A stretch of 64,000 nt of DNA from NCBI GenBank assembly GCA_030123625.1, contig CP126121.1, forward strand, positions 4,318,179 through 4,382,178, written 5' to 3'. Shown here in pieces: positions 1-64,000 of this stretch (the stretch's first letter is position 1; the number at the start of each line of letters is the position of its first letter). The stretch is from Nitrospira sp. (GTDB lineage: Bacteria > Nitrospirota > Nitrospiria > Nitrospirales > Nitrospiraceae). Both the position numbers and the translations under genes were made by a program. The notes below the pieces were generated by a model. The model saw only the letters and a list, made by a program, of their open reading frames with translations. It searched no databases and was not told where the DNA came from.

Positions 1-93
1 TGAATCAACCACACCGAGACCCTCGGCCTGGGCTATCAGTCGGTTGGTGAACAGCTGCGCGTAAGATGTACACAGATGATCGGTGTCAGTCAA
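1..93 (-). CDS. 5' end of an unidentified protein, cut by window edge
   Basis: An open frame runs off the left edge. It can start at a TTG at 93, preceded by AAGGAGAG at 103-110 with a nine-base spacer, which is a good ribosome binding site. The 31 visible residues (MTDTDHLCTSYAQLFTNRLI and onward) show normal amino acid composition and no stop. Too little is present to name a family. It diverges from the ferritin-like gene on the plus strand. That this is a gene is inferred from the binding site and open frame only. Confidence 0.45.
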   Translation of the reverse strand, partial: MTDTDHLCTSYAQLFTNRLIAQAEGLGVVDS

Positions 94-160
94 CCCTCCA
101 CGCTCTCCTTTCGGGAGAGCGTGGATAACCTGCCGGAATTTGCGTACTATGAGGGCCATC

Positions 161-844
161 ATGTCGTCCGACGCGGCTATGTCCATTCGGCTCCCACCGG
201 AGTGCGAGACCGCTCTCTTGGAACGGTTTCTCAAAGCCGAGGCCATGGCGCTGTGGACGGTCCGATCGGCGCGCTTACAAGACGTTCCTCCGAATGTCTA
301 TGCCTTTCTTCGAAAACACGAGGAAGATGAAGAGCAGCATTTGGCACAATTTGAGACCATGATCGGCCGTCAGCCTCGCGAACGGGAACGGCTTCCATCC
401 GTGCCGAGACAATGGCCTGCGCTGGCCGTCCAGCTCTATGGGTATGAGTCGCTGGGACTTGAATTCGCGACGTTACTGGTTACATTACGACCGGACTTGA
501 TCTCGATCCGCGAGGACGAACTTGTCCATGTGGAATTCTTCGAGCGCGAGATTCGCCGTCTTCTCAGAAGCGAGACCGTCGATGCCGAACAAGTCAGGAT
601 CTCCTCGCTTGCGTGGTGGCGGAAATTACCGCGAACAATCGATCGTTATCTCGAAGCGGCGACGCTCGGTCCGTACCGGCAGGCGCTGGCGGAGGGGATG
701 TTGGCTGCAATCGAACGACGGTTCCGTGAGACAGGACTTCTTCAAAGAAGGGATGCGACGACGATGACGTCGGTCAGGCGTGCTCCGGAAGAAGGCCGGT
801 CACGGCCCCCATCTTGCGGTACTTCTGATCCCGTTGAGCGATGA
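161..844 (+). CDS. Ferritin-like diiron-type protein
   Basis: A 227-residue helical protein with the residue pattern of a ferritin-like four-helix bundle: Glu27, Glu57-x-x-His60, Glu96 or Glu101, and Glu120-x-x-His123 could form a two-iron site. Its specific role (iron storage, oxidase, hydroxylase) cannot be told. The start at 161 has GAGGG a few bases upstream; an in-frame start at 83 also exists but adds an unconserved-looking stretch. The last 71 bases overlap the end of the convergent accA gene, and the C-terminal tail after about residue 200 looks disordered. No signal peptide is seen, so it is probably cytoplasmic. Confidence 0.6.
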   Translation: MSSDAAMSIRLPPECETALLERFLKAEAMALWTVRSARLQDVPPNVYAFLRKHEEDEEQHLAQFETMIGRQPRERERLPSVPRQWPALAVQLYGYESLGLEFATLLVTLRPDLISIREDELVHVEFFEREIRRLLRSETVDAEQVRISSLAWWRKLPRTIDRYLEAATLGPYRQALAEGMLAAIERRFRETGLLQRRDATTMTSVRRAPEEGRSRPPSCGTSDPVER

Positions 845-1745
845 GTTGTTCGACGGACACATCAAGCAGATCGAACAGGTGGTTGGTCAGCGCCTTTCCG
901 ACCAGCTCACAAACGGCTCGCGGCTCGCGATGAGCGCCGCCCAACGGTTCGGAAACAATCGTGTCGATGACACCAAGCTGGAGAAGATCGTGTGCGGTCA
1001 TTTTCAATGCTGAGGCAGCGTCGGGAACTTTTTCCGGACTGTCCCATAGAATGGCTGCACAGCCTTCAGGCGAAATGACCGAATAGACCGAATGTTCCAG
1101 CATCAGAACTCGGTCGGCGACCGCGAGGGCTAAGGCGCCTCCGCTCCCTCCCTCGCCGATAACCACGGAAATAATCGGCACCGTCAACCGGGACATGACA
1201 AGCAAATTGCGGGCGATGGCCTCCGCTTGGCCTCGCTCCTCGGCCCCGATGCCGGGATAGGCACCGGGCGTATCAATAAAGGTAATGATCGGGCGATTGA
1301 ACTTTTCCGCCATCTTCATGAGGCGGAGCGCTTTCCGATACCCTTCGGGGTTGGGCATGCCGAAGTTCCGTTGCATGCGTTCTTTAAGGGTCTTGCCTTT
1401 TTGATGACCGATCATCATCACAGGGCGATCGTTGAATCGGGCACATCCTCCCACGATGGCCCGATCATCTCCAAACACACGGTCGCCATGAAACTCGAGA
1501 AAGTCTCGCGTCAGCTCAGTGATATAGTCTAATGTGCTTGGGCGTTGTGGATGGCGCGCCAGCTGCGTTCGTTGCCAGGGGGTCAGATTTTTGTAGAGTT
1601 CGTGTTCGGCTTGTGCAAGCTTCGCGCGAAGCTTGCGAATGTCGTTTTGGACGGACGATTTTCCATTGGTGATCGTCGCAGAAAGCTTCTCGATCTTCTC
1701 TTCGATTTCTCGGATCGGCTTTTCAAATTCGAGGTAATCTCGCAT
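774..1745 (-). CDS. accA: Acetyl-CoA carboxylase carboxyltransferase subunit alpha
   Basis: Alpha subunit of the carboxyltransferase that, with AccD, moves the carboxyl group from biotin to acetyl-CoA to make malonyl-CoA, the first step of fatty acid synthesis. The N-terminal MRDYLEFEKPIREIEEKIEK is the family's usual opening, so I start at the ATG at 1745 (323 residues, close to the normal 320) rather than the TTG at 1790. The crotonase-fold core carries the typical GAEERGQAEAIARNL and GEGGSGGALALAVADR segments. It lies just downstream of dnaE on the same strand, a common pairing, and is probably co-transcribed with it. Confidence 0.95.
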   Translation of the reverse strand: MRDYLEFEKPIREIEEKIEKLSATITNGKSSVQNDIRKLRAKLAQAEHELYKNLTPWQRTQLARHPQRPSTLDYITELTRDFLEFHGDRVFGDDRAIVGGCARFNDRPVMMIGHQKGKTLKERMQRNFGMPNPEGYRKALRLMKMAEKFNRPIITFIDTPGAYPGIGAEERGQAEAIARNLLVMSRLTVPIISVVIGEGGSGGALALAVADRVLMLEHSVYSVISPEGCAAILWDSPEKVPDAASALKMTAHDLLQLGVIDTIVSEPLGGAHREPRAVCELVGKALTNHLFDLLDVSVEQLIAQRDQKYRKMGAVTGLLPEHA

Positions 1746-1795
1746 AGCCCTGTTCAATTCCGTACAACGATCAGCCACGGCACAACTCAACGCCC

Positions 1796-4700
1796 CTAAG
1801 ATAGCAAAGAGAGAGCCCCTTTGCCTAGCACTTCCTCAACATCCGACACAAAATGGTCGCTGGCGCAGACGGTGAGATGAGGGAGGGGAGCCGTCTCAGC
1901 TTCCAAGGCGCCGTCGGTCCGAAACGACATCGAGATCGAGGTACTGCCGGGATGCCGCCGAAAGACATCAAGCAACCGGGGCAACTGCTCACGGACCTCC
2001 GGGTTATCACTGAGACGGATACGGATACGTTTAATGGACTGCGCCTGAACCTCGGCCAATGGTTCGATCTTACTCCCGCGAATTTTTGTGCCCTTGTCAC
2101 CTCGATCGATCGTGCCGGTGATGCGGACGATCCGCTCCGGGACGATCAGCTCACCGGCAGTCCTGAACAAATCGGGGAATACGATCACTTCGGTGGTCCC
2201 TTGCAGATCTTCCACCGTGAGATAGGCCATTCGATCGCCCTTCTTCGTCAGCATCGATTTGACCGCCGCGATAATGCCGCAGATCTTCACCTCGCCGCCG
2301 TCGGAGCATTCTTTCAATCCCACTGTCGTGGTGGTCGACAACGCACTCAGCGTCGCTTCGTAGCGGGTAAGGGGATGGGCGGAAATATAGAATCCGGTCA
2401 GTTCCCGTTCGTACTTCAATCGTTGCGCTTGATCCCATTCCGCAAGCGAAGGCAACGGAGGTATCGGCAAGACCGCCGAGGGACTGTGCCCATTCAGTTC
2501 CTCTCCGAAGATGCTGATTTGCCCCAGCTCACGCTCCCGCTGAGCAGCCGCCCCTTCCTCTACGGCTTGATCCAGCACCGCCATCAGTTGTGCGCGCTTG
2601 GCACCGGTCGAATCGAACGCGCCGGCCTTAATCAAGCCTTCCAGCATCCGTTTGTTGACTTTGTGGAGATCGACCCGTCGGCAGAAGTCAAAGAACGATC
2701 CAAAAAGACCGTCTCGAGTCCGCACTTCCAAGACCGACTCCACGGCCCCCTCACCCACGTTCTTAATGGCCGCCAAGCCGAACCTGATTGCCCCACCGGC
2801 CACTGCGAAGAGTTTTTGGCTGGCGTTCACATCGGGCCCCAAGACTTTGATGCCGAGATCTCGGCATTCCGTGAAATAACCGACCAGCTTGTCTTGATTG
2901 CCCATGTCGGTCGTCATGAGGGCCGCCATAAATTCGGTCGGGTAGTGGGCTTTTAAGTAGGCCGTCTGATAACAGACGACGGCATAGGCGGCGGCGTGCG
3001 ACTTATTAAAACCGTATCCGGCGAATTTCTGGATCAACTCGTAGAGCTTCTCGGCTTTCTTTTCAGGAATCTTCTTCTGCTTCGCGCCATCGAGGAACTT
3101 GGCACGCAACTTTTCCATCTCTTCCGGCTTCTTTTTGCCCATCGCACGACGGAGAATATCGGCTTGGCCCAACGAGAACCCGGCCATCTTGTTGGCAATC
3201 GCCATGACCTGTTCCTGGTACACAATCACGCCATAGGTATCCTTGAGGATCGGTTCCAGTTCCGGCAACTCGTATGTGATGGGGATCTTGCCCTGCTTTC
3301 GTTTGATGAAATCAGGAATGAGATCCATCGGTCCGGGACGATAGAGCGCGATAATGGCGATGATATCTTCGAACCGGTCGGGTTTCAGTCCGGTGAGCAG
3401 ATCGCGCATACCGGAGCTTTCCAGCTGGAACAGTCCGGTTGTTTTCCCCGAGCTCAATAGGGCAAAGGTGGCGGGATCGTCGAACGGCACCTGATCGACC
3501 ACAAGCGGCGGCGCCTCGGGATGCGTTTCGTTGATGAGCGTCTCGGCTCGCCGAATCATCGTGAGGGTCTTGAGGCCGAGAAAGTCGAATTTGACCAACC
3601 CGATTTTCTCGACGTCTCCCATCGAGTACTGAGTCACAATTTCGTCATTGGCGCCCTTGTAAAGCGGCACGTGCTCGGTGAGCGGTCCTTCGGAGATCAC
3701 GACGCCCGCCGCATGGGTCGAAGCATGTCGGGCCAGACCTTCGAGGGATTGCGCATTGGCCATGAGTTCTTTGACTTTAGGGTCAGCCTCCACCAGCTCG
3801 CGCAGGCGCGGCTCCGTCTCCATAGCCTGCTGCAAGGTGATGTTCAATTGATTGGGGACCAGCTTCGCAACTTTATCGGCGTCGGCGTAGGACATTTCCA
3901 GCACGCGTCCCACATCCCGGATCGCCGCCTTGGCCCCAAGAGTCCCGAAGGTAATGATCTGAGCGACATGGTCGGTGCCGTACTTATCCACCACGTAATT
4001 GATCACCTCTCCACGGCGATCCATGCAGAAATCCATATCGATATCGGGAAGAGAGACGCGCTCGGGATTCAAAAAACGCTCGAACAAGAGCGTATAGACG
4101 AGTGGATCGAGGTCGGTAATTCGAAGGGCATACGCCACGAGACTGCCGGCGGCAGAACCTCGGCCGGGCCCGACCGGGATCCCTTGTGATCGAGCGAAAC
4201 GGATGATGTCCCAGACGATGAGGAAATAGCCCGCAAATCCCATCGAACAGATCACCATCAACTCTTCCCGGAGGCGCTGATCATAGACAGCGGAAGCAAC
4301 CCGGCTGGGCCTTTCTTGTAGTCGTTCTTTCAGACCCGCGAGTGCCAGATGCTCCAAATAGGACTCACGATCCTTGAACCCATCCGGGACGCGATACTGC
4401 GGAAGATAGGTCTTGTTCAGCGGGAGATCGAGATCGCAATGGTCGGCAATGCGGCAGGTATTCGCCACGGCGTCGGGAAACTCTGCAAACGCCGGGGCGA
4501 TTTCTTCGGTTGATTTGACGTACAGTTGATCCGTGTCGAACTTCATCCGGTTGGGATCGCCGACTGTCTTTCCCGTCTGCAGGCACAGCATCAGTTCATG
4601 CGGCCGCGCGTCTTCCTTCTTCAAGTAGTGACAATCATTGGTGCCGGCCAGTGGAATCCCGAGCTTCTTGTGAATGTCCATCAAACCGGCATTGGCTATC

Positions 4701-5260
4701 CGCTGATGATCAAGTCCGTTCGCCTGCACCTCTAGATAGAAGTGGTCCTTCCCAAAGATCTCTTGAAATTCGCCGGCCACCGCCATGGCACCCTGCATAT
4801 CGTTCTGGCCGATCAAATAGGGAATTTCACCGCTCAGGCAGCCGGAAAGCGCGATAATACCCTCGTGATGCAACTTTAACAGTTCCTTGTCGATTCGAGG
4901 CTTATAATAGAACCCTTCGAGATATCCTTTACTGACCAGCTTGATGAGGTTCTGGTAGCCGGCAAGATTTCTTGCGAGGAGAATCAGATGATAGTAATCG
5001 TTATGCGCAAGGCCGCTGTCTTTCTTGGCATGTCGGCTGCCGAGTGCCATGTAGGCCTCACAACCGATGATCGGTTTGACGCCCGCTTCTTTGGCTTTGC
5101 GATAGAACTCGACCGCGCCGAACATGTTGCCGTGATCCGTCATCGCGACAGCCGGCTGATTGAACGACTTGATCTGCCGGACCAGCGGCTCAATCTGATT
5201 CGCGCCGTCGAGGAGACTGAATTGCGTGTGGAGATGAAGATGGACGAAGGACGAAGCCAT
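1796..5260 (-). CDS. dnaE: DNA polymerase III subunit alpha
   Basis: The 1154-residue replicative polymerase catalytic subunit. It opens with the PHP domain motif HLHLHTQFSLLDG, carries the polymerase active-site segment PDIDMDFCMDRRGE near residue 400, the later SHAAAYAVVCYQTAYLKAHYP segment, and a C-terminal OB fold (VKICGIIAAVKSMLTKKGDR). Length and domain order match the DnaE1 class. It is followed by accA on the same strand, with an AGGGG at the dnaE stop. The upstream side is an accessory patch, so it is probably the first gene of its transcript. Confidence 0.97.
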   Translation of the reverse strand: MASSFVHLHLHTQFSLLDGANQIEPLVRQIKSFNQPAVAMTDHGNMFGAVEFYRKAKEAGVKPIIGCEAYMALGSRHAKKDSGLAHNDYYHLILLARNLAGYQNLIKLVSKGYLEGFYYKPRIDKELLKLHHEGIIALSGCLSGEIPYLIGQNDMQGAMAVAGEFQEIFGKDHFYLEVQANGLDHQRIANAGLMDIHKKLGIPLAGTNDCHYLKKEDARPHELMLCLQTGKTVGDPNRMKFDTDQLYVKSTEEIAPAFAEFPDAVANTCRIADHCDLDLPLNKTYLPQYRVPDGFKDRESYLEHLALAGLKERLQERPSRVASAVYDQRLREELMVICSMGFAGYFLIVWDIIRFARSQGIPVGPGRGSAAGSLVAYALRITDLDPLVYTLLFERFLNPERVSLPDIDMDFCMDRRGEVINYVVDKYGTDHVAQIITFGTLGAKAAIRDVGRVLEMSYADADKVAKLVPNQLNITLQQAMETEPRLRELVEADPKVKELMANAQSLEGLARHASTHAAGVVISEGPLTEHVPLYKGANDEIVTQYSMGDVEKIGLVKFDFLGLKTLTMIRRAETLINETHPEAPPLVVDQVPFDDPATFALLSSGKTTGLFQLESSGMRDLLTGLKPDRFEDIIAIIALYRPGPMDLIPDFIKRKQGKIPITYELPELEPILKDTYGVIVYQEQVMAIANKMAGFSLGQADILRRAMGKKKPEEMEKLRAKFLDGAKQKKIPEKKAEKLYELIQKFAGYGFNKSHAAAYAVVCYQTAYLKAHYPTEFMAALMTTDMGNQDKLVGYFTECRDLGIKVLGPDVNASQKLFAVAGGAIRFGLAAIKNVGEGAVESVLEVRTRDGLFGSFFDFCRRVDLHKVNKRMLEGLIKAGAFDSTGAKRAQLMAVLDQAVEEGAAAQRERELGQISIFGEELNGHSPSAVLPIPPLPSLAEWDQAQRLKYERELTGFYISAHPLTRYEATLSALSTTTTVGLKECSDGGEVKICGIIAAVKSMLTKKGDRMAYLTVEDLQGTTEVIVFPDLFRTAGELIVPERIVRITGTIDRGDKGTKIRGSKIEPLAEVQAQSIKRIRIRLSDNPEVREQLPRLLDVFRRHPGSTSISMSFRTDGALEAETAPLPHLTVCASDHFVSDVEEVLGKGALSLLS

Positions 5261-5606
5261 GGCGGAGGATTCTATGGAGATGGGGAGGGGAAGTCAAACG
5301 GTGATCAGCTGATTGACACAGTATGACATGCTCGCTACTTTTTGGCGCTGTCAGTCATGCAGCCGTATGACTTTGGCAGTGTGTTTTTCGATAGGAGATC
5401 GTCATCCATGATCCGACAGAGAGCGACCCACCAAAATGTCCTGCTCAACACCCGCACCAAGATGTCCAGCATCGAAGCTGTGCGATTTGCGTTCCCGCGA
5501 TGATTGGCGCACGAGAGCATTGCTTCCAGACGGCATGATCGTCGAGTTGAGGCTTGGTGAGCATTCTATCCTCTTCCGCTCTGGATGTTGACCGGTGATA
5601 GTTCTG
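5261..5606. other. Gene-poor stretch, no supported feature
   Basis: About 345 bases between dnaE and the C39-like gene. Short open frames exist on both strands but none has a convincing binding site or family resemblance. It may hold the dnaE promoter near 5270-5340 and decayed DNA; I see nothing firm. Confidence 0.4.
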
Positions 5607-6032
5607 TTATCTACAGCTCGCTTCGTACTGAATCTCGATAAACCACCGTGGCTTCATGCGGCCGAAATCGGTCCGTACATGCCGCTGTAAGCTCCGCTTT
5701 GAATCCAGCACGTAAGATCCGCTCGTATCACGGATAAAGACAACCCAATGGCAAAAGGCTTGACCTTTTACGCGATGCCACTTGATCGCCAAGAGCGCCC
5801 GATCCGGAAGCGTATTCCAGGACACAAACGGCGTTGTTCTTATCGATGCGTGAAGCCGATACTGTTTCAGGAGTCGACGCACATGAGCGGTCTCCGACCA
5901 CAGTCGCTTGTCCGCAGCATAGATACCCAGGCGATTAGCTACGTGTTTTGCGGCTGTATAACTCACGCCTGCCAGCGCCGCGACGCCGGCAATGCCGTTA
6001 CCCGTTCGCTCCAGTTGAATGACCGGCTTCAT
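5607..6032 (-). CDS. Peptidase C39-like protein lacking the catalytic cysteine
   Basis: A 141-residue protein with the overall plan of small stand-alone C39-like (papain-fold) proteins: an N-terminal Q-x(3)-TG-x-G-x-A segment, a middle LLAIKWHR segment, a His (FCHWVVFIRD) and an Asp (YVLDSKR). In the peptidase family the residue after TG is cysteine; here it is asparagine (RTGNGIAGVAALAG), so ordinary cysteine protease activity is unlikely. Another cysteine directly precedes the conserved histidine. The start at 6032 has GGAG six bases upstream. It sits in a small accessory patch and has no transporter partner nearby. Function unknown. Confidence 0.55.
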   Translation of the reverse strand: MKPVIQLERTGNGIAGVAALAGVSYTAAKHVANRLGIYAADKRLWSETAHVRRLLKQYRLHASIRTTPFVSWNTLPDRALLAIKWHRVKGQAFCHWVVFIRDTSGSYVLDSKRSLQRHVRTDFGRMKPRWFIEIQYEASCR

Positions 6033-6383
6033 CGCAACTCCAGTTCCATCTTTCGTCCTCCAGAGATGGTAAGGCCCCACAGCGTGCACCTACTCCGCCG
6101 AAGCAGCTTGATCTGTAACGGCCAGGCACCTGCACTTCCTGCGCAAGCGGATGACCCTGTCAGGAAGGCATGCTATGCTAGTCCGTATAAGAGCCACCAT
6201 ACCTTGTTCATAGGGTTCGATTCACCCTGCGACCTTCAATATGACCTCCGGTTCATGACCATTGATGTTACGCTATCCCTAACAGAAGGTGGCACATCCG
6301 GCTCGCATGTGACTCGGCTGCAACGTTGTTGGACAGCAGCATGATGCCTTGTGGTTCCACACCATTTGCAGAAAGGATTGCCG

Positions 6384-6608
6384 ATGAGCCCAACCGACGC
6401 GTCGATCTTTGATCTGAGCCCGTCAGAAAAGCTTCAGCTTGTGGAAGACTTGTGGGACGACTTGGCCGCCACTCCTGAAGAAATACCTGTTCATGACTGG
6501 CAAAAAGAAGAGCTGGCCCGGAGAAAGGCCCGCCTCACGATAAACCCGGCCTCCGGGCTCTCATGGGAAGAAGTCAAACGACGAGTCCGACATCGCCATG
6601 GCCGCTAG
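6384..6608 (+). CDS. ParE/RelE-associated antitoxin (addiction module component type)
   Basis: A 74-residue protein with the LSPSEKLQLVEDLWDDLA opening and the C-terminal W-x-E-x-(K/R)-R pattern of the short addiction-module antitoxins that precede ParE-like toxins. I start at 6384, after GAAAGG with a seven-base spacer, rather than at 6351. The stop overlaps the toxin start by 11 bases, so the two are translationally coupled. The family binds and neutralises the toxin and represses its own operon; both roles are inferred here. Confidence 0.8.
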   Translation: MSPTDASIFDLSPSEKLQLVEDLWDDLAATPEEIPVHDWQKEELARRKARLTINPASGLSWEEVKRRVRHRHGR

Positions 6609-6897
6609 GTTGATCGTTGCGCCAGAGGCTGAGCAAGACGTCGCCGAGGCCTATGCCTGGTACGAGGGAAGACGGAACGGGTTGGGGGAGGACTTCTTGA
6701 GCTGTGTCGATGCGTGTATTGAGGCGATTCGACGCACACCTGAGATGTATGGTGCCGTTCATGAAAACTATCGCCGCGGGTTGGTGCGTCGTTTTCCGTA
6801 TGCGATCTTCTATGAGTTTGGTGAAGGCCTGGTAACGGTTTACGGCATCTTGCACACCTCCCGAGATCCCAACAAATGGCGCCAACGCGTTCAGTGA
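6598..6897 (+). CDS. ParE/RelE-family toxin
   Basis: A 99-residue type II toxin of the ParE/RelE superfamily. The N-terminal VAPEAEQDVAEAYAWYE helix-pair, the central RRTPEMYGAV, the strand LVRRFPYAIFYEF and the terminal YGILHTSRDPNKW all match plant-type ParE-like toxins. It overlaps the upstream antitoxin gene by 11 bases and completes an apparently intact pair. Whether it targets gyrase or mRNA cannot be read from sequence. Confidence 0.82.
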   Translation: MAARLIVAPEAEQDVAEAYAWYEGRRNGLGEDFLSCVDACIEAIRRTPEMYGAVHENYRRGLVRRFPYAIFYEFGEGLVTVYGILHTSRDPNKWRQRVQ

Positions 6898-6969
6898 GCA
6901 GGCCTGGTTACCCCTCCAGCAAGTCGTTGGAACAACTCACAATAACTATGCACTACGAGAGTAGCTATC

Positions 6970-7209
6970 ATGAGCCTGGACCATATGTCCGAGGAATAGA
7001 TTCTGCGAATTGCTGATCCAATCATGGATAACCTCATGGAGGCTTCCACGGCAATCGATCATCCACGCCACGTCCGCGGCTTCACAGATCGGCTAAAACG
7101 CATCGTCACGTTGAAACATCTTCGCAAGGTGCAAAGGCGATCGGACGCTCTTTCTGGGCTGCGATTCTGGAGATTAACGATGCCGCTGTGTCATTGGCCA
7201 AGCATTTGA
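6970..7209 (+). pseudogene. Decayed small gene with an early stop
   Basis: From the ATG at 6970 the frame is interrupted by a TAG after nine codons, but a neighbouring frame continues as a protein-like stretch (ILRIADPIMDNLMEASTAID, then RHVRGFTDRLKRIVT). After about 7135 the similarity to a normal protein fades and the sequence merges with the PIN-like remnant. I cannot name the parent family with certainty. It is read as a remnant lying between two toxin-antitoxin loci. Confidence 0.4.
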
Positions 7210-7420
7210 TCGATGGGGGACTGATTCCCGCAACCAGCGCTGAAGATGCGTTGCATATCGCGTTAGCGACCGTCCATGGAATGGATTCCTGTTGACATGG
7301 AATTTCCGACACATCAACAACGCGGAGGCGAAAGCGCGGATTGGATCTGCTATTGAGACGCTAGGCTACGAGGGTCTCATCATCTGCTCACCGGAAGAAC
7401 TGGGAGGTATCGAGTCATGA
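7120..7420 (+). pseudogene. VapC-like PIN-domain toxin remnant, frameshifted
   Basis: A stretch reading AAILEINDAAVSLAKHLI, then ATSAEDALHIALATVHGMD, matches the C-terminal half of PIN-domain toxins, including the conserved DALHIA block. Near 7290 one base is missing, and the continuation LLTWNFRHINNAEAKARIG, CSPEELGG is in the next frame and ends at the TGA at 7418-7420. The N-terminal half with the first catalytic aspartates is absent. The toxin is therefore broken at both ends of the domain, although its downstream partner is intact. Confidence 0.65.
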
Positions 7421-7590
7421 AACCCGATCCAATTGTGGATGAAGTGCGCAAGACACGGGAAGCGCATGCAGCAAAATTTAATTATGACCTCTTGGCGATC
7501 TGCAGTGACCTAAAAAAGAAGGAAAAAGAATCTGGCCATCCTGTTGTGTCGAGACCACCCAGATTGCGACTAAAACCCACCGGAAGCTGA
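7417..7590 (+). CDS. Small conserved protein linked to PIN toxins (putative antitoxin)
   Basis: A 57-residue open frame starting with MKPDPIVDEVRKTREAHAAK and ending in a proline-rich tail. Short proteins of this type are often encoded directly after PIN-domain proteins and are taken to be the cognate antitoxin. The ATG overlaps the stop of the PIN remnant (ATGA), the expected coupling. The toxin is broken, so this gene may be an orphan antitoxin. Confidence 0.55.
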   Translation: MKPDPIVDEVRKTREAHAAKFNYDLLAICSDLKKKEKESGHPVVSRPPRLRLKPTGS

Positions 7591-7767
7591 CTCGGCGGGG
7601 CCCCTTCAGCTAAGGCCTCAGGCATTCAGACGTCTCCTTGCCCATCGTGGTTCAACCTCCGGTCGTGACCCTGCTCGTCGTTCTCTCAGCCTGGCTCATT
7701 CATGCACTGCTGACGCCATGCCGATAATGTTGCGTATGCCGGTGTTGGACGGCGCACTGGTCGCCTG

Positions 7768-9699
7768 TTAGAGCCGTTCCCCGTACTTTCGATAGTGTTG
7801 CTTCTTGGCGTCGGCGATCCAATTATCCCGTTTGATGCGCTCAGGATCGGTATCGAGCTTCTTGGCGATCTTCTGGATATCTTCCGGTTTCCAACGAGCA
7901 ATTTGAATAAATGTGCGGGTACCCATCTTATTGAGAGTCTGAGCCAAGGTGGGTCCGATTCCGTTAATCTTTTTGAGATCATCCGCCTGAATGTCCTTAC
8001 TGACCTTGGACGGTCCTCCCCTGGAACTCAGCTCGGCTCCATTCTGGCGGGCCGGACGAGACGGTGGGGTAGCTGAAGCCGGTTTTGCGCGAAGTTCCGC
8101 CCGTATTTCCCTGAGATGTTTTCGCAGACGATCGATGTGCTCGTCTTTCCCTGGAATAGATTGGACCGTTTTCAATAGATTCTGACGCTCCGCTTGGACC
8201 TCATGCAGCTGACGGTGGAGGCTCGCAATCTGTTCGTCTCGTTCGTGGAGTTGTTGCTCATCGAGGAGATGTTGCGTCCGGAGTTGTTCCTGCGCGGCGC
8301 ATTGGTCTTGGAGTTTCACCACCTCCCGTTCATGTTCTTGAACCATGCGCGCGTAATTTTTCCCCCATTCTTTAAGTTCTGATTCCTTCTCCCGAAGAAG
8401 ATGGGTGACCGGCACAAGTTCTTCAATGCGGCGGTCTCGCTCGGCGATGGACCGTTCGAGCTGCTGGATCATGCCGCGATGGCCGGCTTCCCGATCACTC
8501 AGTTCCACCTCCAGCTGATGCACGCGGTCTTGCGCCGACTCCAGCTTCGCCACTTGCGCTCGAAGCCGGTCTCGGTCGGCAAGGCCTTCGTTGAGTTGGG
8601 CAATATGTTCGCGCAACACCCGGATTTCCTGCTCCATGACCTCGTGCGCTTGGTCAGCGGCTCGACAGGCCTGTTGCGCGCCTCGAAGTTCTTCAGTCTG
8701 AGCGGCCGCGATGGCATCTACCTCGCTGATGCGGCGATCTCGCTCGGCGATGGACCGTTCGAGCTGCTGGATCACGCTCCGATGGCCGGCTTCCCGATCG
8801 CTCAGTTCCACCTCCAGCTGATGGACCCGGTCTTGCGCCGACTCCAGCTTCGCCACTTGCGCTCGAAGCCGGTCCCGATCGGCGAGATCTTCGTTGAGTC
8901 GGGTGATATGGTCTCGCAGGGTACGGATTTCCTCCTTCAAGACCTCCTGGGCTTGCTCAGCGGTGCGCCAGGCCCGTTGAATCTCGTAGAGTTTGTCAGC
9001 CTGAGCGGCCGCGCTCGCATCGAATTCACCGATCCGCCGGTCTCGCTCGGCGATGGACCGTTCGAGCTGCTGAATCATGTCACGATGGCCGGCTTCCCGA
9101 TCACTCAGTTCCACCTCCAGCTGATGGACCCGGTCTTGCGCCGACTCCAGCTTCGCCACCTGGGCTCGGAGTCGGTCCCGGTCGGCGAGGCCTTCGTTGA
9201 GCTGCGCGATGTGCTCCCGCAGCACCCGAATTTCCTGCTCCATGACCTCGCGCGCTTGGTCGGCGGCCCGGCAGGCCTGTTGCGCGCCTCGAAGTTCTTC
9301 AGTCTGAGCGGCTGCCATCGCATCCACCTCGCTCACACGTTGACGGGCCGCGACTCCTTCCGCTTCCAAATCCGTCAGACGTTTTGACCGTACAGCCAAT
9401 TCTGCTTCGAGCGCCTTCACCCGTTCGCCGCGGGCGGTCAGCTCTCGTTGGGCTGAGGAGTACAGCGTTTCGGACGACATGATCTTCTGTTCGAGAATCT
9501 GCATCCCCGAGGTCTTCACCTTCAAGTCATGTGACGTCGTCTCCAGCGCCTGTTCCTTGGCTCGCAACTGATTGACGAGGTCCTCGTATGGCTGCTGGGT
9601 CGAATTCTTCGGCAATCCCCGCAACAACCAACCGACCGCGACACCAATTCCTGCGGCGATGAGGAGGCATCCGACCATCTGGCTCATCAGTGTGATCAT
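7768..9699 (-). CDS. Membrane-anchored coiled-coil protein with three 101-residue repeats and a helix-hairpin-helix end
   Basis: A 643-residue protein: one N-terminal membrane segment (residues about 8-27), a long coiled coil, and a C-terminal helix-hairpin-helix-like domain (KKINGIGPTLAQTLNKMGTR, followed by W-x-x-E-D-I). Residues about 121-423 are three near-identical 101-residue units, each with LADRDRLRAQVAKLESAQDR and VHQLEVELSDREAGHR. It follows the BON/OmpA-type gene by 14 bases and is probably co-transcribed with it. The C-terminal domain resembles the short GIGP domains found at the end of bacterial coiled-coil and L21-like proteins. A structural envelope role is likely; no enzyme motif is seen. 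Confidence 0.75.
   Translation of the reverse strand: MITLMSQMVGCLLIAAGIGVAVGWLLRGLPKNSTQQPYEDLVNQLRAKEQALETTSHDLKVKTSGMQILEQKIMSSETLYSSAQRELTARGERVKALEAELAVRSKRLTDLEAEGVAARQRVSEVDAMAAAQTEELRGAQQACRAADQAREVMEQEIRVLREHIAQLNEGLADRDRLRAQVAKLESAQDRVHQLEVELSDREAGHRDMIQQLERSIAERDRRIGEFDASAAAQADKLYEIQRAWRTAEQAQEVLKEEIRTLRDHITRLNEDLADRDRLRAQVAKLESAQDRVHQLEVELSDREAGHRSVIQQLERSIAERDRRISEVDAIAAAQTEELRGAQQACRAADQAHEVMEQEIRVLREHIAQLNEGLADRDRLRAQVAKLESAQDRVHQLEVELSDREAGHRGMIQQLERSIAERDRRIEELVPVTHLLREKESELKEWGKNYARMVQEHEREVVKLQDQCAAQEQLRTQHLLDEQQLHERDEQIASLHRQLHEVQAERQNLLKTVQSIPGKDEHIDRLRKHLREIRAELRAKPASATPPSRPARQNGAELSSRGGPSKVSKDIQADDLKKINGIGPTLAQTLNKMGTRTFIQIARWKPEDIQKIAKKLDTDPERIKRDNWIADAKKQHYRKYGERL
8431..9339 (-). 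repeat. Three 303-bp in-frame tandem repeats
   Basis: Within the coiled-coil gene the coding sequence repeats with a 303-base period (101 codons). The units share long identical stretches at DNA level, which points to recent or recombination-maintained duplication. Confidence 0.85.
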
Positions 9700-9713
9700 A
9701 CGTCATTCCGTCC

Positions 9714-10571
9714 TTACATCAGTAATTCGATCCGTTCATTCCGTTGGAGGTCTTGTTGCTGTTTCCCATGGGAGAGGGGGCGTGTCGAACCATAGCCGAT
9801 CGGGGTAAACGCATTCGTCAGCCCGTGATTGGTCAAGTACTGTTTGACGGCTTCGGCTCGACGCCGACTCAGCTGCAGATTGTACTCCGCTTCACCGATG
9901 TTTCCGGTATGGGCGGCGATTTCAATCGGCGTGCCGGGAGCTCTTCGTAAAAGGGCGATGATTTGATCCAGGACCGCCTGTCCTTTGGTCGAAATCACGG
10001 CACTTTTTGGCTCAAACTCGATCGAGGATTTCGCCAGAATCTGGTTCAGCAACAGCGGGAGTGCCGACAGGGGAACGGCGGCTGATAAAGATGATGGCAT
10101 CGGTGCCACCACCACGCGGTCTTCAATCCTCAAGCCCGCTCGTATCGCCGGAGCCGCGGCTTGTAATACCTCAGCCTTCTCGCGATGACCGGCCACCTGC
10201 CCGTTGACTACCAACGAACGTCCATCGACGATGATCGACCCCCTCTCGACCATTAAGCTCAAAATCGGTAAGAGTTGCGGAACCGTATCCACCCACACAG
10301 CCGCTTTGATCTGCTTATCAACAGTAAACTGGTCGATCACACGCATTCGCGTTTTTGCGGAGAGTGCATGAGCCTGCTCAAGAATAATGGCCTTACTGCG
10401 TTCATTGGGCAGCGAACCGCGAAGCACCAAGCTGCCTTGTTCGACGCTGGCGTGAAACGTGGCGACAGTCGCGGACGTTGGCCGTGGCGAGGAGAGATGT
10501 CTCGGGATGCACACCACGGCGAGGACTATCAGCGCCACGACACCGCCGGTGAGAATTCCCGCACGCCTCAT
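9714..10571 (-). CDS. BON-domain and OmpA-domain envelope protein
   Basis: A 285-residue protein with an N-terminal membrane segment (VVALIVLAVVCIP), two BON-like stretches (SVEQGSLVLRGSLPNE and RGSIIVDGRSLVVNGQV), and a C-terminal OmpA/MotB-type peptidoglycan-binding domain (SIEFEPKSAVISTKGQAVLD, later LQLSRRRAEAVKQYL and GYGSTRP). This is the plan of OmpATb/ArfA-like proteins. It should sit in the envelope facing the periplasm. The coiled-coil gene starts 14 bases after its stop. A shared upstream palindrome at 10628-10645 may control it. Confidence 0.8.
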   Translation of the reverse strand: MRRAGILTGGVVALIVLAVVCIPRHLSSPRPTSATVATFHASVEQGSLVLRGSLPNERSKAIILEQAHALSAKTRMRVIDQFTVDKQIKAAVWVDTVPQLLPILSLMVERGSIIVDGRSLVVNGQVAGHREKAEVLQAAAPAIRAGLRIEDRVVVAPMPSSLSAAVPLSALPLLLNQILAKSSIEFEPKSAVISTKGQAVLDQIIALLRRAPGTPIEIAAHTGNIGEAEYNLQLSRRRAEAVKQYLTNHGLTNAFTPIGYGSTRPLSHGKQQQDLQRNERIELLM

Positions 10572-10627
10572 GAGATGAGCCCGCTGTAGATAATGTGCCT
10601 ACTGGGGCGCGACGCGCGCAAGGTATC

Positions 10628-10645
10628 ACATTTGATAATAAATGT
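10628..10645. promoter_or_regulatory. Candidate operator palindrome, copy 1
   Basis: ACATTT-N6-AAATGT lies in a 29-base block (10622-10650) that recurs with three mismatches at 13895-13923. In both places the block ends 51 bases before the start of the OmpA-type gene. Conservation between the duplicated modules suggests a promoter or operator. Confidence 0.4.
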
Positions 10646-10815
10646 ACTAGCCTGCATGATTCATGAACAGTTCGTGGCGAAATCACGCAGTCACATAGCG
10701 TTATCTTAGACGGTCATTGTCATAGCCGGTTGGTAGGAGGACTTGATTTGGCGGACCCGACAAAGGAGTAATCATAGAGACCTTGAAAAAACCGAGCATT
10801 GGCAGGTTGCTATTG

Positions 10816-13620
10816 CTATACCCGTTCCCCGTATTTTCGGTAGTGTTGCTTCTTGGCGTCAGCAATCCAATTCTCCCGTTTGATGCGCTCAGGATCGGTA
10901 TCGAGCTTCTTGGCGATTTTTTCGATATCCTCCGATTTCCAACGAGCGATTTGAATAAAGGTGCGGGTGCCCATCTTATGAAGGGTCTGTGCAAAGGCAG
11001 GCCCGATCCCATGGATCTTTTTGAGATCGTCCTCCTGCTTGTCCTTACTGATCTTGGGCTGCCCTCCTTGGGAACTCAGCGTGGCTCCATTCTGGCGGGC
11101 CGGGCGGGGCCCTTCCTTTGCCGGAGCTGCTTTTGCAGGCACTCCTGCTTTTTCGCGAAGGGTCCCTCTCAGTTCTTTGAGACGTTGTTGCAGGCGATTG
11201 ATCTGCTCATCTTTCCCTGGAATGCTCTGTACCTCATGTAATAAATTCTGACATTCCGCTTGAAGATCCTGTAATTGACGGTGGAAACCTGCGATCTGCT
11301 CGTCTCGTTCATGGAGCTGTTGCTCATGAAGCAGAAGTTGCTCGCGGAGTTGCTCCTGTGCCGAGCATTGTTCTTGGAAATTGACCACTGCTGACTTATG
11401 TTCTTGAACCGTACGTGCGTATTTCTTTTCCCATTCCTTGAGTTCTGCTCCTTTCTCGCGAAGAAGATTGGCTGTCGGCATAAGCTCTTCGATCCGGCGG
11501 TCGCGTTCCGCAAGCGACTGTTCGAACTGCTTCAGGGTTCCCCGATGGGCGGCTTCCCGATCGCTCAGTTCGATCTCCAACTGATGGACACGGTTTTGCA
11601 CGGATTCCAGTTTCTCCAGGTGAGCACGAAGGCGATCCCGATCGGCGAGGTCTTTATTGAGTTGCGTGATCTGGTCTCGCAGCACCCGGTTTTCTTCCTT
11701 CAAGACGTCCTGGGCTCGCTCAGCAGTTCGACAGGCTTGCTGCGCTTCGTGGAGCTTGTCCGTCTGAGCTGCCGTATGCGCATCGAACTTGCTGATCCGG
11801 CGATCGCGTTCCGCAAGCGACTGTTCGAACTGCTTCAGGGTCCCCCGATGAGCGGCTTCCCGATCACTCAATTCGACCTCGAGCTGATGCACACGATCTT
11901 GCACCTTGGAGAGTTTCTCCAGGTGAGCACGGAGGCGATCCCGATCGGCAAGGTCTTCGTTGAGTTGGGCGATCCGGTTTTGCAGAACCCGGATTTCCTC
12001 CTTTAAGAGCTCCTGCGCATGCTCGGCAGCCTGGCAGGCCTGTTGGGCGTCACGAAGTTCGTCCAGCTGAGCGATCGAGCTCGCATTGAGCTCACTGATT
12101 CGCCCATCGCGTTCCGCGAGCGACTGTTCGAGCTGCTGGAGAGTTCCCCGATGGGCGGCTTCCCGGTCGCTCAGTTCGATCTCCAACTGATGGACACGGC
12201 CTTGCACGGATTCCAGTTTCTCTAGGTGAGCACGAAGGCGATCCCGATCGGCGAGGTCTTTATTGAGTTGCGTGATCTGGTCTCGCAGCACTCTGATTTC
12301 CTCTTTCAATACCTCCTGGGTTTGCTCGGCAGCGTGACAAGCCTGTTGAGCCCCGCGAAGCTCGTCCATATGGACAGCCATAGACTTATCGAACTCACTG
12401 ATCCGGCGATCGCGTTCCGCAAGCGACTGTTCGAACTGCTTCAGGGTTCCCCGATGGGCGGCTTCCCGATCACTCAATTCGACCTCGAGCTGATGCACAC
12501 GATCTTGCACCTTGGAGAGTTTCTCCAGGTGAGCACGGAGGCGATCCCGATCGGCGAGATCTTTATTGAGTTCTGTGATCTGGTCTCGCAGCACCCGGTT
12601 TTCTTCCTTCAACACCTCCTGAGTGTGTTCAGCTGTCTGACAAGCCTGTTGGGCCTCACGAAGTTCATCCAACCTGGCCACCGCGCTCACATTGAACTCA
12701 CTGATCCGCCCATCGCGTTCCGCAAGCGACTGTTCGAGCTGCTGGAGCGATCCACGATGCGCCGCCTCCCGATTACTCAGTTCGACCTCGAGCTGATGCA
12801 CACGATCTTGCACCGACGCCAACTTCTCCAGATGGGTCCGGAGGCGATCCCGGTCGGCGAGGTCTTTATTGAGTTGCGTGATCTGGTCTCGCAGCACTCT
12901 GATTTCCTCTTTCAATACCTCCTGGGTTTGCTCGGCAGCGTGACAAGCCTGTTGAGCCCCGCGAAGCTCGTCCATATGGACAGCCATAGACTTATCGAAC
13001 TCACTGATCCGCCTATCGCGCTCCGCAAGCGACTGTTCGAACTGCTGAAGGGCCTCTCGATGAGCTGCCTCTCGATCGCTCAGCTCAACATCTAATTGAT
13101 GGACCCGGTCTTGCCTCGACTCAAGCTTCTCGACTCGGGCACGGAAATGATCCCGTTCGGCAAGGCCTTCGTTGAGTTGGGCAATATGCTCGCGCAGGAC
13201 ACGGATTTCCTCCTTCGAGACCTCGTGGGCCTGTTCGGCGATCTGACAGGCCTGTTGAGCTCCACGGAGTTCGTTGGCCAGGGCACTAACCGTTGCGCTG
13301 AGCTCACCCACGCGCTGGCGTGCTGCAACTCCTTCAGCTTCCAAGTCTGTCAGTTGTTTCGATTGTGCAGCCACTTCTGCTTCAAGCGCCTTCACTCGCT
13401 CGCCACGCGCGGTGAGCTCTCGCTGGGTTGAGGTGAACAGCGTCTCAGATGACATGATTTTCTGTTCAAGCATCTGCATTGCCGCATTTTTGACCTTCAA
13501 CTCGTGCGATGTCGTTTCCAGCGCCTGTTCCTTTGTACGCAACAAGTTAGCGAGCTGCTGGCATTGTTGCTCGAGCGAACCCTTAGAATTTTGCTGCAAC
13601 CATCTGTTCAGTGTGCTCAT
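10816..13620 (-). CDS. Coiled-coil protein with six 101-residue repeats and a helix-hairpin-helix end, no membrane anchor
   Basis: A 934-residue paralogue of the protein at 7768-9699. It has six 101-residue units (residues about 103-708) instead of three and the same C-terminal domain (KKIHGIGPAFAQTLHKMGTR to the end). The N-terminus (MSTLNRWLQQNSKGSLEQQC) lacks the membrane segment of its paralogue, so it may be soluble. It begins 14 bases after a decayed OmpA-type gene, reproducing the spacing of the intact module. Predicted to be an extended rod; function unknown. Confidence 0.75.
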   Translation of the reverse strand: MSTLNRWLQQNSKGSLEQQCQQLANLLRTKEQALETTSHELKVKNAAMQMLEQKIMSSETLFTSTQRELTARGERVKALEAEVAAQSKQLTDLEAEGVAARQRVGELSATVSALANELRGAQQACQIAEQAHEVSKEEIRVLREHIAQLNEGLAERDHFRARVEKLESRQDRVHQLDVELSDREAAHREALQQFEQSLAERDRRISEFDKSMAVHMDELRGAQQACHAAEQTQEVLKEEIRVLRDQITQLNKDLADRDRLRTHLEKLASVQDRVHQLEVELSNREAAHRGSLQQLEQSLAERDGRISEFNVSAVARLDELREAQQACQTAEHTQEVLKEENRVLRDQITELNKDLADRDRLRAHLEKLSKVQDRVHQLEVELSDREAAHRGTLKQFEQSLAERDRRISEFDKSMAVHMDELRGAQQACHAAEQTQEVLKEEIRVLRDQITQLNKDLADRDRLRAHLEKLESVQGRVHQLEIELSDREAAHRGTLQQLEQSLAERDGRISELNASSIAQLDELRDAQQACQAAEHAQELLKEEIRVLQNRIAQLNEDLADRDRLRAHLEKLSKVQDRVHQLEVELSDREAAHRGTLKQFEQSLAERDRRISKFDAHTAAQTDKLHEAQQACRTAERAQDVLKEENRVLRDQITQLNKDLADRDRLRAHLEKLESVQNRVHQLEIELSDREAAHRGTLKQFEQSLAERDRRIEELMPTANLLREKGAELKEWEKKYARTVQEHKSAVVNFQEQCSAQEQLREQLLLHEQQLHERDEQIAGFHRQLQDLQAECQNLLHEVQSIPGKDEQINRLQQRLKELRGTLREKAGVPAKAAPAKEGPRPARQNGATLSSQGGQPKISKDKQEDDLKKIHGIGPAFAQTLHKMGTRTFIQIARWKSEDIEKIAKKLDTDPERIKRENWIADAKKQHYRKYGERV
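11497..13314 (-). repeat. Six 303-bp in-frame tandem repeats
   Basis: Six coding units of 303 bases. Units 2 and 4 share the same start (DKSMAVHMDELRGAQQACHA), which suggests duplication of a two-unit block rather than single-unit copying. Confidence 0.85.
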
Positions 13621-13634
13621 AGTGCATTCAGTCC

Positions 13635-13844
13635 TTACATCAGCAATCCGATGTGATGGCTCCGTTGAAGGCTTGTGTGATGGCTCCCATAAACACCAAA
13701 TTGTCTCGATCGAAGCTTGTGTGGGACGTGTCGAAAACCATGGTCGTAGACCGTGGCGGAGAGGAAAGGTGCCTCGGAATGCACACCACGGCGAGAAGGA
13801 TCAACGCAACAAACACCGCCGGTGAAAATCCCCGCACGCCTCAT
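13635..13844 (-). pseudogene. Remnant of a second BON/OmpA-type gene
   Basis: The ATG at 13844 and first codons (MRRAGIFTGG) match the intact gene at 10571. An extra base after codon 11 shifts the frame; in the next frame VALILLAVVCIPRHLSSP matches the membrane segment. The sequence then jumps to the last dozen codons of the intact gene, so roughly 0.65 kb of the middle is deleted. The stop and the 14-base gap to the coiled-coil gene are conserved. Confidence 0.8.
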
Positions 13845-13900
13845 GAGATCAGCCACTGTGGATGATGTAACTATTGTGGAGTGCGACGCGGCACGGTACC

Positions 13901-13918
13901 ACATTTGATAAGAGATGT
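13901..13918. promoter_or_regulatory. Candidate operator palindrome, copy 2
   Basis: ACATTT-N6-AGATGT, the counterpart of the palindrome at 10628-10645, with one half-site change. It is positioned identically relative to the remnant gene start and may now drive the six-repeat coiled-coil gene. Confidence 0.4.
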
Positions 13919-14029
13919 ACTAGGGTAAGATTTGCCGCTGAAACAGGCGGATGTGCACAGGTTATGGTGAGCAACAAACTGGGGCATTCACCAGTCTCAT
14001 CGCAGAAGTAGGAACGGTATGCTTCTCCT

Positions 14030-14632
14030 ATGGTTTTGCCCGCTGTCAGCATACACAACGATGAGTTGGAGAGAATTCCTATACGTTGGTGGGCGATCGC
14101 GCTCCGGGGATTGCTCAGTATTCTCGTCGGCATCGTCGCGTTCTTCATGCCGCTCTCCACCTTGCTCGCGCTCGTCTATCTCTTCGGGATTTATGCCTTC
14201 TTGGACGGACTCTTCAATCTCGTGGCGGCATGGCGGCACATTGATCGACCAAAACCTTGGTGGGGTCTGTTACTGTCGGGCATCGCTGGAATCGGAGCGG
14301 CTGTCATCAGCTTTGTCTGGCCGGGCATTACCGCTCTGGTGTTGGTCTATGTGGTTTCAGCCTGGGCGCTCATGACAGGGGGATTGCAAATTGCCGCCGC
14401 AGTGAAGCTGCGCAAAGAAATCGAGGGGGAATGGATGTTGGCCCTTTCAGGACTCTTCTCGATAGCCCTCGGCTTCCTGCTTGTTTTCTTTCCCGAAGCA
14501 GGCGCGGTCGGGCTCGTGTGGTATCTCGGCGCCTATGCGATTGCCTTCGGCATTCTCTTGATCGCCCTGAGTTTGCGTTTGCGAACGCGTCAGGCGCACG
14601 GTCATTCACAGCCTGCCCAAGCGGCTGCCTAA
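14030..14632 (+). CDS. HdeD-family membrane protein (DUF308)
   Basis: A 200-residue protein with about six membrane helices (for example LLSILVGIVAFFMPLSTLLA and WMLALSGLFSIALGFLLVFF). Three repeated helix pairs of the G-x(3)-F-x-P/W-P type are typical of HdeD. In enterobacteria HdeD is linked to acid resistance; the role here is unknown. It appears monocistronic. The region before it carries the upstream block of the duplicated OmpA module on the other strand. Confidence 0.8.
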   Translation: MVLPAVSIHNDELERIPIRWWAIALRGLLSILVGIVAFFMPLSTLLALVYLFGIYAFLDGLFNLVAAWRHIDRPKPWWGLLLSGIAGIGAAVISFVWPGITALVLVYVVSAWALMTGGLQIAAAVKLRKEIEGEWMLALSGLFSIALGFLLVFFPEAGAVGLVWYLGAYAIAFGILLIALSLRLRTRQAHGHSQPAQAAA

Positions 14633-15011
14633 AATCTGCAGCTGCATAAGATCCAGCTGTCTTGCTTCGAATTTTCCTGCTGGAATTGCGGCCCCGTTCG
14701 GCGTAAGCCAAGGAGCCTGTTCGACATTGCCATTCGTGACGAGGCGAAGGAGGGGCGGTCAGACGCGAGGCCGCAGGGTGCGCGACGCGACAAATAAGGA
14801 GCGTCAAGTTTGCGCACGCCGGCGAGACGGTGAGCCGGCAGGTTCTCGAAAAACCGAAGGTGTAGCCTATTTCACCCGCCCACCCCGGCGCGCCAAGACG
14901 CGCTCCTTCCCGAGGAAATACATTGAGGATTTTTTCTGGCCGAGAACGACGCAGATGGCCGCAGATCGTTCGTCGCAGTAGAAAGGTCAATGTCGGACAG
15001 GGTCCTAAGCA
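14633..15011. other. GC-rich intergenic stretch without a supported gene
   Basis: About 380 bases with many short GC-rich arms (for example around 14740-14890) and no frame with a plausible binding site. The composition resembles intergenic repeat DNA, but I found no second copy in the window. Confidence 0.35.
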
Positions 15012-15488
15012 ATGGGAAGAAAGCTGAGCGCCGGGATCCTGCTCTATCGAATACGGAACCGCGCCATTCAAATACTGCTGGTTCATCCGGGCGGCCCTTT
15101 CTGGGCGAAGAAGGATGACGGAGCGTGGTCGATTCCGAAGGGCGAATATGATGAAGGCGCCGATGTGTTGGAAGCCGCCAAGCGGGAATTTCACGAGGAA
15201 ACAGGTTTTGAAGTGCAAGGCGAAACCGTTCCTTTGATACCTGTGCGTCAACCCAGTGGGAAAGTCATTTCCGTCTGGGCGGTAGATGGCGAGATCGACG
15301 CGCCGTCGATTCGGAGCACCAGTTTCCGGATGGAGTGGCCGCCGAAGTCGGGAAAGATTCAAGAATTTCCAGAGGTCGATCGCGCCGAATGGTTTGACCT
15401 CTGCACCGCGCATCGAAAAATCCTTCCGGGTCAGCGCCCGTTTCTGGCTCAACTGGAGCAGATGGTCCGACATAAGTCGACTGAGTGA
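15012..15488 (+). CDS. NUDIX hydrolase
   Basis: A 158-residue NUDIX protein. The box G-x5-A-x7-REFHEETGF is complete for the catalytic REUxEExGU part, but the glutamate normally seven residues into the box is alanine (GEYDEGADVLEAAK). NUDIX enzymes cleave nucleoside diphosphates linked to another group; the substrate cannot be read. WSIPKGE before the box and the WFDL segment near the C-terminus match the small bacterial NUDIX group annotated as NTP pyrophosphohydrolases. It stands alone between intergenic stretches. Confidence 0.85.
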   Translation: MGRKLSAGILLYRIRNRAIQILLVHPGGPFWAKKDDGAWSIPKGEYDEGADVLEAAKREFHEETGFEVQGETVPLIPVRQPSGKVISVWAVDGEIDAPSIRSTSFRMEWPPKSGKIQEFPEVDRAEWFDLCTAHRKILPGQRPFLAQLEQMVRHKSTE

Positions 15489-15724
15489 AAAAGAGGTCGG
15501 CGGAAATACGGTCCGCTGTTCTGCAGGCGCCTTGCGTCTATCATCCCGCACCTCCATGCTGGTAGAACAAGTGGGGGTCCGCATTCGGACTCGGGTAAGC
15601 CCTAGCTCAGATCGCCTTATCTACGACCCATAATGGCCAATCGCCGATTTCCATCCTGCTTGGGATGTGGAGGGCGAGACGTCTACTGAGTGTCATCATT
15701 CAATTTCTCTTTATTGGAGGTATT

Positions 15725-16150
15725 ATGAAACGCACTGGATCTGCGATATGGCAAGGTGATTTAAAGAACGGCAAAGGCACTGTTTCGACGGATAGCGGCG
15801 TCTTGTCCCAGACTCCCTATTCGTTTTCCACCAGGTTCGAGAACGGCAAAGGGACGAATCCCGAAGAGCTCATCGCCGCCGCCCATGCCGGCTGTTTTAC
15901 CATGGCGCTCTCGGCTCAATTGGGCGAGGCAGGACTGACACCGGAGAAACTGGAAACGACGGCGACTGTCATCTTCGATAAGGCGGAGGCCGGATGGACC
16001 GTGACGAACATCACACTGAACGTCAGAGGCAAGGTACCGAAAGCCGATGAGGCGGCATGGGACAAAGCCACTCAAGCAGCCAAGACCGGCTGTCCCATTT
16101 CTCGGCTCTTGAACACCACCATTACGATGGATGCCAAGTTGGAGCGTTGA
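15725..16150 (+). CDS. OsmC/Ohr-family peroxiredoxin
   Basis: A 141-residue OsmC-type protein with the two family cysteines in AAHAGCFTMALS and KTGCPISRLL, used to reduce organic hydroperoxides with thiol recycling. The start at 15725 follows GGAGG with a five-base spacer; the open frame extends 20 codons further upstream without support. The HAD gene follows closely, its possible TTG start overlapping the osmC stop. Confidence 0.9.
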   Translation: MKRTGSAIWQGDLKNGKGTVSTDSGVLSQTPYSFSTRFENGKGTNPEELIAAAHAGCFTMALSAQLGEAGLTPEKLETTATVIFDKAEAGWTVTNITLNVRGKVPKADEAAWDKATQAAKTGCPISRLLNTTITMDAKLER

Positions 16151-16155
16151 TCCTG

Positions 16156-16857
16156 GTGGCCGCTCACCCCGAACCCCATGTCGTCGCGTTTCTCTTCGAC
16201 CTTGATGGAACTCTGATAGACAGCGTGTATCAACATGTGTTGGCGTGGAGAGAAGCGACACAGGCAGCCGGCATTGAATTGCCGGTCTGGCGCATCCACC
16301 GCCAAATTGGCATGAGCGGGGGATTGATGCTTCACGGGCTGCTGCGTGAAACCGGACGGCCTCTATCAACGGAGGAAGCGAAGCAGATCCAGTGGGTTCA
16401 TCGGGAAGCCTATGCCAGACAAGCGCCCTCCCTTCGTGTCCTTCCCGGCACCCATGACCTCCTGGCCACCTTGGCCCGCCATCACATTCCGCATGCTATT
16501 GCGACCAGTGGACGGATGGAGAACGCCCGCCATGCGCTTCAGCTGTTGAAACTTGCCGATGATGTCCCTGTGGTCACGAGAGACGATGTCCGGTTCGCGA
16601 AACCCGACCCAGACCTCTTTTTAGAGGCAGCGAAACGGTTGAACATGCCGATGAGTCGTTGTGTCATCGTAGGCGACAGCGTGTGGGATTTGTTGGCGGC
16701 TCGACGTGCTTCTGCTCTATCGGTCGGTCTCTTATCAGGAGGCTATGGCCAAGACGAACTGGAGCGTGCCGGTGCCTATCGAGTGTACCAAGACCCGGCG
16801 GACCTCCTGACGCATCTCGACGAAGTAGGTCTCCGGTTGATACCTGATGGACGATGA
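16156..16857 (+). CDS. HAD-superfamily phosphatase, phosphoglycolate phosphatase-like
   Basis: A HAD hydrolase of about 233 residues with motif I DLDGTLIDS near residue 15, motif II in AIATSGR, the lysine in RFAKPDPDLFLEAAKRL, and motif III/IV GDSVWDLLAARRA. A helical cap lies between motifs I and II. The substrate is unclear; the plan fits beta-phosphoglucomutase/phosphoglycolate phosphatase relatives. I use the GTG at 16156, eleven bases after GGAG; a TTG at 16147 overlapping the osmC stop is the alternative. The stop overlaps possible starts of the next gene. Confidence 0.8.
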   Translation: MAAHPEPHVVAFLFDLDGTLIDSVYQHVLAWREATQAAGIELPVWRIHRQIGMSGGLMLHGLLRETGRPLSTEEAKQIQWVHREAYARQAPSLRVLPGTHDLLATLARHHIPHAIATSGRMENARHALQLLKLADDVPVVTRDDVRFAKPDPDLFLEAAKRLNMPMSRCVIVGDSVWDLLAARRASALSVGLLSGGYGQDELERAGAYRVYQDPADLLTHLDEVGLRLIPDGR

Positions 16858-16930
16858 AGGAGATGGAGGATATGAATCGAAGCGGATGGACTCGAGCAGC
16901 CGCGGTGCTGATAACTCGCGTCATCACGGC

Positions 16931-17659
16931 ATGATGAGCACGCTACGGCTGAAGGACAAAGTGGCGATCGTGACGGGGAGTAGCAGCGGAATCGGCAAGG
17001 CGATCGCCCTTCGGTTCGGCCAGGAAGGAGCAAAGGTGATCGTGGCTGCGAGACGGTTGCAACTGTGTGAGCGGACCGTTTCACAAATCAGGGAGCAGGG
17101 TGGAGAGGCATGGCCAATTCAGACTGATGTATCCGACGAGCAGCAGGTCGAGCGATTGATGGCCGATACGGTGACCCGCTATGGCCGGATCGATATTCTC
17201 GTCAACAATGCCGGTATCGGAGGCGGGCGTCGCTTGGCTGAGACGAGCACCGAGACATTCGATCAGGTCATGAGCGTGAACCTGCGCGGCACCTTCTTTT
17301 GCTGTCGGGCGGGCTTCCGGCACATGAAGGAACAGGGTGGCGGCATGATTATCAGCATGTCGAGTGTCGCCGGACTGCAAGCCTGGACAGGCACCGGCAC
17401 CTATAGCGCGTCAAAACACGGCATGATGGCGCTCACCAAATCATTGGCTGACGAAGGCCGGCCTTACCACATCAAAGTCAGCGCCATCTGTCCGGGAGCG
17501 GTGGCGGATGAGTTGGTGGACGCGTCTCCGGCGGACATTGAGCGCAGCGAAAAGATCGACCCCTTCGATGTGGCGGAAGCGGCTCTGTACCTCTCGACAC
17601 TCGGGAAGTATGCCGTGGTGCATCACATCGTCATCGATCGGTTAGGCGCTGACTGGTAA
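16931..17659 (+). CDS. Short-chain dehydrogenase/reductase
   Basis: A classical SDR with the cofactor loop TGSSSGIG near the N-terminus, VNNAGIGGG, the catalytic serine in ISMSSVAG, and YSASKHG holding Tyr and Lys. It should oxidise or reduce a small alcohol or ketone with NAD(P); the substrate is unknown. The start is uncertain: an in-frame ATG at 16847 overlaps the HAD stop, but the fold begins just after the ATG pair at 16931. The last 100 bases are repeated, diverged, at 24829-24927 on the far side of the nar operon. Confidence 0.85.
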   Translation: MMSTLRLKDKVAIVTGSSSGIGKAIALRFGQEGAKVIVAARRLQLCERTVSQIREQGGEAWPIQTDVSDEQQVERLMADTVTRYGRIDILVNNAGIGGGRRLAETSTETFDQVMSVNLRGTFFCCRAGFRHMKEQGGGMIISMSSVAGLQAWTGTGTYSASKHGMMALTKSLADEGRPYHIKVSAICPGAVADELVDASPADIERSEKIDPFDVAEAALYLSTLGKYAVVHHIVIDRLGADW

Positions 17660-17661
17660 AG
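17561..17661 (+). repeat. SDR 3' end, left copy of the repeat bracketing the nar operon
   Basis: This segment, coding for the SDR C-terminus, aligns with 24829-24927 at roughly 87 percent identity by eye, in the same orientation. The two copies enclose the nar operon. Confidence 0.75.
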
Positions 17662-17770
17662 ACCTTCGATGCACGTAAGGGGAGATTCGATTATCGCACC
17701 AATCTCCTTTGATCTCATAGGCGGCAGGGATACCCGCCATGTCGGGGCCGACCACGACGATGTCCTGCAT
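17642..17770 (-). pseudogene. Truncated FAD/NAD-dependent oxidoreductase, N-terminal stub
   Basis: After narI an ATG at 17770 with AGGAGAAGGGG before it opens MQDIVVVGPDMAGIPAAYEI, the dinucleotide-binding start of a flavin disulfide/NDH-2/SQR-type oxidoreductase (usual G-x-G-x-x-G, here GPDMAG). After about 22 residues the similarity ends and the frame runs through the SDR 3' end to a stop at 17642. It is probably the next gene of the nar transcript cut at the insertion boundary. Confidence 0.6.
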
Positions 17771-17806
17771 CCCCTTCTCCTCTGATCCCGCCTCTCGACG
17801 ACCGCC

Positions 17807-18499
17807 TTACCGTCGGCGTAATCCCGGACGCATCACCTGATACGGCCGTAGGAGGTAGACCACCAATGCAAATCCGCTCCAGATGTGCACGAGTCTGCTG
17901 AACGGGATGAGAGCAAACAGCGTCATCCCTAATACCATGTGAATTTGATAGACCAGGGGCAGATCCACCGAGAAAGAAGCGGCGCCGCCGTGGAATGTGA
18001 TGATATGACGGGCCCATTGGGCCAAGGGGATCAGGTTGTCTCCTGACAGCTCCTGAGCAGAAAAATACAGTGTGCACAGGCCGAAGGACAGAGTGATGAG
18101 AATCCATACCAGCACGACCAGATCCATCAGGCGCGTGGTCGCTCGGATTCTCGGCTCCGTCATGCGCCGATGGAGAAGCATGACGAGTCCGACCAAGCAG
18201 GCGGATCCGAAGAGTCCACCGCTGATTATGGCGGTCAACTGATGTCCACGCAGACCGATGCCCATCATCCCGAACACTTCCGGCATGAGAAGGCCGACAA
18301 AATGCCCCAGGAAGAGAAACAACACGCCGACGTGGAACAGGTTGCTGCCGAACCGGAGTGTTCCGCGTCTGAGCAATTCGCTTGAATCGCTCGTCCAGGT
18401 ATACTGGCCTCGCTCGAAACGCAGCAAACTGCCGAGGAGAAACACGGAACCGGCGATGTACGGATAGATTTGAAAGAAGAATTCATGGACATCGGCCAT
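17807..18499 (-). CDS. narI: Respiratory nitrate reductase subunit gamma
   Basis: A 230-residue cytochrome b subunit with five membrane helices that takes electrons from quinol and passes them to NarH. It shows the FFFQIYPYIAGSVFLLGSLL start, the FHVGVLFLFLGHFVGLL helix with a haem histidine, the RGHQL segment, and the C-terminal pair of haem ligands in YQIHMVLG and SRLVHIWSGF. Length matches the usual 225. It starts nine bases after narJ and ends the nar operon; a truncated oxidoreductase gene follows. Confidence 0.95.
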   Translation of the reverse strand: MADVHEFFFQIYPYIAGSVFLLGSLLRFERGQYTWTSDSSELLRRGTLRFGSNLFHVGVLFLFLGHFVGLLMPEVFGMMGIGLRGHQLTAIISGGLFGSACLVGLVMLLHRRMTEPRIRATTRLMDLVVLVWILITLSFGLCTLYFSAQELSGDNLIPLAQWARHIITFHGGAASFSVDLPLVYQIHMVLGMTLFALIPFSRLVHIWSGFALVVYLLRPYQVMRPGLRRR

Positions 18500-18508
18500 G
18501 GCGTCTCC

Positions 18509-19165
18509 TCATCGGCTTGGATCGTGTCTGGTCTCACGGTGCCCGCCGTCGCCAGGCGGTTCTTTCGTCAACGTTCCCGGCATTCCCACTCGGGTCTCGG
18601 ACTGCGTCGGCCGGAGCAATCGCCTCATGTTACGGATCGGAGACGATGCTCCGGACCACGCGGAGCCGGGACTCAGCACCATCAGGGCATCGAAGGCTCC
18701 AGCGTATGGGGAACAGATCTCCGCGAGCCGGCTATGCAGAGTCTCAACAACATCTTCGATGTCGGCAAGTCGCCCTTGCGCTTCCTCCGGCGGAATCAGG
18801 GACAGGAACTCAAGGAACACCGGAAGGAAATCGGGCAACTCGCGACTCGTCACTTCCAATCCGGACCGATGGTACTCCTCAACAAGGCGAACCATTGCGG
18901 CGCCTCGGTCCCGGGATTCTCCCATGGCATGCTCGAAGATCGACAGCGAATGGGCCGGATTGCGATCGAAGGTTTCGACATAGATCTCCTGCAAATCGAT
19001 CAATCGCCCATGTTCGAAGTAGGTCAACAACCGGTCGAGCCGACGTCCCGCACGCAGGCCTCGTCCGGTCTCGGCGGACACCACCGTCCGCAACTCGCCG
19101 ATCGACTGCAGCCAGTCCTGTTCGGGATAGGTCAAGAGCAGAGCGATAGCCTTATAGAGCCTCAC
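18509..19165 (-). CDS. narJ: Nitrate reductase molybdenum cofactor assembly chaperone
   Basis: A 218-residue cytoplasmic TorD/NarJ-type chaperone that holds NarGH until the molybdenum cofactor and iron-sulfur clusters are in place. Typical features are the opening YKAIALLLTYPEQDWLQ, the EHGRLIDLQEIYVETFD segment and the ERNPAH-like DRNPAHSLSIFEHAMGESRDRG stretch containing the family's YVETFD signature. Its start overlaps the narH stop by four bases (ATGA), so translation is coupled. Confidence 0.93.
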   Translation of the reverse strand: MRLYKAIALLLTYPEQDWLQSIGELRTVVSAETGRGLRAGRRLDRLLTYFEHGRLIDLQEIYVETFDRNPAHSLSIFEHAMGESRDRGAAMVRLVEEYHRSGLEVTSRELPDFLPVFLEFLSLIPPEEAQGRLADIEDVVETLHSRLAEICSPYAGAFDALMVLSPGSAWSGASSPIRNMRRLLRPTQSETRVGMPGTLTKEPPGDGGHRETRHDPSR

Positions 19166-20706
19166 GGCCTACGGTTCCCTCTCCGAATCTCATTCACGCT
19201 GATGAATTGTGTATTCGATCGCTCCTTGCCGGCGAACAGGCTCGCCCCCGTCACCCCCTCGGAGAATCGGCTGTCGGCGGAGAAGCCGCAGGAGCCCTGG
19301 TCATCGAAGCTCTGTGATGCGGCCTCGTGATGGCTGGTTGGAATGACGTACCGGTCTTCATAATCGGCGATCGCGAGGTACCGGTACATCTCCTCGATCT
19401 GGCTTTCACTTAGCCCCAGTCCTGGCGGCGACAAGACTGCGTCGTCCCCCATGTCTTTCTTTCGCATGTATCGACGCATGGCAATCAGCCGATCCAGTGC
19501 ACCTACGATGGGCTCCTCTTTTCCCGCCGTCAGGAGATTCGCGAGGTAGCGTACAGGAATCCGGAGGGAGGAGGTATCGGGAAGCCCGTCCGGTTCCGAA
19601 GACGCGGTCTCGACTGAACCGGCGACCGGTGAGAGCGGCGGGATATACCACACCATGGGTAAGGTCCGGTATTCAGGATGGAGCGGAAATGCCAGGCGCC
19701 ACTCGACCGCCATCTTATAGACAGGCGACCGCTTGGCCGCCTCCAACCAATTGTCCGGAATCCCGTCCTGCTTCGCCTGCGCCTGTACGGCCGGATCCTT
19801 AGGGTCGAGAAACAGTCCAAGCTGGGCCTCATACAGATCCTGTTCCCGTACGACACTCGCCGCTTGTTCGATGCGGTCGGCATCGTAGAGCATCACGCCC
19901 AAGTATCGCAGGCGACCGACGCACGTTTCCGAACAAATTGTCGGCTGGCCGGATTCGATGCGCGGATAACAAAAGGTGCATTTCTCGGCCTTGCCTGTGT
20001 GCCAGTTATAATAAACTTTCTTATAGGGACACCCGCTGACGCACATCCGCCAGCCGCGACACTTATCCTGGTCGACGAGCACGATGCCGTCTTCCTCGCG
20101 TTTATAGATCGAACCGGACGGACAGGAGGCGACACAGGTGGGATTCAAACAGTGCTCGCAGAGCCGCGGGAGATAAAATAGAAAGGTATTCTCGAATGCG
20201 GCCAGGAGACCCGGATCGATTCCATCGACATTGACGTCCTTGAGGCGTTCGGCCGACTCGCCGCCAAGGTCGTCTTCCCAATTCGGACCTCCGTCAATCT
20301 TGTCCTTGACCTCCCCGGTGATGATGGACATCGGCCGAGCGGTGGGCACCATCGGTCCTTCTGGTGCGTGCTGGAGTGTGTTGTAGTCGAACGTAAACGG
20401 CTCGTAATAATCGTCGATTTGCGGCAAGTTGGGGTTCGAGAAAATGTTGGTCAGGATTCGCCAGCGAGCGCCCTGTTTCGGCTTGAGTGCGCCGTTTTCT
20501 TTACGTTGCCAACCGCCGTTCCAGCGCTCCTGATTTTCCCATTCATGGGGATAGCCGACGCCCGGCTTTGTTTCAACGTTGTTGAACCAGACATATTCCA
20601 CGCCTTCGCGCGACGTCCATACATTCTTGCAGGTAATAGAGCACGTGTGGCAACCGATGCATTTATCGAGGTTCATGACCATGGCCACCTGCGCGCGGAC
20701 TTTCAT
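19162..20706 (-). CDS. narH: Respiratory nitrate reductase subunit beta
   Basis: A 514-residue iron-sulfur subunit carrying electrons from NarI to NarG. The cysteine groups CIGCHTCSITCK, CEHCLNPTCVASCPSG, CRGWRMCVSGCPYKK and CTFCYPRI with CSETCVGR hold three [4Fe-4S] clusters and one [3Fe-4S] cluster; the tryptophan in CRGWRMC marks the latter. It starts at the ATG at 20706 after GGAGG; the longer frame to 20733 has no support. The sequence is very close in plan to enterobacterial NarH, with only the C-terminal tail after the GCGF-like GSCGFSADSRF diverging. Confidence 0.96.
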   Translation of the reverse strand: MKVRAQVAMVMNLDKCIGCHTCSITCKNVWTSREGVEYVWFNNVETKPGVGYPHEWENQERWNGGWQRKENGALKPKQGARWRILTNIFSNPNLPQIDDYYEPFTFDYNTLQHAPEGPMVPTARPMSIITGEVKDKIDGGPNWEDDLGGESAERLKDVNVDGIDPGLLAAFENTFLFYLPRLCEHCLNPTCVASCPSGSIYKREEDGIVLVDQDKCRGWRMCVSGCPYKKVYYNWHTGKAEKCTFCYPRIESGQPTICSETCVGRLRYLGVMLYDADRIEQAASVVREQDLYEAQLGLFLDPKDPAVQAQAKQDGIPDNWLEAAKRSPVYKMAVEWRLAFPLHPEYRTLPMVWYIPPLSPVAGSVETASSEPDGLPDTSSLRIPVRYLANLLTAGKEEPIVGALDRLIAMRRYMRKKDMGDDAVLSPPGLGLSESQIEEMYRYLAIADYEDRYVIPTSHHEAASQSFDDQGSCGFSADSRFSEGVTGASLFAGKERSNTQFISVNEIRRGNRRP

Positions 20707-20729
20707 AAGACCTCCATCCGATGAACGGC

Positions 20730-23700
20730 TCACGTCGCTTGAGCGTTAACGTCTAGTCGCAACGGCATCGCGCTCCATGTGACTCGTTCGAGCTTCCGCA
20801 CCACGACCATTTCGTCCCGGTTGGTCCCGACCGTTCCATAGTAGTTATAGCCATAGGCCAGGTGCGCATACCCACCGATCATGTGAGTCGGTTTCATGGT
20901 GATCCTCGTCACGCTGTTGTGAATGCCCCCGCGTCGGCCCGTAGACGGAGCCAGCGGCATGTTGATGATCTTGTCCTGCGCGTGGTACATCATGGCCACT
21001 CCGCGCGGAATCCGTTGGCTGAGGATGGCCCGCGCCACCAATGCGCCGTTCGCATTGACGACCTCGATCCAATCGTTATCCCGGATACCTGCTTCTCTGG
21101 CTTCCGCCTCCGACAGCCACACGATCGGACCACCTCGGGACAGGGTGAGCATCGGACTCGTCTCGCTGTAGGTCGTGTGAATTCCCCACTTCTGATGAGG
21201 CGTGATCCAACTGACGACGAGGAAGCTCCCATCGCCGTCTTTCATGCGACGACGAAAGGCTTCAACGGATCGAGTATTCATGGGCGGCTTGTAGACGCAG
21301 ACCTGCTCGCCGAAGAGGCGCATCCACGGATGATCCTGGTAAAGTTGTTGGCGTCCCGTCAGGGTCCGCCAGGGAACCAGCTCCTGGACGTTGGTATAGC
21401 TTCCGGTGTAGGAGACCTTTTCCGACTCGATGCCGCTCCAAGTGGGCGAGGAGATAACCTTCCTGGGTTGGGCAACCAGATCATCGAATGTGAGCTGCTC
21501 TTCGGCCCGCCCTTCGGCTAGATGTGTGTGGGATCGGCCGGTCCGTTGCGAGAGAGCCTCCCAAGCCTTGACCGCGACGCGACCGTTCGTCTCCGGCGCC
21601 AGTGTCAAGATGGCTTGGGACGCCTGTCGTGCCGTTTCCAGTTTCGGATAAGGCTCGCGATCATTGAGCGGCGTTTCGCCGTTGACCCGGCCCAGCGCTT
21701 CAACTTCTTCTTTACTGTCCCATACGATTCCCTTCGCCCCGGTCCCGAGATCTCGCGTCAGCGGCCCGAGCGCGATGTATCGGTCGTATGTTTCGCCATA
21801 GGGTCGCGTGACTACGGTCATGTTCGGCATGGTCTTGCCCGGGATGGCCTCACAATCGCCGCGCTTCCAATCGTCGGCCGACGTCGGCTGACCGAGCTCG
21901 CTCGCGGTATCGTGCAACAGAGGCGTCAAGACGAGATCGTTCCGCGTGCCAAGGACGGGCCCGGCCAGCTCGGAGAACTTCCTGGCGATCTCTTTATAAA
22001 TGTCCCAATCAGCCTTGCTCTCCCAGAGGGGATTCACCGCCTCGCACAACGGGTGGATGAAGGGATGCATGTCCGACGTGTTCAGATCGTTATTCTCATA
22101 CCAAGTCGCGCTGGGCAGCACGACATCAGAGTAGAGGCAGGTCGAGGACATACGGAAATCGAGCGTCACAAGCAGATCGAGCTTTCCCGTGGGAGCCTCA
22201 TCTCGCCACACCACCTCGCGAGGAAGCGGCGCTTCCTGTTCCTTGAGATCGGGGGCCAGAACACCGTGGGCGGCGCCGAGCAGATGTTTCAAGAAGTATT
22301 CATGGCCCTTCGCACTGGAGCCGATCAAATTAGAGCGCCAGATAAACAGGTTCCGGATAAAATTCTTGGGGTGATCGGGATCTTCTGAGGCGAATGCAAT
22401 CTTGCCGGTTTTGAGCCGTTCGACGGTATGCTCGACCGGATGCATGCCCGATGCGTCCGCTTCGCTCACCACATCGAGCGGATTCGTGTTGAGCTGAGGC
22501 GCGGAAGGGAGCCAGCCTCTGCGTTCGGCCCGCACGTTCCAATCGATGAGATGAGCCGCATCCGCATCCGGATCATCCGTTGCCGTCGGCGAGAGCGTCT
22601 CGGCCGGCCGGAGGCTTTCATACCGCCACTGGTCGGTATGCGCGTAAAAGAAGGAGGTGCCGTTCATGTGCCGAGGTGGGCGGACCCAATCGAGCGCAAA
22701 TGCCACGGTCGTCCAGCCGGCAAGCGGCCGTACCTTTTCTTGTCCGACATAATGAGCCCACCCGCCGCCCGATCGCCCGACGCATCCGCACATGACCAGG
22801 ACGTTGATGATCGCGCGGTAGATCATGTCGGTGTGGTACCACTGGTTGATCCCGTTTCCGACGATGACCAGCGAACGGCCTCGTGTCTTTTCCGCATTCT
22901 CTGCGAACTCACGGGCGAGACGAATGATCTGATGGCGACGGACGCCCGTATGTTTTTCGGCCCATGCCGGCGTATAGGGAATGTCTTGATCGTAGTTTTC
23001 CGCCGCCTGATCGTCTCCAAGCCCCCGATCGAGACCGTAACTTGCGAGCAGGAGGTCGTAGGAGGTGACCATGAGCTGGTCGCCATGAGCGGTACTGAGC
23101 CGTCTAGCCGGAACCAGATGGCGCAGGATCGGCGGGTGATCATCAGAAAAATAGGGAAAGGCAACCGACACTGTCTCCTCGGCTTGTGGAAGCATGCTCA
23201 AGGCGGGCGTTATCCGATGTCCGGTCATCGCGTCGACCAGATCGAGATTCCAGCGCCCTTTCTCACGCCACCGAAAGCCGATGCTGCCGTGGGGAACACA
23301 CAGACGCCCGGTCGCCTCATCGACAATCACTGTCTTCCAGTCCGGATTGTTGGTTTCACCCAGTTGGTCATCGAAGTCGGATGCTCGAACAAAGCGGCCC
23401 GGCTCATAGCCGTCGCCGGCTCGGCGCAGGAGGACCAACATGGGCATGTCGCTGTACTGGCGGCAATAATCCAAGAAGTAGGGACTGCGGGCGGTCAGAT
23501 GAAATTCCTTGAGGATCACATGGCCGAGCGCCATGGCCAGCGCCGCATCCGTGCCTCGCCGAGGCGCCAGCCAGTGATCCGCGAACTTGACGTATTCCGC
23601 AAAGTCCGGAGCCACAGCAACCGTCTTGGTGCCTTTGTATCGTGCAGCGGTATAGAAATGCGCGTCCGGAGTCCTGGTCTGAGGAATGTTTGATCCCCAG

Positions 23701-24452
23701 ACCACGATATAAGAGGAGTTGTACCAGTCGGCAGCCTCGCACACATCGGTCTGCTCGCCCCAGACTTGCGGGGAGGACGGTGGTAAATCGGCGTACCAAT
23801 CGTAGAATGAGGGGATGACGCCCCCGATCAACGACAGGTACCGACTGCCTGCCGCAAAGCTGACCATCGACATCGCCGGAATAGGGGAAAATCCGGCGAT
23901 GCGGTCCGGACCGTACTCCCGGATCGTATAGACATTGGCCGCCGCGATCAGCTCCGTGACTTCGTCCCATGTCGCACGCACGAAGCCTCCCTGTCCTCGT
24001 ATCGATGTATAGTGCCGGCGTTGTTGCGCGTCTTCAACGATCGATGCCCAGGCTTCGACCGGCGCCAGCGTCTTCCGAGCTTCTCGCCACAACGCCATCA
24101 GCCGGGCCCGCACCAACGGGTACTTGATGCGTTGCGCACTGTAGACATACCAGGAATAGCTCGCCCCTCTGGGACATCCGCGAGGTTCATGATTCGGCAG
24201 GTCGGGGCGTGTCCGAGGATAGTCCGTCTGTTGCGTCTCCCACGTGATCAACCCGTTCTTCACGTAAATTTTCCAGCTGCACGAGCCGGTACAGTTGACC
24301 CCATGTGTCGAGCGCACCACTTTGTCGTGATTCCAACGATCACGATAGGCATTCTCCCACGTGCGATCCTCACGCCTGACGACTCCGTGCTTCCCCGAAA
24401 ACGTGTCGAGATTTTCACGGAAGAACAGGAGCCGGTCCAAGAAATGGCTCAC
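20730..24452 (-). CDS. narG: Respiratory nitrate reductase subunit alpha
   Basis: A 1240-residue molybdenum subunit reducing nitrate to nitrite on the cytoplasmic side. HGVNCTGSCSWKIYVKNGL and EPRGCPRGASYSW supply the His and Cys ligands of the [4Fe-4S] cluster FS0, and YNSSYIVVWGSNIPQTRTPD holds the molybdenum-binding region. No twin-arginine signal is present, unlike periplasmic nitrite-oxidising NxrA of Nitrospira. It is a close relative of proteobacterial NarG across its whole length. First gene of narGHJI; no narK transporter is visible. A palindrome lies 41 bases upstream. Confidence 0.97.
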   Translation of the reverse strand: MSHFLDRLLFFRENLDTFSGKHGVVRREDRTWENAYRDRWNHDKVVRSTHGVNCTGSCSWKIYVKNGLITWETQQTDYPRTRPDLPNHEPRGCPRGASYSWYVYSAQRIKYPLVRARLMALWREARKTLAPVEAWASIVEDAQQRRHYTSIRGQGGFVRATWDEVTELIAAANVYTIREYGPDRIAGFSPIPAMSMVSFAAGSRYLSLIGGVIPSFYDWYADLPPSSPQVWGEQTDVCEAADWYNSSYIVVWGSNIPQTRTPDAHFYTAARYKGTKTVAVAPDFAEYVKFADHWLAPRRGTDAALAMALGHVILKEFHLTARSPYFLDYCRQYSDMPMLVLLRRAGDGYEPGRFVRASDFDDQLGETNNPDWKTVIVDEATGRLCVPHGSIGFRWREKGRWNLDLVDAMTGHRITPALSMLPQAEETVSVAFPYFSDDHPPILRHLVPARRLSTAHGDQLMVTSYDLLLASYGLDRGLGDDQAAENYDQDIPYTPAWAEKHTGVRRHQIIRLAREFAENAEKTRGRSLVIVGNGINQWYHTDMIYRAIINVLVMCGCVGRSGGGWAHYVGQEKVRPLAGWTTVAFALDWVRPPRHMNGTSFFYAHTDQWRYESLRPAETLSPTATDDPDADAAHLIDWNVRAERRGWLPSAPQLNTNPLDVVSEADASGMHPVEHTVERLKTGKIAFASEDPDHPKNFIRNLFIWRSNLIGSSAKGHEYFLKHLLGAAHGVLAPDLKEQEAPLPREVVWRDEAPTGKLDLLVTLDFRMSSTCLYSDVVLPSATWYENNDLNTSDMHPFIHPLCEAVNPLWESKADWDIYKEIARKFSELAGPVLGTRNDLVLTPLLHDTASELGQPTSADDWKRGDCEAIPGKTMPNMTVVTRPYGETYDRYIALGPLTRDLGTGAKGIVWDSKEEVEALGRVNGETPLNDREPYPKLETARQASQAILTLAPETNGRVAVKAWEALSQRTGRSHTHLAEGRAEEQLTFDDLVAQPRKVISSPTWSGIESEKVSYTGSYTNVQELVPWRTLTGRQQLYQDHPWMRLFGEQVCVYKPPMNTRSVEAFRRRMKDGDGSFLVVSWITPHQKWGIHTTYSETSPMLTLSRGGPIVWLSEAEAREAGIRDNDWIEVVNANGALVARAILSQRIPRGVAMMYHAQDKIINMPLAPSTGRRGGIHNSVTRITMKPTHMIGGYAHLAYGYNYYGTVGTNRDEMVVVRKLERVTWSAMPLRLDVNAQAT

Positions 24453-24492
24453 ATTTGACTCCCCGTGGAATGAGACGGGAAAATGACTTTAA

Positions 24493-24507
24493 TGATCCAA
24501 AGGATCA
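24493..24507. promoter_or_regulatory. Perfect 15-bp palindrome upstream of narG
   Basis: TGATCC-AAA-GGATCA lies 41 bases before the narG start. It does not fit the FNR/ANR consensus TTGAT-N4-ATCAA because its TGAT and ATCA halves are seven bases apart. It could be an operator for another regulator or a transcript hairpin. Confidence 0.35.
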
Positions 24508-24706
24508 CCCTCTCAGACGACACCTCAGAATCTCCTCGCGCATGATCGCTTCCGACGTTCTCCGCCTTGCCCAGTAGCACCCTGCCTCTGGTAGGAGCGG
24601 TGACGTTATCGTAATCTTGTGGCAATTTGAATTCGATCTATGACCGTCAGGATATCGAGAGTCATCGGGCATCAAACTAGTGTTCGACAGCCTGCTAAAA
24701 TGGCGT

Positions 24707-24826
24707 ATGAGCTCCCCGCCGTATGACGTATCGTCATGTTCCTCTCTCGTCGACTGGGAAGTTCCCCAGATCAAGCGCCGGCTTGACCGTGACCGCATGG
24801 ATTCCGTGCTCACCTTGATGCATTGA
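24707..24826 (+). CDS. Possible small protein or gene fragment upstream of narG
   Basis: A 39-codon open frame (MSSPPYDVSSCSSLVDWEVP, later RRLDRDRMDSVLTLMH) with a protein-like composition. There is no clear ribosome binding site and I recognise no family. It ends just before the SDR-derived fragment. It may be a fragment carried in with the nar operon. Confidence 0.2.
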   Translation: MSSPPYDVSSCSSLVDWEVPQIKRRLDRDRMDSVLTLMH

Positions 24827-24828
24827 TG

Positions 24829-24927
24829 CCGTTCGATGTGGCGGAAGCAGCTCTGTACCGCTCGACATACGGAAGTATGCCGTGGTCCACCACATCGTCA
24901 TCGATCGGTCAGGCGCCGAGCGGTGAA
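24829..24927 (+). pseudogene. Duplicate fragment of the SDR gene 3' end
   Basis: This matches 17561-17661, the last 33 codons of the SDR gene, with about 13 differences including one missing base that shifts the frame. Several changes are synonymous (GTG CAT to GTC CAC). No upstream part of the gene is present, so it is a remnant. Confidence 0.75.
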
Positions 24928-24929
24928 GC

Positions 24930-25089
24930 GCCTCACACGTGATCGAGTCTTCTGTAGTGATAACAATGGGGGCTACAGGATATCAGCAGTGCATGAACGG
25001 GACTGAGGTGACATAAGGAATGGGCTCACCCGTATACGGTGAGCCCGTAGAGGCGGTGACATACTTCAGTCGCCACTCGGGCAGTGGCA
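24930..25089. other. Remaining intergenic stretch between SDR fragment and RsbRD-like gene
   Basis: Together with 24453-24828 this makes about 640 bases without a firm gene. Apart from the palindrome, the SDR fragment and the hairpin at 25022-25046, I see nothing supported in it. Confidence 0.4.
25022..25046. terminator. Hairpin downstream of the RsbRD-like gene
   Basis: A nine-base-pair perfect stem (GGGCTCACC and GGTGAGCCC) with a seven-base loop, placed 44 bases after the stop of the minus-strand gene at 25090. The following T-run is weak, so termination is probable but not certain. Confidence 0.55.
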
Positions 25090-25575
25090 TTAGACCGATA
25101 CTTTCTGATGATCGTCCCTCCGCCTGCGGAGGTTCGTTCCGATGCGGGTACGCTCGCTTTCATATCCCATCGCTGTATAGTACAACGCACGATCAAAAAA
25201 CTGACTCAAGACGTGCATGAGTTCCAACTCGCCGTGCAGCTCGACGGCGCTATCGGACAATCCCTCGCGCTGAACAAAGGCCGTCATATGTTCTCTGGTA
25301 GCGGTGATGGCCCAGAGGAAGTGGCTGTAGGCAACGCCCTGTGCGGCTCGCCGGGCGCCGAGCTCCGTGTACCGGCGCTCGATTTCGCTTTCGGTCATGT
25401 CCATCAACCAATTGTTCAAGTTTTGGTAGATCTCGCGGGTGCGGGCTTGGAGTTCGTCCGGTGGGACTTTTCGCAAATCGCTACAACGGGGAGAATTCCA
25501 CACTTTCTCGCTCAGCTCGTGAGCGAGTTTTTCGGAGTTCTTCTCGATCAGCCTCACCAATCGGCCAGCCAGCAT
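25090..25575 (-). CDS. RsbRD N-terminal-domain-like protein
   Basis: A 161-residue mainly helical protein that resembles the N-terminal sensor domain of RsbR/RsbRD stressosome co-antagonists (for example LVRLIEKNSEKLAHELSEKV and RRAAQGVAYSHFLWAITATR). No STAS domain follows, so it is a stand-alone version. Such domains are thought to bind a ligand or haem and signal to partner kinases; no partner gene is adjacent. Assignment rests on overall pattern and is moderate. Confidence 0.5.
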   Translation of the reverse strand: MLAGRLVRLIEKNSEKLAHELSEKVWNSPRCSDLRKVPPDELQARTREIYQNLNNWLMDMTESEIERRYTELGARRAAQGVAYSHFLWAITATREHMTAFVQREGLSDSAVELHGELELMHVLSQFFDRALYYTAMGYESERTRIGTNLRRRRDDHQKVSV

Positions 25576-25874
25576 AGCGCACCTCCATATGAGTGGTTAT
25601 GTAGGGGAATGCAGGGGACTCCTTATTGCCGATGAAACATTACTTGAATGATAGCACCAACGTCAATGACACGTTTGCCGGGGGTTTGGACCGGTAAATA
25701 CCGCATTCCCGCATCGATGTACGAACATCCTGGCTAGAAAAATGCCGGATGCCATCGTCGCTGTAGCCCGCCACAGGTCGCCTTGAACTTACCGCACTCA
25801 TTTGCTATCCTTCGCAGGCCTTTCGCAATCGACGTATCTCTTCCACCTCACACACGATTCTAAGGAGTACTCAC
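25576..25874. other. Intergenic region upstream of purH
   Basis: About 300 bases between divergent genes. It should hold the promoters of the RsbRD-like gene and purH. AAGGAG at 25861-25866 serves as the purH ribosome binding site. No clear riboswitch or operator was recognised. Confidence 0.4.
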
Positions 25875-27428
25875 ATGGCCGGCATCAAGCGGGCGTTGAT
25901 CAGTGTTTCGGATAAGACCGGAGTCATCGAGATGGCGAAGGGACTGGAAGCGCTTGGCGCAGAAATTTTGTCCACGGGAGGAACGGCCAAAGCGTTGCGC
26001 GACGCCGGGGTGAAGGTCACGGATGTCGCGGCCTATACGGGATCCCCGGAGATTCTCGATGGTCGAGTGAAAACGTTGCACCCCAAGATTCATGGCGGCT
26101 TGCTGGGACGCCGGTCGCTTCCGGCGCATGTCGAGCAGATGAAGCAGCATGGAATCGGTCCCATCGACGTGGTGGTGGTCAATCTCTACCCCTTTGAAGC
26201 CACAATCGCGAAGCCTGATTGCCATTTTGAAGACGCCATTGAAAACATCGACATCGGTGGCCCCTCCATGTTGCGGTCGGCAGCCAAGAATCATGACGAT
26301 GTGTTGGTCGTCGTCGATCCGGCCGATTATTCGCGGGTGCTGGAGGCGGTGAACGGCCATACGGTGACACCGGCGCTGCGCCGGGAGTTGGCGATGAAGG
26401 TCTTTCAGCATACGGCACGCTATGACGGATTGATCGCCGGCTATTTGGAGAAACACGTTCAAGCAAGAGAGATCAAATTTCCCAAAGTATTGTCGCTTCA
26501 GTTTGAGTTGGCGGAGTCCCTCCGCTACGGAGAGAATCCTCATCAGCAAGGCGCGTTCTATCGTGAGTTGGCCGGCAAAGAGCCGTCGGTTTCTCGCGGG
26601 AAGATCTTGCACGGCAAGGCGATGTCCTACAATAACTTCCTCGATGCGAATTCCGCCCTTGAGTTGGTAAAGGAATATGAAGAGACGGCCGTCGCGATCA
26701 TCAAGCACAATAATCCCTGTGGCGCGGCGCTCGGCGAGACACCGGTGGAGGCGTACGTCAAGGCGAGAGAGACGGATCCCGTGTCTGCCTTCGGCGGCGT
26801 GATCGCTTTCAACCGACCGGTGGATCTGGCGGCTGCCAAGGAAATCACGTCCACGTTTGTTGAGGTCGTGATTGCTCCAGGATTCGCTCAAGACGCGTTG
26901 GCGGAATTGAAGCGGAAAAAGGATTTACGCTTATTGGACGTGGGACCGTTGACCAAGGTGAAACAAGAAGGGTTTGATCTGAAGAAACTTGTCGGCGGGC
27001 TCATTGTCCAGGATCGCGATCTCGGTGTCTTGCCGGATCTTCGCACGCTCGCTGTGCCGACTATCCGTAAGCCGACGGATGAAGAATATGCCGCTTGTGC
27101 GTTTGCGTGGAAAGTCTGCAAACACGTCAAGTCCAACGCCATTATCTATGCCAAGCCGGGTCAGACCGTCGGCATCGGGGCAGGACAGATGAGCCGTGTA
27201 GATTCCGTGAAGTTGGCGGCCATGAAAGCGCAACTACCGGTCAAAGGTTGTGTCATGGCTTCGGACGCCTTCTTCCCGTTCCGCGATGGCCTCGATGCCG
27301 CAGCCGAAGTCGGTATTACAGCCGTCATTCAACCCGGCGGATCGATCCGAGACGCAGAAGCCGTCAAAGCCGCGGATGAACATGGGATGGCGATGATTTT
27401 GACCGGCATGCGGCATTTTCGACATTAG
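25875..27428 (+). CDS. purH: Bifunctional AICAR transformylase/IMP cyclohydrolase
   Basis: A 517-residue enzyme doing the last two steps of IMP synthesis: formylation of AICAR and ring closure. The N-terminal cyclohydrolase (MGS-like) domain begins [20 protein letters not shown] and includes [15 protein letters not shown]; the C-terminal transformylase has the [12 protein letters not shown] loop and [14 protein letters not shown]. Length is normal. It is followed after about 140 bases by purD on the same strand, with a stem-loop repeat between them. Confidence 0.97.
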
Positions 27429-27434
27429 TTCAGG

Positions 27435-27501
27435 AAGGCTGAGGTTGAGGTTAGGGGAAGAGAGTCGCATCAGAGTTTTCCTTAGCCTCAACCTTAACCT
27501 T
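27435..27501. repeat. Stem-loop repeat between purH and purD
   Basis: Two arms of about 25 bases built on GAGGTTGAGGTT and its complement form an imperfect hairpin with a 16-base loop. A similar GGTTGAGG-type inverted repeat occurs at 60007-60108. It may act as a terminator or processing site and looks like a dispersed intergenic repeat. Confidence 0.5.
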
Positions 27502-27564
27502 ACTGTTCGTTTGTGATCCAGCCAAGACCCCTCCTACAAGACACAACCTTCAGAGGTGATACGG

Positions 27565-28839
27565 GTGAAGATCCTTGTCGTCGGCAGTGGTGGACGTGAA
27601 CATGCGATGGTGTGGAAGCTCGCGCAGAGTTCGCGCAAACCCATACTGTATTGTGCTCCGGGCAATGCGGGCATTGCTTCATCAGCGACCTGCATCCCGA
27701 TTCAATCGGACGACGTTGCCGCCCTAAAAAACTTCGCACTCCGAGAAAAGATTGATGTGACCGTGATCGGGCCTGAAGCACCGCTCGCGTTGGGCATCGT
27801 CGATGAATTCCGCAAAGCTCGGCTCAGAGTGTTTGGGCCGACCAGGAACGCCGCTCGTGTGGAAGCAAGCAAGATTTTCTCCAAGGACGTCATGGCACAG
27901 GCAAAGATTCGAACGGCTCACGCCAAGAGTTTTGAAAAGATCGCGGACGCATTGGCCTACATTGAGCGGCAGGAGTTTCCGGTCGTGATCAAAGCGGACG
28001 GGCTGGCTCAAGGAAAAGGCGTCATCATTGCAACCACTCGTGAGCAGGCGAGACAAGCGATCGTGGATTCGATGGAGAAGGTCGTGTTCGGGCAAGCCGG
28101 GAAACGGGTATTGATCGAGCAGTTCCTCGACGGGGAAGAACTGACGATCATGGCCTTTACCGATGGTAGGACGGTGATACCGATGCCGCCGGCGCAGGAT
28201 CATAAGCGGGTCGGTGATGGCGACACGGGCTTGAATACCGGTGGGATGGGTGCCTATTGTCCTGCCCGGCTTGGGACATCGGAGCTTCAGGATCAAGTTT
28301 TACATGAGGTCTTGCAGCCGATGGTGGACGCCATGGCTCGTCTCGGTTCGCCATTCCAAGGTGTGCTGTACGCGGGGCTGATGGTGGTGAATGGGACGCC
28401 GTACGTGCTCGAATTTAATGCTCGCATGGGCGACCCTGAAACACAAGTGGTGCTGCCCTTGCTCAAGACCGATTTCCTCGACGTCATCGAATCGGTGGTC
28501 GAACATCGGCTTGATCAACTTCCCGTGGAGTGGCATCCGGACGCGACGGTCTGCGTAGTCATGGCATCGGGAGGCTACCCTGGTCCTTATCAGCAAGGGA
28601 TGCCGCTCTCCGGGCTCCCTTCGGCGACCATCTCGTCGGGCTCCTCTATGGTCTTTCATGCTGGAACAGCACAGAAGGGAAATGAGATCGTGACAGCCGG
28701 AGGCCGCGTCCTCGGCATTCTGGGTCGAGGCCCGACGTTATCCGAGGCACAACGCGAGGCCTATCGAGTCGTAAAGACGATCTCTTTTGAGGGATGTCAT
28801 TTCAGGACGGACATCGCGCATCGAGCTCTCAAGACATAA
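27565..28839 (+). CDS. purD: Phosphoribosylamine-glycine ligase
   Basis: A 424-residue ATP-grasp enzyme that joins glycine to phosphoribosylamine in purine synthesis. The N-terminal KILVVGSGGREHAMVWKLAQ, the ATP-grasp segments VVIKADGLAQGKGVIIA and GMGAYCPA, and EFNARMGDPETQVVLPLL are all typical. I start at the GTG at 27565, which has AGAGG eight bases upstream; an upstream GTG at 27556 has none. Confidence 0.96.
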   Translation: MKILVVGSGGREHAMVWKLAQSSRKPILYCAPGNAGIASSATCIPIQSDDVAALKNFALREKIDVTVIGPEAPLALGIVDEFRKARLRVFGPTRNAARVEASKIFSKDVMAQAKIRTAHAKSFEKIADALAYIERQEFPVVIKADGLAQGKGVIIATTREQARQAIVDSMEKVVFGQAGKRVLIEQFLDGEELTIMAFTDGRTVIPMPPAQDHKRVGDGDTGLNTGGMGAYCPARLGTSELQDQVLHEVLQPMVDAMARLGSPFQGVLYAGLMVVNGTPYVLEFNARMGDPETQVVLPLLKTDFLDVIESVVEHRLDQLPVEWHPDATVCVVMASGGYPGPYQQGMPLSGLPSATISSGSSMVFHAGTAQKGNEIVTAGGRVLGILGRGPTLSEAQREAYRVVKTISFEGCHFRTDIAHRALKT

Positions 28840-29099
28840 ACCCAGACAATTCACTATCTCACTATCCTCGAGTCAGCGATCCCGTCGATCACATTGCGAT
28901 TGCTTCCAAGCTAGATCTACCTAACGAAGTAAGCCTAGGCCCAAACAGCCCGGGCCATTCTTCTTCTTAGCCGATTCAAGTGATCTGTTAGAATACCCTC
29001 CCACAATGGTCATTGCGCAACAGCGAGAGTCATAGAAATGTCTATCCAGCACCTGCTGTGGCAGCATCATTTCTGATGAAGTCTGATGAGAGGGGGGCC

Positions 29100-29537
29100 A
29101 TGACACGCCACTCGATGCGGGTAGTCAGTACGGTCATTGGTTGGGGCTTCACACTCGGCCTTGTGGGATGTGATTATTGGCCTCCAGCCTTGCAAGCTGA
29201 AATCGAACAATTGCGGGCCGAGGCCCAAACCTTAACCATGGAAAAAACTCAGCTTCAGGCCCAAGTCATCGATTTGTCCAAGACCAAACTGGAACTGCAA
29301 GGACAGGTCGATGACCTAAGCCGTATCAACCGAGAAAAAACCGGAATACTCACCGGCCTCCAAAACCAGTTGGATGCGGCCCGCGCGAGAGCGTTGAAGG
29401 CGAGAGCCTCGAAGACACCGCCTCACAAAACACCCCTGAAACCAAAGGCTGCCAAGCCGACTTCCAAACATGCTCCCAAGGCCTCGGTGGCGACTAAGCC
29501 ACTCCGGAGGCAATCGGCATCCGATAATCGGCTCTAG
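29100..29537 (+). CDS. Coiled-coil lipoprotein
   Basis: A 145-residue protein with a lipoprotein signal ending in the lipobox LVGC (cysteine near residue 24), a coiled coil of about 60 residues (LQAEIEQLRAEAQTLTMEKT onward) and a lysine/proline/alanine-rich tail. The plan, resembling Lpp-like spacer proteins, suggests an outer-membrane lipoprotein with a basic tail that could touch peptidoglycan. AGGGGGG lies just before the chosen ATG. No family is recognised. Confidence 0.6.
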   Translation: MTRHSMRVVSTVIGWGFTLGLVGCDYWPPALQAEIEQLRAEAQTLTMEKTQLQAQVIDLSKTKLELQGQVDDLSRINREKTGILTGLQNQLDAARARALKARASKTPPHKTPLKPKAAKPTSKHAPKASVATKPLRRQSASDNRL

Positions 29538-29581
29538 CGGTGGGTGAGAGACGGCGTGATACTCACGAACGTTCGACCCAC

Positions 29582-29612
29582 TTCGGCGCACCAAGGCGCG
29601 CATAGCGCCGAA
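29582..29612. terminator. Hairpin between convergent genes
   Basis: TTCGGCGC and GCGCCGAA form an eight-base-pair stem with a 15-base loop between the ends of the lipoprotein gene and the FmdB-type gene. Its location suggests a two-way terminator, though no long T-run follows. Confidence 0.4.
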
Positions 29613-29694
29613 CCAGACCAAGGAAGGTCCGCGACACCACACATTCCGGCGGCCCCGCCCTCAAGAACAACGCCGGAGACCTGATCAACGAGTG

Positions 29695-30054
29695 CTATTG
29701 CGAAGAGGAAGGCGTCGTCGTACCGGACGTCGATGGTGACGAGCTGGCAGATGCCGCCGGCGTGGCGGAAGGCGCCGACGATGTTGTGGAGGCCGCTGCT
29801 GCAGGAGCCGGCTCTTTCTTCTCCCCCGCCTTCGCCGTGTCGGTTTCACTCCCAACACCCGACGGCGGTTTGAGTTTATCGGAGTAATCGGTGATGTACC
29901 AACCACTCCCCTTGAACATAATCCCAGGCGAAGAAATCAGTCGTCTGACGGCTTTCCCACACCGCTCACAGGTCGAGAGCGGATCATCTTTGATGCTCTG
30001 CTTCACTTCAAAACGATACGAACAGCTGTCGCACTGATATTCGTAAATCGGCAC
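29695..30054 (-). CDS. FmdB-family zinc-ribbon protein
   Basis: A 119-residue protein starting MPIYEYQCDSCSYRFE with a second pair CERCG, the FmdB-type putative regulatory zinc ribbon, followed by a PGIMFKGSGWYITDYS stretch common in the family. The C-terminal 50 residues are low-complexity Ala/Ser/Thr/Pro. It lies 58 bases after the aminotransferase gene on the same strand. Precise function unknown. Confidence 0.8.
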   Translation of the reverse strand: MPIYEYQCDSCSYRFEVKQSIKDDPLSTCERCGKAVRRLISSPGIMFKGSGWYITDYSDKLKPPSGVGSETDTAKAGEKKEPAPAAAASTTSSAPSATPAASASSSPSTSGTTTPSSSQ

Positions 30055-30112
30055 GCGTTCCTCCTCTTCTCGTCACCTACACGAATCCATTACTAGATAA
30101 GCCGGTTCTCCC

Positions 30113-31306
30113 TCAAGTCAACTTCGCGAATGCCTGGTCCAGTCGCTCGAGTCCTCGCATGATATTCGTCATGCTGGTGGCATAGGAGAGGCGAAGATGC
30201 TCCAGGCTTCCAAATGGTTCACCCGACACGACTGCGATTCGGGCTTCGTGCAAGAGATAATGCGCCACGTCATTCGGGGACTTCAGTAGTCCCGCAGGTC
30301 CACGTCTCCCCAACAAGGTTTTGATGTTGGGGAATGCGTAGAAGGCCCCAGTTGGCATTCGGCATGACACACCGGGAATTTTATTCAACCCGTCCACGAT
30401 CGCGGTCCGACGGCGGGAAAACTCCTCCACCATTGTGCGAGTGAAGGGCTCCCCAAGGCGCAACGCAGCAACGGCGGCTTTCTGCGAGATCGAACAAGGA
30501 TTTGAAGTGCTCTGGCTTTGGATATTGGCCATCGCGGTTATCAGATCTTTCGGACCGGCCGCATACCCGATTCGCCATCCTGTCATGGCATACGACTTGG
30601 ATACGCCGTTGATGATGACCGTTCGCGATGCGATCTCCGATCCCAACGAAGCAATGCTGATGTGCGTGGCTCCATCGTAGAGTACCTTTTCATAAATCTC
30701 ATCGGAAATAACAAGGAGATCATGTCGGACCGCTGCTGAGGCGATCTCTTCCAGCGTCTCCCGATCATAGGTGGCGCCGGTGGGGTTGCACGGGCTGTTC
30801 ACGATGATGGCTTTCGTTCTCGGCGTAATGAGTCGTTCCATCTCTGAAGCATGGACGGCGTACCCATCTTCCTCGCGGGTCGGTAACAGAACCGGCGTCG
30901 CATCGTTCAGAAGCGTCTGATCCGAATAGGAAACCCAGTAGGGGATTGGAATAATGATCTCGTCACCCGCTTCGAGCAAAGCTTCTGCCAAATTGTAGAG
31001 GGAATGTTTCGCACCACAAGACACGAGAATTTGAGACTTTTCATACCGAATCCCCAATTCAGCCAGAAGTTTGTCGACGATTGCTGCCCGCAATTCATCG
31101 ATCCCGGACGACGGGGTGTATTTGGTAAACCCCTCGCGTATGGCCGCTTCCGCAGCGGCCTTCACCGGCTCCGGCGTATCAAAGTCCGGTTCGCCGGCTG
31201 AAAAATCGATGACATCCAGTCCTTGCGCAGCCATGGCTTTGGCAGTTGCAGCCATGGCCAACGTCGGGGAGGGTGCAATACGCCCGACACGCGCTGCCAA
31301 TTTCAT
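30113..31306 (-). CDS. aspC: Aspartate aminotransferase (class I PLP enzyme)
   Basis: A 397-residue fold-type I aminotransferase. VNSPCNPTGATYDRETLEEI, ISDEIYEKVLYDG and the PLP lysine segment NGVSKSYAMTGWRIGYAAGP are diagnostic, and the N-terminal FSAGEPDFDTPE fits the prokaryotic-type aspartate or bifunctional aspartate/prephenate aminotransferases. Its ATG overlaps the coaD stop by four bases. The exact substrate range is inferred. Confidence 0.9.
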   Translation of the reverse strand: MKLAARVGRIAPSPTLAMAATAKAMAAQGLDVIDFSAGEPDFDTPEPVKAAAEAAIREGFTKYTPSSGIDELRAAIVDKLLAELGIRYEKSQILVSCGAKHSLYNLAEALLEAGDEIIIPIPYWVSYSDQTLLNDATPVLLPTREEDGYAVHASEMERLITPRTKAIIVNSPCNPTGATYDRETLEEIASAAVRHDLLVISDEIYEKVLYDGATHISIASLGSEIASRTVIINGVSKSYAMTGWRIGYAAGPKDLITAMANIQSQSTSNPCSISQKAAVAALRLGEPFTRTMVEEFSRRRTAIVDGLNKIPGVSCRMPTGAFYAFPNIKTLLGRRGPAGLLKSPNDVAHYLLHEARIAVVSGEPFGSLEHLRLSYATSMTNIMRGLERLDQAFAKLT

Positions 31307-31791
31307 GATTTGAGACTCCGGATACGAGCTTGTAGGCGCCGGGCTACTTCCGGATGAAGAAAATCGATTAAATTGCCGCCGTGTTGTGCCACATCCTTAA
31401 TAATCGTCGAAGACAAGTATGAGTATTCTTCGCTGGGCATCAAGAACACCGTCTCCACCATCTTCGCAAGTTTTCGATTGACGAGCGCCATCTGGAATTC
31501 ATGTTCAAAGTCGGAAATGGCGCGCAAGCCACGGATAATCGCATGGGCGCCTGAACGTTCGACGTAATCAACGAGCAATCCGTCGAACGGTGTCACCTCG
31601 ACCTGTCCTACATCCTTCATGACCAGCTTGACCATGTCAAGGCGTTCCGCCAAATTGAAGAGTGGGTGTTTGGAGGGATTCGGAGCGACGGCTACCACCA
31701 CCTTGTCGAACACACGAAGGCTGCGGGTGATGATGTCGGCGTGGCCATGCGTAATGGGATCAAACGTGCCGGGATAGATACCGATTCTCAT
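31303..31791 (-). CDS. coaD: Pantetheine-phosphate adenylyltransferase
   Basis: A 162-residue enzyme that transfers AMP to 4'-phosphopantetheine in CoA synthesis. It opens with IGIYPGTFDPITHGHADII carrying the T/HxGH nucleotide-binding motif, and later has IIRGLRAISDFEHEFQMA and the YSYLSSTIIKDVA segment. Start 31791 gives normal length; the frame is open 49 codons further upstream but that part overlaps rsmD. It overlaps both rsmD and aspC by four bases. Confidence 0.96.
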   Translation of the reverse strand: MRIGIYPGTFDPITHGHADIITRSLRVFDKVVVAVAPNPSKHPLFNLAERLDMVKLVMKDVGQVEVTPFDGLLVDYVERSGAHAIIRGLRAISDFEHEFQMALVNRKLAKMVETVFLMPSEEYSYLSSTIIKDVAQHGGNLIDFLHPEVARRLQARIRSLKS

Positions 31792-32357
31792 GCCTGCACA
31801 GTGCGGGGACGAAAATAGAGGGATAAGACCGTATCGCCGTAGCAATATCGACGCAAAAACTTCGTGCACCCCAACGACACGGGGAAATCGGTCTTCGCAG
31901 CATGTTCGATGACGAGCCACGAATCCATGGCAAACCACTCGTCGGTCCTTGGCTCAGCGAACAATGATGGAAGCTTCGGCGCCTCGGCATAAGGAGGGTC
32001 GGCAAAGACAATATCATAGGGACCGTTCCACTGATCGGGATGGTCCAGAAATTGTTGGATAGTCCGACCCACCACGGCTATTTCCTCACCGATATGACAG
32101 AGCGCTAGGTTTTGCCGCAGCAGTTTCAATGCATCCCGGTTCGACTCGACGAAGGTCACGTGCGCGGCCCCGCGACTGACGGCTTCGATCCCCACCGCTC
32201 CGGTCCCGGCGTAGAGGTCCAAAAATCGACAGTTCGTAAGCCGATTACCGAGAATTGAAAACAGGGCTTCTCGAACCCGGTCAGAGGTTGGACGAAGAAC
32301 AAGTTTTCGCGGCCCGTAGAGTCGACGACCTCGATGGGTACCGGCAATCACACGCAT
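31788..32357 (-). CDS. rsmD: 16S rRNA (guanine966-N2)-methyltransferase
   Basis: A 189-residue SAM-dependent methyltransferase modifying 16S rRNA. MRVIAGTHRGRRL, RPTSDRVREALFSIL, the SAM loop LDLYAGTGAVGIEAVSRGA and the catalytic FADPPYAE match RsmD. An ATG four codons upstream (32369) is an alternative start. The stop overlaps coaD (ATGA), giving the common rsmD-coaD pair, here extended by aspC. Confidence 0.94.
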   Translation of the reverse strand: MRVIAGTHRGRRLYGPRKLVLRPTSDRVREALFSILGNRLTNCRFLDLYAGTGAVGIEAVSRGAAHVTFVESNRDALKLLRQNLALCHIGEEIAVVGRTIQQFLDHPDQWNGPYDIVFADPPYAEAPKLPSLFAEPRTDEWFAMDSWLVIEHAAKTDFPVSLGCTKFLRRYCYGDTVLSLYFRPRTVQA

Positions 32358-32369
32358 ACCAGACAACAT

Positions 32370-32631
32370 CGTCGTGAGCGGCAGACTCTAACATAGCGTT
32401 TTTGCAAGGGTCAAGAAAGGCGGAGGGGAAGGTGACCGTATGGGTTGCGATTGACTTGGAGAGGACCATCGCCATCGGGACTCTTTTGACCGTCTTCTTG
32501 CGGAAGACTATAATGCGATCGTTGTCGCGTGGTACGTCAGGGGGCTCGTGGTACGTCAGGAAGACACGTCCACCTGCGAGTCCTAGCTGAACCCCTCACT
32601 CAGGGTCTGCGCCTCGACCACGAAGTATGAT
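32370..32631. other. Intergenic stretch with a 14-bp direct repeat
   Basis: The only structure noted is CGTGGTACGTCAGG at 32528-32541 and again at 32547-32560, a 19-base spacing close to two helical turns. It could be a pair of binding sites between rsmD and the zinc-ribbon gene. No supported gene. Confidence 0.3.
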
Positions 32632-32805
32632 TTACCGAGCCGCGACGGTTTGAGATTCGCGGGCCGCTAGACTTTTTCGTCGGTTGTTAGAGATGGTACG
32701 GTCAATAATGGCACCGCAGTTGATACATTTCCATGCATAGAACACGAGAAAAAAATCAGAGAACCGTTCCAACATCATCATACCCTTGCACTTCGGACAT
32801 TCCAT
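32632..32805 (-). CDS. Small zinc-ribbon protein, 57 residues
   Basis: A short open frame with GGGAGGG a few bases before the ATG. The protein begins MECPKCKGMMMLERFSDFFL and has a second pair C-I-N-C, so it carries one four-cysteine zinc site (C3, C6, C27, C30) and a basic tail (NNRRKSLAAR). The strong binding site and zinc pattern make it a likely gene. It could be a small nucleic-acid-binding or regulatory protein. It is divergent from radC. Confidence 0.65.
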   Translation of the reverse strand: MECPKCKGMMMLERFSDFFLVFYAWKCINCGAIIDRTISNNRRKSLAARESQTVAAR

Positions 32806-32990
32806 TGATCCCTCCCAAGGTGGCTACGTTCACAGCTGGTGGCACAGTTAAGCAAGAGCTGCACCAATTTGTCATGTTTCAGTATTTCAATAGGTTATGA
32901 ATTACGTATTTGCCTTAGGCCGGTAATTTCTCTTATTTGCCGGTACAAAAGAGTTCGGACCGTCAATTTTTTGTCATCTGAGGGGGCTTC

Positions 32991-33716
32991 GTGGCGGGCA
33001 AAGAACCAAGAAAAGGCATTGCGTACTGGCCAAAGACCGAACGTCCTCGTGAACGTCTTCTCGCGAAGGGTTCCGAAGCCTTATCAGACGCCCATCTTCT
33101 CGCCATTCTCCTGAGGACCGGCCGCCGCGATTCGTCCGCCGTACAGGTTTCCATTGAACTCCTCGACCGCGTGGGTGGGTTGGGAGGATTAGCGGCCTGC
33201 GGGATTGAAGAACTCTGCGCCATCCCTGGTGTCGGTCCCGCCAAGGCGGCCCAACTTAAGGCGGCATTGGCACTGGGGCGACGATCGCTGGCCGTTCCCA
33301 TGTCCACCGGCACTCGTATTGCCTCAAGTACAGATCTGTTCAAACATTTTCATCCTGCCCTCCGCGATGTGAAGCATGAACTCTTCAAAGTCGTGCTGCT
33401 GGACGCAAAAAATGTCGTGATCAAAGAAACCACGGTTTCCGAGGGAAGCCTCACGCTCAGCATCGTGCATCCCCGTGAGGCCTTTGCGCTCGCCGTACGT
33501 GAATCGGCCGCCGCGGTCATTTTTCTTCACAATCATCCCAGCGGAGATCCAACCCCCAGCCCGGAGGATCGGCGATTGACTGACCGACTGATAACGGCGG
33601 GCAAGCTATTGGGGATCCGCGTCTTGGACCATGTGATTGTCGGAGACGGCCGGTACGTAAGTTTTGCCGACGAAGGGTGGATGGCGGAACAGAGAGATGA
33701 GCGGGAAGACCCTTGA
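32991..33716 (+). CDS. radC: RadC-family JAB/MPN protein
   Basis: A 241-residue RadC protein: N-terminal helix-hairpin-helix (IPGVGPAKAAQLKAALALGR) and C-terminal JAB metalloprotease-like domain with HNHPSGDPTPSPED, the metal-binding His-x-His-x10-Asp. Start is GTG at 32991, with GAGGGGG upstream. The RadC name derives from an E. coli repair mutant, but the real function of the family is unclear. Confidence 0.92.
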   Translation: MAGKEPRKGIAYWPKTERPRERLLAKGSEALSDAHLLAILLRTGRRDSSAVQVSIELLDRVGGLGGLAACGIEELCAIPGVGPAKAAQLKAALALGRRSLAVPMSTGTRIASSTDLFKHFHPALRDVKHELFKVVLLDAKNVVIKETTVSEGSLTLSIVHPREAFALAVRESAAAVIFLHNHPSGDPTPSPEDRRLTDRLITAGKLLGIRVLDHVIVGDGRYVSFADEGWMAEQRDEREDP

Positions 33717-33797
33717 AGTACTCTCGACCGACACAACGGTCCCGAGAATATGAGGAAGCGAATGCCTACACCTCTACCTTAACAAGGAGGGCATACT

Positions 33798-35900
33798 ATG
33801 GAAGCAGCCTGTCTGGAGTCCGTCAGAAACGTGGCGATCGTATCCAGCGCCGGTGCGGGGAAGACTTCTCTCAGTGAGGCCTTGCTGTATACCGGCGGAG
33901 CAATCCCCTCACTGGGTTCCGTGACACAGGCTACCACCGTTTCTGATTTCGAGCCGGAAGAGCTTCGCCATCGCCATTCGACAAGTACCAGCCTCCTTCA
34001 GTTCTCATGGAATCACACCAACATCAATCTCATTGACTCTCCCGGCGCACTGGATCTTCTCGGTGAACCGCTCGCCGCCTTGCAGGCCGCCGATGCAGTC
34101 ATCCTTCTTCTGAGCGGAAACATGGGGGTCAGGACAGAGCTGGCACGCCTGTGGGGAAGAATCAAAGAGTTGGATCTTCCTTGTTTAGTGTTCGTCAATG
34201 GACTCGACAAGGAAGGCGCATCGTTCGAGAACGCGCTGGAGACCTGCCGTCAGCAACTCGGTCGTGCTCCAATCCCCATGACGTTGCCGGTCGGCATCGG
34301 CGGGAATTTAGACGGCGTCATTGATGTGCGACATGAGAAATTTGTACGGTCCGGGCCAGGCTCCGCTCAAGTGGAACTCCTGCAGATTTCAGACAGCCTG
34401 GAGAAAATTCTCAGCGGAGCGCGCAAGCAGCTCGTCGAAGCGGTCGCGGAGAGCGGAGAAACCTTATTGGAGACCTACTTGACTCAGGGAGAGTTAAACC
34501 AGGAAGACCTCCTGCAAGGACTCCGGCGAGACATCCAGACGAATCAATTTCTTCCCGTGTATGCCGGATCCGCAACGCAAAATGTGGGAGTCTGGTCCCT
34601 GCTGGACGCCATTGTGACCTTATTGCCGGCACCCTCCGAACGTGGCGTGATCCATCCATGGCACGGGATCCACCCGGAGACTCGCGAAGAGTCTGAGCGG
34701 AAGGGGAGTCCCCAGGAACCGTTTTCAGCCTACGTCTTTAAGACCATCATCGATCCATTTATCGGTCGGTTGTCTTATTGCCGTATCGTGTCTGGAACCA
34801 TTCATGCCGATGCGACGGTGCTGAATGCTTCAAAACATGTACGGGAAAAGCTCGGCCATTTCTACAGGGTGTTGGGTAAACGACACGTGCCGGTCGATTC
34901 CGCAAAAGGGGGAGAGATCGTCGCGATGGGAAAACTCAAAGAGACGCATACCGGTGACACGTTGTGCCAAGAAAATACTCCCATCTGTTACCCCATACCG
35001 AGCCTCCCAAAGCCGATCATGTCGTTCGCGATCGAAGCCAAGTCGAAGACGGATATCGATAAGGTCAGCCTTGGTCTTCACAAACTCATCGAAGAAGATC
35101 CTACGCTGGAATTCACACGCAATGCCGAAACCAAGGAGATGGTGCTCAGCGGCATGGGGCAGTTTCACATTGATTTGGCTCTTGAGAAACTCCATCGAAA
35201 GTTCGGAGCCGATGTCATCATCCATACGCCGAAGATCCCGTACCGGGAAACGCTCAAGACGAAATCACAGGCACAGGGCAAATACAAGAAACAAACCGGC
35301 GGTCACGGGCAATACGGCGATTGCTGGCTTGAAGTGGCGCCGCTCCCACGGGGCAACGGTTATGTGTTTGAGAGTCGTGTGGTCGGAGGCGCGATTCCTC
35401 GAAATTTCATTCCCGCCGTGGAAAAAGGGGTCATTGAAGCCATGCAGGAAGGACCGTTGGGTGGATTTCCGGTCGTCGATGTGCAAGTGGCCGTCTATGA
35501 CGGATCCTATCATGTCGTTGATTCATCCGAAATGTCGTTTAAGATCGCCGGATCGATGGCATTCAAGAAAGCGATAGAGACTGCGCATCCCGTGTTACTT
35601 GAGCCTGTCATGACGGTCGAAATCGACACACCGACCGACGCGGTCGGAGCTATCATGGGAGACTTGAGCGCCAGGCGGGGTCGAATCGTGGCCGTCAACG
35701 CGCAGGACCATGCGGAACAGATCACAGCCTTGGTTCCGCTGGCTGAGTTGCTTCGATATGCGACGGCCCTCAACGCCATGACCGGTGGCCGGGGCAGCTA
35801 TGTCATGGATTTCGCACAGTATGATGAAGTACCACGAGAGTTAGCTGCAAGGGTCATTGAGCGACATAAGACTGAAGGACAAGCCGCGACGGTCCATTGA
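33798..35900 (+). CDS. Elongation factor G paralogue
   Basis: A 700-residue translational GTPase with the full EF-G domain set. G1 is SSAGAGKTSL and G3 is IDSPGALDLL, but the G4 motif that reads guanine is NGLDKE instead of NKxD, so nucleotide specificity or affinity may differ. Domain IV contains KYKKQTGGHGQYGDCWLEV and the C-terminal domain ends GRGSYVMDFAQYDEVP. This is the EF-G-like (FusA2 type) group rather than the main EF-G beside rpsL and tuf. GGAGGGCAT precedes the start. Confidence 0.85.
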   Translation: MEAACLESVRNVAIVSSAGAGKTSLSEALLYTGGAIPSLGSVTQATTVSDFEPEELRHRHSTSTSLLQFSWNHTNINLIDSPGALDLLGEPLAALQAADAVILLLSGNMGVRTELARLWGRIKELDLPCLVFVNGLDKEGASFENALETCRQQLGRAPIPMTLPVGIGGNLDGVIDVRHEKFVRSGPGSAQVELLQISDSLEKILSGARKQLVEAVAESGETLLETYLTQGELNQEDLLQGLRRDIQTNQFLPVYAGSATQNVGVWSLLDAIVTLLPAPSERGVIHPWHGIHPETREESERKGSPQEPFSAYVFKTIIDPFIGRLSYCRIVSGTIHADATVLNASKHVREKLGHFYRVLGKRHVPVDSAKGGEIVAMGKLKETHTGDTLCQENTPICYPIPSLPKPIMSFAIEAKSKTDIDKVSLGLHKLIEEDPTLEFTRNAETKEMVLSGMGQFHIDLALEKLHRKFGADVIIHTPKIPYRETLKTKSQAQGKYKKQTGGHGQYGDCWLEVAPLPRGNGYVFESRVVGGAIPRNFIPAVEKGVIEAMQEGPLGGFPVVDVQVAVYDGSYHVVDSSEMSFKIAGSMAFKKAIETAHPVLLEPVMTVEIDTPTDAVGAIMGDLSARRGRIVAVNAQDHAEQITALVPLAELLRYATALNAMTGGRGSYVMDFAQYDEVPRELAARVIERHKTEGQAATVH

Positions 35901-35905
35901 ACTCG

Positions 35906-37297
35906 TCAGTCGGAGGATTTCAGCACGACATAAAATGCGCGGTTTTCTCGAAGCACGCGAAGCAACACGGTATCGCCACGCTTGGACCGTCCCATCGCTG
36001 ACGTAAATTCTCCTACGGAGGACACGTCCTTACGGTTGACCTCTTTGATGAGATCGCCTTCCCGGAGGCCTTCGGCTTGAGCAAGACTATTGGGTTCAAC
36101 CTTTGTAATCAGCACGCCTTTCGACTCACGGAGCTTGAACCTGTCCGCCAGGGCGGCCGTCACGTCTTGGAGATCAAGACCCAACCTGACTCCTAACTTC
36201 TCCTCTTGTTGAGAAATTGATGCGACGACGGTGGTATCACGCCGCTCGGTGAGGGGAACGTCCATTGTCACGTGTTTCAGATCCCGGACGATTTCTATCT
36301 TTGAGGTCTCGCCAGGAGTCAGCGTCGCGATGAGGCGAGACAGTTTATTCGGTGAATCAACGACGGCACCGTCGATCCGGACGATGACATCGCCCGGCTT
36401 GATCCCGGCCAACGCTGCAGGATCCTTCTCGAACACTTCGTTCACGAGTACTCCTTCGCCTTCGGTGACTCCGAATTTTTTTGCCAACTCAGCCGTCAAC
36501 GGCTGAATCCCGACACCGAGCCAGCCTCGCACAACTTTGCCTTTGGCCAGTAACTGTTCGATAACCTGTTTGGCCATGTTCGAAGGAATGGCAAACCCGA
36601 TGCCTTGGGCAAAATTGATGATCGCCGTATTGATGCCGATCACCTCACCCCGGAGATTAAAGAGCGGGCCTCCGGAATTTCCAGGGTTGATCGAGGCATC
36701 GGTCTGAATGAAGTTCTCGTACCGCGAAAGGTTGATGTTTTCGCGACCGATGCCGCTGACCACCCCGAGCGTCACGGTCCGGTCCAACCCGAATGGATTC
36801 CCGACGGCCAGTACCCATTGCCCCACTTTGACGCTTGAAGAATCACCGAATCGCGCACTGGATAGCGGTCGATCGGTCGTCACTTTGAGGACAGCTAAAT
36901 CGGTGTCCGGATCTTTGCCGATCACATGAGCGATGAGCTTCGTCTTGTCGGAGAACCGCACTTCAATTTCAGTCGCATCGCCGATCACATGGTTGTTCGT
37001 CACGATATGGCCTTCACGATCGACAATCAGGCCCGAACCGGAACCAGTGGCATTCGGCGCACGCTCGCCGGGTCCTTCGCGAAGCCGACCGGCGCCGGAG
37101 ACGGGAAACAGGTTGACGACAGAAGGCTTGGCCTGCTCGGCAAGCTCGGTAATGACGGTTTGGATCTCTTCCAGCATGCGAATGCCGGGTGAGTCGGCCG
37201 ATAATGCCTCCGCCCGGCCGCCTCCTATGACGGAGGAAAAGAGAATAGCGACAAAACAAAGCAGAACACGTGATGACGGAAATACAGTAGTTGACAT
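35906..37297 (-). CDS. HtrA/DegP-type periplasmic serine protease
   Basis: A 463-residue protease-chaperone: signal peptide (about residues 1-31), trypsin-like domain with His in TNNHVIGD, Asp in DPDTDLAVLK and Ser in NPGNSGGPLF, then two PDZ domains (LGVGIQPLTAELAKKFG and onward; LGLDLQDVTAALADRF and onward). It degrades or refolds damaged periplasmic proteins. It faces the EF-G paralogue tail to tail with only five bases between. Confidence 0.93.
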   Translation of the reverse strand: MSTTVFPSSRVLLCFVAILFSSVIGGGRAEALSADSPGIRMLEEIQTVITELAEQAKPSVVNLFPVSGAGRLREGPGERAPNATGSGSGLIVDREGHIVTNNHVIGDATEIEVRFSDKTKLIAHVIGKDPDTDLAVLKVTTDRPLSSARFGDSSSVKVGQWVLAVGNPFGLDRTVTLGVVSGIGRENINLSRYENFIQTDASINPGNSGGPLFNLRGEVIGINTAIINFAQGIGFAIPSNMAKQVIEQLLAKGKVVRGWLGVGIQPLTAELAKKFGVTEGEGVLVNEVFEKDPAALAGIKPGDVIVRIDGAVVDSPNKLSRLIATLTPGETSKIEIVRDLKHVTMDVPLTERRDTTVVASISQQEEKLGVRLGLDLQDVTAALADRFKLRESKGVLITKVEPNSLAQAEGLREGDLIKEVNRKDVSSVGEFTSAMGRSKRGDTVLLRVLRENRAFYVVLKSSD

Positions 37298-37339
37298 CGA
37301 GCATTATTGTATCTGATCTCTGTCGATGTGCCTACTGTC

Positions 37340-37987
37340 CTACATCGATCTCGCGAGCGACGGTGTCCGGGGACATTGGCCGGTAAACCATGAGACGAGT
37401 TGTCTGAGTTCTGTTTGAGCGCCGATCAAGACCACGATATCGCCGGGCCGGAACAGAAGATCGTCGGTCGGAGCCAACAGAACAGGCCCTCGTACGATCA
37501 TAGCCACGTATGCGGAGGAATGCGGTGGAAGCGCGCTGAGGGGCTGTCCAACTGCGGCAGCGCCTTGAACGACAGTCAATCGTTCAATACCTCCCGAACG
37601 AAGCGCCAAATCACGTTGGAGGGAGAGCAGGTCCTGATGAACCGTCTCGATTTTGAGCTCACGAATCTGGGCATCAACGCCGACCAATGATTGTTTCAAC
37701 TCTTGAACGCGAGAAATGGCATCAGCAAGCATCTGGTCGATCGCACCGACAACTAAATCGGGGTGACTCTGGTACGGAAGTCGATCAGAAACCTGCGCGG
37801 CGATTTGTTGGCCCGCCTTGGCCGTCACATCGTCGATGTGCTGAAGTAAAACGGAAGCTTGCCAATGGAGACGAATAATCTGAACCTTTCGATTGACCAG
37901 TTCGGAAATAGAGAGAATAGTCTCGTAAAACGCATGCCCGGTAATTGAGAGTTCTTTATGTATACGGCCAAGAAGCTCAAATGTCAT
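37340..37987 (-). CDS. TrkA-C domain protein with helical N-terminal part
   Basis: A 215-residue protein. The first 120 residues are helical and PhoU-like in pattern; the C-terminal 70 residues (RLTVVQGAAAVGQPLSALPP and FRPGDIVVLIGAQTELRQL) match an RCK_C/TrkA-C ligand-binding domain. Such domains regulate ion channels or transporters; no channel gene is adjacent. It follows htrA upstream on the same strand. Confidence 0.7.
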   Translation of the reverse strand: MTFELLGRIHKELSITGHAFYETILSISELVNRKVQIIRLHWQASVLLQHIDDVTAKAGQQIAAQVSDRLPYQSHPDLVVGAIDQMLADAISRVQELKQSLVGVDAQIRELKIETVHQDLLSLQRDLALRSGGIERLTVVQGAAAVGQPLSALPPHSSAYVAMIVRGPVLLAPTDDLLFRPGDIVVLIGAQTELRQLVSWFTGQCPRTPSLARSM

Positions 37988-38173
37988 AGTCTGATAAGAA
38001 ATATTATGTTAACTTTATGCTCTTTATGTCCTTGGCCCGCCTCAACACTACTCTCCTCTTCTCTCACGCCACTATCTTCCCTTCATAGCGGATCATGATT
38101 CAGAGGTCAATCGTTCAGCATCTTGCTTTCCTACCCCGCAGTGCCGATTTGCAATCATCCTCGCGATGTCCGT

Positions 38174-39121
38174 ATGATCAGACCGATGAACTGTACAAGA
38201 TGTAAGATCAAAGCCGTTCTCAAATTACCCCGCCATAACGCCGCATTCTGCAAGGACTGCTTTAATAATTTCGTGCATGACCAAGTTCGTAAAGCGATTC
38301 GTCATCAGGAGATGCTCGCACAAAATGATCGCCTCCTGGTCGCCGTTTCAGGCGGCAAGGACAGTTTGGCCCTCTGGGATATTCTCCTGAAACTGGGTTA
38401 TAAAACCGATGCCCTGTACGTGAACCTCGGGATCGGAAGCTATTCTGAATCGTCACAAGAAAAAGTCGTGCACTTTTCCGAGACTGTGGCGGCTGGATAT
38501 GGTGCTGTGCTCCATATCCATACCGTCGAGCGGGAGGAAGGAGCCGGCATTCGTGAGCTCGCGATGTTGGTCCACCGCCCGACGTGCTCCACATGCGGCA
38601 CAATCAAGCGCTATCGGTTCAACCATGCGGCAATCCAGCATGGGTACGATGTCATGGCGACGGGACATAATTTGGATGATGAAGCGGCTCGACTGCTGGG
38701 GAACGTGCTGCACTGGCAGCACGAATACCTGGAGAAACAAGACCCCAGCCTTCCCGCCTCCGTTGATGGATTCGCCAAGAAAGTAAAGCCCTTGTATCGT
38801 TTGACTGAGCGGGAATTGGCTGCCTATTGCGTCCTGAATAGGATCGACTATGTTGTCGAGGAATGTCCCATGGCGCAAGGAGCGCGCACACTCCTCTACA
38901 AGGAAGTGTTGAATCGCCTGGAAACCGAGTCGCCCGGTACCAAGCAGATGTTTTACTGGGGGTTTCTTGAGAAAGCGCGCCCGACGTGGACACCAACGAC
39001 CGTCATGGAAAAAGATCGTTCGGCCTTACACCCCTGCGCTCTGTGCGGCCAGCCCACCACGGCTGAGACCTGCTCCTACTGTAAGCTTATGGCCCGAGCA
39101 AAAGCTTCACCTGCTCGTTGA
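38174..39121 (+). CDS. TtuA/TtcA-type tRNA 2-thiolation protein
   Basis: A 315-residue N-type ATP pyrophosphatase with the PP-loop VAVSGGKDSLALW. It has an N-terminal zinc site (NCTRCK and CKDC), a C-terminal zinc site (CALCGQ and CSYCK), and the internal CSTCG pair, the arrangement of TtuA-like enzymes that thiolate a tRNA uridine with an iron-sulfur cluster. TtcA (cytidine 32) lacks the terminal zinc fingers. The start is uncertain between ATGs at 38123, 38174 and 38186. Confidence 0.8.
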   Translation: MIRPMNCTRCKIKAVLKLPRHNAAFCKDCFNNFVHDQVRKAIRHQEMLAQNDRLLVAVSGGKDSLALWDILLKLGYKTDALYVNLGIGSYSESSQEKVVHFSETVAAGYGAVLHIHTVEREEGAGIRELAMLVHRPTCSTCGTIKRYRFNHAAIQHGYDVMATGHNLDDEAARLLGNVLHWQHEYLEKQDPSLPASVDGFAKKVKPLYRLTERELAAYCVLNRIDYVVEECPMAQGARTLLYKEVLNRLETESPGTKQMFYWGFLEKARPTWTPTTVMEKDRSALHPCALCGQPTTAETCSYCKLMARAKASPAR

Positions 39122-39198
39122 CCCATTCGGCCCTTGCAAACCGTTTCTACACTCCGTAAGCTGAGTCATAGCATTGCGTTTCGCATCTCGTATCACGT

Positions 39199-40257
39199 AT
39201 GGCAACTACCCCTCGCGATTACTATCACATTCTGGGTGTTCCCCGAACCGCCTCGTCCGACGATATTAAAAAAGCCTTTCGGCGCTTAGCTCGCCAGTAC
39301 CATCCCGATCTCCACGCGGGTGCGAAGAAGGCCGAGATGGAAAAGAAATTTAAAGAGCTCAATGAGGCACAGGAGGTCCTGACCGACCCGGATAAGCGAA
39401 AGAAGTATGATCAGTATGGGGCCGATTGGGAGCAGGCACAAGCCTTCGAGAAAGCTCGTCAGCAGGCAGGGTCACAAGGATTTGGCGGGCCATGGGGGTA
39501 CGAAGGAAACTACACCGGTCAAGGCGGTGGCGGATCCGGAAGCGAACAATTCTCAGATTTTTTTGAGAATCTCTTTGGAAACCGCGGACGCAGTGGAGCC
39601 GGACGCAGTAGTGCTGGAATGCCGGGAGAGGACATCGAGACCGAAGTTCAGCTGGGATTACGCGAAGTATTAACCGGTGTCACCAAACGCGTGAATCTGC
39701 GTGAACCCCGGACGTGTTCGACCTGTCAAGGGAGCGGGACCGTGCGTGGCCGATCCTGCGTAACCTGTCAAGGAACCGGGGTGATGACCGAATACAAAAC
39801 CATAGAAGTGCGGATTCCTGCTGGAGTTCAAGACGGAACGCGCGTGAGGGTTGCCGGAAAGGGTCAGTCCGGCATAAACGGTGGGAAACGCGGAGACCTG
39901 TATCTTCATGTGGTCATTCCCTCCGATCCCATCTTTCGGCGGCAAGGCTCGGACTTGCATGTCACCCTGCCCGTTTATCCTTGGGAGGCCATGCTTGGAG
40001 CTGAAGTGACGGCTCCCACCTTAGCCGAACCGGTGAAAGTCAAAGTTCCTCCAGGGAGCAAGGCCGACGGGAAACTCCGGCTCAAGGGAAAGGGACTTCC
40101 GGCCGCCACAGGCGGGCATGGCGATCTGTTCCTGACGTTGCACATTGTCCTGCCTGTCGGTATCAGCGAAGAGGAACGGCTATTGTACGAACGATTGAGC
40201 AAACAACGGCATCCGGATCCGCGAACGGAACTTCTCTACAGCGCCCAACGACGTTGA
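39199..40257 (+). CDS. DnaJ/CbpA-type co-chaperone with a shortened zinc finger
   Basis: A 352-residue Hsp40. The J domain ([20 protein letters not shown] with the HPD tripeptide in YHPDLH) is followed by a Gly-rich linker and the two C-terminal substrate domains. Only two zinc-binding repeats are present (CSTCQGSG and CVTCQGTG) instead of the four in DnaJ, so it falls between DnaJ and CbpA. It should work with DnaK. No dnaK or grpE gene is adjacent. Confidence 0.85.
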
Positions 40258-40414
40258 GCCAAACATGATCGGCATCGACGATGATTTTGAGTCGAGAGAC
40301 TCGCGGGCGCGAGGTCCACGCCGTGCCGAATAAGGCGTGGCACGCTTGCGTTGCGTTGACCGCTATGGCAAGCTCAAGCTTTGGCTCCGGGGCCTCTCAA
40401 CCAAGGAGGAATTC

Positions 40415-41077
40415 ATGAAATCTGTATTACGAGCCACGATCGCTTCTGCGGCAGCGTCGGTATGTCTGTTGGTATTGGGCGTACCCAGCCTCTGGGCGAA
40501 TGATCCCAGCTACGGCCATGCTGGAGGAGGACATGGCGCTTGGGGAGGACATGGCTATGGGAAAGGAATGATGCACAGCGGGGCCGGCCACCTGATTCGA
40601 CATCTCTTGAAACACGAAAAAGAGATTGGGCTCACCGCTGACCAGGTCACCAAGCTGAAAGATATCCAGCTCAATCTCGACAAAGACCGTATCAAGGCTG
40701 AAGCCGATATCCAAATCGCGGAGCGCGAACTCAGAGCACTGACGGATAATGAGCAGTCCGATCTCTCCGCGATCGAAACCAAGCTGAAACAAAGTGAAGA
40801 TCTGCAGGTCGCGCTGCGGATGACGTCCATCAAGACACGCCGTGATGTCATGGGCTTGCTGACTCCGGAACAACGTGCAAAGGAAAAGTCCGAGCACGAC
40901 AAGGCGATGCAGCAGCATAAAGGATATGGCACTCCCCATGGAGGCGGAATGCCATATGGCACGAATCCTCATGGCGCCAATCCGCACGGTGCCTATCCGC
41001 ATGGCACCAATCCCTACAGCAAGAACCCCCATGAGGCCGCACCTCCTGCACCACCCGGCAACATGTCCGCGCAGTAA
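40415..41077 (+). CDS. Spy/CpxP-like periplasmic protein with an NPHG-repeat tail
   Basis: A 220-residue secreted protein. The signal peptide ends near ANA-like SLWAND, then a Gly/His-rich stretch is followed by a helical domain with two LTxxQ motifs (LTADQVTKLKDIQ and LLTPEQRAK), the hallmark of Spy/CpxP chaperones. The C-terminal tail repeats P-(H/Y)-G-(A/T) units (NPHGANPHGAYPHGTNP) that could bind metal. AAGGAGGAATTC before the ATG at 40415 is a strong binding site. It is 18 bases upstream of ilvD. Confidence 0.75.
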   Translation: MKSVLRATIASAAASVCLLVLGVPSLWANDPSYGHAGGGHGAWGGHGYGKGMMHSGAGHLIRHLLKHEKEIGLTADQVTKLKDIQLNLDKDRIKAEADIQIAERELRALTDNEQSDLSAIETKLKQSEDLQVALRMTSIKTRRDVMGLLTPEQRAKEKSEHDKAMQQHKGYGTPHGGGMPYGTNPHGANPHGAYPHGTNPYSKNPHEAAPPAPPGNMSAQ

Positions 41078-41095
41078 CTGGGATCCCGAGGACTT

Positions 41096-42769
41096 ATGAA
41101 AAAAGATGTGCGGCTACAGAGTCATGATCTTCTGGTCGGGGCCGGACGTGCCCCGGCTCGGGCCATGTTAAAAGCCGTCGGCTTTACGGACGATGACCTG
41201 GCCAAACCTCTCGTCGGTGTAGCCAATACATGGATCGAGGTCATGCCGTGCAATTTTCATTTGCGGCGGCTTTCCGAACGAGTGAAAGCCGGGATCCGAG
41301 CCGGCGGCGGAACCCCGATCGAATACAACACCATCGCGGTGTCCGATGGGATTTCGATGGGCACCGAAGGGATGAAGGCGTCGCTGATCAGCCGCGAGGT
41401 CATCGCGGATTCGATTGAGCTCGTCGCCCGTGGGCACTTATTCGATGCCGTCGTCGCGCTTTCGGGTTGCGACAAAACAATCCCGGGAACAGTCATGGCC
41501 CTCGCCCGACTGAACGTGCCCTCGCTCATGCTCTATGGCGGCTCGATCATGCCGGGACAGTTTCAGGGACACGATGTGACTATTCAGGATGTTTTTGAAG
41601 CCGTCGGCAAACATGCGTCGGGAAAGATGACCGACGCCGAGTTGAAGGACTTGGAGGATCACGCCTGTCCGGGACCAGGAGCCTGTGGAGGCCAGTTCAC
41701 GGCCAATACCATGGCTATTGCGTTTGAATTTCTCGGCATTTCACCGATGGGTCGCAATGGAGTTCCGGCCATGGACGGTCGGAAAGATGATGTTGCATTT
41801 GAGTGCGGCAAAATGGTGATGGATCTTGTCAAGCATGATGTGCGCCCTCGCCGGATTATCACCCGCAAGTCATTGGAGAACGCCATCGCTGCCGTCGCCA
41901 CCACCGGAGGCTCCACGAACGCCGTGCTGCATCTTCTTGCCATCGCCCGTGAATCTGGGATCAAACTGAGCATCGACGACTTCGATAAGATCAATCGGAA
42001 AGTCCCGCTCCTCGCCGATTTGAAGCCCGGCGGTCGATTTGCCGCGGCGGACCTCTATGCCGCAGGAGGGACCACCCTCGTTGCCAAACGACTGCTTGAT
42101 GCCGGATTGCTTCACGGCGATCAGCTTACCGTCACAGGCAGAACGATTGGCGAAGAAGCATCACAGGCTCGTGAAACGCCCGGACAACAAGTTCTACGTC
42201 CTCTCTCCTCCCCTATCAAACCAACCGGGGGCCTTGTGATTCTGAAGGGGAATTTGGCGCCGGAAGGCTGCGTGGTGAAGGTTGCCGGCCATTCGATGAT
42301 GAAATTTCAAGGACCGGCAAAGGTCTATGACCGAGAGGAGGATGCGTTCGTGGCGGTCAAATCGGGGCAGATCAAAGCCGGCGATGTCGTCGTCATTCGG
42401 TATGAAGGTCCGTCGGGGGGGCCAGGCATGCGCGAGATGTTGGGCGTGACGGCAGCGATCGTGGGTGCCGGACTCGGCGACTCCGTCGCGTTGCTCACTG
42501 ACGGCCGGTTCTCAGGAGCGACTCATGGATTGATGGCCGGACACGTCGCCCCTGAAGCGGTCAGAGGAGGGCCGATCGCGTCGGTTAAAAATGGCGATCT
42601 CATCACCTTCGATATCCCCAAACGCCGTCTGGATGTCGCCTTATCGAAGAAGGAACTCGCCGCTCGACTGAAAAAGGTGAAACCACCGGTGCCACGCTAT
42701 ACGTCGGGCGTGATGGGAAAATACGCCAGACACGTCTCATCCGCATCGGAAGGCGCTGTAACCAGTTGA
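41096..42769 (+). CDS. ilvD: Dihydroxy-acid dehydratase
   Basis: A 557-residue iron-sulfur dehydratase for valine, isoleucine and pantothenate precursors. GCDKTIPG and [17 protein letters not shown] give the cluster cysteines, and [15 protein letters not shown] and [20 protein letters not shown] are standard family segments. Length is normal. It may share a transcript with the Spy-like gene. A broken HicB gene starts directly after its stop. Confidence 0.97.
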
Positions 42770-42770
42770 C

Positions 42771-43005
42771 ATGATCGAATTAAAATACTCTCTTATCATT
42801 GAGGCCACCGAAGATCCCTTATTTTTGGGGTTCTACTCACCGGACCTTGAAGGATTCACCGGAGCGGGCAATTCAATAAAGGATTGTCTGTATCAGGGCA
42901 AAATGGGGGATGAAAGAACACATCGCGTTGCTCAAAGAACGCCACCTCCCTATTCCACAACTGAATCCCACTGCGACCATCCTGATTCAGAATGAGCAGA
43001 AATAG
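42771..43005 (+). pseudogene. HicB-like antitoxin gene, frameshifted
   Basis: The first 43 codons (MIELKYSLIIEATEDPLFLG onward) match the HicB fold with YSPDLEGFTGAG. Near 42905 an extra base shifts the frame, and the expected continuation GMKEHIALLKERHLPIPQLN to the TAG at 43003 is in another frame. The start is one base after the ilvD stop. No HicA toxin gene is seen beside it. Confidence 0.65.
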
Positions 43006-43016
43006 GAGATAAAAAG

Positions 43017-43326
43017 ATGTCGCCCCTCGACCGCTCATATACAGCTTGACAATGAGGGCGTCGCTTGGATTGATGACTCGAATGTCAAGGTCATCGAAGT
43101 CGTCATGGACAAACTCGCTCATGGATGGAATCCTGAAGAAATGCACTTTCAACATCCCCACCTGTCTTTGGCCCAGATTCACGCAGCCCTCTCCTACTAT
43201 TATGACCATCAGCGCGACATCGATCGAGCAATCGAAAGGGAACTGCAGGAAGTTGAGAGCATGGCGCACCGAGTCAACCAGTCCCCCCTGCGTAGGCGGC
43301 TACGCGCCATAAGTCAGCTTCCTTGA
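43017..43326 (+). pseudogene. DUF433 antitoxin-like gene with a two-base deletion
   Basis: The ATG frame reads MSPLDRSYTA and then stops. Removing the effect of a missing dinucleotide near 43043 gives SYIQLDNEGVAWIDDSN, continuing to KVIEVVMDKLAHGWNPEEMH and HLSLAQIHAALSYYYDHQ, a normal DUF433-type protein. No DUF5615 partner toxin follows. It is either a broken gene or an assembly error. Confidence 0.6.
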
Positions 43327-43413
43327 AAAGCTCCTACCTGCGCACAGCCTCACCGGCCTTGTCCGTGCACCATCAAAACATCAACCGACTGCTGAATGAT
43401 CGTGTGGGCTCCC

Positions 43414-43845
43414 TTATCTTTGCCCTCTCCCTCTCAGAGGGAGAGGGGTAGGGTGAGGGTGGGACAGGGCGTATTCAATCGCCTGCAACACCGCCTCACG
43501 ATTGTCTAGCACGTCGTGATCCCAGAACCGCAGCACCCGATAGCCGCGCTGCACGAGGAATGCCGTCCGTTGCTCATCGGCTCGGATCTGCGCAGCATGG
43601 TGACCACCATCGACCTCTACCACGAGCCGGTGTGCCGGACAGCAGAAATCCACGATGTACGGGCCGATGGGGTGCTGCCGACGAAACTTGGCGTGATGGA
43701 GCTGCCGATCACGCAACTGCCACCAGAGTACCCGCTCACTGTCGGTCTGCCGTCTTCGCAGCCCTCTGGCTAGGCCACGGCTCTTACCCCCCTCACCCTT
43801 CCCCTCTCCCCCGGTGGGGGCGAGGGATCTTTTACGTTGCCCCAT
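43414..43845 (-). CDS. DUF559 (Vsr-like) endonuclease-domain protein
   Basis: A 143-residue protein whose core (SERVLWWQLRDRQLHHAKFR, then PIGPYIVDFCCPAHRLVVEVDGGHH and GYRVLRFWDHDVL) is the DUF559 nuclease fold related to Vsr, with the E-V-D active-site region intact. The first 30 and last 15 residues are translated from REP-like repeats at both gene ends. Such genes are common next to REP elements and may be mobile or spread with them. Cellular role unknown. Confidence 0.8.
   Translation of the reverse strand: MGQRKRSLAPTGGEGKGEGGKSRGLARGLRRRQTDSERVLWWQLRDRQLHHAKFRRQHPIGPYIVDFCCPAHRLVVEVDGGHHAAQIRADEQRTAFLVQRGYRVLRFWDHDVLDNREAVLQAIEYALSHPHPTPLPLRGRGQR
43421..43466. repeat. REP-like repeat, one side of the DUF559 gene
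   Basis: A CCCTCTCCCTCTCAGAGGGAGAGGG hairpin followed by TAGGGTGAGGG, the familiar REP-like intergenic element. It encodes the C-terminus (PHPTPLPLRGRG) of the DUF559 protein and ends near its stop. Confidence 0.7.
43787..43833. repeat. REP-like repeat, other side of the DUF559 gene
   Basis: CCCCTCACCC-TTCCCCTCTCCC followed by a CCCCCGGTGGGGG hairpin, in inverted orientation to the element at 43421-43466. It encodes the N-terminal residues of the DUF559 protein. Confidence 0.65.
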
Positions 43846-43898
43846 GAGTTTGACCTCACAAAGGCCTGGAGAACCAAGAATATAAAACAGAATATGGG

Positions 43899-44660
43899 TT
43901 AGCGGAAATCCCGCTGCTGAAAGATGACCGAGGCGAGCATCAGCAGAAAGGCTGTATAGGCTATCCCATAGCCGGCGATCATCAACAGATCGCCGGCAGG
44001 CACCTCTAGTTGATGAGTCACATGTCCCTTTAGATTGAATCGATCCAAGTTCGGCAGAATATAATACATCCCCTCCAGCGCTGTCCGCCCTACACCTTCC
44101 ATTTTCTGACCGAACGCTTTCAAATCCGGCGTCAGATGGCCGATTACATAAATTGCGAGGGTAAAGATCGCGCTGAGCGTCGCGCTTGAGAAAGTGGAAA
44201 ACAGGAGCGCCACCGCTGTAATGACCATGAATTCCAGCACAATCATCCCAAGAGCCTTGAACAGCACGGTATGGATAGGGACGTCTTGAAAGTACAGCAC
44301 CGCCAACAAGCCCGCCGCCATGATGGCTGTATTGATCAACAGCGTGAGACTGAGTCCAAGATACTTCCCCAGCAAGAACTGATACCGCGCGACCGGCTTG
44401 GACACGATGGTGTAAATTGTTTTCTTCTCGATCTCCTTGCTGACCAGACCGATGCCGACGAAGATGGCGATCAGGACACCGAAGAAGTTGATACTCCCGA
44501 GGCCGATGTCCAAGATCAATCGATGAAATTCCCCCAGCGTCAATCGCATTAAGATAAGAGAACTACCGATCATCAAGAGGGCGAAGATCAACAGATTGTA
44601 GAGCAGCTTATCTCGAAGATTTTCACGAAACGTGTTGAGTGCGATCGAAAGTACCTTCAT
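43899..44660 (-). CDS. ABC-2 type transporter permease
   Basis: A 253-residue permease with about six membrane helices (for example LLYNLLIFALLMIGSSLILM and FMVITAVALLFSTFSSATLS) and the SKEIEKKTIYTIVSKPVARYQF segment of ABC-2/NosY-type exporters. It pairs with the ATPase at 44863-45837, but a 214-bp TIR element now separates them. The substrate is unknown; it may export a cell-envelope compound or a protein. Confidence 0.85.
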   Translation of the reverse strand: MKVLSIALNTFRENLRDKLLYNLLIFALLMIGSSLILMRLTLGEFHRLILDIGLGSINFFGVLIAIFVGIGLVSKEIEKKTIYTIVSKPVARYQFLLGKYLGLSLTLLINTAIMAAGLLAVLYFQDVPIHTVLFKALGMIVLEFMVITAVALLFSTFSSATLSAIFTLAIYVIGHLTPDLKAFGQKMEGVGRTALEGMYYILPNLDRFNLKGHVTHQLEVPAGDLLMIAGYGIAYTAFLLMLASVIFQQRDFR

Positions 44661-44667
44661 CAGACCC

Positions 44668-44881
44668 TAGCCCACATTATTCGTGATGATTCGTGACGAA
44701 ACCGCCAAGACGCCAGGCGAGACGGGCGCGTGGAGCCCCGAGAGGCCGAGGCGTACTTGAAACAGTACGTCGAGGTCGCGAGGGGCGAGCCCGCCCGCCG
44801 GCCGCGTGAAGCTCGCGGCCAGGCGGGTCGCAGCGGTGTATCGGCGGTTGCAGTAGAAGCGTTCATGAATAATGTGGGCTA
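44668..44881. mobile_element. 214-bp MITE-like element with 19-bp terminal inverted repeats
   Basis: TAGCCCACATTATTCGTGA at 44668-44686 is matched by its reverse complement at 44863-44881 with one difference. The inside is GC-rich and folds into several hairpins (GTAC arms near 44752-44770 and CCGCG arms near 44800-44820). The ends begin with TA, fitting the TA target preference of IS630/Tc1-type elements. No transposase is encoded, so it would move only in trans. Confidence 0.65.
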
Positions 44882-45837
44882 ACCTCCGCAGGCTGCTGCG
44901 CCACTGTGGCCTTGCGAATAAACAGATCTTCGAGTGAGGCCTTATGCGGCGTGAGCGCCACTAGTTTAGCCTTGGCCGATCGGATCACATCTAGTGCCTG
45001 ATCGATATCCTGCTGACTGGTCAGCACCACCATGACCCGCTCACCTTGAAGAACTACTTTATCGGCCAAGGGTTTGATCCGTTCGAGCGCTTCAGGAAGC
45101 AACCGGTCAATCACCATCTCGACTTCATGGGTAGTGTCTCCGGCAATCAATTCCGACACAGGCCCGCAAGCGACCAACTTTCCCTTCATGATCATGGCCA
45201 CCCGATCGCACAGCAGTTCCGCATCGTGCAGGATGTGTGAACTGAACATCACCGTCTTGCCGCTTTCTTTGAGCCTCAGAATGAGATCACGTACTTCTTT
45301 TCGCCCGATCGGATCCAGTCCCGACATCGGCTCATCCAAGATGACCAGCTTCGGATCATTGATCAAAGCTTGTGCGATTCCCACGCGCTGCAACATGCCT
45401 TTCGAGAATTTCCGCAATTGTAAATCGCGGGCATGCGCCATGCCGACAAGTTCCAACAATCCATCGATGCGTTTGTCGAGTGCAGATCCCACTAGCCCAA
45501 AGAGATGACCATAGAATCGCAGGAATTCTCTACCGGTGAGATAGTCATAAAAATACGGTGATTCCGGCAGGAATCCCACTTTAGCTTTGGCAACTGGGTC
45601 ACCAACCGGCCGTGCAAATAGAGTTGCAGTACCCCCACTCGGATAGATGAGTCCCATCAGTATCTTAATCGTCGTTGTCTTCCCTGCCCCGTTCGGCCCG
45701 AGAAATCCAAAGACTTCACCCCGCTGTACTTCAAGCGATACCGAGTCAACTGCTAGCACGCGTCGGCTCCAGAAGCCGACCGTGAAAACCTTACAAAGGT
45801 GGTCTATTTGAACAACCGTTTCGCCGTTCACATCCAT
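44863..45837 (-). CDS. ABC transporter ATP-binding protein with element-derived C-terminus
   Basis: A 324-residue ATPase with Walker A FLGPNGAGKTTTIK, the signature KFSKGMLQRVGIAQAL, Walker B LVILDEPMSGLDP and the switch histidine in SSHILHD. The C-terminal 120 residues form the extra domain of ABC-2 exporter ATPases. The last residues VSPHYS and stop lie inside the TIR of the element at 44868-44881, so the original C-terminus was replaced. The start at 45837 follows the TPR gene stop by 13 bases. Confidence 0.9.
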   Translation of the reverse strand: MDVNGETVVQIDHLCKVFTVGFWSRRVLAVDSVSLEVQRGEVFGFLGPNGAGKTTTIKILMGLIYPSGGTATLFARPVGDPVAKAKVGFLPESPYFYDYLTGREFLRFYGHLFGLVGSALDKRIDGLLELVGMAHARDLQLRKFSKGMLQRVGIAQALINDPKLVILDEPMSGLDPIGRKEVRDLILRLKESGKTVMFSSHILHDAELLCDRVAMIMKGKLVACGPVSELIAGDTTHEVEMVIDRLLPEALERIKPLADKVVLQGERVMVVLTSQQDIDQALDVIRSAKAKLVALTPHKASLEDLFIRKATVAQQPAEVSPHYS

Positions 45838-45850
45838 AAATATCCTATGG

Positions 45851-46783
45851 CTACACTCCACCCTTTAGGTCCAGGCGGAATACCTTCAACCGGGTCGGAT
45901 GCGTGCTGCTTGTCACTTGCCCTGTTTTTGGATCGAGCAGATAGGTGCCACCAAACGGTTCTTCAGGCAATCGTTCAAGATACTTCCGGGAAACAATGTC
46001 GGTGAGACTCAGGGGAAACGCGTGGTGGTCATCGTGATACTGCGTGATGGCTCGTTCGAGCGTTCTCAGATCGCGCTCGATGAGCACTTCCTTGGCGCGA
46101 GTCTCCAACTTTTCTCGTACGACAAGGTCTGGATTTTCTTTCCACAAGGCTTCAAGAAATTGCAGAGCGACCTCAGGGTTGCCTGCCTCGGCATGCATGC
46201 GAGTGGCCAAACCAGGAAGAAAGTCTGGCGCCCCAGGTGTGCGGGCGGCACGTCCGATATACTCTGCTCCTTTTGTTGCATCCCCGAGCGCGAAGTAATG
46301 GTTGTATCCGAGTAAAAATGGAAGGTTCCATTCATTGGGATTTTCACTGTGCCCCTTTTCCAGCAGACGATTGCTCAAATCAGGCCGGTTCGCATAGTTT
46401 GTGAGTGCGACACCACCGACGTAGTAGGCATATGCATAGCGCGGGTCCAGCGTCGTGATCACGTCGAGTGCGTGATACATCCATTCATATTCGTTGTCGG
46501 TATTCTTTTTCTTACCCCAGACTTGCAATAGCCGCAGCCACAGGATATCTGCCCCAAGGTGGTGGTAGCCCAACATGGCGGGCTTGAGATACTCTCCCTG
46601 CGGCAGCTGCGCCAGCTCTTCTATTTTAACCATAGTGCCGTCAATACGATGATCCAACATCTGTTGTAGAAGGACAATGACAACTAAAAGACTGGCGGCA
46701 ACTGAAGTAAGAGCGATCCGCAAGAGACGACGGGAATGGGGTACGCCGTGAACCGGTATTTCTAGAGAGGAACATCCCGGCAT
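45851..46783 (-). CDS. Membrane-anchored TPR-like protein
   Basis: A 310-residue protein with one membrane segment near the N-terminus (LLRIALTSVAASLLVVIVLL) and helical repeats of TPR type (ADILWLRLLQVWGKKKNTDN to NPEVALQFLEALWKENPD). A short pilin-like segment (FPLSLTDIVSRKYLERLPEEPFGG) resembles the C-terminal part of minor pseudopilins. It is in line with pilA upstream and the ABC transporter downstream, and may belong to either. Start is ATG at 46783. Confidence 0.6.
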   Translation of the reverse strand: MPGCSSLEIPVHGVPHSRRLLRIALTSVAASLLVVIVLLQQMLDHRIDGTMVKIEELAQLPQGEYLKPAMLGYHHLGADILWLRLLQVWGKKKNTDNEYEWMYHALDVITTLDPRYAYAYYVGGVALTNYANRPDLSNRLLEKGHSENPNEWNLPFLLGYNHYFALGDATKGAEYIGRAARTPGAPDFLPGLATRMHAEAGNPEVALQFLEALWKENPDLVVREKLETRAKEVLIERDLRTLERAITQYHDDHHAFPLSLTDIVSRKYLERLPEEPFGGTYLLDPKTGQVTSSTHPTRLKVFRLDLKGGV

Positions 46784-46808
46784 GAACAATCTCGTCTAAA
46801 CGTGAGAA

Positions 46809-46838
46809 GTCCCGCCGGCCGTTGCCAGCCGACGGGAC
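46809..46838 (-). terminator. Hairpin after pilA
   Basis: GTCCCGTCGGC and GCCGGCGGGAC (minus strand) pair over 11 bases with one mismatch and an eight-base loop, about 30 bases after the pilA stop. It probably ends most pilA transcripts before the TPR gene. Confidence 0.6.
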
Positions 46839-46868
46839 ACGTGAGCGTCACACAACTCTACCAGCTGT

Positions 46869-47507
46869 TTAGAATACCCCCGGCAGGCAGTCTTGCGCAC
46901 CGGTGCTATCAGCCGAGGCCCACACAGACTGCCACGGAGCTACCGCGTCTCCGTCCAAGTTGCTGGTTGCTGTGGCACGGACACCAGCGGCTGCAGGACC
47001 AAAGTCCGTTGTCCCAGGTTCGGCTGTAGTGGTCGCCACCGGAGCTGCGGTCGGACCCTGACAAGAGGTATAGGAGACTTGATATGTCCCGGTGGCATAC
47101 TGGTAATTCACGTTGCCGGTCGCCTGGAACCCAAGATTTGCAAAGGTCCCGCTCGAGATCCCCGGGCCTGCCGCGGCACCTGAACACCATCCATTGGCGT
47201 TTGCATTGATGGGTGACAGCCAGGGCTGCCCAGCTAAATTCCAGTTCTGCGGCGCCATTTTCGTACCGGATGCCGGTGCCGTGGCCGGCGCAGCGGCAAC
47301 AGTCAAGAAGCACCCACGTTCACCTTGCCACGAAACCTCTGATGTCTTGATGGCCATCAAGTTGGTTTTGGCTTCAGACTGCCGTGACTTCATCTGATAG
47401 GTGAGGAAGTTGGGAATGGCGATGGCCGCCAAGATTCCGATGATCGCCACGACGATCATCAATTCGATGAGGGTAAAACCCTCTTGTTTACGGAGCGACT
47501 TAAACAT
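46869..47507 (-). CDS. pilA: Type IV pilin major subunit
   Basis: A 212-residue type IVa prepilin. The leader MFKSLRKQEG ends at the cleavage glycine, followed by FTLIELMIVVAIIGILAAIA with Glu5, the prepilin peptidase signature. Four cysteines in the globular head (ERGCFL, GWCSG, TSCQG, QDCLPG) could form two disulfides. GGAGG lies before the ATG at 47507. pilT and pilU are 12 kb away. A sigma-54-type promoter lies upstream at 47589-47603. Confidence 0.95.
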   Translation of the reverse strand: MFKSLRKQEGFTLIELMIVVAIIGILAAIAIPNFLTYQMKSRQSEAKTNLMAIKTSEVSWQGERGCFLTVAAAPATAPASGTKMAPQNWNLAGQPWLSPINANANGWCSGAAAGPGISSGTFANLGFQATGNVNYQYATGTYQVSYTSCQGPTAAPVATTTAEPGTTDFGPAAAGVRATATSNLDGDAVAPWQSVWASADSTGAQDCLPGVF

Positions 47508-47588
47508 CGTACTGCCTCCTTGTTGATGGTTCACTGACGGCCCGGTTCAGAATCTGCGGCGCCATGTTGCCGCCTACCGGTCCCAATA

Positions 47589-47603
47589 GCAGGTTTGGTG
47601 CCG
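47589..47603 (-). promoter_or_regulatory. Candidate sigma-54 promoter for pilA
   Basis: On the minus strand CGGCAC-CAAAC-CTGC keeps the invariant GG-N10-GC of sigma-54 (-24/-12) promoters, 82 bases before the pilA start. PilA is known to be sigma-54/PilR controlled in several bacteria, which makes the match plausible. Confidence 0.5.
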
Positions 47604-47866
47604 ATCAATGACAAGGCCTAGCGTAGCATTGATCCCTGACAATGCAACAACTTATGAGAAATCGGCTGGCGAGGAATTACGAAAGAGGCGGTGCTTCTTC
47701 CGTAATCTGCTCCGGATAGCCAAGAATTGACACTTTTCACCCTCTCTAACTGGCCTCCCGGCGTACACGCAGACTGCGAGATAAGGCAACTGGAGAATAG
47801 TCGGCGGTGGAGTTTCTTGGACGGGACTTTAAGGAGTGGCTACTGGATTTGGCGTCTTCTCGGATA

Positions 47867-47962
47867 CGCGGCGCTTGGCTTGCTGAATTCGGTCTTCATA
47901 GGCTGGGTTGGCCAGGCCGGATTCACGAAATCGTTGGAGCAGCTTTTTGTTGGAAGGACCGA
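47867..47962 (-). pseudogene. Diverged fragment of the TPR lipoprotein gene 3' end
   Basis: Reads GPSNKKLLQRFRESGLANPA and YEDRIQQAKRRV on the minus strand, matching DPSNEKLLQRFREQGLANPT and YEDRIQQAKRRV at the end of the gene at 48811-50658. DNA identity is about 80 percent by eye, and most changes are synonymous. Nothing else of that gene is present here. Confidence 0.75.
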
Positions 47963-48025
47963 CACTGGACGCAGATTGTTTGGCCGGAGTTGCGATTCCA
48001 ATTCGGCAGGTTTACGATGTGGCCT

Positions 48026-48370
48026 ATGGATAACATGGCACCCCTCCCGGAGTTCCTTGTTCGCCTGGACGAAGGCGTCATTCGAGTGGCCGGAACTCGT
48101 GTGTCTCTAGACAGTGTGATTCGGGCCTTTCAGGACGGCGCCACGCCTGAAGAAATCTGCCTCGATTTTCCCTCTTTAGACCTCCCCAAAGTTTACAGCG
48201 TTTTAGCATACTACCTCACGCGCCGCGAAACCGTCGACGCGTACCTGCTGACGCAGCAGCGCTTTGTCGAGATGACTCGACAGGAACTCCAGGCGCGTCA
48301 CAGCCCGTTTTTTGGTGAGTTGAGACGGCGTGTCGCTGCTAGGCGCGCGCTCCCTCCGGCATGCGCGTGA
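48026..48370 (+). CDS. DUF433 antitoxin-like protein
   Basis: A 114-residue protein with the DUF433 pattern VIRVAGTRVSLDSVIRAFQD and GATPEEICLDFPSLDLPKVY, a winged-helix DNA-binding type often paired with DUF5615 toxins. The start is uncertain among ATGs at 48017, 48026 and 48035; the frame extends further upstream through the TPR-like fragment, where it is not believable. Its stop overlaps the next gene by ten bases. Confidence 0.8.
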   Translation: MDNMAPLPEFLVRLDEGVIRVAGTRVSLDSVIRAFQDGATPEEICLDFPSLDLPKVYSVLAYYLTRRETVDAYLLTQQRFVEMTRQELQARHSPFFGELRRRVAARRALPPACA

Positions 48371-48723
48371 GCGCCGTTCGTTTCCTCTTCGATGAAGATT
48401 GCAACGGGAGGATTGTCCGCGGCGTACGGAGACGGATGCCGACGCTCAATACCGTCACGGCTCTGGAAGCGGGACTCGGTGAAGCGACGGACGACGCGGT
48501 ACTGGAATGCGCCTGCACCGAGAGCTGCGTGGTGATCTCTCACGATCACAGCACAATGCGGGCTCGTGCGGAGAACAGACTACGAGCGGGACTGCCGGTG
48601 GCCGGATTGATCCTGGTCCCGCAGGATATGCCGGTGGGAAAAGTTATTGAGGAATTGGTCCTGATCGCAGACGCGACCTCACCAGAGGAATGGCAAGGAC
48701 AAATCGTGTTTCTTCCGCTATAA
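48361..48723 (+). CDS. DUF5615 PIN-like toxin
   Basis: A 120-residue protein with the Mut7-C/PIN-like pattern: RFLFDEDCNGRIVRGVRRRM at the start, ATDDAVLECACTESCVVISH and DHS in the middle, and an aspartate-rich active site (D-E-D, D-D, H-D). DUF5615 proteins are taken as RNase toxins partnered by DUF433 proteins. It overlaps the DUF433 gene by ten bases, forming an intact pair. Confidence 0.8.
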   Translation: MRVSAVRFLFDEDCNGRIVRGVRRRMPTLNTVTALEAGLGEATDDAVLECACTESCVVISHDHSTMRARAENRLRAGLPVAGLILVPQDMPVGKVIEELVLIADATSPEEWQGQIVFLPL

Positions 48724-48810
48724 GTCTGATTAAAACCCTGTCACTCTCGTCATGATTTTGTCGGAGCCGGGGGGAGGAAAGAGTCGTTCTGGAGTCGTGG
48801 TTTTGTGATT

Positions 48811-50658
48811 TTAAGGTATCGCCTGTTGAGTCTGTGCCTTCTCTGACACCCGGCGCTTGGCCTGTTGGATACGATCTTCATAGGTCGGGTTAGCCAGGCC
48901 CTGCTCGCGGAATCGTTGGAGCAACTTTTCATTGGAAGGATCGATTTCCAGTGAGTGGATCCAAGCTTCACGAGCATCGGCAACTTTCTGTTGCTTCAAA
49001 TAAATCTCCCCCAAATGCTCGTAGATGACAGGGTCGTCGCCGACCATCGCCACGGCTTTCTTGATCTCCGTGAGCGCCTCGGCCAGCATGCCGGATTTAT
49101 AAAAAGCCCATCCCAGACTATCGACGTAGTAGCCGTTCTCCGGCTTGAGCGCGACCGCCCGTTTCGTCAGCGACAAGGCTTGATCGATCTTGATGCCTCG
49201 CTCGGCATAACTGTAGCCGAGATAGTTCAAGGCATCGGCGTGATGCGGGTCGAGGGAGAGCGCGGTTTCCATGGCACGCACCACGTCGTCAAACCGATTC
49301 AGCTTGTCGTAGGCCGTCCCGAGGTTGAAATGCAGATCGGCGCTCTTCGGATTATGCCGAATCCCCTCCTCAAACGCTTGTGACGCCTTTTCGAATTGTT
49401 CGCTCTGGAAATGTGCTAATCCTAAGACGATGTGCGGTTCAGGCTGTTTCGGCATGAGCCGGACCGCTTCATCGAGGTGAGTCACGGCCTCCGGAAATTG
49501 CTTGAGCCGATAGAGGAGCACGCCAAGATGAATATGGCTGTCGGCAAATTTCGGATCCAGATGAATATTATAGCGATAGGTCTCTATCGCCTTGGGGAAA
49601 TCCTTGGTTTCTTCGTACAAATACCCAAGGTAATCTCTCACTTTTAGTTCAGCCGGTTTGGCCTTTAAGATCTCCGTCAATTGGCTGATCGCCTTCGTAA
49701 ATTCCTTTTTTTCTCCGTAAATCAATGCCATGCGTAACTGGGCATCGAGATCGCCCGGATTGTCCTCCAGCAACTTTTCCAGCTCCGCAAGACCACCGGC
49801 ATAATCTTTCGTCGCAATATACAACTGGACGAGATGTTGGCGAATATCCCGGTTCCGCGGATTCACCTGGTGCAGATATTTCTGAAGAATGGCGATGGCC
49901 TTGCCCTTCTCCTGGCGTGATTCGTAGACTGACGCTTGCGCCAAATAGGCAGGTTCGAATGCTTGGTTCACAGCGATGGCCCGATCGAAGTTGGCGACAG
50001 CCTGTTCGGCGTTGCCTGCTTCTATCGAAATGCGGCCCAAATAGTAGTAGCCGATCGGCGAATCTGAGGTATATTGCAGGCCTTTCTTGACGACCTGTTC
50101 CGCCTCGGCAATTCGTTTTTGGTTCAGGAGAATGAGTCCCTTCGGAAAGTAAGATTCTCCTCTTTCCGGATCATGTTCGATGGCCTTGTCCAATAACTCC
50201 AAGGCACGCTCCGGCTTTCCCGCACTGGCTAAGATGCCCGCCATATGGGTCAACATTTGCGGTTCTTGTCCCGTTCCTTCTCCGACTTCATCCGCGTACT
50301 GCACCGCTTGCGACACATCACCCAACGCGAAATACAGCGCGGCCAAACGAGATTTGACTTCTCGTGATTGAGGATCGACTTTCAGGGCGGCATGATATTC
50401 CTTCAACGCGGCGTCCAAATCCTGAGCAAGTTCCGCTTGATGCCCCATCATAAAATGGTACGTAGCATCCGATTCAGGCGCCGACGGTGGAGGCTGCACC
50501 GCTGTGGCGGGCGGAGGAAGCGTTGTCTTCGGCTGGGAGGAAATTGCACAGGCGACTATAGCACCGGAGAGGAATAGGGAGAGCAGCATCATTCTCAATA
50601 AAAGCATACCATTTCGTCTGAGCCACCGACCGTATGGGACCATTCGTGTGTTCCGCAT
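48811..50658 (-). CDS. TPR-repeat lipoprotein
   Basis: A 615-residue protein with a lipoprotein signal (LLSLFLSGAIVAC, cysteine near residue 37), a short proline-rich linker, and about fifteen TPR units (for example PIGYYYLGRISIEAGNAEQA and ADLHFNLGTAYDKLNRFDDV). It is probably a periplasmic or outer-membrane-anchored scaffold. It follows dnaB by 83 bases on the same strand. Its 3' end is the parent-like sequence of the fragment at 47867-47962. Confidence 0.85.
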   Translation of the reverse strand: MRNTRMVPYGRWLRRNGMLLLRMMLLSLFLSGAIVACAISSQPKTTLPPPATAVQPPPSAPESDATYHFMMGHQAELAQDLDAALKEYHAALKVDPQSREVKSRLAALYFALGDVSQAVQYADEVGEGTGQEPQMLTHMAGILASAGKPERALELLDKAIEHDPERGESYFPKGLILLNQKRIAEAEQVVKKGLQYTSDSPIGYYYLGRISIEAGNAEQAVANFDRAIAVNQAFEPAYLAQASVYESRQEKGKAIAILQKYLHQVNPRNRDIRQHLVQLYIATKDYAGGLAELEKLLEDNPGDLDAQLRMALIYGEKKEFTKAISQLTEILKAKPAELKVRDYLGYLYEETKDFPKAIETYRYNIHLDPKFADSHIHLGVLLYRLKQFPEAVTHLDEAVRLMPKQPEPHIVLGLAHFQSEQFEKASQAFEEGIRHNPKSADLHFNLGTAYDKLNRFDDVVRAMETALSLDPHHADALNYLGYSYAERGIKIDQALSLTKRAVALKPENGYYVDSLGWAFYKSGMLAEALTEIKKAVAMVGDDPVIYEHLGEIYLKQQKVADAREAWIHSLEIDPSNEKLLQRFREQGLANPTYEDRIQQAKRRVSEKAQTQQAIP

Positions 50659-50741
50659 AGTTCTCTTTCAAGACCACAAGCCAGTCTTGTATTCAAAACG
50701 ATTATACCGAGTGTCCAGGCGATGCGCAAACGACTCTCCTG

Positions 50742-52094
50742 CTAGGCTTCGCGAAGATCGAGGCTTTCGAATTTGGCGAATCGATCCTGGAAAAACAATT
50801 CCTTTTTCCCAATAGGACCATTCCGATGTTTACTGACGATGATGTCGGCAATTCCTTTGCGCTCCGAATTCGGGTCGTACACGTCTTCTCGGTAAATGAA
50901 GATGACCACATCGGCATCCTGTTCGATCGCACCGCTCTCTCGCAGGTCGGCCAGCATGGGGATCGGCGGCTTACGGGCTTCCACCGCGCGACTCAACTGG
51001 GACAGGGCCACAACCGGCACATTCAGTTCCTTCGCCAAGGCCTTTAATGAGCGGGAAATATCGGAGATTTCTTGCTGACGGGACTCCGAGTCGCTTCGTC
51101 CTTGCATGAGTTGCAGGTAATCCACGATGAGGAGATCCAGCCCTTTCTCTGCCTTGAGCCGGCGGGCTTTGCCGCGCATCTGTTGGACGGTAATGCCGCC
51201 CGTGTCATCGATATAGATCGGTGCTTGTTCCAATCGGCCGGCCGCCTCCGCCAATCGCCACCAATCCTCCTTTTGAAGCTTCCCCGTTCTCAACGCATGG
51301 GAATCGACTCGCGCTTCAGAACTGAGCATACGAAGGACGATCTGCGGCTTGGACATTTCCAAGCTGAAGATTCCCACCACGGCATTGGCATGAATGGCGG
51401 CATGCGTCACAAATCCCAAGGCGAGGCTGGTCTTCCCCATACTCGGCCGCCCGGCCACCACCACCAAATCCGAGGCCTGGAGCCCTGCGGTAATATCGTC
51501 GAGGTCGTAGTATCCCGTGGGCACTCCCGTGACGTGTTCCTTTCGCTTCGAAAGTTTGTCGATGACATCCAAACTTTCCTTGATGACCTGACTGATCGGG
51601 CTGAACGACCGTTCCAGTTTGCCTTGCGCAATGCTGAACACCGACCGCTCGGCAAAATCGAGCAGATCATCAATTGAAGCGGTGCCTTCATAGCCCCTGG
51701 TCAGCACTTCGGTGGAGGTGCTGATCAATTGACGGGCCACCGCTTTGTCCCGAACGATCTTACAGTGATACCGAATATTGGCGGAACTGGGAACGATCTG
51801 GACGATTTCGGCGAGATAGGCCGCACCTCCGATGGCCTCGAGTTCACCGCGAGATTTCAACCGCTCGGTCAGCGTGATCTGATCGATCACTTCCCCGGTG
51901 TCGGCCAGCTCGAGCATGGCTTGGTAGACTTTTTTGTGCGCCGTCCGATAAAAATCCTCATCCACCAACAGTTCCATCGCCTTCGGCATAGCGGCGTTAT
52001 CGAGAAGGATGGCGCCGAGCACCGACTGCTCCGCCTCCAAATTCTGCGGCGGGAGTTTCGGTTGAGAGAGATCCACCGTCCCGATGGATTTCAT
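50742..52094 (-). CDS. dnaB: Replicative DNA helicase
   Basis: A 450-residue DnaB. The N-terminal domain contains QNLEAEQSVLGAILLDNAAM; the RecA-like domain has Walker A VVAGRPSMGKTSLALG, Walker B GLDLLIVDYLQLMQG, and the ADLRESGAIEQDADVVIFIY segment. No intein is present. Its start overlaps the hisZ stop by four bases, an unusual neighbour for a helicase gene. Confidence 0.97.
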   Translation of the reverse strand: MKSIGTVDLSQPKLPPQNLEAEQSVLGAILLDNAAMPKAMELLVDEDFYRTAHKKVYQAMLELADTGEVIDQITLTERLKSRGELEAIGGAAYLAEIVQIVPSSANIRYHCKIVRDKAVARQLISTSTEVLTRGYEGTASIDDLLDFAERSVFSIAQGKLERSFSPISQVIKESLDVIDKLSKRKEHVTGVPTGYYDLDDITAGLQASDLVVVAGRPSMGKTSLALGFVTHAAIHANAVVGIFSLEMSKPQIVLRMLSSEARVDSHALRTGKLQKEDWWRLAEAAGRLEQAPIYIDDTGGITVQQMRGKARRLKAEKGLDLLIVDYLQLMQGRSDSESRQQEISDISRSLKALAKELNVPVVALSQLSRAVEARKPPIPMLADLRESGAIEQDADVVIFIYREDVYDPNSERKGIADIIVSKHRNGPIGKKELFFQDRFAKFESLDLREA

Positions 52095-53488
52095 AACTCC
52101 CTTTCTTGGCCGACACGCAGACTTGCGATGAGACCTTCAATGGACACAGTCCTCTTACGAATATGCGCGCGGACGGTCGCTCCCGAGCCTCGCCGGTGAT
52201 CGCCCTGATGGAGGACAACGACCTCATCGAGCTTGGGACTGTCCGTGCCGACGACGATAACGGTATCGATGTCTGCTTCAACACCGGCCTTGACCGCTGT
52301 ACCGATCAAGTCCCGCCCCGGTGGCGCCACAGCTTGTTGCACCGTTCGTATTCCCGCCCGGCGAAGTTGTTGAGCGACAGAAATCAGTCGCGTCGACAAT
52401 GCGAACGGAGCAACGACCAAGACCTCCGGTCTCACAGCAGACTTCGTCGTATCGGAAAAATTCAGCCCTCGGAATAGCCGGTCAACACTGAGGGCGAATC
52501 CGGTCGACGGAAGATTCCGACCAAATCGTCCGATTAAGTGATCGTAGCGCCCCCCGCCGCCTAACTCTACTCCAATGCCGTCGGTAAAGACGTCAAAGAC
52601 GATACCGTCATAGTAGTCGAATCCCCTGAATTCTCCGAGATCCAACAAGACGTCCTCCTGAAATCCGGTCGCGCAAAGTTGCTGATAGACGTTCGTCAGC
52701 CGTTCCAGTGCTTTAACTAGCGGCCTCTCATCCTTCGCCAATGCTCGTCCTTTCGAAAGAACGTCAGCTTGTCCACAAAGCTCTAACGCTTCAAGAATTC
52801 CGTGAGCCGACCTTTTGGCGACCCGTTCTTTCACCAGGATTTCCCGAAGCCTCGGTATATCTTTTCTTGCTGCCGCATGCTCAGCCCGCTTCCGTCCTTC
52901 CGGGGAGAGTCCCGCACGAATGAGCAGTCCCTTGAAAAATCCCACATGTCCCAGTGAAATCTTGAACGAGCGCAATCCGATCTGCCGTAGGCACTCGATC
53001 AACAGCATGATGATTTCACTATCGGCGGACGGATCATCAGCCCCGATCAGCTCGGCGCCTACTTGAAAGATCTCTCGATCTCGACCGGCATGTTCCGGCT
53101 CATACCGAAAGACGGTCGCCCTGTACGATAAACGCAGCGGAAAGCGTGCGCCCACCATGCCCATCGCCACCGTGCGGGCAATCTGCGCCGTGACGTCCGG
53201 ACGCAACAACAAAATACGGCCGCTCGTCCGGTCTACGATCTTATAGGAATTCTCCGACAACGTTGGTTCGAGGCCGGGCGCCAATACATCGAGGTACTCG
53301 AACGTCGGAAGGATGATCTCGTCGTATCCAAACCGATCGAAATACGCCAGCAGTTCGGTTTCCAGATGCCGAACATGACGGGCGGCCTCCGGAAGGATGG
53401 TGGCCATCCCGACCGGAACCAGTGAGTGTTCGCGCAGCAGAGGGACCTGCCCCGAAGAAGTCTTACGCATCGGAGGAGCAGAGGCCAT
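52091..53488 (-). CDS. hisZ: ATP phosphoribosyltransferase regulatory subunit-like (HisZ) with C-terminal extension
   Basis: A 465-residue class II synthetase paralogue. The catalytic-like domain has LSYRATVFRYEPEHAGRDRE and FRGFDYYDGIVFDVF, closer to HisZ than to histidyl-tRNA synthetase. HisZ activates the short form of HisG in histidine synthesis. Unlike typical HisZ it carries about 130 extra C-terminal residues (RPEVLVVAPFALSTRLISVA onward) resembling an anticodon-binding domain. A non-canonical HisS is an alternative reading. Confidence 0.75.
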   Translation of the reverse strand: MASAPPMRKTSSGQVPLLREHSLVPVGMATILPEAARHVRHLETELLAYFDRFGYDEIILPTFEYLDVLAPGLEPTLSENSYKIVDRTSGRILLLRPDVTAQIARTVAMGMVGARFPLRLSYRATVFRYEPEHAGRDREIFQVGAELIGADDPSADSEIIMLLIECLRQIGLRSFKISLGHVGFFKGLLIRAGLSPEGRKRAEHAAARKDIPRLREILVKERVAKRSAHGILEALELCGQADVLSKGRALAKDERPLVKALERLTNVYQQLCATGFQEDVLLDLGEFRGFDYYDGIVFDVFTDGIGVELGGGGRYDHLIGRFGRNLPSTGFALSVDRLFRGLNFSDTTKSAVRPEVLVVAPFALSTRLISVAQQLRRAGIRTVQQAVAPPGRDLIGTAVKAGVEADIDTVIVVGTDSPKLDEVVVLHQGDHRRGSGATVRAHIRKRTVSIEGLIASLRVGQEREL

Positions 53489-53510
53489 AATAATCTGGTC
53501 GCGAGAATCG

Positions 53511-55109
53511 TTACGAAAGGTTGGCGACCTTGACGGACAGAATATTCGAGCTGGAACGGATCTGATCCAAGACCGCAGAGGGGAATTCCGTATCGGAACC
53601 GATGATCAACAACGCATCTCCCCCTCGCTTCTCCAGGGCGCACTGCATCCGCACGATATTGATTCCTTGATCTCCCAGGACCTTTCCGACCATACCGATG
53701 ACACCTGGACGATCGACATTGTGGATCAACAACATATGCCCTTCCGGTACGACTTCCACTTTAAATTGGTTGATCTCCGTGATGCGTGCATCCTTCTTGT
53801 GATACAGCGTTCCGGCAATTTGGTGTGATACCTTGGCGGCTTCGACTCGAACCCGAATCAGACTGGTAAAATCCCCCGCATCCGTGCTCTTAATTTCTTT
53901 GACTTCAATACCCCGCTCTTTTGCCACGATGGGGGCATTCACATAATTTACCGGGTGCTCCATAATAGGAGTGAGCAAGCCCTTAAGGACGGCGATGGTT
54001 AAAGGAGCGATTGAGAGCGTCGCGACCTCTCCACTGTATTCCACCGTAACCCGTTCGATTCCCCCTTGAACGAGTTGGGTTTGAAATGCACCGAGCTTCT
54101 CGGCCAACGTCAGAAAGGGTTGCAAGCGGGGCAATAATTCCGGAGCGACCGACGGAATATTGACGGCGCCCTTGGCCACTCCCTTCGTAAAGTAGTCGAC
54201 AATCTGTTCCGCAATTCCGATCGCGACGTTTTCCTGAGCCTCCGTCGTCTGGGCTCCGATATGCGGAGTGCAGATGAAATTATCCAAGGCGAGAAGCGGA
54301 TTGTCCGGCTTGACCGGCTCATCTTCAAACACGTCGAATGCCGCGGCGGCGACACGCTTTGTTTTCAAGGCTTCGCACAAATCTTGTTCATGAATGATGC
54401 CGCCCCGAGCGCAATTCACGATGAGCACGCCGGGTTTCATCTTGGCAATGGCCTGTGCGTTGATGATTCCGCGTGTCTCCGGCGTAAGCGGTGTATGGAC
54501 AGAAATAACGTCCGCTCGACGGAATAGCCCTTCGAGATCCAGCATCGTCACGCCCATTCGCTCGGCCCGCTCCGGTGCAAGGTACGGGTCAAACACAACG
54601 ACGCTCATGCCGATCCCTTGGGCCATCTTGGTCAGGTGACTGCCGATCTGTCCGGCGCCGATGATGCCGAGTACCTTGTTGTAGAGCTCGACGCCCATGA
54701 ATTTGTCTTTTTCCCATTTGCCTGCCTTCACCGAGGCGGTGGCTTGGGGTATGCGCCGACTCATCGCACAGATCATCGACATCGTATGTTCGGCAGTGGT
54801 GACGGTGTTGCCTCCCGGCGTGTTCATGACCACGATGCCGCGACGGGTCGCAGCGGGGGTATCGACATTATCCAAACCGGACCCGGCCCTTCCGACGACC
54901 TTGAGTTTCTCCGCTGCAGCGATCAGTTCCGCCGTTACCTTGGTGCCGGATCGCACGATCAGTCCGTCGGCATCCTTGATCTCTTTGAACAACTCGTCCT
55001 TCGGCATTTTGGATTTCACCACCACGGTGAATCCCGCCTTCTCAAGCGCCTCGACACCCTGTTTCGACAGACTGTCGCTGATCAGAATTTTCATGCCCGC
55101 TGCGGCCAT
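53511..55109 (-). CDS. serA: D-3-phosphoglycerate dehydrogenase
   Basis: A 532-residue long-form SerA, first step of serine synthesis. NAD-binding segment VLGIIGAGQIGSHLTKMAQG, catalytic Arg/Glu/His region with VNCARGGIIHEQDL and CTPHIGAQTTEAQEN, an intervening ASB domain, and a C-terminal ACT domain (HMLLIHNVDRPGVIGMVGKV) for serine feedback. I start at 55109, six bases after GAGG. It follows the aminotransferase by 17 bases, so the two probably act together. Confidence 0.96.
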   Translation of the reverse strand: MAAAGMKILISDSLSKQGVEALEKAGFTVVVKSKMPKDELFKEIKDADGLIVRSGTKVTAELIAAAEKLKVVGRAGSGLDNVDTPAATRRGIVVMNTPGGNTVTTAEHTMSMICAMSRRIPQATASVKAGKWEKDKFMGVELYNKVLGIIGAGQIGSHLTKMAQGIGMSVVVFDPYLAPERAERMGVTMLDLEGLFRRADVISVHTPLTPETRGIINAQAIAKMKPGVLIVNCARGGIIHEQDLCEALKTKRVAAAAFDVFEDEPVKPDNPLLALDNFICTPHIGAQTTEAQENVAIGIAEQIVDYFTKGVAKGAVNIPSVAPELLPRLQPFLTLAEKLGAFQTQLVQGGIERVTVEYSGEVATLSIAPLTIAVLKGLLTPIMEHPVNYVNAPIVAKERGIEVKEIKSTDAGDFTSLIRVRVEAAKVSHQIAGTLYHKKDARITEINQFKVEVVPEGHMLLIHNVDRPGVIGMVGKVLGDQGINIVRMQCALEKRGGDALLIIGSDTEFPSAVLDQIRSSSNILSVKVANLS

Positions 55110-55126
55110 ATCCATCCTCGCCGTGA

Positions 55127-56269
55127 TTACTTTGCCATTAAGATCTCTTGCGCTTTTCCGACACCGCTTCCCAGTTTTACCGGGTGACCGAGTCCTTTGA
55201 GGACCATCTCGGTCGCTGCCAAGGCGGCGATCACATCAAACGAGTCCGCGTACCCCATATGAGAGAGTCGAAAGATCTTGCCCTTCAGGTGATCCTGTCC
55301 ACCGGCAGCCGTCATGCCGTATTGCACACGGAGATTCTTATAGATCGCCTGTCCATCGATCCCATCAGGAGCGCTCACCGCCGTCAAGGCATCACTGGGT
55401 GACTCCTTCGGAAACAGTGCCATTCCAGCGGCCTTGATGCCTTCCCGCATCGCCAGAGCCAGCCGACCCTGACGTGCAAACATCTTTTCCAGTCCTTCCG
55501 CTTTCATCATTCGGAAGACCTCTTGAAGTCCGATAATCAGAGAAACGGTCGGAGTGAACGCGGTCTGATTCTTGATTTGGTTCTCACGTTCCTTTTTGAA
55601 GTTGAAATAAAAAGCAGCATTTTTGGCCTTGTCGGCCAAGGCCCAGGCTTTGTCGCTGACACTGACGAACGCCATGCCTGGCGGCAGCATCAGGGCCTTC
55701 TGAGAGCCGGTGATCACGACATCCAAACCCCATGCATCGGTCTTGATGTCGAATACACCGAGCGCCGTAATGGCATCGACCACTAAAATTGTGTTGTCAT
55801 AACCTCTCACGATCTCACCGAGTGCCTTGACATCATGCGAGACACCTGTCGACGTCTCGCTGGCTTGGACATACACCGCTTTGATCGAAGGATCTTTCTT
55901 CAGGGCATCAGCGACCTGTTGCGGATTGACGGCATGTCCCCATTCGACCTTGATCTCGTTCGCTTGTACTCCGAAGGTTTTACAGAGTTTGCCCCAGCGC
56001 TCTCCGAATTTTCCTCCGTTGACATACAGGGCCTTGTCGCCGGGAGACAAAAAATTTGAAACGGCGCCTTCCATGCCGCCTGTCCCCGATGCAGCCAGCA
56101 TCAACACGTCGTTCCGTGTTTGAAACAGCCACTTTAGTCCTTCGCGGACCTCCGCAAATATCGGATCGAACTCAGGCGCGCGATGATGGATCATCGGACG
56201 AGCCATTGACAGCAACACCTCCGGAGGGACTGGTGTCGGGCCGGGAGCTAAGAGATACCGCTTCAACAT
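55127..56269 (-). CDS. Serine-pyruvate/alanine-glyoxylate aminotransferase family
   Basis: A 380-residue class V PLP aminotransferase. It opens MLKRYLLAPGPTPVPPEVLL and has the PLP lysine in VVITGSQKALMLPPG, with GTGGMEGAVSNFLSPGDK. Members use serine, alanine or phosphoserine with pyruvate or glyoxylate. Coupling to serA suggests the serine/glycine/glyoxylate route, but the substrate is inferred from context. First gene of an apparent operon with serA, hisZ and dnaB. Confidence 0.9.
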   Translation of the reverse strand: MLKRYLLAPGPTPVPPEVLLSMARPMIHHRAPEFDPIFAEVREGLKWLFQTRNDVLMLAASGTGGMEGAVSNFLSPGDKALYVNGGKFGERWGKLCKTFGVQANEIKVEWGHAVNPQQVADALKKDPSIKAVYVQASETSTGVSHDVKALGEIVRGYDNTILVVDAITALGVFDIKTDAWGLDVVITGSQKALMLPPGMAFVSVSDKAWALADKAKNAAFYFNFKKERENQIKNQTAFTPTVSLIIGLQEVFRMMKAEGLEKMFARQGRLALAMREGIKAAGMALFPKESPSDALTAVSAPDGIDGQAIYKNLRVQYGMTAAGGQDHLKGKIFRLSHMGYADSFDVIAALAATEMVLKGLGHPVKLGSGVGKAQEILMAK

Positions 56270-56412
56270 TGATCGATCCTCCTTAACAATGCAATTCTGG
56301 TGGGTATCACTAGGAGAGGCGGTACGCTATCATTTGCGCCGGGAGGCTGTCAAGAAATCGACCGGCGTAAACGAAGATGGCATCAGGAATTTCCTCTCGC
56401 GAGGAGGTTTTC

Positions 56413-56505
56413 ATGCATGAGGACCTTAGTTTCAGCTTCTCCGCGCACGTTCTCTCTGCGACATGGCACGACAATATGAGCGCCGTAGCTCACGCTGTTC
56501 CTTGA
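56413..56505 (+). CDS. Possible 30-codon leader-type ORF upstream of mltD
   Basis: GAGGAGG seven bases before an ATG opens a 30-codon frame (MHEDLSFSFSAHVLSATWHD and ten more) that ends inside the possible -35 of the mltD promoter. Only the strong binding site supports translation. Confidence 0.25.
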   Translation: MHEDLSFSFSAHVLSATWHDNMSAVAHAVP

Positions 56506-56530
56506 CAAGTATGGAGTGGATCGATAGTCT
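56502..56530 (+). promoter_or_regulatory. Candidate promoter for mltD
   Basis: TTGACA at 56502-56507, a 17-base spacer, then TAGTCT at 56525-56530. The -35 is perfect, the -10 weak. A start near 56537 would leave about 15 bases to the chosen ATG. Confidence 0.35.
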
Positions 56531-56551
56531 TTGATGCGATCGAGGCGATCC

Positions 56552-57862
56552 ATGATGACCATGTGTACCAAGCTGTGGGGGACCCAGTTCACAATCGCTG
56601 CCATACTCGGTGCCGCTCTGCTGTTGCCGCCCTTCGAGAGTTCGGCCCAGAATAATCCTGCTGGTGAACAAAGTAATCCTGTCGGTGAAACAAAATCGCC
56701 ACCGGAAGATGATGGTATTGATTCAAATCTTGTCCCCTTGGAACCTGAGTTAGAGCCTGAGCAGACAGTTTCTCCTCCTGACCTCCCATCGAGGGACGGT
56801 ATTGTAGAGCCACCTGAACAGGCATCTGGTAATGCCTCTCCGGACGCTCCTGGGGAGACGGGTGCGGATGTTCAAGGTCCGCTGTACAACATTCCCATCG
56901 TCATCGATCAGACCGTGCAAAGCCATATTCATTTTTTCAACACCTCGATTCGAAACAGGTTTGAACAATGGCTGCTGCGCTTCAGCCGCTATCGTCCGCT
57001 GGTCGAAAATATTTTTGCCGAATTCGACCTTCCGAGCGACCTGGTGAATCTCTCCCTTGTTGAGAGCGGCTTCAACCCTTATGCCTATTCACGAGCAAAA
57101 GCCACAGGTCCATGGCAGTTTATGAAAGGGACCGGGCAACTCTACGGGTTGCGGATCGATCATTATGTCGACGAGCGGCGTGACCCGATCAAATCCACCG
57201 TCGCCGCGGCGCGGTATTTGCGGGATCTCTATGATTTATTCGGCGCGTGGCCCTTGGCGATGGCCGCGTACAATGCGGGAGAAGGGAAGGTTCTGCGAGC
57301 CCTTCAGAAAGCTCAGGCGGAATCCTTCTCGGAAATTTCAAAAACGAAGCTCATTCGGCTGGAGACCAAGCAATACATTCCCCGGATTATGGCTGCGACC
57401 ATTATTGCGAAGAATCTCGACCAATACGGGTTCAATCAAGATCCCGTCCCTCTTCATCAATTTGAGGAGGTCGTCGTGACCCGCCCCTTGCACTTCCGCG
57501 CAATTGCCAATGTGACAGGGATTCCGTACAGCGAGCTTCGGTTACTGAATCCTGAGCTGCGGCGAGATGCAACGCCTCCCGGCGATACAGTCTACCATTT
57601 GAAGGTTCCAGTCGGTACGAGTTCTAAGGTATTAGAATTGATCGGGCGAGTTCCAACCCACAAGTTTCCTACCATACAGACTCAGGTTCGGCAGCCTCGG
57701 CAGGTCAAGACCGATTCTTCCCGCTGGTACCGGATTCGGGGGGGCGACACGCTTGAAAAGATCTCCCGAAGGTTCGGTATTCCCATTAAGACCCTCAAAA
57801 CCCGCAACAACCTTTCCGGCCCTACCATCAGAGCTGGTGAGTTCCTCATGATCGCTCGTTAG
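56552..57862 (+). CDS. mltD: Membrane-bound lytic transglycosylase D-like
   Basis: A 436-residue peptidoglycan-cleaving protein: signal sequence (FTIAAILGAALLLPPFESSA), an acidic/proline-rich linker, an SLT domain with the catalytic glutamate in LSLVESGFNPYAYSRAKATG and AYNAGEGKVLRAL, a degenerate LysM-like segment near residue 330, and a clear C-terminal LysM (YRIRGGDTLEKISRRFGIPI). It acts in the periplasm on wall turnover. ATG at 56552 has GAGG six bases upstream. Confidence 0.9.
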   Translation: MMTMCTKLWGTQFTIAAILGAALLLPPFESSAQNNPAGEQSNPVGETKSPPEDDGIDSNLVPLEPELEPEQTVSPPDLPSRDGIVEPPEQASGNASPDAPGETGADVQGPLYNIPIVIDQTVQSHIHFFNTSIRNRFEQWLLRFSRYRPLVENIFAEFDLPSDLVNLSLVESGFNPYAYSRAKATGPWQFMKGTGQLYGLRIDHYVDERRDPIKSTVAAARYLRDLYDLFGAWPLAMAAYNAGEGKVLRALQKAQAESFSEISKTKLIRLETKQYIPRIMAATIIAKNLDQYGFNQDPVPLHQFEEVVVTRPLHFRAIANVTGIPYSELRLLNPELRRDATPPGDTVYHLKVPVGTSSKVLELIGRVPTHKFPTIQTQVRQPRQVKTDSSRWYRIRGGDTLEKISRRFGIPIKTLKTRNNLSGPTIRAGEFLMIAR

Positions 57863-57914
57863 CACACCAGTCTTGAAAGAGTGAGACCTTTGCTCCCTCG
57901 GCAAAGAAGTTTAC

Positions 57915-58694
57915 CTACGGCTTGGATGGCTTCGAAGGGCTCGAAGAAGGAGTAGGAGTTGCTGCAGCTGGCGACGGATCGGGAACTTTCTTGGCTTCGA
58001 TCACCTTCACCCGCATGGCGGCTTCGCTTGTCAGAGGAGAATTGGGGAAAGTCTTCATCAGATCCTGATAATGCTTCAAGGCTTCATCGGGTTTAGACCG
58101 ATTCTCTTCCAATCTGGCAAGTTCAAAGAGCGCGTAATCCCGGTTCATCGCGCCGGGGATCTCGAGAATCGCTGCATAGGCCTTGGCCGCTTGATCCAGA
58201 TCTCCTTTGAGCAGATAGGCATAACCCAGTTTTTGCTGTACGAGCCCGAGAAGCGAAACATGAGACCCATACGTGGAGATAAACCGGTTATAGGCTTCGA
58301 TCGCTGAGGCGAGGTCGTTGGACTGAAGGTAGGCATTCCCAAGACTGAACTGTGCGAGCGGGGCCGTCGAAGTTCGAGGATATTCATCGACTACTCTCTT
58401 ATACAGGGCAATCGCTTCCTTCAAGTTGGTAGCTGCTTTCTGGGGATCATTGGCCGAACGCGCAAAGAGATGGATCGTCGCTTCTCGTTCCAGCTCCTGA
58501 GCCTTGCCGGCATTTTGTGCGTCATACCAGAAGACTCCCCAGATTCCTCCTCCTATCATAAGAAGAAGCAGGAACCCCACCAAAATCGACCAGCGGTAGT
58601 TCGCCAGACCGAGCACCCAGTGCTCAAGCCCACTCACGAGGTGCGCTTCATCCACCGGCAACGTCCGAGGCGGAACTTTAATTCGGTAAGTCAT
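57915..58694 (-). CDS. Membrane-anchored TPR protein (YfgM-like)
   Basis: A 259-residue protein with a short cytoplasmic start, one membrane helix (SILVGFLLLLMIGGGIWGVF), then TPR units (APLAQFSLGNAYLQSNDLAS and LGYAYLLKGDLDQAAKAYAA) and a Pro/Ser/Thr tail. The plan matches YfgM/BamD-like periplasmic chaperone scaffolds of the inner membrane. It converges with mltD. Exact role unknown. Confidence 0.7.
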   Translation of the reverse strand: MTYRIKVPPRTLPVDEAHLVSGLEHWVLGLANYRWSILVGFLLLLMIGGGIWGVFWYDAQNAGKAQELEREATIHLFARSANDPQKAATNLKEAIALYKRVVDEYPRTSTAPLAQFSLGNAYLQSNDLASAIEAYNRFISTYGSHVSLLGLVQQKLGYAYLLKGDLDQAAKAYAAILEIPGAMNRDYALFELARLEENRSKPDEALKHYQDLMKTFPNSPLTSEAAMRVKVIEAKKVPDPSPAAATPTPSSSPSKPSKP

Positions 58695-58832
58695 CGGAAA
58701 TCATCACTTCACGGTTGATCTGCGTCAGAACCTTTGCTTTATACTAGGGATGAATTCTCCTTGTCAATGCAACCGGAACGCATTCGTGGCACGGCCACGA
58801 CCTACAAAGCTCCAGAGCCAATTTCAATCAGC

Positions 58833-59993
58833 ATGTTTCAAAGCAAGCTCAAAGAACTCACGGACCGATCGCTCATGCGTCGGCTGTCTCCATTGGAATC
58901 AGGCACCGGGCCGACTATCCGCTATGCGGGACGCGAGGTCATCCAGTTGTCTTCCAACGATTACCTGGGACTTGCGACCCATCCTGAAGTCGTCCATGCC
59001 GCGATACAGGCAACGGAACAATATGGGACTGGGTCCGGAGCTTCTCGATTGGTCAGTGGAACTCTTCCTCCCCATATGCGACTCGAAACCTCCCTTGCGA
59101 ATTTTAAAGGGACGGCGGCCGCGCTTCTGTTCGGGGCCGGTTATTTGGCAAATATCGGCGTCATTCCACATCTCATCGGGCAAGGAGGTCTGATCCTAGC
59201 GGATCGATTGTGTCATGCCAGTCTCATCGATGGATGTCGATTGAGCCGTGCCGATGTTCGCATATTCCGCCATCGAGACTGCACACATCTGGAGTCATTG
59301 CTTCGGCGGCGGAGATCGAATCGTCCCACGCTCATCATCACGGAAGGGTTATTCAGCATGGACGGCGATCTTGCTCCTCTGTCGGACCTAGCATCGCTGG
59401 CCGAGCGATATGGTGCAAGGTTGTATGTCGATGATGCACATGGGACCGGCATCATGGGGCCGACCGGTCGTGGAACGATCGAGCAATTGGATCTGGAGCA
59501 GCGGATCCCCTTTCATATGGGAACGCTCAGTAAGGCTCTGGGTAGTCATGGAGCCTACATCGTCGGACCCGATGAGTTGATTCAGTATTTGGTGAACGTG
59601 ACCCGTTCGTTCATCTTCACCACCGCGCTTCCTCCCGCGACCGCGGCAGCCGCCTCGGCGGCGATCACGGTCGTTCAGCGTGAACCGGAACGCCGAATGA
59701 GGCTCTGGTCGAATCGACAACAGCTGTTCAATGGAATGCAGAACCTCGGTTTTCGGATGACTCAGACCGTCAGCCCAATTCTGCCGATCCTGGTGGGCGA
59801 CGCAGCTACGGCATCCGCATTAGCCGAACGCCTGCTCACTCACGGCATCTACGCTTCCGCGATTCGCCCGCCGACCGTTCCGGATGGAACCAGCCGCATA
59901 CGCTTCACTGTGACATCGGAACACACGACCGAGCAAATCGATGAAGCGCTTCATGCACTCGACCTTGCCGGTCGTGAGACCGGCCTCCTTTAG
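58833..59993 (+). CDS. bioF: 8-amino-7-oxononanoate synthase
   Basis: A 386-residue alpha-oxoamine synthase that condenses alanine and pimeloyl-ACP/CoA in biotin synthesis. SSNDYLGLATHPEVVHAAIQ, VDDAHGTGIMGPTGRG and the PLP lysine in MGTLSKALGSHGAYIVG are diagnostic. The start at 58833 matches the family's usual N-terminus; an in-frame ATG at 58767 exists. Other bio genes are not in the window, so KBL or another family member cannot be excluded. Confidence 0.85.
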   Translation: MFQSKLKELTDRSLMRRLSPLESGTGPTIRYAGREVIQLSSNDYLGLATHPEVVHAAIQATEQYGTGSGASRLVSGTLPPHMRLETSLANFKGTAAALLFGAGYLANIGVIPHLIGQGGLILADRLCHASLIDGCRLSRADVRIFRHRDCTHLESLLRRRRSNRPTLIITEGLFSMDGDLAPLSDLASLAERYGARLYVDDAHGTGIMGPTGRGTIEQLDLEQRIPFHMGTLSKALGSHGAYIVGPDELIQYLVNVTRSFIFTTALPPATAAAASAAITVVQREPERRMRLWSNRQQLFNGMQNLGFRMTQTVSPILPILVGDAATASALAERLLTHGIYASAIRPPTVPDGTSRIRFTVTSEHTTEQIDEALHALDLAGRETGLL

Positions 59994-60006
59994 CCGTAGG
60001 GAAGAC

Positions 60007-60150
60007 GAGGTCTAGGTTGAGGTTGAGGAAAGGTTGGCATCTGATTTACTGTAAATTTGTCCAACTGTGACCCCTCAACCTTCCTTTCCTCGACCTTAAC
60101 CTCAGCCTTTCATGTCTTGCTCGACCTTGACCTCAGCCTTTCTTGTCTTG
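60007..60150. repeat. GGTTGAGG stem-loop plus 31-bp tandem repeat
   Basis: Arms at 60007-60037 and 60071-60108 form a GGTTGAGG-type hairpin like that at 27435-27501. The right arm runs into a tandem duplication: 31 bases at 60089-60119 repeated at 60120-60150 with two differences. It lies between bioF and pilT. Confidence 0.6.
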
Positions 60151-60248
60151 CAGCGCCTTCCGGCTATTTTCTTGCTTTCAGCCTTTGCTATGGCATGATG
60201 CACAAAAGATTTTCACCTCACAACCTCTAACACCGAGGATCACGGACG

Positions 60249-61307
60249 ATGGATATTTCCAAGCTGCTGACCTTCTCAGTAAAGGAAGGCGCTTCCGACT
60301 GTCATATTAGTGCCGGTGAACCTCCCATGATTCGTATTCACGGCGATCTAAAAAAACTCGACCATCCTCCTCTCACTCCAGACGAAACACACGCTCTCAT
60401 CTACGACATGATGAACGATGTTCAACGGAAGATCTTCGAAGAGAAGCGTGAATGCGACTTCTCTTTTGAGCTCGGAGATATCGCACGTTTCCGCGTCAAC
60501 GTGTTCGTGCAACAGCGAGGATTGGGCGCGGTCTTTCGAAATATTCCGACCACCATTCTTCCGTTGGAAAAACTCGGCATGCCGCCGATTCTTCGGCAAC
60601 TCTGCGATAAGGAAAAAGGATTGATCTTGGTGACGGGACCGACGGGATCCGGCAAGTCCACCACGCTTGCCGCGATGGTGGACTATCTAAACAACACCTT
60701 TGAAGGTCACATCATCACCATCGAGGATCCCATCGAGTTCGTCCACAAATCCAAGAAATGCCTGGTCAATCAACGCGAACTCGGTGTGCATACGCTCTCC
60801 TTCGCCAACGCGCTGAAGTCGGCGCTTCGCGAGGATCCTGATATCGTCCTGGTGGGCGAAATGCGGGATTTGGAGACTATTCAGCTGGCATTGACCGCCG
60901 CAGAAACCGGACACCTGGTCTTCGGTACCCTCCACACCTCGAGCGCGCCCAAAACGATCGATCGCATCATCGACGCATTTCCGCCGGCACAGCAGGCGCA
61001 AATCAGGACCCAGCTATCGGAGGCGTTGGAAGCCGTCATCACTCAAACGTTGCTGAAGAAAAAAACCGGCGGACGCGTCGCCGCGCTCGAAGTCATGGTG
61101 GCGACGACGGCCGTGCGCAATCTCATCCGGGAAGCCAAGCTGCATCAAATTCCAGGGATCATGCAGGCCAGCCAAAAAGACGGCATGCAAACGATGGACA
61201 TGGCACTGATCGATCTCGCGACGCGGGGAATCGTCCATAAGGCGGAAGCACAGTCCCGCAGCATGAATCCCAATCTTTTCGGTGCGCCGATGACCGGTGT
61301 CGCCTAG
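60249..61307 (+). CDS. pilT: Type IV pilus retraction ATPase PilT
   Basis: A 352-residue secretion ATPase. Walker A GPTGSGKSTTLAAMVD, Asp box ITIEDPIEFVHKSKK, Walker B DIVLVGEMRDLETIQLAL and His box TGHLVFGTLHTSSA are present. The C-terminal AIRNLIRE-like TTAVRNLIREAKLHQIPGIM is the PilT signature needed for retraction. It powers pilus disassembly and twitching. pilU follows after 27 bases. Confidence 0.95.
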   Translation: MDISKLLTFSVKEGASDCHISAGEPPMIRIHGDLKKLDHPPLTPDETHALIYDMMNDVQRKIFEEKRECDFSFELGDIARFRVNVFVQQRGLGAVFRNIPTTILPLEKLGMPPILRQLCDKEKGLILVTGPTGSGKSTTLAAMVDYLNNTFEGHIITIEDPIEFVHKSKKCLVNQRELGVHTLSFANALKSALREDPDIVLVGEMRDLETIQLALTAAETGHLVFGTLHTSSAPKTIDRIIDAFPPAQQAQIRTQLSEALEAVITQTLLKKKTGGRVAALEVMVATTAVRNLIREAKLHQIPGIMQASQKDGMQTMDMALIDLATRGIVHKAEAQSRSMNPNLFGAPMTGVA

Positions 61308-61334
61308 AACGGCACACAATACGGAACACATGTG

Positions 61335-62510
61335 ATGGATGTCCGAAGCCTCCTCAAAGTCATGGTGGACCGAGAAGCATCGGACTTGTATTTGACCGTC
61401 GACGCCTCTCCGATCTACCGCATCCATGGCGCCACTCAGCCGACCGACGCTCCTCCGTTCACCAACGAGCAGCTCGAAGCACTGGCGTTAGCCTTGATGC
61501 GCGGTCAACAGCGGAGTGAATTCGAAGAAAAAATGGAGATGAATCTGGCGCTCTACTACAAGGAACTCGGTCGGTTCCGCGTCAACATCTTCAGGCAAAA
61601 GGGCAATGTGGGATTGGTCTTCCGCCACATCAAAGCGGACATTCAGACCGTTGAGCAGTTGCAACTTCCCCCGATCATCAAAGATATCGCAATGACCAAA
61701 CGCGGCCTCGTGCTGGTGGTGGGAGCGACCGGCTCGGGGAAGTCGACATCGTTGGCGGCCATGATCGACCATCGCAATACCATCCACCAAGGCCATATCA
61801 TTACCGTGGAAGATCCGATCGAGTTCGTTCATCAGCACAAAAAATCGATCATCACACAGCGCGAAGTCGGATTCGATACCCTGACCTTCCAAAACGCGCT
61901 GAAGAATACGCTCCGCCAAGCTCCTGACGTGATTCTGATCGGTGAGGTGCGCGATACGGAGACCATGGAAGCGGCGATTACCTTTGCCGAGACCGGTCAC
62001 CTGTGCATCGGAACGCTGCACTCCAACAACGCAAACCAGGCGATCGAACGCATCATGAACTTCTTCCCCGTCGAGCGCCATGCTCAGATTTATTTACAGT
62101 TGTCCTTGAATCTGCGGGCGATCATCTCACAACGATTGATTCCGTCTGTCGACGGCAAACGCGTTCCGGCCTTGGAAATCATGCTGGATACGCCGCGCAT
62201 CAAGGACCTGATCAAAAAAGCGGAGGTCGATACGTTGAAAGAAGCGATGGAACAGGGCCTGGACGAAGGCTGCCAAACATTCGATCATGTATTGTTTCAA
62301 TTATACAAAGCGAACAAGATCTCGTTGGAACAAGCCCTCATCAATGCCGATAGCGCGAATAATCTTCGCCTAAAAATCAAACTTGAAGGGCTCAAAGGCG
62401 ACGAGGCCGTGAACGCCTTGCTCGATAAGCAGATGGGAGGGAGCGGCACTGATGCCTTTAAAATTCAAGGGAACTCTTCCGGAAACGTGACTCCGCTTCG
62501 AAAACGATAA
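61335..62510 (+). CDS. pilU: PilT-dependent retraction ATPase PilU
   Basis: A 391-residue PilT paralogue with Walker A GATGSGKSTSLAAMID, the Asp box ITVEDPIEFVHQHKK, Walker B DVILIGEVRDTETMEAAI, and the longer C-terminal tail that separates PilU from PilT. It assists PilT. A GTG one codon upstream is an alternative start; 61335 gives the family's usual beginning (MDVRSLLKVMVDREASDLYL). Confidence 0.93.
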   Translation: MDVRSLLKVMVDREASDLYLTVDASPIYRIHGATQPTDAPPFTNEQLEALALALMRGQQRSEFEEKMEMNLALYYKELGRFRVNIFRQKGNVGLVFRHIKADIQTVEQLQLPPIIKDIAMTKRGLVLVVGATGSGKSTSLAAMIDHRNTIHQGHIITVEDPIEFVHQHKKSIITQREVGFDTLTFQNALKNTLRQAPDVILIGEVRDTETMEAAITFAETGHLCIGTLHSNNANQAIERIMNFFPVERHAQIYLQLSLNLRAIISQRLIPSVDGKRVPALEIMLDTPRIKDLIKKAEVDTLKEAMEQGLDEGCQTFDHVLFQLYKANKISLEQALINADSANNLRLKIKLEGLKGDEAVNALLDKQMGGSGTDAFKIQGNSSGNVTPLRKR

Positions 62511-62527
62511 GCGTCCTCTCTTCTTTC

Positions 62528-63067
62528 TCAAGGGATCGCCCTCCCTGCCGTCTGACGCTCAAGATACGCCGCGATCTTTTCAAGAGCCAGTGCGCTCAGT
62601 TTGGATCCGTACCATGTCGGCATCGTCTGTGCCGGATATCCCTGCACCACAAATCGCTGAGGCTCCAATACTGATTCCACGATGTACTCGTGCACGGTCT
62701 TGGCTTCTCCCCGGTACTCCGGATCCTTGAGCCGCTGCACGCCGGTCGTACCGAGCACCAACGGAGGTCCTACGTGACCGGTCGCACCGGGAATCCCGGG
62801 AATCATGTGGCATACCGGGCACCCCGATCTGGTAAACATATCGACGAGCGATTCATCACCGGTGACCAATGGAATTTTTTCCGGCGTGAGAGCACCGGTG
62901 GTTGTTTCCTCTGTCCGAGGCCGAGACGAAGGGGGTTCTTGAAACGCCCAGACTACGGTCACTAAGACCACACTCACCGTCACCAGAACGGCGACTCGAT
63001 CCTGTGGCCGCGTCAGAGATTTCTGTTGTACGGAAGGAGGCGTCACCGAGCCGGAATCGATACTCAA
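62528..63067 (-). CDS. Membrane-anchored c-type cytochrome
   Basis: A roughly 179-residue protein with one membrane helix (VAVLVTVSVVLVTVVWAF) and a single haem-binding CPVCH; a later methionine in PAQTMPTWYG is the likely sixth ligand. It should carry electrons on the periplasmic side. The start is unclear: TTG at 63067 with GGA upstream fits, but the frame is open to 63109 and a GTG at 63046 is possible. It converges with pilU. No oxidase or other cytochrome gene is beside it. Confidence 0.8.
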   Translation of the reverse strand: MSIDSGSVTPPSVQQKSLTRPQDRVAVLVTVSVVLVTVVWAFQEPPSSRPRTEETTTGALTPEKIPLVTGDESLVDMFTRSGCPVCHMIPGIPGATGHVGPPLVLGTTGVQRLKDPEYRGEAKTVHEYIVESVLEPQRFVVQGYPAQTMPTWYGSKLSALALEKIAAYLERQTAGRAIP

Positions 63068-63377
63068 GGGGTATCCTGTGTTGCGTAGAAACTCACTTTC
63101 CTTGCACAAACTTCAAGAGCTGTTCAAGCCCGCCGGCTTCGATTTTTCCGTGAGGTGTGGATGTTGGAAGAAACGTAATTCGGGCGTCCTCCATAGCGGA
63201 GGATGTACCACAGATATCGGCAACAATCCAATGGATACTTACGGACTTTCCCGATCGAGCACGGCTCTACTTTGGAAGACAGGGGAGATCAAGCTTCTAA
63301 ACAGTCGCATGGTTCGGCGATTTTCGAGAGCTATGCAACGATCTGATTTTTGGTAAGATGTCGTCGGGAGTTCGCAC

Positions 63378-64000
63378 ATGCAAAAATTCATCGTTGGCCT
63401 GTTGATAACAGGGGTTTTATTCACCACCTATTGTATCCCGCACCAAGCTTCCGCAGAAATGTATGTGGCTGGATATGGAGGTGTGAACTTTGCCGATCGC
63501 ATCAACAGCATTGCAGGAACAGGCCCTCTGGCCGGCATTCCTGGTCCATTGGACGACTGGGACCTTCAAAACTCAATCACCTATGGCGGAAAAATTGGAT
63601 ATTTCCCTGGAAGCAGTTGGTACGGAATTGAAGGCGAAGTGTTTAACACAACGCCCCATAGGAAAAGCTTTAATGACGATCCGAGTACTCCGAACTTTGA
63701 CCCCGCGTCTGGCGTCCATTTTCGAGTGACGACTGTTGGGGCTAACTTTATTGCACGGTACCCTGGACGTACCTTTCAACCCTATGTCGGTGCTGGAATA
63801 GGCGCGGCGATTGCCCACATCGGAGATACTGCTACTGTGCGAAGCGATACGGATGTGGCTGCTGCGTGGAATGTATTGGCTGGTCTACGCGCATTCGTGA
63901 CGCCCCAAATCGCCGTTTTTGGAGAGTATAAGTACACAGGCGCGACGTTCAAATTTGATCAGGCATTCGGCGACTTAGGTGGCGTCAGCGGCAACTACAG
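63378..64000 (+). CDS. Outer-membrane beta-barrel protein, 3' end beyond the window
   Basis: About 207 codons run open to the window edge. A signal peptide (FIVGLLITGVLFTTYCIPHQ, cut near ASA) precedes MYVAGYGGVNFADRI and alternating strands such as TYGGKIGYFPGSSWYGIEGE and YPGRTFQPYVGAGIGAAIAH, the pattern of small OmpA-like or OMP_b-brl barrels. It would insert in the outer membrane. Substrate or role unknown. Confidence 0.75.
   Translation, partial: MQKFIVGLLITGVLFTTYCIPHQASAEMYVAGYGGVNFADRINSIAGTGPLAGIPGPLDDWDLQNSITYGGKIGYFPGSSWYGIEGEVFNTTPHRKSFNDDPSTPNFDPASGVHFRVTTVGANFIARYPGRTFQPYVGAGIGAAIAHIGDTATVRSDTDVAAAWNVLAGLRAFVTPQIAVFGEYKYTGATFKFDQAFGDLGGVSGNY

Follow-up and report, generated by a model that had tools for sequence, protein, structure and literature searches.

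The window, a 64,000-nucleotide stretch of Nitrospira DNA, contains a duplicated and diverged operon of the Nitrospiraceae, and we tentatively propose that this operon acts as a tether between the cell envelope and the nucleoid. The genes lie on the minus strand, in the transcription order OmpA relic (13850-13635), gene A (10816..13620), intact OmpA gene (9714..10571) and gene B (7768..9699). Gene B encodes a membrane-anchored coiled-coil protein of 643 aa with three 101-aa units and a C-terminal H3TH tip, and gene A encodes a coiled-coil protein of 934 aa that has six such units and the same kind of tip but no membrane helix. The OmpA gene encodes a 285-aa protein resembling Rv0899/OmpATb, with an N-terminal membrane helix, two BON-like folds and an OmpA domain. 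In the relic (13635..13850), the start and end pieces of an OmpA gene are fused and frameshifted, and they now form the leader of gene A. A conserved box at 10623..10650, upstream of OmpA-B on the same strand, has a form that fits a promoter, which it probably is. A second copy at 13896..13923 precedes the relic and gene A. When we searched the whole genome with this box, allowing up to 3 mismatches, only the two copies at the locus were found.

An earlier note on this DNA, made from the letters alone, had described two tandem OmpA/coiled-coil modules sharing a GIGP-type C-terminal domain, with three and six copies of a 101-residue unit and a membrane segment only in the shorter protein. The duplication of the rods, their common GIGP helix-hairpin-helix end, the exact unit length, the copy numbers and the anchoring of B alone all stand. 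The second OmpA does not, being a relic of about 200 nt. The note had missed that the tip belongs to the helix-hairpin-helix domains and has relatives that bind DNA, that one OmpA copy is dead and that the arrangement is old and genus-wide, set within an operon shared across the family. The flanking genes in the window's genus, which from sequence recognition we take to be dnaE and accA (purD and others in other genera), are conserved housekeeping genes, and the context holds no functional clue. Between the module and dnaE, at 6351-6897, there is also a toxin-antitoxin pair (Pfam Unstab_antitox and ParE_toxin).

The three units of B, 303 nt each, occupy 8449..9357 and the six units of A occupy 11515..13332, both on the minus strand; within A, units A2/A4 and A3/A5 are most alike, that is, in two-unit steps. 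Tandem repeats with a 303-nt period were found at 8426-9324 (3.0 copies) and 11501-13274 (5.9 copies). All nine unit copies are in register and are 70-84% identical to the reference copy, far above chance. Throughout both rods, hydrophobic residues recur every 3.48 positions, the heptad period, and since 101 residues make 29 turns of 3.48 (fourteen heptads plus three residues), successive units should join without a break in the coil. A coiled coil rises about 0.15 nm per residue, and each unit would thus lengthen the rod by about 15 nm, to an estimated total of some 75 nm in B and 120 nm in A. A fold search with a rod model of modest confidence (mean pLDDT 68) gave no match at E <= 0.001. The head domains of SMC and Rad50 ATPases are absent from the rods, which match those families in coiled-coil stretches alone and far below the cut-offs.

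Among uninterrupted copies in the genus, A has 3-7 units and B has 1-4. Two genomes, G005 and G007, have loci that are 97.7% identical over 4.1 kb, yet B has three units in G005 and four in G007; G007 is a fragmented assembly, and repeat collapse would not yield an extra unit. Because counts differ both between species and between these two loci, the unit number is not fixed, and the constant number that the earlier note had named as counting against its reading was not seen. Within A, the first and last units are mostly orthologous from one species to another; the inner ones are duplicated within individual lineages, frequently two at a time. In the window, A2/A4 are 90% identical and A3/A5 are 87% identical, and no pair of units exceeds 90%. 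Elsewhere, A3/A5 reach 99.7% identity at locus L036, and two units are fully identical in G001, a single-contig genome. The A arrays of the window, L036, L039 and L052 apparently grow by two-unit (606-nt) steps. Odd unit numbers in A look commoner than even ones, in counts that do not account for shared ancestry. In several relatives the reading frame of gene B is interrupted. We considered this as biology and rejected it, since the breaks reflect gaps in the scaffolds (runs of N) or faulty assembly at the repeats; low unit counts in short-read assemblies are therefore unsafe.

B has a single membrane helix at about residues 5-27 (9619..9687, minus strand), with no Lys or Arg before it and Arg/Lys after it. 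The helix is kept throughout the genus, and basic residues lie solely on its far side in 27 of 27 sequences, so B is predicted to have its N terminus out and its rod and tip in the cytoplasm. A cysteine within the helix, Cys11 (9667-9669), is invariant across genera. We rejected it as part of a lipoprotein box, since it is too near the start and there is no basic n-region.

The predicted topology bears on two other readings of the rods. The earlier note had proposed spacers that reach different distances, here taken to lie outside the cytoplasm, or a length ruler subject to phase variation. The differences in unit number between species and between two nearly identical loci speak for such a device, as does the occurrence of identical units that could recombine. 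We consider it unlikely all the same: the charge pattern of B predicts a cytoplasmic rod, A has no membrane segment, the units of the window are at most 90% identical and, because each unit is 303 nt, gain or loss of one keeps the reading frame, so that variation in length is expected but not on/off switching. A ComEA-like role in DNA uptake or handling, in which the tip of B would bind incoming DNA outside the cytoplasm near an OmpA-held wall, draws on the resemblance of a membrane helix plus helix-hairpin-helix tip to ComEA. It is very unlikely, given that the charge distribution predicts the opposite topology, that A has neither membrane segment nor signal, that rods of about 75-120 nm exceed the periplasm and that we recognized no competence genes among the conserved neighbors.

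The OmpA C-terminal domain is present with a Pfam match of E 5e-20, above the cut-off. The Rv0899/OmpATb profile (2l26) aligns with residues 27-285 (E 5e-22), Rv0899/OmpATb was the top match in a fold search (E 2e-11) and in an AlphaFold2 model (pLDDT 74) two BON-like folds precede the OmpA domain. The order of parts, a membrane helix, a BON-type region and an OmpA domain, is therefore that of Rv0899/ArfA. Because the match to NCBIfam ArfA_OmpATb_N reached 35 bits against a cut-off of 81, we describe the protein as working like ArfA and do not file it as ArfA. The window's genome has a single intact OmpA of this type. At residue 223 it has Gly (GGA, 9903-9905) where an Asp normally contacts peptidoglycan, so that its motif reads HTG where relatives have HTD or, in one case, HTE; the Arg of LSxxRA is kept. 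With only one of the two peptidoglycan-binding residues in place, wall binding may be weakened in this genome alone. Similar OmpA proteins of Paraburkholderia were rejected as members of the same system, as they belong to type VI secretion loci.

The tip occupies 7771..7986 in B and 10819..11034 in A, both on the minus strand. It has the GIGP hairpin and the conserved downstream helices of H3TH/COG3743-type domains, and its match to Pfam HHH_5 falls just under the cut-off. It matches the tails of NuoE, ribosomal proteins L21 and S2 and the phasin PhaH, the last with E 2e-14 for the C-terminal domain. Only that domain matches (54 of the 250 bits needed), and the granule-binding part of the phasin is absent. 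Among solved structures, those closest to it are the tail of a complex I subunit and the reaction-centre protein O (matches 8yy9_O and 9wqv_a). The net charge of the tip is +4 to +8 in the window's genus and several others. Genera g9 and g14 have acidic tips, and in g15 the hairpin, retained in most sequences, is altered. In the window's genome, H3TH domains of this type are confined to A and B. Some other genomes of the genus encode additional large proteins that carry an H3TH domain, or two of them, at sites outside this locus (G001:C1:3521093-3522046, G059:C145:174702-175607, G078:C191:20697-22181, and others).

PhaH is described as binding DNA through its helix-hairpin-helix domain and so holding storage granules on the nucleoid (PMC13052382); the authors of the protein O structure term the function of the H3TH domain obscure (PMC12079452). 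The main rival to a tether is that A and B are coiled-coil scaffolds under the inner membrane whose tips bind a protein complex or the ribosome and not DNA. The presence of the same domain on NuoE, L21, S2 and protein O favors such a scaffold, as do the acidic tips of two genera and the persistence of A in six species without OmpA and B. It has to be set against retention of the GIGP hairpin in most sequences and against PhaH, the sole relative with a described function, which binds DNA. We regard the scaffold as a serious possibility, if a somewhat doubtful one.

The tether reading rests on three features taken together, the predicted topology of B, the homology of its tip to DNA-binding PhaH and a periplasmic OmpA partner. 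The OmpA/BON protein would be fixed in the inner membrane and expose its domains to the periplasm, and there the OmpA domain would hold the peptidoglycan. In the same membrane, B would project its heptad coiled-coil rod into the cytoplasm, and the helix-hairpin-helix domain at its tip would bind DNA, so that the two proteins together could tie the nucleoid to the envelope. A would be a longer, soluble version that either pairs with B by way of the coil they have in common or bridges DNA by itself, and the number of units would set the length of each rod. In favor of the tether we count the positive net charge of the tip in the window's genus and several others, the likeness of OmpA to Rv0899 over its full length, the pairing of OmpA with a membrane-coil-H3TH gene in 8 of 22 genera, the heptad period of both rods and the conservation of gene A at 33 loci with low dN/dS. 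Against it we count the acidic and altered tips of the three genera, the Gly in OmpA, the species that keep A alone and the related tips on complex I and the reaction-centre protein. The fuller version of this idea, a peptidoglycan-to-chromosome link through the inner membrane whose reach is set by the number of 101-residue units and shifts over evolution, and whose anchored rod the longer soluble paralogue extends or competes with, seems to us rather unlikely as a whole.

Gene A looks like B with only the membrane helix taken out: B starts MITLMSQMVGCLLIAAGIGVAVGWLLRGLPKNS, while A starts MSTLNRWLQQNSKGS, as if that helix alone had been excised. At 33 orthologous loci of the genus, the long gene begins with an MSTLxRWLQ-type leader and is preceded by the conserved box and OmpA remains; the OmpA copy before A is thus a relic in other species too. 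We considered a programmed frameshift, and also a mini-OmpA gene conserved ahead of A, and rejected both, as the frame is not preserved between species. The dead OmpA partner and the lost membrane helix might suggest that A itself is a decaying duplicate without function. This is highly improbable, because A keeps its N terminus at all 33 loci, retains both promoter box and ribosome site and has a dN/dS of 0 to 0.16 between related species (first 95 and last 75 codons; ratios of printed values). In addition, at least six species retain A although a search of their genomes gave no OmpA and B was not seen. The low dN/dS and this persistence identify A as a functional gene under purifying selection. 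A tree of the C-terminal regions gave no clean single split between A and B and forced at least five label changes. As the N termini of A and B remain type-specific, the two genes seem to have exchanged sequence in their C-terminal regions by gene conversion in some lineages.

In the genus, 45 of 79 genomes encode the coiled-coil protein and 32 have the intact OmpA; the named records among these relatives are Nitrospira MAGs. A profile search found the OmpA protein in 98 of 175 genomes of the family, representing 8 of 22 genera, and OmpA adjoins a membrane-coil-H3TH gene in 8 of the 22. Seven other genera typically have a single module, OmpA followed by the membrane-coil-H3TH gene, often with overlapping ends, and their rod protein is about 415-450 residues long with at most one recognizable unit. 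The two-gene operon (BON-BON-OmpA plus membrane-coil-H3TH protein) is most simply taken as the ancestral state of the Nitrospiraceae. In the window's genus this operon was duplicated, one copy losing OmpA and the membrane helix and gaining units. An independent duplication of OmpA and the start of B is seen in g17 (L127 9467-10893, L128 6641-8187, L143 4056-5617, L145 7738-9164). There the second copy has an OmpA that contains a proline-rich linker, followed by a short membrane protein that has the helix of B without the H3TH tip, so that the part lost is the opposite of that lost by A. In 296 genomes of the phylum, no match lay outside the family.

Little is settled about the attachment of the nucleoid to the envelope in bacteria. 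If the tether reading is right, the Nitrospiraceae, which include nitrite oxidizers and complete ammonia oxidizers, carry a conserved operon for a periplasmic OmpA protein and a membrane-anchored rod with a DNA-binding-type end domain. Evolution offers rods of 1 to 7 units as well as versions that lack a part, so that each part's role can be tested: copy A has lost OmpA and the membrane helix, and the second copy in g17 has lost the tip.

In openly licensed papers on Nitrospira with these domains, we found no description of such a system. The parts belong to known families, but their pairing, the coexistence of anchored and soluble paralogues and the turnover of units appear to be undescribed. 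Rv0899/OmpATb (ArfA) of Mycobacterium tuberculosis shares the membrane helix, BON-type central region and OmpA domain with the window's OmpA but is only about 21% identical to it; Rv0899 sits in the rv0899-0901 operon, whereas the partner in the window is a coiled-coil H3TH gene. PhaH of Caulobacter crescentus has a homologous C-terminal H3TH domain, described as DNA binding, but its N terminus binds storage granules, and it has no membrane helix, OmpA partner or 101-residue units. Protein O of the Dinoroseobacter shibae reaction centre complex likewise combines a membrane-anchored N terminus with a C-terminal H3TH domain; it differs in being 239 aa long, with two membrane helices and a flexible loop in place of a rod, and in belonging to a photosynthetic complex. 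A parallel in layout is seen in Rhizobium lusitanum (locus L147), where an OmpA/BON gene overlaps a membrane-anchored H3TH gene. Its product differs from B in having several hydrophobic segments, two H3TH domains and no coiled-coil units, and it was a single find among plasmids, but its existence indicates that the pairing of OmpA with H3TH extends more widely than the family.

Follow-up and report, generated by a model that had tools for sequence, protein, structure and literature searches.

Why does the nitrate reductase operon of a Nitrospira chromosome end in a 42-codon open frame that resembles the beginning of an oxidoreductase gene? The frame lies in the window, the whole 64-kb stretch of DNA analysed here, which belongs to a closed chromosome (genome G000; single contig, 4.69 Mb), and it was compared with a set of 79 genomes of the genus, G000 included. 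As far as the accessible parts of the publications go, Nar has been described in comammox Nitrospira LK70 (PMC7078480) and in NOB01, in a study that also proposes NarG exchange between Nitrospira and Proteobacteria (PMC11327836), and it is confined to a few Nitrospirales genomes (PMC12342949). In our set, narG is present in seven of the 79 genomes, the copy in G084 being partial and at a contig end. The window resembles the published Nitrospira narGHJI, in those accessible parts, in having all four subunits. They lie within one operon on the minus strand, and all exceed the NCBIfam equivalog cut-offs: narG, with a GTG start (20730–24452; TIGR01580, 1997.4 bits, cut-off 1084.15), narH (19162–20733; TIGR01660, 860.9 bits, cut-off 524.05), narJ (18509–19165; TIGR00684, 108.9 bits, cut-off 59.35), and narI (17807–18499; TIGR00351, 222.3 bits, cut-off 105.55).

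The truncated frame after narI

The original prediction held that a strong binding site and 22 residues of a flavin oxidoreductase follow narI, and that the similarity then stops just before the end of a short-chain dehydrogenase (SDR) gene. An RBS-like sequence, GAGGAGAAGGGG (17771–17782, minus strand), does stand ahead of the 42-codon frame (17642–17770, minus strand), whose translation is MQDIVVVGPDMAGIPAAYEIKGDWCDNRISPYVHRRSLPVSA followed by a stop. Read from 17770 to 17642, the frame begins MQDIVVVGPDMAGIPAAYEIKG and then passes into unrelated letters. Its start is 36 nt past the narI stop. The corresponding gap is 35 nt in two other nar-bearing genomes, G001 (locus on JAICWG010000007.1, L009) and G016 (JACOEH010000009.1, L010), where the sequence GAGGAGAAGAG is followed, at the same place 3' of narI, by a 506-codon frame, here called the fifth gene. 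Residues 1–22 of the stub are identical to the G001 protein at 13 of 22 positions and to the G016 protein at 12 of 22, and the stub DNA is 86% identical to that of G001 over 72 query bases (E = 9.9e-17). A probe made of residues 1–20 of the G001 protein scores 73 at the stub and 23 at the runner-up among 127,876 twenty-residue windows in six frames, which excludes a chance match. The similarity on the nar side stops at 17709 (against G001) or 17715 (against G016), 20–22 codons into the gene and ~47 bases short of the SDR 3' end, much as had been predicted.

By itself the stub has no match in Pfam (E ≤ 0.1) or NCBIfam (E ≤ 0.001), so that its identification rests on position and pairwise similarity; the final 20 codons of the open frame have no convincing match. 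Among the 79 genomes, strong matches to the stub DNA are confined to the nar-bearing G001 and G016 (E is 0.002 or worse elsewhere), and the stub does not occur unchanged in genomes without nar. It is exceedingly improbable that the 42-codon frame encodes a functional small protein. Its start codon and RBS-like sequence are both intact, as such a role would call for; however, its second half is joint DNA for which no source was found, its FAD motif is altered (GPDMAG versus GAGIAG), and in full length it exists in G000 only. The first 20–22 codons of the frame are very probably what is left of the 5' end of a fifth narGHJI gene, related to sulfide:quinone oxidoreductase (SQR), the nar block having been inserted after the SDR gene with a left joint that cuts the fifth gene.

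Insertion site and joints

The SDR gene (16937–17659, plus strand; Pfam adh_short, 1.3e-63) is intact and is matched in 49 of the 79 genomes (E ≤ 1e-60). Gene order in the SDR loci identifies its native right neighbour as a 161-codon gene, which in the window lies at 25090–25575 on the minus strand, with purH as the next flank gene (25875–27428, plus strand; TIGR00355, 687.6 bits, cut-off 528). At 14 of the 30 SDR loci checked, the SDR gene and the convergent 161-codon gene are 82–952 nt apart on opposite strands, and purH comes next in several of these (e.g., L088–L092 and L095–L097). The 16 loci without this pairing include the window, where a nar block of 7.17 kb (17662–24828) separates the two genes. 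The pair is adjoining in all six other nar-bearing genomes, namely G016, G084, G018, G012, G030 (L088, L089, L090, L091, and L096, respectively), and G001 (L247). The window therefore differs from these genomes in carrying nar at a site that is empty in them, and also in having nar without their narG upstream region. Given this unoccupied site in nar-bearing relatives, the stub marks a recombination joint, as had been claimed; a refinement is that it is one of two joints, each bordered by a copy of the SDR 3' end.

The duplication is apparent from the comparison with contig C46 of G016, with which the 64-kb window is otherwise collinear (33 genes compared). The match to this locus runs to 17661 and resumes at 24829, and both stretches cover the same ~100 bases of the relative; therefore the window has two SDR 3' ends. 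The left copy (17561–17661, plus strand) closes the intact SDR gene, and the right copy (24829–24928, plus strand), with which it aligns, is decayed and leads into the native sequence downstream of the SDR gene. A single SDR 3' end is found in all three relatives compared (G016, G084, and G001). The alignment of the two copies, 101 columns long, contains 12 mismatches and one gap (~87% alike); with 13 columns divergent by now, the integration is not recent.

Two features of the flanks may be recorded here. A hairpin, GGGCTCACC...GGTGAGCCC (25022–25046), belongs to the intergenic DNA that natively borders the SDR gene on its right, and similar sequence is found 3' of the SDR gene in G016 and G084; the insertion now parts the SDR gene from this hairpin. 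Further to the left, two long repeat-rich, coiled-coil-like proteins of 643 and 934 residues are encoded at 7768–9699 and 10816–13620; their C-terminal ends are very similar and, by eye, helix-hairpin-helix-like, and the 643-residue protein has just 71% identity in G016.

Inside the repeats, the coding block is bordered by two pieces of DNA. On the left, 47 bases (17662–17708) extend from the SDR 3' end to the limit of nar-side similarity, and no convincing relative of this piece was found in the loci compared or in the 79 genus genomes. On the right, the nar-side similarity has its limit at 24451, at the start of narG, in comparison with the five relatives in which the narG start is available. 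The start codon is ATG in these five and GTG in the window, and a piece of 376 bases (24453–24828) replaces the region that the five have in common 5' of narG. For the 350 nt upstream of narG, the ten pairs among the five relatives score 145–398 against shuffle maxima of 22–32, whereas the five pairs with the window score 16–20 and none exceeds its own shuffle maximum. No source of the 376-base piece was found in the 78 other genomes of the genus, where matches span 22–45 bases only, and neither the rest of the fifth gene nor the relatives' narG upstream region was found elsewhere in G000. There is no visible step in base composition at either joint, no Rfam match at gathering level between 17500 and 25200, and no terminator hairpin at the left joint that stands out from shuffled sequence (170 and 155 of 200 shuffles fold equally well or better on the two strands). 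A promoter scan gave a single weak match, which is not on the strand of narG.

We propose that a coding block reaching from the narG start codon to codon 20–22 of the fifth gene was inserted 3' of the SDR gene, with the left joint truncating the fifth gene. A repeat of ~100 bp on both sides suggests that the target end was duplicated on integration, either by single crossover of a circle or by repair of a staggered break. A decayed integrative element, whose site-specific integrase would have used the SDR 3' end as its attachment site, would account for the repeat as attL and attR. A direct repeat at the 3' end of a gene that is itself left intact fits such an element, as does the fact that at 16 of the 30 SDR loci, the window included, something other than the 161-codon gene lies within 1.5 kb downstream. 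However, the putative attL and attR copies are just ~87% alike over ~100 bp. Neither an integrase nor a transposase was found in the insert, and in particular the ten long non-nar frames scanned have no Pfam match at E ≤ 0.01. We consider such an element unlikely.

Dispersed repeats offer another route, in which a transposon or repeat-mediated capture would have used copies such as the one upstream of narG. At 24684–24700, the minus strand carries one end of a dispersed repeat, TAGCAGGMTGYYGAAMA, which has 15 copies in the G000 chromosome, with 0 for the reversed control, and a similar repeat stands upstream of narG in G001. At the inner ends, a direct similarity, ACCTT[C]GATGCA, is equalled by five of 200 shuffles when the last 60 bases are considered, a borderline result, but by 34 of 200 over the whole right piece. 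No copy of the repeat is seen at the left joint. Capture of this kind is assigned a low probability, below that of the integrative element. Upstream of narG the repeat copy is degenerate. At several copies the DNA that comes next is also similar and has a partner end resembling TTTTTGAACATCCTGC, which recalls the layout of a miniature transposable element. Target-site duplications and inverted repeats at the inner ends were also looked for and are no better than shuffles over the whole right piece. A plasmid origin was considered and set aside, as two plasmid records gave partial matches at 72–73% and no close copy; the fifth protein has no plasmid match at E ≤ 1e-60. The window presents nar as a nearly bare coding block on a closed chromosome, at a new site and with a new upstream region.

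Lateral source or relocation

The original prediction attributed the stub to a donor nar operon with an extra oxidoreductase gene. The extra gene does stand intact 3' of narI in relatives; between a lateral donor and a move inside G000, the former is favoured but unproven. At fourfold sites, G000 differs from G016 by a median of 0.179 in the flanks (33 genes, range 0.058–0.453) and by 0.28–0.35 in the nar genes, and from G084 by 0.155 (13 genes) and 0.21–0.32, respectively. Towards the more distant G018, the flank median is 0.438 (21 genes) and the nar genes differ by 0.29–0.35. The nar values overlap with those of the flanks, as eight of 33 flank genes are at 0.28 or more from G016 and eight of 21 are below 0.35 from G018. 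Because nar falls within both flank ranges, what speaks for a lateral source is the pattern and not any outlier: the silent-site distances of nar track those of the surrounding genes poorly, nar being unusually far from the near clade and unusually near to the far clade, which favours a lateral source and does not prove it. There is accordingly moderate support, from these distances, for a nar block that would have come from another, unsampled Nitrospira and not from a move inside G000.

Relocation within the genome would mean that nar once stood at the relatives' site, near transaldolase and transketolase genes, and moved next to the SDR gene, the old site then being lost. Each of the six other nar-bearing genomes has a transaldolase-fusion gene close to nar, and the divergence of nar lies within the range of the flank genes, as such a move would have it. 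However, nar is more distant from G016, and closer to G018, than the median flank gene is, and the single transaldolase match in G000 has 49% identity. When the 19.9-kb G016 stretch around nar (L150) was compared with G000, it matched the nar block plus 12 scattered pieces, the sole ordered set of which comes from just upstream of narG in G016 and falls at 2461442–2463464 of G000, with a similarity of up to 89%; its pieces look like stress-protein and NAD(P)H-dehydrogenase genes. L150 was the only query in this whole-genome search for an old nar site; the outer flanks were compared with three stretches. We regard relocation as somewhat unlikely. The locus near 2.46 Mb was rejected as the old nar site, as it has its own G016 counterpart elsewhere (contig C94).

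Other observations concern the nar surroundings in the relatives. In G018 (L154), nar stands amid sugar-metabolism genes, for a transaldolase/phosphoglucose isomerase fusion, transketolase, phosphogluconate dehydrogenase, alpha-glucan phosphorylase, and GAPDH; the transaldolase fusion is not near nar in G000. Upstream of narG in G016 (L150, 18012–18968), a stress-protein-like gene has next to it pieces of an NAD(P)H-dehydrogenase-like gene that lacks its middle (both named by eye). These pieces resemble the gene at 2462082–2463392 of G000 and represent a second decayed flavoprotein gene beside nar. The operon itself has a mosaic look in relatives, the difference between G016 and G001 being 0.049 in narI and 0.094 in narG. 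The narJ of G030 (L155) differs by more than 0.3 per base from all other Nitrospira narJ, which is not so for its own narG, narH, and narI, and this suggests an exchange inside the operon.

The fifth gene and its protein

The fifth gene is intact in two of the seven nar-bearing Nitrospira (G001 and G016) and lost or cut in the other five, with four kinds of end point. In G000 it is cut at the insertion joint. In G012 and G018 about five codons are left, followed by mutually similar DNA, and these two losses are probably one event. In G030 (L007, the LK70 record) the RBS is joined via GAGGAG to the last 13 codons and stop of the gene, and in G084 (L008) a deletion runs from the narI stop into the following SLAC1-family gene. 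G000 has lost the fifth gene yet retains four open nar genes; therefore, the gene is dispensable for keeping Nar, and all that its loss in five Nitrospira shows is that Nar can persist in its absence.

A search for full-length homologues directly 3' of narI, which had been suggested as a check, found them in two of the six other nar-bearing Nitrospira and also outside the genus. The gene occurs at six of 76 non-Nitrospira narI loci, at five of them directly 3' of narI (25–52 nt from the narI stop to its start, or 35–62 nt when counted to its fourth codon) and at one a gene later, and four of the six carrier loci (L011–L014) are the top non-Nitrospira narI matches. In Thiobacillus denitrificans, the oxidation of sulfur is coupled to denitrification. 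Long-form loci above 600 bits number at least 46 in the family of T. denitrificans UBA5601 (Thiobacillaceae), spread over at least 43 of 117 genomes; these counts are lower bounds, since up to 12 candidates were scored per genome, and the profile used for selection was built from eight cysteine-less proteins and may favour such forms. The next match below the long forms scores 510 bits and covers the first 400 positions only. Of the 43 long-form loci that could be tested, 42 have narI upstream and on the same strand (39 at 150 nt or less from the end of the narI match, two at 163–165 nt, and one at 605 nt), three further loci being cut by a contig end and lying outside the 43. The exception, L235, has 401 residues to the stop and no narI within 4.2 kb. 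One member of the long-form set, L195, is the same locus as L054.

The narH tree was considered as a guide to the donor. It places Nitrospira and the SQR-carrying proteobacteria in one supported set of 17 rows; because this set also has seven gene-less rows and the Nitrospira branch is long (0.85), no donor can be named from it. Fourteen of the 80 loci, the gene-carrying L040 among them, were omitted, their narH match being too short.

The intact fifth protein matches Pfam Pyr_redox_2 (1.2e-20) and resembles the SQR of Acidithiobacillus ferrooxidans (3sx6/3kpk) over residues 4–398 (E = 2.7e-73), including the GxGxxG FAD motif and the equivalent of His198. It differs from that enzyme in a C-terminal extension of ~100 residues, in its position 3' of narI, and in four residues, as the equivalents of Cys128, Cys160, Cys356, and His132 are replaced in all 54 aligned rows. 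The catalytic roles of Cys160, Cys356, and other SQR residues are taken from the accessible part of PMC6335251. Of the 54 fifth-protein rows in the alignment, 50 are 500 residues or longer, and six canonical Nitrospira paralogues were aligned with them. Those cysteines and His132 are kept in all six paralogues and in none of the 54 rows; His198 is retained throughout, in 54 of 54 rows and in the paralogues, and GAGIAG is found in 51 of the 54 rows, the other three having gaps there. Since the defining SQR cysteines were tested and are absent, the fifth protein is classed as a relative of SQR and not as SQR. The flavin oxidoreductase originally proposed thus stands, as an SQR relative with an FAD motif, and is to be refined as one without the SQR cysteines. 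A canonical SQR-like paralogue of G000 itself (2229412–2230581) belongs to the same superfamily, with 36% identity, but is shorter and, by eye, retains His132 and all three cysteines; it is not the source of the stub. A structure model of the intact fifth protein, made from an eight-row alignment, had a mean pLDDT of 61 and was too weak to use.

As judged from its sequence, the intact fifth protein belongs to the SQR superfamily as a flavoprotein and has none of the sulfide-handling cysteines; a quinone-linked activity is plausible for it. The leading reading of its role, which we put forward with slightly less than even confidence, is that it would pass electrons from a donor other than sulfide to the quinone pool used by NarI; alternatively, it may help Nar non-catalytically. 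More tentatively still, the conserved fifth narGHJI gene of Thiobacillus relatives, some other proteobacteria, and some Nitrospira could encode a cysteine-less, C-terminally extended SQR relative that serves Nar as a dedicated non-sulfide electron-input flavoprotein, and Nitrospira may have gained operon and gene together and now be losing the gene repeatedly (four kinds of loss in seven genomes).

The fifth gene, in which the nar operon of the window ends in cut form, is unmentioned in the accessible parts of PMC7078480, PMC11327836, and PMC12342949. Nar in Nitrospira is already known, and no description of a narI-linked SQR-like or flavoprotein gene was found in open-access titles and abstract openings, which is weak evidence of absence. 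With two intact genes in seven genomes, Nitrospira offers a natural deletion series for the fifth gene and suggests its dispensability. SQR-like genes are taken as signs of sulfide oxidation, and a nar-linked relative without the sulfide-handling residues could mislead in this respect; if the non-sulfide reading is true, the fifth protein would easily be mistaken for a sulfide:quinone reductase. To judge by its residues and its place in the operon, this nar-linked SQR relative points to a further electron donor or a helper of nitrate respiration.
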